A stretch of DNA of 28,757 bases from a virus. Positions 1 to 28,757 of the stretch are shown one piece after another; position 1 is the stretch's first letter; each line of letters starts with the position of its first letter. Both the position numbers and the translations under genes were made by a program. The DNA lies in IMG/VR virus record IMGVR_UViG_3300025647_000193, positions 1 through 28,757 of that record. The stretch is one strand, 5' to 3'. Below the pieces are notes generated by a model, which saw only the letters and a list, made by a program, of their open reading frames with translations, was not told the origin of the DNA and did not search any database.

Positions 1-165
1 CCCCCCCCTCCCCCGTCTTGCCGGCGGAGCGGGCGCTCGAGGTCGCCGAGGGGCAGCGCAGCCAGGCGCCGTAGGCGAGCAGCCGAGCTGGCCGGCGGCG
101 CACCTGGCCGGCAGCCCTTCCCCCCCCTGCCCCGCCCGGCCAGGAGGTTGAGACGCAGAGGCCGA
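1..165. other. Non-coding left end, C-rich with G-quadruplex-capable tract
   Basis: No convincing gene lies between the window edge and the stop of the first minus-strand gene at 166. The first 14 bases are C8-T-C5. At 115-137 four C-runs (3, 8, 4 and 3 bases) are separated by 1-2 bases, so the minus strand carries a classical four-run G-quadruplex motif just downstream of the minus-strand operon. The remainder is GC-rich with several GCCGGC-type short palindromes. It may be the end of a linear molecule or simply where assembly stopped; I cannot tell which. Confidence 0.5.
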
Positions 166-417
166 CTATCCCTTCGCCGCGATACGCCGCAGGGTATCGC
201 GCAGCTCCAGCAGGTGCCGGACGTCGATTGCGAGAAGGGGCCGCCCCCTGCCCAGGGCGTCCAGGTAGACGGTCCAGATCTTGGCCACGGCATCGAGGTC
301 TTCCTGGCCGGCATCCTGGGGGGTGGCCGATGCGCTGGTGCTGTCGCCGGCTGCGGCGCTTTCCTTCTGCTTGCGGAGCTCGAGCGCCCGCCGGGTATGT
401 TCTGCGAAGCTGACCAC
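166..417 (-). CDS. Hypothetical 83-aa protein downstream of gpZ-like gene
   Basis: I do not recognise this family. The start is a GTG (415-417) overlapping the TAG stop of the gpZ-like gene as TAGTG, a coupling used repeatedly in this genome, which argues that the gene is real. The protein begins with a charged helical stretch (residues 3-19), has a Ser/Ala/Thr-rich linker (about 20-37), and ends in a mainly helical segment rich in Leu, Asp and Arg (about 40-83). There is no signal peptide or membrane segment. It is the last gene of the minus-strand block that starts at 4347, and no gene follows before the window edge. Its link to the gpZ-like gene suggests a late or structural role, but that is only positional inference. 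Confidence 0.6.
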   Translation of the reverse strand: MVSFAEHTRRALELRKQKESAAAGDSTSASATPQDAGQEDLDAVAKIWTVYLDALGRGRPLLAIDVRHLLELRDTLRRIAAKG

Positions 418-1052
418 TATCTTGCGCCTCTCTGTTTCTCGAGGAACTTGGTGATGTTGTATTGAAGTTGGGCGGGGAAAATCTTCCGCATCTCGTCCAC
501 GCCGAAGGCCATGATCTCGTCCTCGTGGCGCTCAGCCTCGCGAGCCGGACCAGGCCCATAGAGCTGCTCGATCGGCAGGCGGTCCGGCCCCTTGCGATCG
601 AACACGCCGAGGGTCTCGCGGTCGCCGGCGACGCCGTAGCGGACGGGCGCAATGAACACGTCGCGGTAGTGGACTTTCCTACCCCACACCCAGGCGGTCA
701 CGCCTTGGCGGGAGACTACCACGCCGCGCCGCTTCCGGGTTTTCTCCTTAGCCGAAAAATGGATCAGCCGGATTCTGCCGCCCTTGACGGTGACCTTGAC
801 CTCGGCACCGCCCAGCGGCAGCTTGCCCGAGCTCTTGGCCTTCTTGACCTCGAATGGCTTTCCGACCCGCGACACGATGAACTTCTGGCTGACGCCCATG
901 GCCTCGGCCACGGTGCGCTTGGCCTTCGTGTTCATCTTGCCGGCAGCCTTGTTGGCCGACTGGACGATGGCCTTCTGCTCGAGGCTCTCGGCCTGGCGCA
1001 TGAGGTTGGCCCAGGCGCGGAGGCCGTTGCCCTTGATCTTGACGTCGAGCAT
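417..1052 (-). CDS. Lambda gpZ-like minor tail protein
   Basis: In lambda, gpZ acts at the head-proximal end of the tail and is needed for productive joining and DNA injection. The 211-residue protein matches that family in length (lambda Z is 192) and layout. A helical N-terminal third full of Ala/Lys (around KAIVQSANKAAGKMNTKAKR) is followed by a basic region alternating short beta strands with Lys/Arg clusters (KEKTRKRRG), a turn-rich middle, and a closing amphipathic helix (FPAQLQYNITKFLEKQ) like the lambda C-terminus. The start is ATG at 1052 with no strong Shine-Dalgarno; a 7-bp hairpin lies just upstream. In lambda Z sits between FII and U; here those two genes overlap directly (near 21473) and Z is far away, after RusA. 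Assignment is by family resemblance and could be confirmed with a profile search. Confidence 0.72.
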   Translation of the reverse strand: MLDVKIKGNGLRAWANLMRQAESLEQKAIVQSANKAAGKMNTKAKRTVAEAMGVSQKFIVSRVGKPFEVKKAKSSGKLPLGGAEVKVTVKGGRIRLIHFSAKEKTRKRRGVVVSRQGVTAWVWGRKVHYRDVFIAPVRYGVAGDRETLGVFDRKGPDRLPIEQLYGPGPAREAERHEDEIMAFGVDEMRKIFPAQLQYNITKFLEKQRGAR

Positions 1053-1058
1053 AGAGTA

Positions 1059-1084
1059 GGGGGCAGAGCATCGCCCGTGCCCCC
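1059..1084 (-). promoter_or_regulatory. Hairpin in the leader of the gpZ-like gene
   Basis: GGGGGCA (1059-1065) and TGCCCCC (1078-1084) form a perfect 7-bp inverted repeat with a 12-base loop, ending 7 bases before the gpZ-like start at 1052. On the minus-strand transcript it would sit over the ribosome-binding region. No U-run follows, so it is not a normal intrinsic terminator; it may limit translation of the gene. Role inferred. Confidence 0.35.
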
Positions 1085-1129
1085 ATGGTGTCTCTCTCTC
1101 CGGGGCGTTCCTCTCCCCTGGGCACTACT

Positions 1130-1540
1130 CTACCAGCCGAGGGTGTCGCAGCCGGGTTTATATTTCTTCGGCAGCTCGCGGATGTGAATGACGACCTTCG
1201 GCGGGTTCTCGACCTGGCGCCGGACGATCCGCAGGTCGTCGATCTGCTCGTCGTCCACCCAGATGTTGAGCGCCTTGGTGATGGCATCCTCGACGGCCTT
1301 GGGCACGTTGCTCAGGTCGCGGCGCCGGCGGTCAGGGGGAAAGACCTCGAGCAGCACCTCGAGCCTGCCGGTAAACGGTCGCCGGCCGCCGACCTGCTTG
1401 CGGAGAGCTGCCAGCGCCTCGTCGCGGTAAATCCGGCCCATTTTGCTGAGGATCATGCCGCGCCTGGGCACAGCACGCCACAGCATATTCACGGAAGGCG
1501 GGTAGGGCAGCTCTAGCCGGAGTGTCTCAGGATTTGCCAT
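1130..1540 (-). CDS. rusA: RusA-family Holliday junction resolvase
   Basis: RusA enzymes cut four-way DNA junctions left by recombination and replication so that phage DNA can be packaged. The 136-residue length is typical (E. coli RusA is 120). The N-terminus LELPYPPSVNMLWR matches the usual RusA opening, and the catalytic block is visible: acidic residues at 70 and 75 in the FPPDRRRRDLSN segment, Lys81, Asp85, and the Asp pair 96-97 in NIWVDDEQIDDL. In the family these acidic residues bind magnesium and the lysine is essential. The start is ATG at 1540. The gene is third in the minus-strand block after the primase-helicase and the HExxH gene, and its 5' leader contains four of the iteron-like repeat units, so its transcription may be controlled there. 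Confidence 0.93.
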   Translation of the reverse strand: MANPETLRLELPYPPSVNMLWRAVPRRGMILSKMGRIYRDEALAALRKQVGGRRPFTGRLEVLLEVFPPDRRRRDLSNVPKAVEDAITKALNIWVDDEQIDDLRIVRRQVENPPKVVIHIRELPKKYKPGCDTLGW

Positions 1541-1544
1541 CGAG

Positions 1545-1594
1545 GACTTTTGTCACTTTCGTCAGTAGCTTCTGCCACAAGTCTGACGAAAGTC
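1545..1594. repeat. Iteron-like repeat cluster, left flank of HExxH gene
   Basis: Four copies of an 11-base unit with consensus GACTTKYGKCA. On the plus strand GACTTTTGTCA is at 1545-1555, followed directly by CTTTCGTCA at 1556-1564. On the minus strand GACTTTCGTCA is at 1584-1594 and GACTTGTGGCA at 1573-1583, head to tail. The facing copies form an 11-bp inverted repeat (1555-1565 with 1583-1593). An AT-rich stretch (about 1600-1626) follows at once, as at iteron origins. Related copies occur at 1644, 2035 and 2094-2135. The pattern was read directly; its function as origin or operator is inferred. Confidence 0.75.
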
Positions 1595-1635
1595 GGCAGC
1601 TTTATCCTCTTTTGTTTCAATGTGCTTAGGAGGAT

Positions 1636-1983
1636 CTAGCCTAGACTTTCGTCAGAGATTGAGGGGATGGGGGGGGTGTGACCTGCTCGCCGGCCGAACG
1701 ACCAGGCCGCGAGCTCGGGGTTATCCCGCATGATCTGAATGAATCCGGTCGAGAAGGCACAGATGCCGGCCTCGCTGATCTTGACCTCGAGGAGGCTCTC
1801 GACGACGTGGCAGAGCTCATGCCACAGCACCAGGAGAGTGTTTTCCGCCGGCAATCCGTCCAGCACCTGGATCTTGAGGGTGCTCGGGTCGAAGGTGCCA
1901 AGGCAGTCTTCGATCTCGGAGACATACTCGATATCTACAACGATGCCGAAGACGCGCACGCTGGTCGGGCGGATCTCTCGCAC
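1636..1983 (-). CDS. Small HExxH zincin-like protein
   Basis: A 115-residue protein with a zinc-metallopeptidase signature HELCH at residues 55-59, preceded by a hydrophobic helix start (NTLLVLW) and followed by an acidic helix (VVESLLEVKISEAG) that could supply the third ligand. The segment before it (about 1-50) looks like alternating beta strands. There is no signal peptide. The overall plan, short beta region then HExxH helix, recalls ImmA/IrrE- or SprT-like domains that cleave regulators or DNA-bound proteins, but I cannot place it in a named family. The start is GTG at 1983 preceded by AGGGTGG. The gene sits alone between two intergenic regions carrying the same iteron-like repeats, and its last codons lie inside one copy (1641-1655). 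That bracketing suggests autoregulation, or a cassette inserted within the repeat array. Confidence 0.72.
   Translation of the reverse strand: MREIRPTSVRVFGIVVDIEYVSEIEDCLGTFDPSTLKIQVLDGLPAENTLLVLWHELCHVVESLLEVKISEAGICAFSTGFIQIMRDNPELAAWSFGRRAGHTPPIPSISDESLG
1641..1655. repeat. 15-bp arm of inverted repeat bracketing the HExxH gene (left)
   Basis: CTAGACTTTCGTCAG, containing the 11-base iteron unit (1644-1654). Its exact reverse complement is at 2034-2048, so the two arms bracket the HExxH gene. This copy overlaps the last codons of that gene (Ser-Asp-Glu-Ser-Leu). Seen directly in the sequence. Confidence 0.8.
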
Positions 1984-2033
1984 GGCGCCACCCTAGCACA
2001 CCTCGGGGTGTGATATAGCCCCCCCTCGGTTTT

Positions 2034-2048
2034 CTGACGAAAGTCTAG
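2034..2048. repeat. 15-bp arm of inverted repeat bracketing the HExxH gene (right)
   Basis: CTGACGAAAGTCTAG, the exact reverse complement of 1641-1655, lying in the leader upstream of the HExxH gene start at 1983. It contains one minus-strand copy of the 11-base unit (2035-2045). Confidence 0.8.
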
Positions 2049-2093
2049 GGGCGATCCGCCCAAGCCCTTGCCGCGCCGGAGCTTAGGCCTGTG

Positions 2094-2136
2094 GACTTTT
2101 GGCAGACTTGTGGCAGACTTTCGTCACTTCCGTCAG
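2094..2136. repeat. Tandem iteron-like repeats, right flank
   Basis: Four consecutive plus-strand units: GACTTTTGGCA (2094-2104), GACTTGTGGCA (2105-2115), GACTTTCGTCA (2116-2126) and the shorter CTTCCGTCA (2127-2135). Spacing is 11, 11, then 9 when aligned on the CTT core, about one helical turn per unit, as expected for cooperative protein binding. The 21 bases 2116-2136 differ from 1545-1565 at only two positions, and the 15 bases 2103-2117 recur exactly in reverse at 1571-1585. The array ends just after the stop of the primase-helicase gene (2158). Confidence 0.78.
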
Positions 2137-2157
2137 AGCGCTGCCAGAAGGTGGCGG

Positions 2158-4347
2158 CTACCTTGTCGCAACGTAAGCCACCCGCGTCCTGCCGGGTGTC
2201 GGGATCGTGACCTCTGCGACCTGGCCGGCGAGCTCCAGCGCCTCGAGGACCTGCTGCCGGTCTCGCGGGGTGAGCCTCGCCCAGGCGCCGGTCCTCGCCA
2301 TTTCGCGGCTGGTCAGCCCCCGGTCACCAGCGCGGATCAAGGCCAGGTGGCACTCCTTGACCCGCGCCTGAAAAGGCGAGTCGGCCACCCGCATCTTCAC
2401 CTCGTGGATCATCCGCGCCTGCGACCACTTGACAAAGGCAATGGCCCACTCGGCATCCTCGGCGTGGATGGCCGGCCGGGTCAGGCTGCGGCACAGCGCG
2501 TGGATCAGCGCCAGCTTGGCCGCGTGTTCCCACGCCCGATTGTGCAGCGCGTCGAGGCCGGTGCCCCGGTCGCGGTCCATCAGCTGGCCGATCTCCTGGT
2601 CGAAGACGTCGAACACCGCCTCGGCGCCCTCGGTCATGGCCACCTCGATGGGCGCCTTGGGATTGACGCCAACCAGGTTGCCGGCGCCGGAGGTGCTCGA
2701 GGTGTTCGCGGCCTTGGCCCACTTGACGATGCTGGGCGGCACGTCCTGCCGGACCGGCTGCTGTCGGCGTGGCCGGTTGACCGAGGTCTCGACCACGAGC
2801 AGGCGGTTCAGGTATCCGCTGACGACGTGGCTGCTGCCCAGCGCCCGGTAGAACGTCTCCGGGGTCGTCGTCCCGTAGACTGAGACCGAGGGGCACTCGA
2901 TCTCGATGCGCGGGCGCTTGTCCTGGTCGGCATACTCGGTGCCGATGTAGGTGTCGGCCGAACTCGAAAAGAGCTTCATCAGGTTGGAGAGGATGGCCAC
3001 GAGGTGGCTGCCGGCGTTCGGATTCTGAATCGCCTGCATGAGCAGCCCGAACTCGTCCAGCTGGAAGAGCACCGTGGGAGACTTGGCCGCGCGGCTGATG
3101 ATGGCCTGCCCGCTCGCGAGCTCCTCGCCGCCGAGACGGTCGCCCAGGCCGCAGGCCAGCAAGATGCGCTTGGCTGCGGTCCTCGCGTGATTCTTGCCGC
3201 AGCCGGTCGGGCCGATCGACACCACATAAAGATTGGTTCGCAGGTTGGTCTCGGTCGCGTATCGCCGGCCCAGGATCGTGCCGACCACGGTGAGGGCCGC
3301 AGCCACGGCGAAGGGTCGTTGCGGGCGGATTGAGGTGGCGTCAATCCAGTCCACCATGAGGCCGAGGATGCCCTTCGGGTAGAGCAGATAATCCGGCATC
3401 TCGACCACGCCGTCCTGCTCGGCGCTGGCCAGCTCCACCTGCGAAACGGTCGGCAGCTCGCGCCGCTCGTCATGCCGCGAAAGGCCGTAGCCATACTTCT
3501 TGGCGAGGCCGAAGAGGGTGCTGAGGGTGACGCCGCCGCTGTCGTCGAAGCTGGCCCAGACCCGCGCCTGGTCTTTTGCGTCGTATTTCGCCGACTTCTG
3601 AGACCACTCGGACCACAGCCGAAAGGCCAAGGCCTCGCCGAGCTGGTCGGCCGCGCTGTGGAGCGCCATGCCGGCGAACAGCCACTCGTCGCGGTCGTCG
3701 GCCGGCACCACCTCGAGCGCCTCGCGGATCTCGGCAGCCTTCTCGGGCTCGGCCTGGTGCTGTAGCCGGCCGAGAGGCAGCACCGGCACCGGCACTTGGC
3801 GCGGCCGGGTGAGCAGCCACGCCGGCGCGGGCAGGATCTCGGCGGCGTCGTCTCGCCACCGGTAGAACCCGCCGGACTGGTGGCCGCTAGGCGGCACGAC
3901 GATGTAGCCGCCCTCGCCCTTGATGTCGATGCCCTCGGCGAGCTTGCCGCAGGCCATGCCATCCTCCGGCAGCTGGAAGATGAAGTGCCGGCCCCCACCG
4001 CCGGTGAGGTTGACCAACGTGGGCGGCAGGGCGCCGTTCTCCAGCTCCAGCTCGGCCAGCGCGTCGTCGCCGCCGTTGCGCGGGTCGATGTCGAGCGCCC
4101 AGATGCCGGAGATCGCGCCGGTGCGGACGCCGAGGTTGGCGGCCGGCCAGCGGTTGAACCAGATGCGGGCGTCGGCGGGGTCGTGGCTGGCGCCTTTCAG
4201 CCCGTCGGGCAGCCAAGGGTGCTTGCCGGGCGAGCGGCAGGCGCGGTTGCGGCAGGAGCACTCGCCTGCGGCGTTCACGGAGTGCAGGGGCAAGACGGCC
4301 CAGCCACGCTTCTGAAGGGCGAGGGCATACGCGAGAGAGGACACCAT
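2158..4347 (-). CDS. Bifunctional primase-polymerase / helicase replication protein
   Basis: A 729-residue replication protein. Residues 1-180 are a prim-pol (archaeo-eukaryotic primase) domain: a Cys-rich loop (C30, C32, C37 then GKHP), the metal-binding DID at 86-88, GGGGRH at 116-121, and a third acidic motif around D141 (DIKGEGG). Residues about 205-285 resemble a PriCT-type linker (WLFAGMALHS and following). Residues about 340-600 form an AAA/P-loop ATPase with Walker A GPTGCGKN (379-386) and Walker B VLFQLDE (426-432), like DUF3987-type phage helicases. The C-terminus (about 670-729) looks like a winged helix. In related phages such proteins prime and unwind DNA for replication. I chose ATG 4347 because the prim-pol domain begins right after it; the frame is open further upstream, but that part has no domain character and overlaps the plus-strand gene at 4484. 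The iteron-like repeats lie directly downstream. Confidence 0.88.
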   Translation of the reverse strand: MVSSLAYALALQKRGWAVLPLHSVNAAGECSCRNRACRSPGKHPWLPDGLKGASHDPADARIWFNRWPAANLGVRTGAISGIWALDIDPRNGGDDALAELELENGALPPTLVNLTGGGGRHFIFQLPEDGMACGKLAEGIDIKGEGGYIVVPPSGHQSGGFYRWRDDAAEILPAPAWLLTRPRQVPVPVLPLGRLQHQAEPEKAAEIREALEVVPADDRDEWLFAGMALHSAADQLGEALAFRLWSEWSQKSAKYDAKDQARVWASFDDSGGVTLSTLFGLAKKYGYGLSRHDERRELPTVSQVELASAEQDGVVEMPDYLLYPKGILGLMVDWIDATSIRPQRPFAVAAALTVVGTILGRRYATETNLRTNLYVVSIGPTGCGKNHARTAAKRILLACGLGDRLGGEELASGQAIISRAAKSPTVLFQLDEFGLLMQAIQNPNAGSHLVAILSNLMKLFSSSADTYIGTEYADQDKRPRIEIECPSVSVYGTTTPETFYRALGSSHVVSGYLNRLLVVETSVNRPRRQQPVRQDVPPSIVKWAKAANTSSTSGAGNLVGVNPKAPIEVAMTEGAEAVFDVFDQEIGQLMDRDRGTGLDALHNRAWEHAAKLALIHALCRSLTRPAIHAEDAEWAIAFVKWSQARMIHEVKMRVADSPFQARVKECHLALIRAGDRGLTSREMARTGAWARLTPRDRQQVLEALELAGQVAEVTIPTPGRTRVAYVATR

Positions 4348-4483
4348 GCCCGGAAGGGTAGCCACCCAGCGCGCCGCTCTCCAGGGGTGCGGCGAGTTTT
4401 TCCGGTAATCCTCTTGCGCCGGCCACCTCCTCATGCCACCCTGGCGGCGCCAATCCCGGCACAACCAAGACCCAGAGGAAATC
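4348..4483. promoter_or_regulatory. Divergent intergenic region between early operons
   Basis: The 136 bases separate the primase-helicase (leftward) from the recombination operon (rightward), so promoters for both directions must lie here or inside neighbouring genes. I cannot find a convincing sigma70 -35/-10 pair. The least GC-rich part is GTTTTTCCGGTAATCC (about 4395-4410). A good ribosome-binding site, AGAGGAAATC, precedes the ATG at 4484; the leftward ATG at 4347 lacks one. Confidence 0.5.
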
Positions 4484-4897
4484 ATGAACAGCAGAACCAA
4501 CCCGGCCGCCGAGCTCGAGGAGCTGGCCAGCCGCTGGCAAGAAACGAAGGAGCGCCTGGCCAAGCTGAGGGCGTATCAGCTCGACCTCGAGGAGCGCATG
4601 ACGGCCCTGGTCGGCGTCAAGGAAGAGGGCACGACCAGCGCGAAGACCCGAAACTTCCGGGTCACGACCACCGGTGGTCTCAACCGGGTGCTCGAATACC
4701 AGGAGGCCGACTACTGGCGCCGCGAGCTCGGCGAGGCTTTCGACGAGGTGCTGACCAGCAAGCTGTCGATCAAGTTGAGCGGCTTCCGCAACGCCGATCA
4801 GGCCGTCCAGGACAAGCTGATGGAGCACATGGTCATCAAGCCCAAGAAGGTCGCCCTGAAGGTCGAGCAGTTGGAGGAGGTGCCGCATGGCCTTTGA
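4484..4897 (+). CDS. Coiled-coil protein preceding Sak4-like ATPase
   Basis: A 137-residue soluble protein. Residues about 8-45 form a charged helix with heptad character (LEELASRWQETKERLAKLRA), followed by a Gly/Thr-rich beta element (GTTSAKTRNFRVTTTGGLNR), then helical segments and a basic C-terminus (VIKPKKVALKVEQLEE). The layout is common for small proteins encoded next to Sak4-type ATPases, and loosely recalls Gam-like nuclease inhibitors, but I cannot assign a function. ATG 4484 is chosen over upstream starts because of the strong AGAGGAAATC site. The gene overlaps the ATPase gene by 11 bases (4887-4897), so the two are translationally coupled. It is the first gene of the rightward operon. 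Confidence 0.82.
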   Translation: MNSRTNPAAELEELASRWQETKERLAKLRAYQLDLEERMTALVGVKEEGTTSAKTRNFRVTTTGGLNRVLEYQEADYWRRELGEAFDEVLTSKLSIKLSGFRNADQAVQDKLMEHMVIKPKKVALKVEQLEEVPHGL

Positions 4898-5624
4898 TCT
4901 GACCAGCATCACCATGAGCGGGATGGATCGCCTGCCCCCTCGCATCGTCCTGCACGGCCCGCAGGGCATCGGCAAGACCACCTTCGCGGCCGAGGCGCCG
5001 GTGCCGGTGTTCATCCCGACGGAGGATGGCCTGGCCGGCGTCAACGTGCCGGCGTTCCCGCTCTGCACCGATTTCGGTCAGGTGAAGGATGCGCTGGCCG
5101 TCTTGCAGGAAAAGGAATACCGCACCATCGTGATCGATAGCGCCGATTGGCTGGAGGCGCTCATCCACAAGCACACCGCAGCCGAGCACAGCAAGGACAA
5201 CATCGAGGCCTTCGGCTACGGCAAAGGCTACGTGCTGGCGCTCCAGCATTGGCGGGAGCTCCTGAAGATCCTCGACTGGTATCGGCGAAAGGGCACGACC
5301 ATCATCTTCCTGTGCCACTCCGAGATCCGGCGCTTTGATTCTCCCGACGCCGAGAGCTATGACCGCTATTTCCTCAAGCTGCACAAGTCGGCTGCGGCCC
5401 TGCTGACCGAATGGGCAGACATCGTGGCCTTCGCCAACTGGCTGGTCTTGACGACTGAGAGCGACCAAGGTTTCGGCCAGAAGCGGGTGCGCGGCATCGG
5501 CAACGGCCAGCGCGTCCTGCACCTCGAGGAGCGGCCCAGTCACATCGCGAAAAGCCGTTATCGCCTGCCCGCCCAGGTCGAGCTCGAATGGCACGAGCTC
5601 GCCAAGCACCTCAACCCCGAATAG
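4887..5624 (+). CDS. Sak4-like RecA-family ATPase (phage nucleotide-binding protein)
   Basis: A 245-residue P-loop ATPase of the AAA_24/Sak4 type. Walker A is GPQGIGKT (residues 24-31) and Walker B is RTIVID (79-84), with a later strand ending in a polar residue (TTIIFLCHS) as in RecA-fold proteins. Sak4 proteins are single-domain RecA relatives that, together with a phage SSB, promote single-strand annealing and recombination. The next gene is indeed an SSB-like protein and two genes on is a RecB/Cas4-like nuclease, which supports the assignment. The start ATG 4887 is preceded by GGAGGAG within the end of the preceding gene. The C-terminal third (from about 170) would contact DNA or partners. 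Confidence 0.9.
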   Translation: MAFDLTSITMSGMDRLPPRIVLHGPQGIGKTTFAAEAPVPVFIPTEDGLAGVNVPAFPLCTDFGQVKDALAVLQEKEYRTIVIDSADWLEALIHKHTAAEHSKDNIEAFGYGKGYVLALQHWRELLKILDWYRRKGTTIIFLCHSEIRRFDSPDAESYDRYFLKLHKSAAALLTEWADIVAFANWLVLTTESDQGFGQKRVRGIGNGQRVLHLEERPSHIAKSRYRLPAQVELEWHELAKHLNPE

Positions 5625-5634
5625 AAAGACAACC

Positions 5635-6096
5635 ATGGCACAACTGCCCACCAACATCGACTGCACCCAGGAGCTGACCCCGGTCACGCGAGACCCGCTG
5701 CCGGCTGGCGATTACACCGCCCAGATCATCGAAGAGGCGATCAAGCCGACCAAGCGCGGCGACGGCGAATACCTCGAGCTGAAGCTGGAGGTGCTGGCCG
5801 GCCCGCACACCGGGCGCTGGATCTTCGATCGGCTCAACATCCGCAACCCGAATAAGGTGGCGGTGGAGATCTCGGAGCGCCAGCTGGTCGCGCTCGGCAA
5901 GGCGTGTGGTCTGCAAACTCTGACCGACAGCAGCCAGCTGCGCGGCATCCCCGTCGTCGTGACCGTCAAGGTGAAGAACTCCGAAGCCTACGGCGCCTCG
6001 AACGAGGTCGCCGGCTACAAGGCAGCCACCGCGAGCTCGACCGCCTCGACCTCGGCCCCGAAGCCGCCCTGGGCGGACGAGGAGCCCCCCTTCTAA
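5635..6096 (+). CDS. DUF669-type SSB-like protein with acidic C-terminal tip
   Basis: A 153-residue protein matching DUF669 proteins, regarded as phage single-strand-binding proteins. Residues about 20-120 alternate beta strands (LPAGDYTAQI, GDGEYLELKLEVL, GRWIFDRLNI, GIPVVVTVKV), consistent with an OB-fold. A Ser/Ala/Thr-rich linker (about 127-143) leads to the tip PPWADEEPPF. An acidic stretch ending in Pro-Phe is the hallmark of bacterial SSB tails that recruit repair and replication proteins; the resemblance is seen here, the function is inferred. The gene begins 10 bases after the Sak4-like gene, with AGAAAG upstream of ATG 5635. Placement between the ATPase and the nuclease supports a shared recombination role. 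Confidence 0.86.
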   Translation: MAQLPTNIDCTQELTPVTRDPLPAGDYTAQIIEEAIKPTKRGDGEYLELKLEVLAGPHTGRWIFDRLNIRNPNKVAVEISERQLVALGKACGLQTLTDSSQLRGIPVVVTVKVKNSEAYGASNEVAGYKAATASSTASTSAPKPPWADEEPPF

Positions 6097-6121
6097 CAGG
6101 ATTTCCGTAACGGGGGAGCCA

Positions 6122-6415
6122 ATGCGCCGGCTCCCCCACCTTCAACAAGCCGTAGAAATGTTTGAACAAGCCAAGAAAACCGTCAGCAGCTACCTGCACC
6201 GCGCCGGCCACCTCGGCGAGCTCATGGCCGACCGCACGACCCGCCGAGGCCGGATCGCCTGCTGGGAGATCGACTCCGGCGTGGTCCTCCTGCGCGAGCT
6301 CGAGGGGCAGCGCTTTGAACTGGTCGGCTTCCCTGGCTGCTACCCGGTGGAGCAGTTCGGCTCGGCCGACAGCCTGGCCTTCTACCTCGACGCCGCCGGC
6401 CGGTGCCTTGACTGA
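6122..6415 (+). CDS. Hypothetical 97-aa protein in recombination operon
   Basis: I do not recognise this protein. The start ATG 6122 has an excellent site, GGGGGAGCC; a second ATG at 6155 is possible but has no comparable site. The first 35 residues are helical (HLQQAVEMFEQAKKTVSSYL); the rest alternates beta strands and loops (GRIACWEIDSGVVLLRELEG, FELVGFPGCYPVEQFG) and ends with a helix. There is no membrane segment. It overlaps the nuclease gene by 8 bases (6408-6415), so it is probably co-translated with it. It could be a nuclease partner or regulator, but nothing in its sequence shows that. Confidence 0.75.
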   Translation: MRRLPHLQQAVEMFEQAKKTVSSYLHRAGHLGELMADRTTRRGRIACWEIDSGVVLLRELEGQRFELVGFPGCYPVEQFGSADSLAFYLDAAGRCLD

Positions 6416-7472
6416 GGCCGGCGAAAAGGTCGCGGCCGCCGTCTACGCCGCGCTGGAAAGGCAGCAGGACCGCCGGCACCGCGACCACCTCGGGTGCAGC
6501 CAGCTTGGGCGGCCCTGCTCGCGCGACATCTGGTATGGGTGGCGATGGGCGAGCGAGATCAGCCACCCCGGCCGAGTGCTGCGGCTCTTCCGCCGGGGCC
6601 AGGACGAGGAAGAGCGCGTGGTCGAGGATCTCCGCAGCGCCGGCCTCGAGGTCCACGACCGCGACCCGGAGACCGGGCAGCAGTTCCGGGTGCTCGGCTT
6701 TGGCGGGCACCTCGGCGGGAGCCTGGACGGCGCCTGCCGTGGTATCCCTGGGCGCCCGACCACCTGGGCTGTGCTCGAGATCAAGACGAGCGGCGCCAAG
6801 CCTTTCAAAAAGCTAAAGGCATCTGGGGTGCGCGTGGCCAAGCCCGAGCACTTCGCCCAGATGCAGCTGTATATGGAAAAGACGGGTATGAGGTTGGCGC
6901 TCTACTTTGCCGTCTGCAAAGACAACGACGAGCTCTACGCCGAGGTGGTGGCACACGACCAGGCCGAGGCCCGCCAGCTGCTGGCCAAGGCCGAGGCCAT
7001 CCTCAACGCCGACCAGCCGCCGCCCAAGATCGCCGAGAGCCCGGCGTGGTTTCAATGTAAATGGTGCGACCACCGGCGACATTGCCATGGCGAGGACGCG
7101 CCCCTGGCGAACTGCCGAACCTGCGTCCACGCCACGCCCGAGCTCGAGGAGGGCGAGGCCGGCAGGTGGATCTGCGAGAAGCTTTGCCGGCCCCTGAGCC
7201 ACGACGAGCAGGAGCGCGGCTGCCAGCACCACCTCTACCTGCCTGGCCTGCTGAACTTCGCCGAGGTGGTCGAGGCCGACCCGGCCGGCAGGTGGATCGA
7301 ATATAAAAGCGAACAGGGCGTCCACTTCCGCAACGGAATAGCCGATAATCAGGAGGAACCGCTGCCGTGGCCGAGCCAGAACCTGGCCGAACTCGGCGCG
7401 CGAGTGCTGACCGACGACCCGCTGCTGGAGAGCATCCGGCGCACCTTCGGCCCCGTGAAAATCGAAAAATGA
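6408..7472 (+). CDS. Cas4/RecB-like PD-(D/E)XK nuclease with Fe-S cysteines
   Basis: A 354-residue nuclease of the PDDEXK_1 type. The core is H101, D107 (GSLDG), the ExK pair in VLEIKT (E124, K126) and the QMQLY motif (151-155). Four cysteines match the Cas4/AddB iron-sulfur pattern: C37 (or C30) near the N-terminus and C217-x2-C220-x5-C226 after the core. Such enzymes resect DNA ends. A further Cys-rich module follows (C236, C239, C256, C260, C272 with nearby His), probably a zinc-binding domain, then a C-terminal helix region. The start is unusual: the only suitable codon before the conserved LGCSQLGRPCSRDIWYG region is TTG at 6408, overlapping the previous stop; the open frame upstream is out-of-phase sequence of the preceding gene. 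The stop overlaps the next ATG as ATGA. Confidence 0.87.
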   Translation: MTEAGEKVAAAVYAALERQQDRRHRDHLGCSQLGRPCSRDIWYGWRWASEISHPGRVLRLFRRGQDEEERVVEDLRSAGLEVHDRDPETGQQFRVLGFGGHLGGSLDGACRGIPGRPTTWAVLEIKTSGAKPFKKLKASGVRVAKPEHFAQMQLYMEKTGMRLALYFAVCKDNDELYAEVVAHDQAEARQLLAKAEAILNADQPPPKIAESPAWFQCKWCDHRRHCHGEDAPLANCRTCVHATPELEEGEAGRWICEKLCRPLSHDEQERGCQHHLYLPGLLNFAEVVEADPAGRWIEYKSEQGVHFRNGIADNQEEPLPWPSQNLAELGARVLTDDPLLESIRRTFGPVKIEK

Positions 7473-7999
7473 ACACCTACCATCGAACCATGTTTTCCCT
7501 GCTGGCCATCATCGCCTTCCTCGCCACCGTGCTCTGGCTGGCCACCGAGGTCCAGCTGCGCGCCCACCGCTGCCCCGACACCACCGAGGTGCCGCCGATT
7601 GAGGCGATGCAGGCCGAGGTGGTCTATGAGATTGCCGAGCAGGAGGATGCCGGCACGATTCTCGCCCTGGGCGAAATGACCGTCACGATCTACCACGCGG
7701 TGCCCAGCCAAACCGACGACACGCCCATGATTACGGCGAGCGGCTTCAACCTGACCGGCCTGGACCTCGAGGCCGAGCGCATCTGCGCCCTTTCTCGCGA
7801 TTTGCTGGCCCGCTGGGGTGGCCCGATCGATTACGGCGACCAGATCTTCGTCGATGTGCCCGACCCCGCCCTGCGCGGCTGGTGGACCGTCGAGGACACG
7901 ATGGCGCCGCGCTGGCGCAACCACATTGACCTGCTCGTGCCCACCTCGCGAAAGGGTGGGAAATGGGAAGGCATCGAGGCGTGGACGGTGACGCCGTGA
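7469..7999 (+). CDS. Membrane-anchored 3D-domain (double-psi beta-barrel) protein
   Basis: A 176-residue protein with an N-terminal hydrophobic segment (residues 8-26, MFSLLAIIAFLATVLWLAT) that would export and anchor it, and a C-terminal domain (about 68-160) matching the 3D domain named for three conserved aspartates: YHAVPSQTDDTPMITASG (75-92), SRDLL (109-113), YGD (122-124), VEDTM (141-145) and HIDLLVP (152-158). The domain is found in MltA-type lytic transglycosylases and other cell-wall proteins, so an envelope role is likely. It might be this phage's peptidoglycan-cutting enzyme, since no classical endolysin is seen, but it sits in the early-type plus-strand operon rather than beside the small membrane genes. 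The start ATG overlaps the nuclease stop as ATGA. Confidence 0.84.
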   Translation: MNTYHRTMFSLLAIIAFLATVLWLATEVQLRAHRCPDTTEVPPIEAMQAEVVYEIAEQEDAGTILALGEMTVTIYHAVPSQTDDTPMITASGFNLTGLDLEAERICALSRDLLARWGGPIDYGDQIFVDVPDPALRGWWTVEDTMAPRWRNHIDLLVPTSRKGGKWEGIEAWTVTP

Positions 8000-8247
8000 T
8001 CGCCCGCCACGAGATGCCCGAGCGCGTCCAGCTGCGGCTGGCGGCGCTGGAGGAGGCCCGCGAACTGCTGGCGAAGGAAGCCGCCGCCGGCGTGACGATC
8101 ACGGCCAGGCGAAACAATGGCATGAGCCAGAGGTGCCAGATCAACCTGAGCGACCGCCAGGCGCTGGCGCCGATCCGGCAGGCGCTGGAGTTGGCCCTGG
8201 AGATCGAGCTGGCGCGCATCCAGCGCCGCTACGGAGGTGCCCGGTGA
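7996..8247 (+). CDS. Hypothetical 83-aa protein
   Basis: Unrecognised. The GTG start at 7996 overlaps the 3D-protein stop as GTGA; a later ATG (8014) is possible. The protein is mostly helical and charged (RLAALEEARELLAKEAAAGV, then ALAPIRQALELALEIELARI), with a short beta-like middle (VTITARRNNG, RCQINLS). No membrane segment or metal motif. It ends by overlapping the next gene (GTGA at 8244). Part of a chain of very small coupled genes. Confidence 0.7.
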   Translation: MIARHEMPERVQLRLAALEEARELLAKEAAAGVTITARRNNGMSQRCQINLSDRQALAPIRQALELALEIELARIQRRYGGAR

Positions 8248-8507
8248 TTGACTACACCAAGGAAGCGGAGGATCTGCTGGACGAGTTGTTCGGCCCGTCC
8301 TGGCGCGTGAATCCGAAGCATGAGGACGGACACGCCATCGCCCTCATCGCCGCCGCCCTGCGCCGCGCCGTGGTTAGGAGGCTGCGGAAGTTTTACGACT
8401 GGTTCCTGCTCGACTCCGAGAGGGCCGGTGGCGACATGATCTGGGCGGACGATATGCTTGCGAAAATCCGCGTCCGGGCCGACGAGATCAGGGAGGACGA
8501 AGAATGA
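8244..8507 (+). CDS. Hypothetical 87-aa protein
   Basis: Unrecognised. The GTG start (8244) overlaps the previous stop as GTGA. Residues 1-20 are acidic and helical (DYTKEAEDLLDELFG), a basic amphipathic helix follows (AAALRRAVVRRLRKFYDWFL), and the end is acidic (RADEIREDEE). Soluble, with opposite charge at its two ends. The last codons, GAGGACGAAGAA followed by TGA, double as a ribosome-binding site for the next gene, a junction sequence seen again at 9009 and 9406. Confidence 0.68.
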   Translation: MIDYTKEAEDLLDELFGPSWRVNPKHEDGHAIALIAAALRRAVVRRLRKFYDWFLLDSERAGGDMIWADDMLAKIRVRADEIREDEE

Positions 8508-8686
8508 TGCCCACCTCCTACCTGCTCTACAGCGCCGCCCTGTGCGCCATCATTTGTGTGTTTTACCCTTGGCGTCGTTACCCCGACCCCTTCGGTTGGC
8601 CGACCCGAAGTCATCCCGTGCGTTACATCACAGGGGGAGTGGGGGTGATTTTCGCACTACTCTGGATTGGAGGAATCATCACATGA
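8504..8686 (+). CDS. Small two-helix membrane protein, 60 aa
   Basis: Two hydrophobic segments are visible: residues about 5-21 (SYLLYSAALCAIICVFY) and about 42-58 (YITGGVGVIFALLWIGGII), joined by a loop rich in Pro and Arg (WRRYPDPFGWPTRSHPVR). Such hairpin proteins include class II holins, but there is no neighbouring endolysin and the gene is in the early-type block, so I do not call it a holin. The start ATG 8504 overlaps the previous stop as ATGA and the stop overlaps the next ATG the same way. Confidence 0.68.
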   Translation: MMPTSYLLYSAALCAIICVFYPWRRYPDPFGWPTRSHPVRYITGGVGVIFALLWIGGIIT

Positions 8687-8964
8687 GCGACTACACCGTG
8701 ACCGTTACCGCGCTGGATGCCAGCGACAACGAGTGGACGGCGGACTACGCCGTGACCGTAGTGGAGGACGGCAGGATGGACACCTACGACGAGCCGGGCT
8801 ACGACCCCGAGCTCGACCTGGAGCTGCTCGGCGCGGCTTGTGAAAGCCTGGAGGCCGAGCGTGGCGAGACGGGGGCCATCCTCGACACCTTGGGCGACAA
8901 GGCGTGGGATGCCGCCGTCACCTACTACTGGAAGAACTACTGGACGGAGGACGAAGGACGATGA
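8683..8964 (+). CDS. Hypothetical acidic 93-aa protein
   Basis: Unrecognised. Strongly acidic. Residues 1-30 look like paired beta strands (DYTVTVTALDASDNEWTADY and following), then an Asp/Glu/Tyr-rich turn (TYDEPGYDPELDLELL), a helix with ESLEAERGE, and an aromatic end (AVTYYWKNYWTEDEG). The start ATG 8683 overlaps the previous stop as ATGA. Small acidic early phage proteins often act as DNA mimics or host-protein inhibitors, but nothing specific is seen here. Confidence 0.68.
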   Translation: MSDYTVTVTALDASDNEWTADYAVTVVEDGRMDTYDEPGYDPELDLELLGAACESLEAERGETGAILDTLGDKAWDAAVTYYWKNYWTEDEGR

Positions 8965-9008
8965 GAGCACAACCGCCGCGCCGCCGCGCTGGTCGAGGAG
9001 GACGAAGA

Positions 9009-9197
9009 ATGACCGACACCAACAAGAAGATCCACGAGGCCGTCATCGCGTTGCTGCGGCGTGAATACTGCGACGGCCACGATTGCTGCTCGGACGAGGA
9101 GCTTGAAGGAGACTACCAGGAAACCTACGACGCGCTGTTCATCTTCGCCCGCCAGCAGCGAGCTGAGGCCCTGGAGGAGGCGGCGGACGAGGGATGA
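9009..9197 (+). CDS. Hypothetical 62-aa protein with Cys/His-Cys-Cys motif
   Basis: Unrecognised. The protein opens with a helix (NKKIHEAVIALLRREY), carries a short C-DGHD-CC motif (residues about 21-27) that could bind a metal, then an acidic helical tail. I chose ATG 9009, preceded by GGAGGACGAAGA. An in-frame ATG at 8961 overlaps the previous stop as ATGA and would add 16 Arg/Pro/Gly-rich residues, but those look like translated junction sequence. The stop overlaps the next ATG at 9194. Confidence 0.62.
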   Translation: MTDTNKKIHEAVIALLRREYCDGHDCCSDEELEGDYQETYDALFIFARQQRAEALEEAADEG

Positions 9198-9409
9198 GCG
9201 ACACCGCCTACGACATCAAGAGCATCGCCATGGATCTTATGCGGGTCGCTGACTTCCTTGACCGCCACAACCAGATCCAGGCCGCCATCCTCGCGGAGAT
9301 GCGGGCGCTGCGGATCACGAACTACAGCGACGATTGGGACGCGGCGGATTCGCGCAAGGCCGCCGACCGCCTGACCGCCGACGCGCTGGACGAGGAGGAC
9401 GAGGGATGA
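9194..9409 (+). CDS. Hypothetical 71-aa protein
   Basis: Unrecognised, soluble and acidic, mostly helical (SIAMDLMRVADFLDRHNQIQ, then ILAEMRALRI and an Asp-rich end). The start ATG 9194 overlaps the previous stop as ATGA with GGCGGACGAGGG just upstream. Its last codons, GAGGAGGACGAGGGA, encode the Glu/Asp-rich tail and provide the ribosome-binding site of the next gene. Confidence 0.66.
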   Translation: MSDTAYDIKSIAMDLMRVADFLDRHNQIQAAILAEMRALRITNYSDDWDAADSRKAADRLTADALDEEDEG

Positions 9410-9582
9410 GCGAGAAGAGAGCGACCAGCTCGCTGACCTGGCGCAACCTGGCCAGGCTGGCCATCGCCCTGCTCATGTTCTGGCTGATCCTGGCCTTCAC
9501 CACCTCGGCTGTGATTGTCGGATACCGTGCCGCTATGATTGCCGGCACGGCAGCCGCCGACCTGATCCTTGCCCATGAGTAG
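9406..9582 (+). CDS. Small single-span membrane protein, 58 aa
   Basis: A basic N-terminus (SEKRATSSLTWRNLAR) precedes one long hydrophobic stretch (residues about 18-39, ARLAIALLMFWLILAFTTSAVI), predicting an inside-facing N-terminus and one membrane span; a second weaker hydrophobic part (AAMIAGTAAADLIL) follows. The start ATG 9406 overlaps the previous stop as ATGA. Unrecognised; the second small membrane protein of this cluster. Confidence 0.66.
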   Translation: MSEKRATSSLTWRNLARLAIALLMFWLILAFTTSAVIVGYRAAMIAGTAAADLILAHE

Positions 9583-9778
9583 CCAAGAAGAAAAAAGAAG
9601 AGCGCAAGTCGCCGCGAGCGTGGCTCGACACCGCCAGAAGCGTGACCGCCTCGAGGTCTACCTGCCCGCCGGCTGGCGTGAGCGCCTCGCCGAGGTCAAC
9701 CAGAGCGAAAACCTGAGCACGACAGCATGGGTGAGGAAGGTAGTGGCCGCGCGGATCGGGGAAGCGGAACCTTCCTGA
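9575..9778 (+). CDS. Putative ribbon-helix-helix DNA-binding protein
   Basis: A 67-residue basic protein. After a charged N-terminal helix (EEKRRAQVAASVARHRQKRD), residues about 28-34 form the likely beta strand (RLEVYLP), followed by two helices (GWRERLAEVNQSEN and STTAWVRKVVAARIG), the pattern of Arc/MetJ-type ribbon-helix-helix regulators. It is the only candidate DNA-binding regulator in the plus-strand block and could act on operators in this genome, such as the iteron-like repeats; that is conjecture. ATG 9575 lies just before the previous stop (overlap of 8 bases); a TTG at 9569 is also in frame. Confidence 0.68.
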   Translation: MSSQEEKRRAQVAASVARHRQKRDRLEVYLPAGWRERLAEVNQSENLSTTAWVRKVVAARIGEAEPS

Positions 9779-10050
9779 TCTTGACCTGCTGGGGTTGCGA
9801 CGGCCTCGGATTTCGCGCCCCGAGGATCGCCGCCGAGGTGTGCCTGGTCTGCGCCGGCCACGGCAGGATGCGGCGCGAGCCTGGTCCAGATGGCCGCTGG
9901 GAGCCGCTCGAGCCGCACGACCACAGCTGGAGGTCGGCGTGGATCGTATCCCGCCACGATTGGATCTACGGCGCCAGCCAGGGCGAGGCCGAGGGCGAGG
10001 CCGAGGCCCAGGCGGAGGAAGACGGCGAGGACTGGCCCGAAGATTTCTGA
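9727..10050 (+). CDS. DnaJ-type zinc-finger protein with acidic tail
   Basis: Two C-x2-C-x-G-x-G motifs, CWGCDGLG (C21, C24) and CLVCAGHG (C39, C42), match the zinc-binding repeats of DnaJ; two such repeats can hold one zinc. The rest is polar with several Trp and His residues (EPLEPHDHSWRSAWIVSRHDW), then a Gly-Glu-Ala-rich repeat (GEAEGEAEAQAEE) ending DWPEDF. No J-domain is present, so it is not a DnaJ chaperone. The start is uncertain: ATG 9727 overlaps the previous gene by 52 bases, while TTG 9781, two bases past that gene's stop, keeps both zinc motifs. I give the longer form. Confidence 0.66.
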   Translation: MGEEGSGRADRGSGTFLILTCWGCDGLGFRAPRIAAEVCLVCAGHGRMRREPGPDGRWEPLEPHDHSWRSAWIVSRHDWIYGASQGEAEGEAEAQAEEDGEDWPEDF

Positions 10051-10162
10051 TTATCCGAAAAAAAAAGGAGAAAGAAGGCAAACACCTCACCCGATTAGCC
10101 GATAAGATAAGTAAGCACGGCGCGAGACGCCGACCCGATAACCCAACCTGAACACCGAAACC
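10051..10162 (+). promoter_or_regulatory. Intergenic leader with A9 run and AT-richer segment
   Basis: The 112 bases between the zinc-finger gene and the next gene start with nine A (10058-10066) followed by GGAGAAAGAAGG, which resembles a strong ribosome-binding site but has no start codon at a usable distance. The segment CCGATTAGCCGATAAGATAAG (about 10090-10110) is AT-richer than its surroundings and could hold a promoter -10 element. No clear -35/-10 pair is seen. Confidence 0.3.
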
Positions 10163-10399
10163 ATGAACACGAACAAGACCAACACCGACGGCAAGCGCGA
10201 CATCATGTTCGCGACCGGCCGGACCATCGCGATGGCCATGGGCGTCCAGCCGGGCACCACCCGGGCCTGGTGCGCCGTCATCGACGCGGACACCGGAATC
10301 TATACCGACGAGACCTACGGCAGCATCAGCTGGACGCCCGAGGGCAAGCCCGACACGCTGGAGCTCGAGGGCGACTACCCGACCCTGTTCGCCGAGTAA
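10163..10399 (+). CDS. Hypothetical 78-aa protein, MNTNKT family copy 1
   Basis: Unrecognised. The N-terminus (about 1-30) is polar with a helix (ATGRTIAMAMGV), then beta-like segments (AWCAVIDADTGIYTDE, YGSISW) and an acidic end. It shares the first six residues and 22 bases around the start codon (10160-10181) with the gene at 10478, although the rest of the two proteins does not align. There is no Shine-Dalgarno; the leader is A/C-rich (AACACCGAAACC), which may aid initiation because it is unstructured. A strong hairpin follows the stop. Confidence 0.66.
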   Translation: MNTNKTNTDGKRDIMFATGRTIAMAMGVQPGTTRAWCAVIDADTGIYTDETYGSISWTPEGKPDTLELEGDYPTLFAE

Positions 10400-10410
10400 C
10401 CCGCCCGGCC

Positions 10411-10445
10411 CCTGGCCCCACCGCCATCGCCGGCGTGGGGCCAGG
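10411..10445 (+). terminator. Strong 11-bp hairpin between the two 78-aa genes
   Basis: CCTGGCCCCAC (10411-10421) pairs perfectly with GTGGGGCCAGG (10435-10445) around a 13-base loop, 11 bases after the stop of the upstream gene. The stem is nearly all G-C. No T-run follows on either strand, so this is not a standard intrinsic terminator; it could pause transcription, protect an mRNA end or serve as a protein site. The structure is seen in sequence; the role is inferred. Confidence 0.45.
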
Positions 10446-10477
10446 ACGGCCAACAGACCCGCACCGAACAACGAACC

Positions 10478-10714
10478 ATGAACACGAACAAGACCATGAC
10501 CACCTTCATCTTCCAGGACACCTGCGGCCGGCTCTCCGAGGCCATCCTCGACGAGGCCAACGCCGTGATTGCGAGCGCCGCCACCGAGCACGAGGCCTGG
10601 GCGCTGCTGGAGAGCTACGAGGCCGCGAAGACCGCCGAGCACCCGGACGGATGGCGCTACGGCCTGCTGGACGCCGTCGCCGAGGTCGCCGTGCTGGTCG
10701 AGGATGTGGACTAG
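10478..10714 (+). CDS. Hypothetical 78-aa protein, MNTNKT family copy 2
   Basis: Unrecognised. It starts with MNTNKT like the gene at 10163, then differs: a short beta segment (TTFIFQDTCG), a long helical part (RLSEAILDEANAVIASAATE and onward), a WRYGLLDAVAE helix and an acidic end. The leader ACCGAACAACGAACC again lacks a Shine-Dalgarno. It is the last plus-strand gene before the convergent minus-strand block. Both copies having 78 residues is probably chance, but the shared start region is not. Confidence 0.66.
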   Translation: MNTNKTMTTFIFQDTCGRLSEAILDEANAVIASAATEHEAWALLESYEAAKTAEHPDGWRYGLLDAVAEVAVLVEDVD

Positions 10715-10766
10715 CTAAACCTCCAGCGTGTGGCTGGCAGCGCGAATCCCAGCCCTCGAGCACGAC

Positions 10767-10795
10767 CCGCGCCAGGACACCTCGTTCTGGCGCGG
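10767..10795. terminator. 9-bp inverted repeat between convergent operons
   Basis: CCGCGCCAG (10767-10775) and CTGGCGCGG (10787-10795) are perfect complements with an 11-base loop. On the plus strand CTACCTTTT follows, giving a weak intrinsic-terminator look for the rightward operon. On the minus strand the stem lies directly after the TAG of the last leftward gene (10796) but without a T-run. It sits where the two opposing transcription units meet, so a bidirectional stop is plausible. Confidence 0.45.
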
Positions 10796-10927
10796 CTACC
10801 TTTTCAGCAGCCGGCCCAGCCACCGCCGGGCTCGACGTAGGCCGGCCGGGCCGACGAGCAGGCCCAGGACGACCAGGCTGAGAGCCACCAGCGGGCTCTC
10901 GCGGAAGACCTCGAGCAGCCAGGACAT
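10796..10927 (-). CDS. 43-aa single-span membrane protein with basic tail
   Basis: The start ATG 10927 overlaps the previous stop as TGATG. A short N-terminus (SWLLEVFRESP) is followed by a hydrophobic span (residues about 12-27, LVALSLVVLGLLVGPA) and a strongly basic amphipathic tail (LRRARRWLGRLLKR). The charge predicts a cytoplasmic C-terminus. It is the last gene of the late minus-strand operon, grouped with two other membrane proteins, the usual place of lysis functions. A holin-like or pinholin-like role is possible but not shown. Confidence 0.6.
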   Translation of the reverse strand: MSWLLEVFRESPLVALSLVVLGLLVGPAGLRRARRWLGRLLKR

Positions 10928-11289
10928 CACGCCGCCCCCGGCTTCCGCCACTTCGCCCGCAGCCGCGCCACGATTACGTGGGGCGCCGGCATGAACCAGA
11001 CCACGAGGCCCAGCATGACAAGCGCCTCGAGATTGCCGAGCAGCCATGCCAGCAGAGAGAACGGCTCGCGCGGCATGGGCCGCTGGACGACTACCTGCGC
11101 CCCCGCCGGCGCCTCGAGGAGCTCCTCGGCCATCGCCCTCCCGCCGAGCGCCCCGCCGACCGCGCCGGCCGCAGCTCCACCTGGCCCGCCGACCGCCGCG
11201 CCCAGGGCAGCGCCGCCGGCAGAACCGCCCATCGTAGCCGCCGTCTGGCAGGCCGCGAGGAGGAGCAGGATGAGGAAGAGGTGCCGCAC
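10927..11289 (-). CDS. Putative lipoprotein with glycine zipper and C-terminal span
   Basis: The GTG start (11289) overlaps the previous stop as TAGTG. The first 14 residues form a lipoprotein signal ending in a good lipobox, LAAC (Cys14), followed by a glycine-zipper region (about 20-50) with repeated small-residue GG/GA steps such as GGSAGGAALGAAVGG. A polar stretch (VVVQRPMPREP) leads to a second hydrophobic segment (about 80-101, LAWLLGNLEALVMLGLVVWFM) and a basic tail. Lipobox proteins beside a membrane coiled-coil protein recall phage outer-membrane spanins, but a C-terminal membrane span is not typical of those. Glycine zippers are found in membrane-perturbing proteins. The lipobox supports a Gram-negative host. 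Confidence 0.7.
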   Translation of the reverse strand: MRHLFLILLLLAACQTAATMGGSAGGAALGAAVGGPGGAAAGAVGGALGGRAMAEELLEAPAGAQVVVQRPMPREPFSLLAWLLGNLEALVMLGLVVWFMPAPHVIVARLRAKWRKPGAA

Positions 11290-11531
11290 TAGTTTCGCGC
11301 CTCCAGCGTCGCCAGCCGGCTCTCGATTTGCAGGACCAGCTCGGCCAGCTTGGAGTCGCGCTCCTTATTCGCGCTCTCGATGGCCTCGACCTGCTCGGCG
11401 AGCTCGATGTGATCCTGCTCGAAACGGTCGAACATCGCGACTAGCAGCCAGGCCAGGGTGCCCGTCGTAACGACAAGGAGAGCTTGAAGTGCCCGATTTT
11501 CCAGGCGCAAGGTGCTGGTGGTGGTGGTCAT
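11289..11531 (-). CDS. Membrane-anchored coiled-coil protein (spanin-like or holin-associated)
   Basis: An 80-residue protein. The start ATG 11531 overlaps the previous stop as ATGA; the open frame further upstream lies within the preceding gene. Residues about 12-33 are hydrophobic (LQALLVVTTGTLAWLLVAMF), and residues about 36-80 form a charged heptad-rich coiled coil (IELAEQVEAIESANKERDSK and onward). An inner-membrane anchor with a coiled coil matches the plan of inner-membrane spanins, though it is short (lambda Rz is about 150 residues); hemolysin XhlA-like proteins are an alternative. The next gene encodes a lipoprotein, which would fit an i-spanin/o-spanin order. Confidence 0.66.
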   Translation of the reverse strand: MTTTTSTLRLENRALQALLVVTTGTLAWLLVAMFDRFEQDHIELAEQVEAIESANKERDSKLAELVLQIESRLATLEARN

Positions 11532-12052
11532 TCTGCCCACTGGACGGCGAGCCACATGAGCGTGCCGATGTAGTTGGTTTGGTCGTGGCGCCACTTGAAC
11601 TGGGTCGTCGTGACGGAGCCGTCAACCACGTTTCCCGAGTCTCGCCGGTTACCACCGGTCAGCGGGGGCACGGTTTGGCTGTTCACGTTTCCGCCGGCCT
11701 CGACGACGAAGACCCGGATCTCCGAGGCGTCGTCGAAGACGGTGCTGCCGCCGTAGGTGTTGAAAGTCACGGTGAGCTCGCGGGTGCCCTGGTTGCTGGT
11801 GGTGATGGACGTGCCGGAGGTGCTGAGGAATGTCTCGACGCCAAAATCTACCCGCAGCAGGCGCTTGAACTGCTTGCCGAAGGTGTCGTCGGTCGTGTTG
11901 TTGAGCTCAGCCAGGCTGCCAAGCCCTTGCCCGGCTGCCCGCTGCGTCGCCTCGACTATAGCCATAACCTGGCCAAACACGCTAGCCGCCAGCGGCGCCG
12001 GATCGGGCGCGGTGAAGCTGTCAACGGTGTCGGGGTATTTGCTGCCGAGCAT
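11528..12052 (-). CDS. Tail-tip protein, lectin-like paralog 3 (174 aa)
   Basis: Third of three tandem related genes. Residues 1-10 contain the shared YPDTVD-type opening; residues about 20-70 are helical (SVFGQVMAIVEATQRAAGQG, then FGKQFKRLLRVDFG). The C-terminal ~95 residues are beta-rich (RELTVTFNTYGG, EIRVFVVEAGG) and finish VTTTQFKWRHD and LMWLAVQWAE. That ending, a VTxxxF strand followed by a W-L-A strand, is the pattern of H-type lectin domains, which form sugar-binding trimers. The start ATG 12052 overlaps the previous stop as TAATG. Its position after the large tail protein supports a role in receptor binding or tail decoration. Confidence 0.72.
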   Translation of the reverse strand: MLGSKYPDTVDSFTAPDPAPLAASVFGQVMAIVEATQRAAGQGLGSLAELNNTTDDTFGKQFKRLLRVDFGVETFLSTSGTSITTSNQGTRELTVTFNTYGGSTVFDDASEIRVFVVEAGGNVNSQTVPPLTGGNRRDSGNVVDGSVTTTQFKWRHDQTNYIGTLMWLAVQWAE

Positions 12053-12642
12053 TAGTGGTAGTCAGGCTCGAAAGCGAAATAAGTGCCCGTGACCGTCATG
12101 TCGCGGTATTTGCTCTCCTCGCCCCAGGTGTCGTTGTTACGCAGGGTGAAGCCGGCGATCTGGCCGGCGGCGTTGTAGTATCGATTGACGTGCCCCAGCG
12201 GCTGATAGGCGATGGCGCCGGCCGGCTCCTCGTCGTTCGGCCCGCGCACCTGCTCAAAAGTAACGGCGCAAAAATGGGGGATGGCGTTGCCGGCGCCGGA
12301 CATCGTGTGCTGGAATCGCGAAACATTGGCGTAGGGCACGGTGACGTCGGATTCATAACTTCCCGAGGTGGTCGGCTCGAGGGGCAGCTCGATCGTGAAC
12401 CGCCCGACCTCCATCCGGCAGAACCTCTGCATCCAAGCCTGGATCGTCGTCAGGCTCGCCCAGTCGCCCGCCGAGCCAGCCGGCAGGTTTCCTTCGATCG
12501 GATCGGCGCCCAGCGCCACCTCGAGCTGCCGGGCCGCATCGGCCAGGATATTGAGGACGGTGGCCGAGGGGTAGCCCACGCCGTCGGCGAAGCGCTCAAG
12601 GATGTCGAGCGCCTCAGGGTAGCCTGAGAAGGTGCCAGCCAT
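12052..12642 (-). CDS. Tail-tip protein, lectin-like paralog 2 (196 aa)
   Basis: Second of the three tandem paralogs. It opens with GYPEALDIL, has the helical region (VLNILADAARQLEVALG, then LTTIQAWMQRFCRMEVG) and a beta-rich C-terminal half starting near DVTVPYANVSRFQHTM and closing VTGTYFAFEPDY. The same two-part plan and the opening YP-x-ALD motif are seen in both neighbours, although overall identity looks low, so duplication is old. The start ATG 12642 is preceded by AAGGG and lies two bases past the previous stop; the open frame continues upstream only into the preceding gene. Likely a particle protein; exact role unknown. Confidence 0.74.
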   Translation of the reverse strand: MAGTFSGYPEALDILERFADGVGYPSATVLNILADAARQLEVALGADPIEGNLPAGSAGDWASLTTIQAWMQRFCRMEVGRFTIELPLEPTTSGSYESDVTVPYANVSRFQHTMSGAGNAIPHFCAVTFEQVRGPNDEEPAGAIAYQPLGHVNRYYNAAGQIAGFTLRNNDTWGEESKYRDMTVTGTYFAFEPDYH

Positions 12643-12644
12643 GT

Positions 12645-13235
12645 TTATCCCTTGTCCGTTTCCCCCTGCTCGGCAAAGCCGAAAACCGGCTCGATCGCGA
12701 GCCAATAAGCCTTGATCGGGATGCCGCCGCTCGTCAAGAGCGCCGTGTTGATGGTTTTGGAGCTTGCCGCCAGGTCGAACTTGAACCTGGTGATGCCAAC
12801 CGGGAAAAGACGAGATTCCCTGTAGCCGTTGGCGCTCGGGCTTCCCGCCCCCATGCCGGCCGTGCCGGTGTCCTGGTGGGCCTCGATGGTTTGGACCATG
12901 ACGAACGGCGGCTGGGTAAACCGCACGGTATCGAAGTTCACGGTCACGATAGGCGAGGTGTTCACCTCCTCGAGGTCGGCCGGGTCGTAGGTCTCGTCAA
13001 TCGTGCCCGTCTCCCACCGGAAGAGCGCCTGCATAGCCTGGCTGAGGTTCCCGAACTTCTTGGCGCCGCCGTATCCGGGGTCGCTGGTCATGTCGCCCAG
13101 GCCGGCGCCGAGGATGGTCTGAACCGCCACGGCCATGTCGGCGATGTGCTGTAGTCCGTTGACGCGGAAGGTGTCCACGTCGTCTCGCAGCGCGGCGAAG
13201 GCCGGGTCGAGGGCGTCAGGGTAGTCGCTTGCCAC
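12645..13235 (-). CDS. Tail-tip protein, lectin-like paralog 1 (196 aa)
   Basis: First of the three tandem paralogs. It opens DYPDALDPAF, continues with helices (VNGLQHIADMAVAVQTILGA, then LSQAMQALFRWETG), and has a beta-rich C-terminal half beginning IVTVNFDTVRFTQPPFVMVQ and ending IKAYWLAIEP. The V-x-F-x(4)-F-x-x-P-F-V start and the YWLAI end match the H-type lectin pattern best among the three. The GTG start at 13235 overlaps the stop of the 810-residue tail protein as TAGTG, so the two are translated together, supporting a shared structure at the tail tip. Confidence 0.74.
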   Translation of the reverse strand: MASDYPDALDPAFAALRDDVDTFRVNGLQHIADMAVAVQTILGAGLGDMTSDPGYGGAKKFGNLSQAMQALFRWETGTIDETYDPADLEEVNTSPIVTVNFDTVRFTQPPFVMVQTIEAHQDTGTAGMGAGSPSANGYRESRLFPVGITRFKFDLAASSKTINTALLTSGGIPIKAYWLAIEPVFGFAEQGETDKG

Positions 13236-15667
13236 TAGATGCTCGGGATGCGTCGCTGGGCGCGGAGCGCCTTTTCGATGTCCTCGGAGGTCGTCTCGAT
13301 CGCGTATGTCGCGCTCATCGGCCGCGCGTTGCCCTCGAGCTCGATCGCCACCTGGCGCCCCTGTAGCCGGCAGGTGGCCTCGCGCACAGCCACGGCGAGG
13401 TCAGGGCCGAGCGCCGCCGCATACCCGGTGTCGCCCGGGCCGAGCAGCCAGGTATTGTGCTTCTGCGTGTTGGCGATCGAGTCGGCCGAGACGCCGGTGC
13501 CCGAGGTGTCGCTCATGACGTGGGCAAAGTCGCCGCCGTCGGTGAAGCTGCCGGTCTCGGCGTATGCCAGATGGACCAGGCGCTGGGTGCGGGCGCTCGT
13601 GACGTCGTCGTCGGCCACGGCGCGGTTGCAGCCGATGTGGAGGTCGAGGAGCAGGTTGCCGCTGTATTTGAAGAGCGGCTGCTGGTAGACCAGCTCGTCG
13701 GCGAAGTCGTTGAAGGAGAGGCCAGCCACGGCGTGTGCCGGGCCGGCAATCGTCTCCTGAAGCGAGCCATAAACCGACACGCCCGTGACGTCCACGGATT
13801 TGCTAAGCAGGGGCACATTTGACCCATCCGCAGGGCCGTTGCCCTCAGCCCTGTTCACCATGAAGGCCTGGTTGCCGAGGGTTCCGATAGGCGAGGTGCT
13901 GGACAGGTTCAGCGACCCGGCCCAGATCAGGGTGCGTAGACCGGATGGATTGTCCTTGACGCCGAGCTGCCGATAGATTCGCACCGCAACCGTCTTCAGC
14001 TCGGTGCCTGTCGGCAGCGCCGTGGCCATGCCGACGACGATGTTGAGGCCACCGGTGAGGTCGGTCTTGGCCAGAGTGCTGCCCAGGGTGACGGTGAAGC
14101 TGCCGGCGGACGCCCACACGCCGCTGCTGTTGCAGTAGGCGAGGTAGGGCACATAGGTCTGCGGCGAGCCCCCCGTGGCCGCGAAGGCCAGATAGAGCTT
14201 CCTGTCCCACTCGACGACCGCCGCCGATTTGGTCGCGCCAGCCCCGTTGCTGAGCTCGCTCGAGTCGGTCCACTTCATCTGAAGGTGGGTGACCGTCATG
14301 CTGGCATCCATGTCGCCGCCGGACTTGATGTTCGGACACGGGCTGTAGATGCCCGAGGGCGCATTGGGCACGGACTTGCTCGGGGTGCCCGTGCGGCAGT
14401 CGATCAGGACGGAAGCAGCAGCCGTGCTCGATTGCTTCAGCTGGATCACGTCGCAGGTGTCGGCCTCGAAGCGGCTGTTGACCGCGTCGCCTCGGTTACT
14501 GCGCTCCTGCGGCGCCCGCTCCTGGAACGGCAGAGGAATCTTGACGTCTCCGCGCTTGAGCGCCGTGAGCAGCGGCAGGTAGGTGTCGCCGGCTGCCGTA
14601 GGAGCCTGCACCGGGCGCGGATCGTGCAGCAGGCTGGCGCTGACCACGACCTCCGGCGAGCTGTTCGCAGCCACGATTGCCGCCGCCCGATCCGCCGCCT
14701 GCGTCTGGTCGGCCACGCTCGTGTCCGGCTCGACCACCTCGCGCCGCCCGTGCCGCGCCACGCTCGCCGCGTTTTCGGCGGTGCCATCCGAGATGAAGGT
14801 GCCGCCGTCCCAGGGCACGTAGATCCGCGCCGCGTTGACGATGCTCGTGGTGTCGTCCTCGACGTCGATGCTGACCACCTCGAGCGGCGACACGTAGGGC
14901 GCCTGGCGGTTGTTGAACTCGGCCACCGAGCTGGTCTGCTCGCGGCCGGGGTCGGCGACCATCGTGAAGTAGAACTGGCCGAGGTCGTCCGCCCCGCCGG
15001 CGTTGCGGACGCCATAGGCAACCTGGGGGTGCCCGCCGATCAAGTCGGCCAGGCTGCCGGTGTGCGCCGCCACGCTGGCATAGCCGTCGGCGTAGTAAAT
15101 CTCGCGAGATGGGGCGCCGTCGCTCAGGATGGCCTTGTAATCCTTCGAGCTGTCGAGCACCCAGCTGCGGAGCTCGAGGGCGCTGGCGTTGTTGTCGGCG
15201 TTGGTCGCAATGCTATAGATCGCGGTCTGGCTTTCGCGGGTCGCATAGGCGTGTGCCATGAACTCGCCCAGGCCGGCCATGGTCAGGGTGACCAGGTCAC
15301 TCTTCGGCGCCATCTCGACATCGGTGACCGCGCCCGCCCACAGGAGGAACTCGCCCTCGGAAGCGTCATAGTCGTCCATGAGCACCGGCCCCTCGGTCTC
15401 CGGCGGCGCCCAATAAATGAAGGCGGTGCTGTAGTTTCGCGCTTCCAGCTGGCGCCTCGCCCAGGTGCCCTCGGCTACCTTGGCCGTGCAGGCCGCCGGG
15501 CCGAACCCGCCGGCGGCGCTTTGGTAGGTCCACTCGAGGCTCTCGAGGTTCTGCTGGAGATTCAGCAGGGCGCGGCGCTGGGTCATGTCGCCGATGTCGG
15601 TCCGCGCCTGGTCCAGAACCAGGTAGATCCTGGCGCGGTCGATGTCGGACGAGACGGCGTGCGGCAC
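13235..15667 (-). CDS. Large tail-tip / baseplate hub or fibre protein (810 aa)
   Basis: The GTG start (15667) overlaps the previous stop as TAGTG. The gene follows tape measure and Dit-like genes, where siphophages encode the central hub and receptor-binding proteins. The first ~300 residues mix helix and beta with WTYQSAAGGFGPA, FLLWAGAVTDVEMAPKSD and LVTLTMAGLGEFMA, recalling hub proteins with a split-barrel core that report a signal through the tail. Residues about 300-480 include YVPWDGG and an Ala-rich helix; the last third is Ser/Thr/Gly-rich and beta-like, as in fibre domains. No enzyme motif is seen. The assignment rests mainly on size, composition and gene order. Confidence 0.75.
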   Translation of the reverse strand: MPHAVSSDIDRARIYLVLDQARTDIGDMTQRRALLNLQQNLESLEWTYQSAAGGFGPAACTAKVAEGTWARRQLEARNYSTAFIYWAPPETEGPVLMDDYDASEGEFLLWAGAVTDVEMAPKSDLVTLTMAGLGEFMAHAYATRESQTAIYSIATNADNNASALELRSWVLDSSKDYKAILSDGAPSREIYYADGYASVAAHTGSLADLIGGHPQVAYGVRNAGGADDLGQFYFTMVADPGREQTSSVAEFNNRQAPYVSPLEVVSIDVEDDTTSIVNAARIYVPWDGGTFISDGTAENAASVARHGRREVVEPDTSVADQTQAADRAAAIVAANSSPEVVVSASLLHDPRPVQAPTAAGDTYLPLLTALKRGDVKIPLPFQERAPQERSNRGDAVNSRFEADTCDVIQLKQSSTAAASVLIDCRTGTPSKSVPNAPSGIYSPCPNIKSGGDMDASMTVTHLQMKWTDSSELSNGAGATKSAAVVEWDRKLYLAFAATGGSPQTYVPYLAYCNSSGVWASAGSFTVTLGSTLAKTDLTGGLNIVVGMATALPTGTELKTVAVRIYRQLGVKDNPSGLRTLIWAGSLNLSSTSPIGTLGNQAFMVNRAEGNGPADGSNVPLLSKSVDVTGVSVYGSLQETIAGPAHAVAGLSFNDFADELVYQQPLFKYSGNLLLDLHIGCNRAVADDDVTSARTQRLVHLAYAETGSFTDGGDFAHVMSDTSGTGVSADSIANTQKHNTWLLGPGDTGYAAALGPDLAVAVREATCRLQGRQVAIELEGNARPMSATYAIETTSEDIEKALRAQRRIPSI

Positions 15668-16536
15668 TATTGCTGATGGATGAAGAGCCTATAGGTATAC
15701 CACTCGACCTGGACGGTGAAGTCGCTGTGCCCGGTGGTGTTCGTGAACTCAACCTGCGGGGCGCTGCTCCCGAGGAGCTCGTGCAGGTGAGGCACAACGC
15801 CGTCCACCCGCGTGGGCACCTGAGCCACGCCGCTGTTGTTCGTGCTGACGTAGGTCTGCTCGAGGAACGGATCGGTGACAAGGACGTCGTCGGCGCCCAT
15901 CTTGGCCGTGACCCAGCGAAACTCGGGAGTCTTCGTCTGGCCGTCGTTGACAATGCGGAACTCGAAGGTGGTATCGACGGTGCTGGCGCCATCTCGCGTA
16001 ACCGTGATGATCGGACGCACCGGAGCGTCGGAGTCGAAGCCGGTGCAGGTCACGGTGCCCGAGGTGGTCGCGCCGCTGATCGACGTCGACGCGCTCGAGG
16101 TAGAGGTGGTGGTGAAATACTTGGCACCGCTGGTGATGGTCAGTTCAAAGGTGACCGCCGAGGTGCTCGCGCCGACCACCGGCACATAGGTGAAGGATTG
16201 GACCACGCAATCGGTGAGCTCGAGGTTGTCGTTGCCGAACCGGATCTTGAACCGGCCATTGTGGAGCACCTGCTGGATGCTCGTGATCGTGTCGGACACG
16301 GAAGGAGTACCCGCTGCGGCTGCTTTGATCGTGCCCGAGATGGCCACCTCCGTGCCGGCCGGGTCGCCGCCAGTCCGGGCCGCTCCGCCGTCGAGCAGAG
16401 GGGTGAGGGTGCCGCCGAAGGTCGGCGTGATGGTCAGAGCTTCGATCAGGCCCGAGCCGTCCACGTCGTCGTCGAACGTGTGCGAGATGCCGAAGGTGGT
16501 GTTGATGAGGCTGATGTCGGCGTAGCTGCTGGCCAT
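15667..16536 (-). CDS. Dit-like distal tail protein (289 aa)
   Basis: Directly after the tape measure gene (two bases between), the standard place for the distal tail protein, which forms the hexameric ring at the tail end. The N-terminal part (about 1-130) is beta-rich with GTLTPLLDGGAARTGG and EVAISGTI; residues about 160-289 resemble the Dit C-terminal half: RPIITVTRDG, a FRIVNDGQ turn, and an end (VPHLHELLGSSAPQVEF, FTVQVEWYTYRLF) with the typical amphipathic final strand. A Thr/Ser-rich hinge (about 138-156) separates the two. The start is ATG 16536. The family name is inferred from position and pattern. Confidence 0.72.
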   Translation of the reverse strand: MASSYADISLINTTFGISHTFDDDVDGSGLIEALTITPTFGGTLTPLLDGGAARTGGDPAGTEVAISGTIKAAAAGTPSVSDTITSIQQVLHNGRFKIRFGNDNLELTDCVVQSFTYVPVVGASTSAVTFELTITSGAKYFTTTSTSSASTSISGATTSGTVTCTGFDSDAPVRPIITVTRDGASTVDTTFEFRIVNDGQTKTPEFRWVTAKMGADDVLVTDPFLEQTYVSTNNSGVAQVPTRVDGVVPHLHELLGSSAPQVEFTNTTGHSDFTVQVEWYTYRLFIHQQ

Positions 16537-16538
16537 GG

Positions 16539-19199
16539 TCAGATTCCCCCGCGCAGGCGCTTGCCGAGCATGGCGTCGATCTTCTGGACCACCCGGCTAC
16601 TGGTGAGTGCCGGATCGGCCGCGCCGTTCACAGTCACGTTAAAAACCGGCGCCTGCGCCTGCTGCGCTCGAGCAGACCGCCCGCCGGCCAGGGCACCCAG
16701 GAAGAGCTCGGGGTTCCGCTGGTAGGTCTGGGCGAGCAGCTCCCGCGCCCGATCCGGCTTTGAGAGCGGGATAATGACCTCCGGCCGGTTGCCCTCGCCG
16801 ACCATGGCGAGCTGCTCGGTGTCCACAAAGCCGCCCTCGGCGTAGCCCATGATCTTTTGGACGATGCCGCCGACGAGGAAGCCGAAGGCCAAGGCGGCGC
16901 CCAGGGTCGCGATGCTGGCCATGATCGCCGCCGGCGTGAACATCGCCAGCAGGCCAGAGCTGGTCGCGGCCCCCTGAGCCAACACGGCCGAGTTGGTCTG
17001 GGCGTTGACCGAGATCGCGGCCGCGCTGCCGGTCTCCATCGTTGCGATGTCGCTGCCGAGCTTGGCCGCGTTGGTCTCGGCGTTCATCGCGATCTCGGTG
17101 GCCTGGTCCTGCATCATCATGCTGAACTTCTCGTAGAAGAACGCATGGATGTGGCCGAACATCGGCGCGAAGAGGTGGTCGTTCAGATACTCGCCAAACA
17201 TCCGCACCGGGCTCAGCGCCGAGGCGAAGACCTCCTGGAAGGCCGACCCCGCGCCGAAAATCGGGTCGAGGAAGTTCTCGGCCATCGTGCTCTTCATCGT
17301 CTGGCCGAACTCCTTGAAGCCCTCGGTGAAGAGCTGCTGCTCGACCATCGCGTCCTGGAAGACCTTAGACAGCGCCTGCGATGCAGCGAGCCCCATGCGC
17401 TCGAAGTTGAGGCGCCAGGCCATCGCCGCCTCGAGCGCCGCCCGCCGCGCCGCATCGGACTGCGCGCCCCAGGCATCCTCGCCGGCGTCACCGGCATCCT
17501 CGAAGCCGGCGGCGACCTTCTCGACCTCCCTGCCCACGTCGCGCACCTTCTCGCCAAGGTGCCCCATCCTCGCCGCCGCCTCGGCGCTGCCGCTGCCGCT
17601 GCGATCCCAGAGGTTCTGCAAATACTTGAGGAACTTGCCCATCTCGTTGGCCTGCTCCTCGAGCGGCAAACCTTTGATCGAGTCGCGGAGCTCGATAAAC
17701 CGGCGAGTCTGCTGCTGACTGACCGCCGGGAAATCATTCTTCAGGGCATCCAGGTAGACAAAGACCTGGCGGTTAACCTCCTGGTAGCTGTTCTGAGCCG
17801 ACCGCGCCGCCTCCTTCTGCCGGCGCATCTGCTCGGCCGCGCGGGTCAGACTTTCGCTCAGGGCGTCGAACGCCGCAGCCTGCTCGTCGATCGCAGTCGT
17901 GTTTCGCTCGACATCTTGCGAGGAGTCGCGAACCTCGGCCGTCCACTTGCGGGTAGCGGCAGCCAGGTCGCGGATCTTGTCGGCATACTCGGCCGCCTTT
18001 TCGCTGCCGTCGTCGAAGGCGGCGTTGAGCTTTCGCTCGGTCTCGAACGACAAAAGGACGACGTCCCTGCCAACATCGCTGATGGCCTGGTCGAGGCGCT
18101 CCATCTCCTCGGCGTCGTCGCGGATCCAGGCCAAGCCCCATTGAAGCGTATAGAACATACCCTTCAGGCCGTTGGCGAGGAACTTGACGCCGCCCTCAAG
18201 GGCAGCAAACGCATACTGCAACGTGTTCACGACCGTGCTCAACCCGGTCTTGTTGCCCAGGGTGTCCATGAGGTAGCCGACCGTGTCGAGCAAAATGGCA
18301 AAGCCCTCGACCACGATCTCGACGCCGCCGCTGACCAGGTCGCGCAGGTTCACCTCGAGGTCGCCGACCGTGATGCTCCCGTCCTTGGCGTCCTCGGCGA
18401 GGCGCTCCAGAAGATCGGTGACCTTCGCCAGGGACTCGTTGACCAGCTCGTTCTCCGTGATGAACTCGCCGACGCTCTCGAGCAGGTCGCCCCAGGCGTT
18501 GGTCGCCGCCTGGACTGAGCCGGCAAAGGTCTCGCGGAAGGCCTCGGCCGAGCCGCCGAACTGGCGCTCGAGCTCGTCGAGGATCAGAGCCTGGGCGCCG
18601 GCGGTGTCGCCGAACTCCTGCAAAGACTTGATCGCCTTCTTCTGCTCCTCCGAGAAGGTGATGCCGACGCGCGTCAGCATCGACAAGCCGGTGGCCGGGT
18701 CGTTCAGCGCCTTGCCAACCTGGACGGCGGCGCTGTTGAGATCCATGCCCATGGCCGTCGCCACGTCGAGCACGACCGCCGTGGTGCGCTCGAAAATACC
18801 GCCGGCGCCGCCGATGTTGGTGAACGTCAGCAGCAGGTTCTGCGCCGCAATCGTCGTCTCATCGCCGAAGGCCGTGACGCGCTGGAGCTGGGCAGCCATG
18901 CCGGTGAGCTCCTCGGCGGTGAGGCCGGCCGCGCCGCCGGTTGAGCGCAGGACCGTCTCGAGCTGCTTCTCGACCCGCGCCTGCTCGGCTGCCGCCTGGA
19001 TCGGCACAGCCACGGCGCGGCCCAGCGTCTGCATCGCCCTGGTCACACCGCCCAGCACGTTCATGCCGCTCGACATGATGTTGGTGAGCTTGAACGTGGT
19101 GTCGATCAGACCCTGGGTGGTCTTGCTGACCGCCCGAATGGCCTTGCTGGCCTGGTCGCGACCGACCAGAACGAAGTCGTGCTGGGTTTTTCTCGCCAT
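16539..19199 (-). CDS. Tail tape measure protein (886 aa)
   Basis: The tape measure sets tail length and takes part in DNA delivery. Features: an N-terminal domain typical of lambda-type tape measures (DFVLVGRDQASKAIRAVSKT at 8-27), a long mainly helical middle with coiled coils (about 390-480), hydrophobic helices near the C-terminus (about 760-810, ATSSGLLAMFTPAAIMASIA and onward), and the common ending YAEGGFVD with VGEGNRPEVIIPL. At about 0.15 nm per residue the whole chain would span at most about 130 nm. The start ATG 19199 overlaps the chaperone extension stop as TAATG, so translation is coupled to the tail chaperone frame. Confidence 0.93.
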   Translation of the reverse strand: MARKTQHDFVLVGRDQASKAIRAVSKTTQGLIDTTFKLTNIMSSGMNVLGGVTRAMQTLGRAVAVPIQAAAEQARVEKQLETVLRSTGGAAGLTAEELTGMAAQLQRVTAFGDETTIAAQNLLLTFTNIGGAGGIFERTTAVVLDVATAMGMDLNSAAVQVGKALNDPATGLSMLTRVGITFSEEQKKAIKSLQEFGDTAGAQALILDELERQFGGSAEAFRETFAGSVQAATNAWGDLLESVGEFITENELVNESLAKVTDLLERLAEDAKDGSITVGDLEVNLRDLVSGGVEIVVEGFAILLDTVGYLMDTLGNKTGLSTVVNTLQYAFAALEGGVKFLANGLKGMFYTLQWGLAWIRDDAEEMERLDQAISDVGRDVVLLSFETERKLNAAFDDGSEKAAEYADKIRDLAAATRKWTAEVRDSSQDVERNTTAIDEQAAAFDALSESLTRAAEQMRRQKEAARSAQNSYQEVNRQVFVYLDALKNDFPAVSQQQTRRFIELRDSIKGLPLEEQANEMGKFLKYLQNLWDRSGSGSAEAAARMGHLGEKVRDVGREVEKVAAGFEDAGDAGEDAWGAQSDAARRAALEAAMAWRLNFERMGLAASQALSKVFQDAMVEQQLFTEGFKEFGQTMKSTMAENFLDPIFGAGSAFQEVFASALSPVRMFGEYLNDHLFAPMFGHIHAFFYEKFSMMMQDQATEIAMNAETNAAKLGSDIATMETGSAAAISVNAQTNSAVLAQGAATSSGLLAMFTPAAIMASIATLGAALAFGFLVGGIVQKIMGYAEGGFVDTEQLAMVGEGNRPEVIIPLSKPDRARELLAQTYQRNPELFLGALAGGRSARAQQAQAPVFNVTVNGAADPALTSSRVVQKIDAMLGKRLRGGI

Positions 19200-19480
19200 T
19201 AGCCCAGGAAAGCCCGGCCGACGTCAACGACCGCCTGGGTGTTTTTCCCCTTCCTGGAGCGCAAAAACCTGCCCAGGTCGCGTGACGCCTTCTCCTCTGC
19301 TTCCTGTTTCCATTGTAAAAGAATGTCGGCGTGAATCACAGGAAGCCGCCACAGCTCGGTGTAGGTCACGCCGAGCTCGAGAAGGCCGAGAATCGCCGAC
19401 CTACCCAGAACGGGCTGCGAGAAAGGGCGCCGCCGCCTCGGCCACCTCCTGCACCTCGGCCATCGGCAGCGCGTCCACAA
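19199..19480 (-). CDS. Tail assembly chaperone extension (T part, reached by frameshift)
   Basis: This frame overlaps the end of the upstream chaperone gene and runs to the tape measure start, the arrangement of lambda G/GT. Its own first codon (TTG 19480) has no ribosome-binding site and its first ~20 residues are Arg/Pro/Trp-rich out-of-frame sequence, so only the part after the shift (from about PVLGRSAILGLLELG) is likely real. That part has LGVTYTELWRLPVIHADILL and a charged helix, like other T domains. Relative to the G frame it is +1 (or -2), not the usual -1. Candidate slip sites are CCC_TTT_C at 19421-19427 and GGG_TAG_G at the G stop (19400-19406). A separate start at an internal GTG is the alternative. 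Confidence 0.68.
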   Translation of the reverse strand: MWTRCRWPRCRRWPRRRRPFSQPVLGRSAILGLLELGVTYTELWRLPVIHADILLQWKQEAEEKASRDLGRFLRSRKGKNTQAVVDVGRAFLG

Positions 19481-19694
19481 AGTCGCGGAAGCCGCCGGTG
19501 TAGCCGCCGCGCACCGCCGAGCGCCAGGTCAGGACCATGCTGCTCTTGAACGGCTGCGCCTCCTCGAGGGAGCAGCCGAGCTCGGCCACGGCGTCGATCA
19601 GGTCGCCGGCGGTCAGATAGCCGAAGGTCAGCTCGACACCGGTGCTGAGGGTAATCGTGCCCTCGGGGGACTTCTTTTCGGTCTTGCCAGACAT
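19401..19694 (-). CDS. Tail assembly chaperone (G-like), 97 aa
   Basis: Located between tail tube and tape measure, the place of lambda gpG. The protein has a short beta N-terminus (GTITLSTGVELTFGYL), a helix (DLIDAVAELG), a middle with SSMVLTWRSAVRGGYTGGF and a C-terminal Ala/Glu helix. Gene G proteins coat the tape measure and, when extended by frameshifting into T, recruit tail tube subunits. The start ATG 19694 follows the tail-tube terminator. The fusion product with the next frame would be about 160 residues. Confidence 0.8.
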   Translation of the reverse strand: MSGKTEKKSPEGTITLSTGVELTFGYLTAGDLIDAVAELGCSLEEAQPFKSSMVLTWRSAVRGGYTGGFRDFVDALPMAEVQEVAEAAAPFLAARSG

Positions 19695-19738
19695 GGCCGG
19701 CAGTTTATCCGGCTGCGCCGGCGCCGGGCAAGAGCCGG

Positions 19739-19776
19739 AAAAAAAAATGCCGGAGCGCCCCCCCGGACGCCCCGGC
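19739..19776 (-). terminator. Intrinsic terminator after tail tube gene
   Basis: On the minus strand GCCGGGGCG (19776-19768) pairs with CGCTCCGGC (19757-19749), nine pairs with one G-U, around a 10-base loop, followed by A and nine T (19747-19739). It starts 19 bases past the tail tube stop and 45 bases before the chaperone start, so it would reduce read-through and leave the tail tube message in excess. Confidence 0.85.
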
Positions 19777-19794
19777 TCGCTTCCTCGCGTTCGA

Positions 19795-20829
19795 CTAGGC
19801 CTTGAAGCCCTTGTCGAGGTTCTGGCTGTTCGTCAGCGCGATGTCGACCAGGTAGTCGGTGGTGCCGGCGTCAATGTAGCCTTCCCACTCGACCGTGACG
19901 CGCTGGACGCCAGGCCCATCCACGTGGCTGACCGGGTTGCTGACGATCACGGCCTTCGGGATGGTCAGGACCAAGCCGTTGGCGTAGGTGCCGTCGTTGC
20001 CGCGCAGGGTGTAGACCAGCTCGCGGCCGTTCTGCGCCCGGTAGTCGGTCACGAAGGTGTCGAAGGCGCTCGAGGTCTCGTCCAGCGCGAAGGTCTCGAA
20101 CGAGCCGCTGACCTTCGCAAAGCCGTCGATCTGCATGGCCTTGGCCGTGGTCGCCGAGATCTCCTGGACCTCGGTGCGCGGCAGCTCCATCTTGATCGTG
20201 GCAGAGGCGCAGTCATACGCCGTGCTGTTGAACTGGAGGAACTGAGTGGTGTGGGTGTAGGGCGCCACCATGAGCGGGTTGCCGGCAGTCTCGGAGAACG
20301 TGAGCCCGGAGGTGGCCTCGGCCTGAGTGCCCATAAACTCGGCCGTCATCTCGACCGGCTGGTTGTAGGCGAAGGTGAGCTCGACCGAGGTCGGCTTCAG
20401 CCCCCGATAGCACACCGCGCCGGTCGTGCCGCCACGATCGACGGTCCATTGCAGGCCGAGAGTCTCCGGCGCCGACGTGGTCGTGATGGCGCCGCCGAAC
20501 TGCATGGTGTGGACGTAAGGCCCGGTCCCGGTCTTGGTCGAATATTCTCCGCAGAGGTGACTGAGCACAGCCCACCACGCCTTGCCGTTGAACCTCGGGT
20601 TCAGCGAGACGCCGCCGCTCACGCTCTCCGACAAGACGGTGATATCCTTCTTCCGCAGCGCCGGCGCGTCGAGAAACTCCGGCCGCAGGACTTCCTTGGA
20701 AGCGTCGAGGGACTCCGCCCCGCCCTTGAAATCGGGGGTTTCGATCAACAGGCTCGTGCCCGCCGCCTCGCCGTAGGTGGCCTCCTCGGTCAGGCCGAGG
20801 ACAGCGCCAATGCCGGTGTATCGTGCCAT
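19795..20829 (-). CDS. Major tail (tube) protein, 344 aa
   Basis: It precedes the chaperone and tape measure genes, as lambda V does. The protein is beta-rich throughout with no membrane or enzyme motif. The N-terminus ARYTGIGAVLGLTEEATYGE is typical of tail tube proteins that begin with a conserved short loop; other telling parts are SVSGGVSLNPRFNGKAWW, KPTSVELTFAYNQPVEMTAEF and QRVTVEWEGYIDAG. At 344 residues it is larger than lambda V (246), so an added surface domain is possible. The start is ATG 20829. A strong terminator follows, consistent with a need for many copies. Confidence 0.86.
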   Translation of the reverse strand: MARYTGIGAVLGLTEEATYGEAAGTSLLIETPDFKGGAESLDASKEVLRPEFLDAPALRKKDITVLSESVSGGVSLNPRFNGKAWWAVLSHLCGEYSTKTGTGPYVHTMQFGGAITTTSAPETLGLQWTVDRGGTTGAVCYRGLKPTSVELTFAYNQPVEMTAEFMGTQAEATSGLTFSETAGNPLMVAPYTHTTQFLQFNSTAYDCASATIKMELPRTEVQEISATTAKAMQIDGFAKVSGSFETFALDETSSAFDTFVTDYRAQNGRELVYTLRGNDGTYANGLVLTIPKAVIVSNPVSHVDGPGVQRVTVEWEGYIDAGTTDYLVDIALTNSQNLDKGFKA

Positions 20830-20832
20830 GGG

Positions 20833-21027
20833 TTAGCTGGTGGCCTTCTTGGCCTTGGTGGTCGCGGACGCCTTCTTCTCGGGCGTCAGTTTCTCGAAGC
20901 TGGGGTGGAGCCGCAGGGTGGCGTTGGTCGCCTCGTCGTCCGCCGGCACCTCGACGGTGTCGCCGGGGAGCAGCCAGCCGTAGCCGCGCAGGCGGATCTT
21001 CTCTTCTGAGGTGTTCTTGAACTTCAT
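20833..21027 (-). CDS. Hypothetical 64-aa protein between U-like and tail tube genes
   Basis: The start ATG 21027 overlaps the U-like gene stop as TAATG. The protein has a compact beta-like core (EEKIRLRGYGWLLPGDTVEV, about 8-27) and a basic Lys/Ala/Thr tail (EKKASATTKAKKATS). The size, core and basic tail are similar to the 71-aa protein at 21786-22001. Unrecognised; a small head or tail accessory role is likely from position. Confidence 0.7.
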   Translation of the reverse strand: MKFKNTSEEKIRLRGYGWLLPGDTVEVPADDEATNATLRLHPSFEKLTPEKKASATTKAKKATS

Positions 21028-21473
21028 TAGTTGCCCAAGGCGTCTTCGTAGATCACCTGGTAGGTCAGAACGACACGGAAGGCCGGCGGGTCTACGTCCA
21101 AGCCTTCCTCCATAGTAGAGGCGGTAAGCAGGCAGGTCAAAACGAGGCCGTCCAAATCGACATAGTCCGCCAGGTATTCCTCCACCTCGCGGGCAAGGTC
21201 GTCGGCGTCGCCGGCCAGGGTGCCCGAGGTCGGCCGGCCAGTCTCGACGCAATGCACCTCGAGCTCGAGCTGGCGCTGGTAGGTCGGCAGGCTCAGGCCA
21301 TACTGGTCTTCGGGAGGACTCTGGTCGAGAATGGTTTTGACCACGACGAACGGACCCGTCGCCACCGGCTGCTTCTCGCGGGAATCATAGACCCGACCTC
21401 CAGCGCCGGCCACGCCGGCCGACAGCAGGGTGACCACCTTTTCGCGGATCGTCTTTCTGGGATGCGTCGCCAC
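21027..21473 (-). CDS. Tail terminator-like protein (lambda gpU type), 148 aa
   Basis: Position just before the tail tube and length of about 130-150 residues match lambda gpU, the ring that caps the finished tail. The protein begins with a helix (RKTIREKVVTLLSAGV), has central strands (GPFVVVKTILDQ, QRQLELEVHCVE) and a helical Asp/Glu segment (GDADDLAREVEEYLADYV), ending in strands (FRVVLTYQVIYED), the alpha/beta pattern of gpU-like proteins. The GTG start at 21473 overlaps the preceding stop as TAGTG. Confidence 0.75.
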   Translation of the reverse strand: MATHPRKTIREKVVTLLSAGVAGAGGRVYDSREKQPVATGPFVVVKTILDQSPPEDQYGLSLPTYQRQLELEVHCVETGRPTSGTLAGDADDLAREVEEYLADYVDLDGLVLTCLLTASTMEEGLDVDPPAFRVVLTYQVIYEDALGN

Positions 21474-21784
21474 TACTGAGCCTCGAGGACCAGGACCGTC
21501 ACGCCGGTGTTATCCGGCTGCTTGACCAAGACGGTGAAATCGATGGACACAGAGCTCGTCGGCACCGCCGCTGCCGGCACGGTGACCGTGTCGCCGGCAG
21601 AGACGTCAGCCACCGCCGAGGTCTTCGCCGTCAGGGTCGGCACCTCGCGGCCCTCGAAGCCGAACTGCTCGCCGTAGGCATACTCAAAGATGGCCACAAA
21701 GGTGGTGTCGCCGGAGGACATCGAAAAGCCGAAATCATCCTCGTTGATGATCTCGTCCACGTCGTCCTCGAAGAAGCGCGCCAC
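21473..21784 (-). CDS. Head-tail joining protein (lambda FII-like), 103 aa
   Basis: The position after the capsid gene and a short gene, and directly before the U-like gene, is that of lambda FII. Features also match: an acidic helical start (FEDDVDEIINEDDFGFSM), then beta strands with a V-S-A-G-D-T-V-T-V turn and a final set of strands (FTVLVKQPDNTG, TVLVLEA). FII completes the head for tail joining. The start is GTG 21784. Between it and U, lambda carries Z; here Z is absent from this spot. Confidence 0.72.
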   Translation of the reverse strand: MARFFEDDVDEIINEDDFGFSMSSGDTTFVAIFEYAYGEQFGFEGREVPTLTAKTSAVADVSAGDTVTVPAAAVPTSSVSIDFTVLVKQPDNTGVTVLVLEAQ

Positions 21785-21785
21785 C

Positions 21786-22001
21786 TCAGTCGGCCTTCTG
21801 GACCTTCTTGCTGGCCACCTTCTTGGCCACCTTCTTGGCAGCCGCCTTGACCGGGTTGTCCTCGGCCAGCTCGGCCGCGCCGATCCGCACCAGCTGCCGG
21901 GCGCGGCGCTCGGGCAGGTCGTAGGTCTGACCGACCACGCTCGGGTAGCGCAAGCCGCCGCCCTGGCCGAGGTCGAAAGGTTGAAGAGCTCGAACCTTCA
22001 T
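21786..22001 (-). CDS. Hypothetical 71-aa head protein with Lys-rich tail
   Basis: It lies between the capsid gene and the FII-like gene, the FI position of lambda, but is much shorter than FI (132). The core (RALQPFDLGQGGGLRYPSVV, then GQTYDLPERRARQLVRIGAA) is of a kind often seen in small head proteins, and the tail is a Lys/Ala repeat (KAAAKKVAKKVASKKVQK), which may bind DNA or the acidic head interior. I start at ATG 22001, because the open frame upstream crosses the capsid terminator hairpin. Confidence 0.7.
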   Translation of the reverse strand: MKVRALQPFDLGQGGGLRYPSVVGQTYDLPERRARQLVRIGAAELAEDNPVKAAAKKVAKKVASKKVQKAD

Positions 22002-22024
22002 TTGTTTCTTGGGGAAAGGGGGTC

Positions 22025-22050
22025 GGGGGAGAGGCTCAAGCCCCTCCCCC
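22025..22050 (-). terminator. Terminator-like hairpin after capsid gene
   Basis: On the minus strand GGGGGAGGGGC and GCCTCTCCCCC pair over 11 bases (one G-U) around a TTGA tetraloop, beginning 10 bases past the capsid stop. Only three T (in CCCCCTTTCCCC) follow, so termination would be partial. It likely lowers expression of downstream genes relative to the capsid gene or protects the 3' end of the capsid message. Confidence 0.7.
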
Positions 22051-22059
22051 GGTGTTGCG

Positions 22060-24102
22060 TTAGACCGAGGTGTCCACCGAGATGGCAAACGCCTGCTCGT
22101 GGCGGAAGCCGATGTCCAGATCCTGCAAGCCGACCAGGCGGACGGCGCCGTAGCTGCTCAGGGTGTAGGGATCCATGGTCAGATCCAGGCCACCCCACAT
22201 GGCCACGATGCAGGAGGTGAAGTCGCCGAAGACCACGCCGTGCAGCGACGAGCCGGTGCCCTTGGTGAGGTCGGTCGGCAGGTTGTTGCTGGTCAGCACG
22301 CGGTAGCCGTTGGCCTCGCCGTTTTCGATGAGGAAGCGGGCGGTGTTCGACGCCTTCTCGATGGTCTTGCAGCTCGACACGGTGCCCGGGGTCATGACGA
22401 AGACCATGTTGCTGCCCTGGGCGTTGTCCACCCGGACCAGCTCTTCGTATTCGACAATCGTAGCCCAGGTCTCGGCGCCGCCGTTGGTGCCGTGGCTGAC
22501 GGTGTTCACGCCACCCGACAGGTTGAGGATGCCGGTCGGCTCGCCGCTGCTGCCGCTGCCGTTCAGGATGGTCGCGTCGAGCTTCACAGCCAGAGCGCGC
22601 GCGAGATCGCCCATGATGAGGCGATCAACGCTCGGGTCAGCCTGGTGGAAGAGCTTGCGGCCGATGTCCACGAAGGTGCCGCAAGTTTCCGGGCTCAGCG
22701 CCACCTGGGCGAAGGTCGGGGTGCTTTCCGACACCGCCGCAGCCTCGTTGGCCACGAAAGCCGCCGTGCTGCCGGCGCTCATCTTCGGGATGGAGATGTC
22801 GCCTTGGATGCCGGTGAGCTTGGTGGTGAGCGGGAAGACCACGCTGTGGTCGCTCAGGACGTCGATGAAGGCGTTGCCCTGGTGCTCGTCGGCAACCAGG
22901 TAACCGCCGGCGCTGCCCGAGGCCGTGCTGATGTCGCGCTTCTGGAGCACGTCGAACGGCACGATCACGCCGCGCGCCGCCCGGCCCTGGACCTTCTCGG
23001 CAGCAGCCGACGCCTCGAGCTCAAACGCGGCCTCCTCGGCCAGGCGCTTGTTCGTGGGGTCGGCCATGTGGCGCAGCACCTTGGTCAGGCTGTAGCGCTT
23101 GACCTCCTTGGCGCTCATGCCCACCTCGGCCTTCTCGACCGGGCGCAGGCGGATCTGCTCGAGCACGGCCGCGCGGAACTCGTCCACGCTCTTGCCGCTC
23201 TCGATGAACTTGCGGGCGAGCTCGCCCTGACGGTGGGCAGCGCCCAGAGATTCGATGTCCTTGATCCGAGCCAGTTCGGCGGCTCGCACGTCCTGGACAT
23301 CATCGGTCTTGATTTCAGACACGGTGATTTCCTCCTCAGGAATGGTGGGTTCTTGTGATGCCGAACGGCCGATGCCGACGTGGGGGTCGGCCGGGATGCT
23401 TACCCAGGAAATCTCCAGGGGCTCCCAGTCAACCGCCCGCCAGATCTCCTCGTCCTGGTCGGTCTTTTCCTTGCGGACTTCGTGAATGACGTATCCAACC
23501 GAGATATGTCGCTTCACTCCGTCCTTCACGTCTTGGAAAACTTCCTGAGCGAGTGCGCTGTTGCCGAAACGCACGGACGCGCGAGCCACGCGGTCGTCTC
23601 CCAGGTTGATCTCCTCGACGACCCCGATGTGCTTGGCGGGGTCGTGTTCCAGCAGCAGCGGGGCGCCGTCACGCAGCCGGCCGTCGCGGACCGAGCCGGC
23701 GCCATGGTCCAAGACCTCGACGCCCCAGCCGCGCTCCACCGGATGCTCGCTGGAAAACGCCACCTGGACGGTGCGGGCGTCCTCGTCGATTGCGGCCCGG
23801 CTGACCGAGAAGGTGCGCGACAGCTTGGCATCGCGCCAGGTCGCGCCGCCGGCCAAGATCGCGCTGCCGGCATAGGTCGCCATGCTGCGCTTGAACTCGC
23901 CAGTCTCCTCGGGGGTCTGCTCTTCGTTTTCTTCGGTCACGGTGCCCTCATCGTAGATTTCGGCACCTTCCTCTTCAATCTCGGCAGCCACTTCTGCGCG
24001 CGCCTCGGCGGGAATCTCCTCCACCTGGCCGCGCTCCGTCTCGGCGCCTGCCTCGAGCTGGCCGGCCTCGCCGGCGGTCTCGTTTTTCGCTTGTTCAGCC
24101 AT
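22060..24102 (-). CDS. Fused HK97-type prohead protease and major capsid protein
   Basis: One 680-residue polypeptide. Residues 1-72 are strongly acidic. Residues about 73-247 form a prohead protease of the S78/U35 type with His153 (LLLEHDP) and Ser201 (KRHISVGY), ending ISWVSIPADP. Residues about 255-385 are a helical delta-like region. Residues about 390-680 are an HK97-fold capsid protein (SAGGYLVADEHQGNAFIDVL, then SSGEPTGILNLSGG). The protease would cut itself free and remove the delta domain during head maturation. Separate genes are the rule; fusions are known in some phages. The start ATG 24102 overlaps the portal stop by 8 bases. A terminator-like hairpin follows the stop. Confidence 0.93.
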   Translation of the reverse strand: MAEQAKNETAGEAGQLEAGAETERGQVEEIPAEARAEVAAEIEEEGAEIYDEGTVTEENEEQTPEETGEFKRSMATYAGSAILAGGATWRDAKLSRTFSVSRAAIDEDARTVQVAFSSEHPVERGWGVEVLDHGAGSVRDGRLRDGAPLLLEHDPAKHIGVVEEINLGDDRVARASVRFGNSALAQEVFQDVKDGVKRHISVGYVIHEVRKEKTDQDEEIWRAVDWEPLEISWVSIPADPHVGIGRSASQEPTIPEEEITVSEIKTDDVQDVRAAELARIKDIESLGAAHRQGELARKFIESGKSVDEFRAAVLEQIRLRPVEKAEVGMSAKEVKRYSLTKVLRHMADPTNKRLAEEAAFELEASAAAEKVQGRAARGVIVPFDVLQKRDISTASGSAGGYLVADEHQGNAFIDVLSDHSVVFPLTTKLTGIQGDISIPKMSAGSTAAFVANEAAAVSESTPTFAQVALSPETCGTFVDIGRKLFHQADPSVDRLIMGDLARALAVKLDATILNGSGSSGEPTGILNLSGGVNTVSHGTNGGAETWATIVEYEELVRVDNAQGSNMVFVMTPGTVSSCKTIEKASNTARFLIENGEANGYRVLTSNNLPTDLTKGTGSSLHGVVFGDFTSCIVAMWGGLDLTMDPYTLSSYGAVRLVGLQDLDIGFRHEQAFAISVDTSV

Positions 24103-25666
24103 CGGGCTGGTCCTCCTGATTGTCGCCGAAGTCGCCCTTGGCCTGAGCCTCAGGGTCGATCATCGCCGGGTAGATCGGCATGGTCTGGCGCGGGCTGATG
24201 TTCACGCCGAGCTCGTAGGCGCGGCGCTCTTCCTCGGCGAGCTCGGCCAGCACATCGCCGAAGTCTTTGCCCTGAGCGGCCGCAATCTCCTGCCGGCTCA
24301 TCGTGCCCAGCGCCACCGCCCGCTCGAAGGCGCTCTGGTCCTTCTGCGGGTCCACGTAGCTGAAGCCGCGCGGGCGCCAGATGACGTCCTCATATTTGTC
24401 GCGCTTTCTCGGCGGGAACGGAACCGCGCCCGCCGTCATCGCCGCCGTCAGCCACGCCTGGTAGATCGGATCCAGGAGGTGGTCCATGAGGTGGCGCTGG
24501 ATGCTCTTGTAGGCTTCGCGCTCGTCCTGGACGCCGGCGCGGATGCTGCTGTAGTTCACGCCCTCAAGGTCGTTCGCCAGGCTGTTGTAGCTGACGTTCA
24601 GGCCGGCAGCCACGCCGCGCAGGCAGCTCTTGACGAACTCCCCCATGTCGGCGTTTGGATTGTTCCAGTCAATGGTCTTCAGCTCCATGCCGGCCGGCAG
24701 CTGCTCGATCAGGCCGGCCTCGGCCTCGAAGACCAGGGCGCCATCGCCGTCAATGTCGTCGCCGGTGTAACCGTCGCCGGCGGGCGAGGTGTAGAACGCC
24801 ATCTTGGACGCAGCCACCCGGGCGTGGACCAGCTCGGCCTCGCGATACTGGTCGGTCATGTGCAGCGAGCGCATCGCCTGAGCCATCCAGGGATAGCCTC
24901 GGCTCTGCCCGGGGCGCTCCATGATGTAGAGGTGGACGATCTCTTCCGCCGGCACCCGCTCGGCCTGCGCGCCGCCGCCCTGGCCGAGGTTATAGGCCAC
25001 CACCGGGTTGTCGCCGGTGCCGCGCTGGGTGATGTGGTAAGCGATGGGGCGCCCGTGCCGATCCTGCTCGACGCCCATGCGGATCTGGGTGCCGTTGCCC
25101 AGGTCTCGGTTGTGGCGGGTCAGCAGGCGGTCGGCCTCGAGCAGCTCGAGCTGTAGCCCAAACGCGCCGGCGTTGTGCAGCCTGACCAGCACCTCGCCGT
25201 CGCGCGCCAAGGTCATGAGCGCCACGCGCTGGATGTCGAGGAAGCCGGACCTGCCATCCACCGAGCACTCGGCTGCCCGCGACCACCTCGCCCAGGCCGC
25301 CTCGAGCAGCCGATTGTCGGCCAGGTCGAGCTCGCCGCCGGGTGCCCGCCTCGTCCGAGCCTCGAGCCGGATGCCGTCGCGGCCCAGCACGTTGCTGACG
25401 ACCATCTGAAGGAATCGCGAGGCATAGGGGTTGCTCATGTAGAGCTGCCGGCTACGCGCTCGCAAGCTGTCAAGACTCTGGAAGATCGCGGCGTCGGCCG
25501 AGAGCTCGCTGCCCTTGAAGTCGGCCGTGAGGCGGTCGTGGAGAGCGCCGACGAAGCCGGAGCCGGAGCCGCCCACGCGGGGCACCTTCCCGCCGGGCAA
25601 ATAATCCATGAGCGCACGGCGCCGAGGTGCCGGCTGCGTGCGCCTGAAGATGTCCCAGAGAGCCAT
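24095..25666 (-). CDS. Portal protein, lambda gpB family (523 aa)
   Basis: The portal is the 12-fold ring at the vertex where DNA enters and the tail attaches. The length (lambda B is 533), N-terminus (YLPGGKVPRVGGSGSGFVGA) and conserved inner segments (RARSRQLYMSNPYASRFLQM, RDGEVLVRLHNAG, ELLEADRLLTRH and FVKSCLRGVAAGLNVSYNSL) place it in the lambda portal family. The start ATG 25666 lies one base past the previous stop. The last 8 bases overlap the capsid gene, coupling the two. In lambda the protease gene C follows B; here the protease is the front part of the capsid fusion. Confidence 0.94.
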   Translation of the reverse strand: MALWDIFRRTQPAPRRRALMDYLPGGKVPRVGGSGSGFVGALHDRLTADFKGSELSADAAIFQSLDSLRARSRQLYMSNPYASRFLQMVVSNVLGRDGIRLEARTRRAPGGELDLADNRLLEAAWARWSRAAECSVDGRSGFLDIQRVALMTLARDGEVLVRLHNAGAFGLQLELLEADRLLTRHNRDLGNGTQIRMGVEQDRHGRPIAYHITQRGTGDNPVVAYNLGQGGGAQAERVPAEEIVHLYIMERPGQSRGYPWMAQAMRSLHMTDQYREAELVHARVAASKMAFYTSPAGDGYTGDDIDGDGALVFEAEAGLIEQLPAGMELKTIDWNNPNADMGEFVKSCLRGVAAGLNVSYNSLANDLEGVNYSSIRAGVQDEREAYKSIQRHLMDHLLDPIYQAWLTAAMTAGAVPFPPRKRDKYEDVIWRPRGFSYVDPQKDQSAFERAVALGTMSRQEIAAAQGKDFGDVLAELAEEERRAYELGVNISPRQTMPIYPAMIDPEAQAKGDFGDNQEDQPDG

Positions 25667-25667
25667 T

Positions 25668-26264
25668 CTAGTAGGGTCCGGTGAAACGAGTGCGGATGCG
25701 CTGGCTGGTGCTCAAGCCGCGCTTGATCGCGTCAGCCCGCTTTTCCTGCACCACCTCGGCGCGGTAGCGGTCGCGCAGCACGAGCAGGTCGGAAACGGGG
25801 GTGCGGGCAAGGCTGCGGCCGGCAATGGTGTAGCTTTCCTGGTCCTTCGTCGCCCTGCTCTCGATCACGGCCTCGATGGCATCCAAGACCGTCTCGGCGT
25901 GGCTGCGATCGTCGTAGTTGCCGCTGTCCTCGAAGTTCTTGTGGACATCGACGTGGCCGTGGTCAACGGTGTAACGTTCGCCGGACTTGGTGACATAGGC
26001 GACATAATAGTGATGGCCGACGGCGTAGCTGGCCGAGGTGGTTGCCGAGATGGTGACGGTGTATTCGGTGCCGCTGGCGCTCGCCGTAATCGTGGCGATG
26101 TGCGCGTTCTTACTCTTGACCTCGTAGGTCAGCGTCCACCCGTCCGAGGCCGGATAATCCGGGATCGCCACATCCCACTTGATGGTGTCGCCGGCCCACC
26201 AGGTCGTCGGGATGTTATAGCGCCCTCGCCGGGGCACCGGAATGCGCTGGTTTTCTGCCGCCAC
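25668..26264 (-). CDS. gpW-like head completion protein with extra N-terminal beta domain
   Basis: Lambda gpW (68 residues) sits between terminase A and portal B and plugs the portal ring. This gene is in the same place. Its last ~75 residues fit gpW: a helix (TVLDAIEAVIESRATKD), a beta hairpin (SYTIAGRSL), the TPVSDL motif (lambda: TSVSDL) with a second helix, and an aromatic end (RTRFTGPY; lambda ends GPAGFYV). Residues about 15-110 are an added all-beta region (DTIKWDVAIPDYPASDG, TYEVKSKNAHIATITASAS) of immunoglobulin-like character. The start is GTG 26264, with only a weak AGG upstream. Family call by motif and position. Confidence 0.75.
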   Translation of the reverse strand: MAAENQRIPVPRRGRYNIPTTWWAGDTIKWDVAIPDYPASDGWTLTYEVKSKNAHIATITASASGTEYTVTISATTSASYAVGHHYYVAYVTKSGERYTVDHGHVDVHKNFEDSGNYDDRSHAETVLDAIEAVIESRATKDQESYTIAGRSLARTPVSDLLVLRDRYRAEVVQEKRADAIKRGLSTSQRIRTRFTGPY

Positions 26265-26292
26265 GATTGCCTAACAATAAACCAACGCGCCG

Positions 26293-28104
26293 TCAAATGC
26301 CACCGCGCCGGCGCCGTCTTGCCCTGGCCGCTTGCCTCGCCGTCTGGCGCGGTTTCTCCGCCGGCGAGCTCAGGCGCCGCTCGATGGCCGCCATGCGCGG
26401 ATTGAGGAATCGCAGCGCCGCCAGCGCATAAACTCGACAGTCCAGCGCCTCGTTGCGCCGGCGGATCTTTCGCCACACGCGCTTCGGCACGCCCTTGTGG
26501 TAAGTCTGGACGGCCTTTTCTGAGGTCAGCTGGTAGAAATACTCGTCCTCGTAGGCTCGAGGGAAATGGCAATAGCCTGGCCCGGGTTCCTCGATCTTGA
26601 GCCGCGCCATAATCAGCTCCTTGGCGGTGTCGGTGCCAACGGGGATCAGAGATACGCGCCCCTTGTCCACCTTGGACGGCCGGCCGGCAATCGGTTTCGC
26701 CGGCTGGGCGCTGCCCTTGACCGCCCAGATGCGCCGCCCCTGCCGGGTTTTCACGAAGTCATAAACAGAAGCTGTCGCCGCGCCAGAATCGACACAGGCC
26801 GCCGCCACCTTGAGCTGGACGCCGTGCGGGGTCAGCCACGTCTCGCCGAAGACCTCGTCGAGCTGCTGCCATACGTCGGCCTGGTTCGGGTCGCCCATGA
26901 GCACGCGATATTGGAGGGACCAGGACTCCTCCTGGTGGCCCCAGCCGACCAGCTCGAGCTCGAGGCGGTCGGCCTGCACGTCCACGCCGGCCGTGATGAC
27001 CAAAACGCCCTCGGGCAGCGGCTCGGTGCCATAATCTTCCGCCCGGCGCTGGATCTCGTGCGGCTCGACCGCCTCGCCCTGCTCGGCTTCCCAGGTCTCG
27101 CCCAGCTGAGTGTTGACGAAGGTCTGGAGGGTGGCAGGGTCTTGCTTGGCCTCGAGGAACTCGCGCGCCAAGTCGGCCCACGTGCTGTTCGGGCTCAGCG
27201 AATATCCAGCCCAAAGCCGATAGCCGTGATGGCCCTCCACGTCTGGCCGGCTGGCCACCCAGCGACCGCGCTCGATCGCCCTGCGCTTCTTCTCGTGGCC
27301 CCAGAGCTCGCCGCAGCTCGGGCAGGCATGACGGGCAGTATCCGGCCGGCCATCCTCCCATCGGATATTCTCCCAGAGGATGGGGTGGAAGGCTTCGCAG
27401 GACGGGCAGGGGATCTCGTAAAACCGCTGGTCAGATTCTTCCCAGGCAGCCTCGACGCGGCTCAAGCCCTTGATGGTGGGGGTGCTGCCCATCACGATCT
27501 TTCTGTCCCAGGCCCACTCGGTGCGCCTGACCGCCAGCGCCACCGGGTCGCCCTCCGCACCTCGCCCGCCGCCGGCCATCACGGGGTAGCCGTCCACCTC
27601 GTCGAAGATCAGCACCTTGATCGACACGCGCCGAAAGCCGGTCGCGCTGTTCGCGCCGACCATGAGCAGGGTGCCGCCCGGATACTTTTTCCGCGTAATG
27701 GTGTTCTCGACACCTTTCGTGCGCGCATCTCCGACCAGGCCGCGCAGCACCGGGGTGTCGCGCAGCATCGGGGCAATCTCCGTGATGCTGTGCTGCTCGG
27801 CGTCGTGCAGCGTCGGCAGCACGAACATGATGTTGGCCGGCGCCTGCGCCATGTGATAGCCGACCAGCTGGTTCAGCATCTTGGTGTAGCCGACCCGCGC
27901 CGATTTGAGAAAGGTCACGCGCTCCACGCGCTTGTCGCTCATGCTCCTCATGATCTCGCGCTGGTATGGCAGGCAGGTCCAACGTCCAGACACCGCCGAC
28001 GCCTCGGGCGAGAGGTAGCCGTGGCGGTCAGACCAGGCCGCCAGGTCGAGGTCGGGGTCGGGGGTGATGCCTCGGGCGAAGCCGGCCAGGAAGGGGTCAT
28101 CCAC
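26293..28104 (-). CDS. Terminase large subunit, GpA family
   Basis: The DNA-packaging motor and nuclease. The 603-residue protein has the GpA-type Walker A (KSARVGYTK, 67-75), Walker B (VLIFDEVD, 164-171), a zinc ribbon from two CPSC pairs (233-236 and 261-264) as in lambda gpA, and the nuclease start ITAGVDVQADRLELE with D374. A basic tail (ARARRRRRGGI) ends it. I start at GTG 28104, preceded by GAGGAG and overlapping the small-subunit stop by 8 bases; the open frame before it is Ser/Arg-rich shadow of that gene. GpA terminases often cut at cos sites, which suggests but does not prove cohesive ends. Confidence 0.96.
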   Translation of the reverse strand: MDDPFLAGFARGITPDPDLDLAAWSDRHGYLSPEASAVSGRWTCLPYQREIMRSMSDKRVERVTFLKSARVGYTKMLNQLVGYHMAQAPANIMFVLPTLHDAEQHSITEIAPMLRDTPVLRGLVGDARTKGVENTITRKKYPGGTLLMVGANSATGFRRVSIKVLIFDEVDGYPVMAGGGRGAEGDPVALAVRRTEWAWDRKIVMGSTPTIKGLSRVEAAWEESDQRFYEIPCPSCEAFHPILWENIRWEDGRPDTARHACPSCGELWGHEKKRRAIERGRWVASRPDVEGHHGYRLWAGYSLSPNSTWADLAREFLEAKQDPATLQTFVNTQLGETWEAEQGEAVEPHEIQRRAEDYGTEPLPEGVLVITAGVDVQADRLELELVGWGHQEESWSLQYRVLMGDPNQADVWQQLDEVFGETWLTPHGVQLKVAAACVDSGAATASVYDFVKTRQGRRIWAVKGSAQPAKPIAGRPSKVDKGRVSLIPVGTDTAKELIMARLKIEEPGPGYCHFPRAYEDEYFYQLTSEKAVQTYHKGVPKRVWRKIRRRNEALDCRVYALAALRFLNPRMAAIERRLSSPAEKPRQTARQAARARRRRRGGI

Positions 28105-28660
28105 GGCGCAGCTCCTCGGCAAGCTGCTCGAGCACCCGGCGCAGCTCGGCCTCCAGAATCGCGTTGATCTCGCGCGGGTCGGTCTCGTCGGCGAGCTGGT
28201 CCATGAGCCGGGACGGCATGGCCAGCAGATTCTGCTTGACGACCATGCCGATATCGGCCGCCCGCGACTTGACATCCGCCTTCGGAACCAGCTTGCCCGC
28301 CTCTTCCTCGTATTTGAGCCGCGCCATGCGAGCGAGGTAGACCTCCTTCATCGTCTTCGCCTCGGCGAAGGTCAGCTGGCGTTTTGCGGCCGGCTCGGGC
28401 TGAGGGGCAGGCTGGTCGAGGTCGGCCGGCTCGACGGTTTTGTATTTCCTGGCCGGGTCGCGCACCTGATGCAGCGCCGCGACTGCCTTGGCCATGTCGA
28501 TCTTCTTGCCCTCCAGCTCGAGCTTGCCCGAGCGCACCAGCCGGTTCACGTATTGCCTCGACACGCCGAGACGCCGGGCGAGCTCGGCCTGGCTAATAAG
28601 CTCGCGGTCAGGATAGACCGGGCTCGCCTCCGGCTCCTTTTCCTTCTTGCTCCGCGCCAT
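28097..28660 (-). CDS. Terminase small subunit, Nu1 type
   Basis: Lambda Nu1 binds cos through a winged helix-turn-helix and hands DNA to gpA. Here residues about 21-55 form such a domain (LISQAELARRLGVSRQYVNR, then LVRSGKLELEGKKID), followed by a Pro/Glu linker, a helical segment (LTFAEAKTMKEVYLARMARL) and a C-terminal region that would bind the large subunit. The length is 187 residues against 181 for Nu1. ATG 28660 is preferred to ATG 28669 or TTG 28696, because the charged start ARSKKEKEPE follows, but none has a strong ribosome-binding site. It overlaps the large subunit gene by 8 bases. Confidence 0.9.
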   Translation of the reverse strand: MARSKKEKEPEASPVYPDRELISQAELARRLGVSRQYVNRLVRSGKLELEGKKIDMAKAVAALHQVRDPARKYKTVEPADLDQPAPQPEPAAKRQLTFAEAKTMKEVYLARMARLKYEEEAGKLVPKADVKSRAADIGMVVKQNLLAMPSRLMDQLADETDPREINAILEAELRRVLEQLAEELRRG

Positions 28661-28722
28661 GCCGCACATTCTGCCAGCCGGTTTGCCGGTAAACAAGGCC
28701 GGCGCGTCACCTGTCTTGTCGC

Positions 28723-28751
28723 AAAAAAGTGCGGCTTTTTTCAGCAGCCGC
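28723..28751 (-). terminator. Intrinsic terminator at right window edge
   Basis: On the minus strand GCGGCT (28751-28746) pairs with AGCCGC (28736-28731) around a 9-base loop, followed by AC and six T (28728-28723). It would stop transcription entering from beyond the right edge before the small terminase gene. If the ends of the window join, that transcription is the minus-strand block ending at 166. Confidence 0.65.
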
Positions 28752-28757
28752 GTACCA

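Follow-up and report, generated by a model that had tools for sequence, protein, structure and literature searches.

The window analysed here covers the full 28,757 bases of a virus contig from IMG/VR and is an incomplete tailed-phage genome. The record includes major head, portal, terminase and tail genes, and the frame of the terminase small subunit (TerS) runs off its end, with further genes found upstream of TerS in the relatives L018 and L020. Runs of C stand at the very start of the window and at positions 120–127, and the record probably broke in assembly within window positions 1–140. On the minus strand, a gene encoding a PrimPol-PriCT-2-DUF3987 protein (2158–4344) is followed by a cluster of short repeats (cluster 2), a small HExxH gene, a second cluster (cluster 1), a RusA gene and a neck protein gene. 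Divergent from the PrimPol gene are genes for a Sak4-like ATPase, a DUF669 single-strand binding protein and a Cas4-type exonuclease. The features of the region are as follows.

1130–1540, minus strand: RusA-like Holliday-junction resolvase (PF05866, E = 2e-14; PHROG 34), downstream of the array
1545–1564, plus strand: two iterons, GACTTTTGTCA and CACTTTCGTCA, at 9-bp spacing
1573–1594, minus strand: two tandem iterons, GACTTTCGTCA and GACTTGTGGCA, at 11-bp spacing
1600–1627, no strand: AT-rich patch (30–33% GC), proposed melting site, with iterons on either side
1619–1643, plus strand: GTGCTTAGGAGGATCTAGCCTA-like spacer element, homologous to the element at 2046–2069
1636–1983, minus strand: HExxH metallopeptidase-like gene, 115 aa (PHROG 1233, weak DUF6782 match), inside the array
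1644–1654, plus strand: iteron GACTTTCGTCA, inverted relative to 1573–1594 and overlapping the 3' end of the HExxH frame
2035–2045, minus strand: iteron GACTTTCGTCA
2046–2069, minus strand: spacer element of cluster 2, homologous to 1619–1643 but GC-rich
2094–2135, plus strand: four tandem iterons, GACTTTTGGCA, GACTTGTGGCA, GACTTTCGTCA and CACTTCCGTCA, at 11/11/9-bp spacing
2142–2150, minus strand: iteron core CTTCTGGCA
2158–4344, minus strand: PrimPol-PriCT-2-DUF3987 helicase, proposed initiator, 728 aa from ATG 4344 (PF09250, PF08707, PF13148)
2161–2382, minus strand: C-terminal winged-helix domain of the latter (about residues 655–728; modelled as H-H-H-E-E plus wing), proposed iteron reader

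Good copies of the repeat cluster in this region. The consensus GACTTKYGKCA occurs exactly 8 times in the record, always within 1545–2126, compared with 0.10 on average, and never more than 1, in 60 dinucleotide shuffles. Two further units, CACTTTCGTCA at 1554 and CACTTCCGTCA at 2125, are one or two positions off the consensus, which bears out the roughly ten 11-base units on both strands described in an initial annotation of the sequence. The 9-base core CTTNYGKCA is found 11 times in 1547–2150 and only once elsewhere in the record (at 22677); the eleventh copy, at 2142–2150, had been missed. When two mismatches to GACTTKYGKCA are allowed, there is no window-wide enrichment (42 copies against 37.7 expected), and thus the distinctive feature is the cluster of good copies. 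The core scan of the record placed no unit inside the initiator gene (2158–4344). The finer layout claimed in the annotation could be read back from the sequence: the 11/11/9 spacing at 2094–2135, the facing pairs at 1545–1594 (two plus-strand units followed by two minus-strand units), the two 15-base exact matches, both of them in inverted orientation, and the 21-base segments with two differences. Its AT-rich patch is also real, as GC content drops to 30% in the 27-mer at 1601 against about 66% for the genome, one of the lowest values of any 27-mer in the record; equally low values occur only near 10040 and 6153. The array adjoins the end of the primase-helicase gene as reported, the nearest unit (2142–2150) lying 7 bp from the end of the frame at 2158.

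Clusters 1 and 2 share a plan consisting of tandem units, a spacer of 48–49 bp and an inverted unit. Their spacers are related as well, with 14 of 21 positions identical beside the unit (p = 5e-5 against shuffles). From this common plan and the related spacer ends, the two clusters look like diverged copies of one half-origin set in inverted orientation. Each cluster can be folded into a predicted stem-loop whose stem is an inverted pair of iterons (z = -4.2 and -2.3); in the stronger of the two, 1644–1654 pairs with 1584–1594 to form a 13-bp stem. Comparison of the DNA of both clusters with phages and plasmids returned chance-like matches only.

The gene upstream of the array encodes the proposed initiator. 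Its start at ATG 4344 was chosen from the homologue in L030, and the open frame extends to TTG 4563. The protein matches the DNA primase family PHROG 3022 (E = 5e-124) and contains a Prim-Pol (AEP) domain (PF09250, E = 1.5e-39). An AF2 model with a mean pLDDT of 87.6 finds its best fold matches in the PDB among MCM helicases, and the helicase part of the model resembles MCM rings. For the C-terminal domain, a profile search of the PDB matched the winged-helix structure 2dk5 (E = 0.004), and the fold matches are to winged-helix proteins 8cll and 2dk5 and to MarR/PadR proteins, none below E = 0.001. The confident model, together with these weak profile and fold matches, suggests that the domain is a winged helix.

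An array in the same place is found in many related phages. In the closest relative, L030 (66% PrimPol identity), synteny is the same and diverged units occupy both gaps, and L031, L032 and L034 have clear TTTCGTCA/CTTTCGTCA/CTTTTGGCA arrays, built of related words, directly 3' of PrimPol, with strongly AT-rich cores in L032 and L034. An alignment scan gathered 80 PrimPol relatives, of which 68 non-redundant loci were used in a count that assumes no particular word: the most repeated nine-mer was taken on both strands with one mismatch in a 450-bp interval, and the interval was called positive at 6 copies or more. By this test, 27/68 loci are positive 3' of PrimPol, compared with 4/295 intervals 3' of other genes (Fisher p = 3e-18). 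Among the 20 nearest relatives, 17 are positive, and in 26 loci (some redundant) the stretch 3' of PrimPol is the most repetitive interval of the locus. When non-coding gaps only are compared, 11/24 gaps 3' of PrimPol reach at least 6 copies and none of 65 control gaps does; the array is more than a property of non-coding DNA. An independent set drawn from GTDB bacterial genomes added 11 new non-redundant loci, 8 of them positive. The window itself scores only 4 copies in the 450-bp test because the HExxH gene splits its array. Absence or random scatter of the unit in related phages was among the grounds on which the initial annotation would have been refuted, and the comparison with relatives did not overturn it.

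The repeated word differs by lineage (CTTTTGGCA, TTGTCTGCG, ATTGTTG, ACTAACAAT, GTGTCACAA, ATTATGGAG and others), whereas the 3' place is conserved. Spacings between consecutive units peak at 8–14 and 15–22 bp (112/213). TTTATATATA-like tracts were seen in 19/40 regions 3' of PrimPol versus 1/40 controls. Iteron sets enclose the AT-richest spot in 16/27 loci, which is not significantly more than the 11.7 expected by position alone. A second element, AAGGGTTATAA, stands near the iterons in the 3' regions of L037, L038, L041, L043, L046, L047, L049 and L051, and is replaced by CATGCGGGTTT in L033, L055 and L139; the element recurs in 10/38 loci versus 0–1 in controls. One positive locus, L103, has a strict 15-bp period and may hold a different kind of repeat. 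In the Vibrio phage vB_VnaS-L3 (L114:3525–3975), AAACCTTAC occurs six times on the 5' side of PrimPol instead of the 3' side, perhaps an origin that moved. Dense repeats with 11–16 copies of one nine-mer occur in L014:1200–1650, L111:7875–8325 and L112:1875–2325, where the PrimPol 3' end has none; these are either coding repeats or displaced arrays. Among 15 distant named phages (24–29% identity), just two, Torfinnsbu (6 copies) and H103 (5 copies), have an array 3' of the gene, and the Serratia, Dickeya and Klebsiella phages sampled among the 15 are without one. Thus, the 3' array is a feature of a clade and is not universal. Searching IMG/VR with PrimPol or RusA of the window as a single query protein returned nothing usable.

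The conserved place bears on whether the units serve replication or transcription. Both clusters lie upstream of genes, HExxH and RusA, and the phage encodes an RHH-like protein (9569–9778) with a weak Arc-like match, so that the units could be operators bound by this protein, or by PrimPol as an autoregulator, to control HExxH, RusA and the late genes. Origin iterons also often double as operators. However, the position of the array is tied to the 3' end of PrimPol, while the gene that follows it changes between relatives, judged by eye (RusA, a DUF1064-like nuclease, a methyltransferase, the terminase small subunit or VRR-NUC). A scan for one promoter type found no sigma-70-like promoter in the array, and an operator would not usually comprise as many as 12 copies and AT-rich cores. 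The word also covaries with the initiator. In a Mantel test, for which the words of the window and of a few loci were assigned by hand, word similarity between phages correlates with identity of the C-terminal domain (rho 0.316, p = 0.002), and rho is higher for this domain than for the helicase, PriCT-2 or PrimPol domains. In partial tests the C-terminal domain retains 0.22 given the helicase, whereas the helicase retains 0.05 given the C-terminal domain. Word similarity tracks PrimPol's own C-terminal domain, a point against operators, and the domain is proposed, from its modelled fold and this covariation, to read the iterons. Because the array keeps to the PrimPol 3' end whichever gene follows, and because its word varies with the initiator's C-terminal domain and its presence is not simply a non-coding property, the iteron-origin reading put forward in the initial annotation is strongly favoured and an operator array appears improbable.

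Other sites at which proteins bind short repeats fit the window less well than an origin does. A tandem-unit scan, in which three contigs matched, near chance expectation, is the source of two of these readings. In L010:2249–2518, four GACTTTTGGCA-like units flank a stretch like a tRNA 3' end beside a tyrosine integrase gene, possibly an attP with arm-type sites, and the 11-bp tandem units of the window could likewise be arm-type sites around a core to which a tyrosine integrase binds. No integrase, adjacent to the array or otherwise, was found among the window proteins scanned from this fragmentary record, no tRNA-like core was noticed in the window array, and the array stays beside PrimPol in the four closest PrimPol relatives; attP was set aside as very unlikely. 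In L009:2404–2425, tandem GACTTTTGGCA lies between a Xer-like recombinase gene and a gpNu1-like terminase small subunit gene, just upstream of the latter, and may be cosB or chance. The TerS of the window is gpNu1-like too, as would suit a cos or pac site with binding sites for the terminase small subunit. Its array does not adjoin TerS, however, other genes stand upstream of TerS in L018 and L020, and in relatives the array stays with PrimPol, which leaves packaging the least probable function. Tandem repeats of 9–11 bp near an RHH gene are seen in ParG/omega systems, and the units might on that pattern be centromere repeats for partition of a plasmid-like prophage. Against this, the scanned proteins include none that is ParA-like, about 7.5 kb separate the RHH gene from the array, and the covariation is with PrimPol, so a partition site seems highly doubtful.

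The HExxH gene is probably cargo that stands outside the origin mechanism. It occupies the equivalent place in L030, the sole PrimPol relative with this gene there. A homologue (36%) is found in L205:2971–3312, where it precedes small replication-type genes on a fragment of a phage contig in which no PrimPol was detected. The cargo reading follows from these two observations, and a part for HExxH in the mechanism was set aside. The array does lie around the HExxH gene, as the initial annotation had it, but the association with that gene appears incidental. The annotation had also proposed GC skew as a check. There is no local switch at the array in the window, a short fragment of mixed gene orientation in which skew is uninformative. 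A GC-skew minimum at the start of the primase gene in phage H103 was set aside as well, as it coincides with divergent transcription.

Several known origins share parts of this arrangement. Phage lambda, like the window, has iterons near an AT-rich stretch and encodes an initiator (O), but in lambda the iterons are part of the initiator gene and in the window they come after it; with no unit within 2158–4344, a lambda-type ori was ruled out. Phage P4 has two separated repeat clusters, ori1 and crr, as the window does. According to a summary, P4 alpha is a primase-helicase initiator whose winged helix binds repeats at its own origin (PMC4234260), and the proposed initiator of the window resembles it in this description. 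The primase domain of P4 alpha is Toprim whereas that of the window protein is AEP (PF09250), which rules out a P4-type replicon. The pRN1 protein ORF904 and the phage BIP-1 likewise combine an AEP primase, a helicase and a C-terminal winged helix with an origin (inferred in the window) directly 3' of the gene. The pRN1 origin and the proposed BIP-1 origin are described as having a stem-loop instead of iterons (PMC4234260). The window clusters also fold into predicted stem-loops (z = -4.2 and -2.3), although the window has 11 iterons and its stem is an inverted iteron pair inside the array.

The closest parallels are found in mobile elements. In PICIs, the origin directly follows the 3' end of rep, and its AT-rich region is flanked by two sets of iterons (PMC6092414). 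The iterons recognised by SaPI Rep and by SCCmec Cch2 are reported to lie downstream of the respective gene, and both proteins bind them with the C-terminal domain (PMC7581432). The window array likewise lies immediately 3' of a helicase initiator gene, 7 bp from its nearest unit, in a place conserved in relatives; short iterons at 1545–1594 and 1644 stand on both sides of its AT-rich patch, but across loci such flanking was not significantly commoner than position alone predicts; and the C-terminal reading of iterons known in SaPI is proposed for its initiator. The window element differs in three respects: it is a tailed phage that itself encodes capsid, portal, terminase and tail proteins, its initiator is a single PrimPol (AEP)-PriCT-2-DUF3987 protein and its array is split by the HExxH gene; with a major head gene among these, it is not itself a PICI. 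SCCmec Cch2 provides direct repeats downstream of a helicase gene that are bound via the helicase C-terminus (PMC7581432), a binding proposed for the window. The Cch2 origin, however, has only three 5-nt iterons, SCCmec primase consists of separate CCPol-MP proteins and SCCmec is not a phage. By analogy, the best explanation is that the proposed window origin works like a SaPI/PICI origin 3' of pri-rep.

The array thus very probably is the site where the phage starts to copy its genome, since it lies directly after a DNA-copying gene and a different repeated word lies there in most close relatives. With a probability of roughly 80%, 1545–2150 is a theta-type replication origin of a tailed phage whose iterons are bound by the PrimPol-DUF3987 helicase encoded upstream, via its C-terminal winged helix. 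Under the proposed mechanism, the winged helix would bind the iterons after its own gene, in sets on either side of the AT patch at 1600–1627, and the bound initiator would oligomerise into MCM-like AAA+ rings. These rings would melt the patch and load themselves, and the PrimPol domain would then lay primers for a host polymerase to extend. Two partly duplicated half-origins would have been separated by insertion of the small HExxH gene.

The layout of an initiator gene followed by iterons is known so far mainly from phage satellites, and a literature search made mostly on abstracts, which is not proof of novelty, yielded no description of tailed phages that carry iteron arrays 3' of PrimPol genes. 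We consider it fairly likely that the window belongs to a widespread and seemingly unrecognised class of tailed-phage replicons in which a PrimPol-DUF3987 initiator is paired with a cognate iteron origin after its gene, each lineage with its own word that changes with the winged helix, and that it is a derived, partly duplicated and cargo-split form of that class. If so, tailed phages of one clade would commonly have this layout, which would link the PrimPol replicons of phages, satellites and archaea. Origins could then be read from metagenomic phage contigs by inspecting the sequence after the PrimPol gene, and the paired variation of initiator domain and word would provide many natural, testable pairs of initiator-origin specificity.
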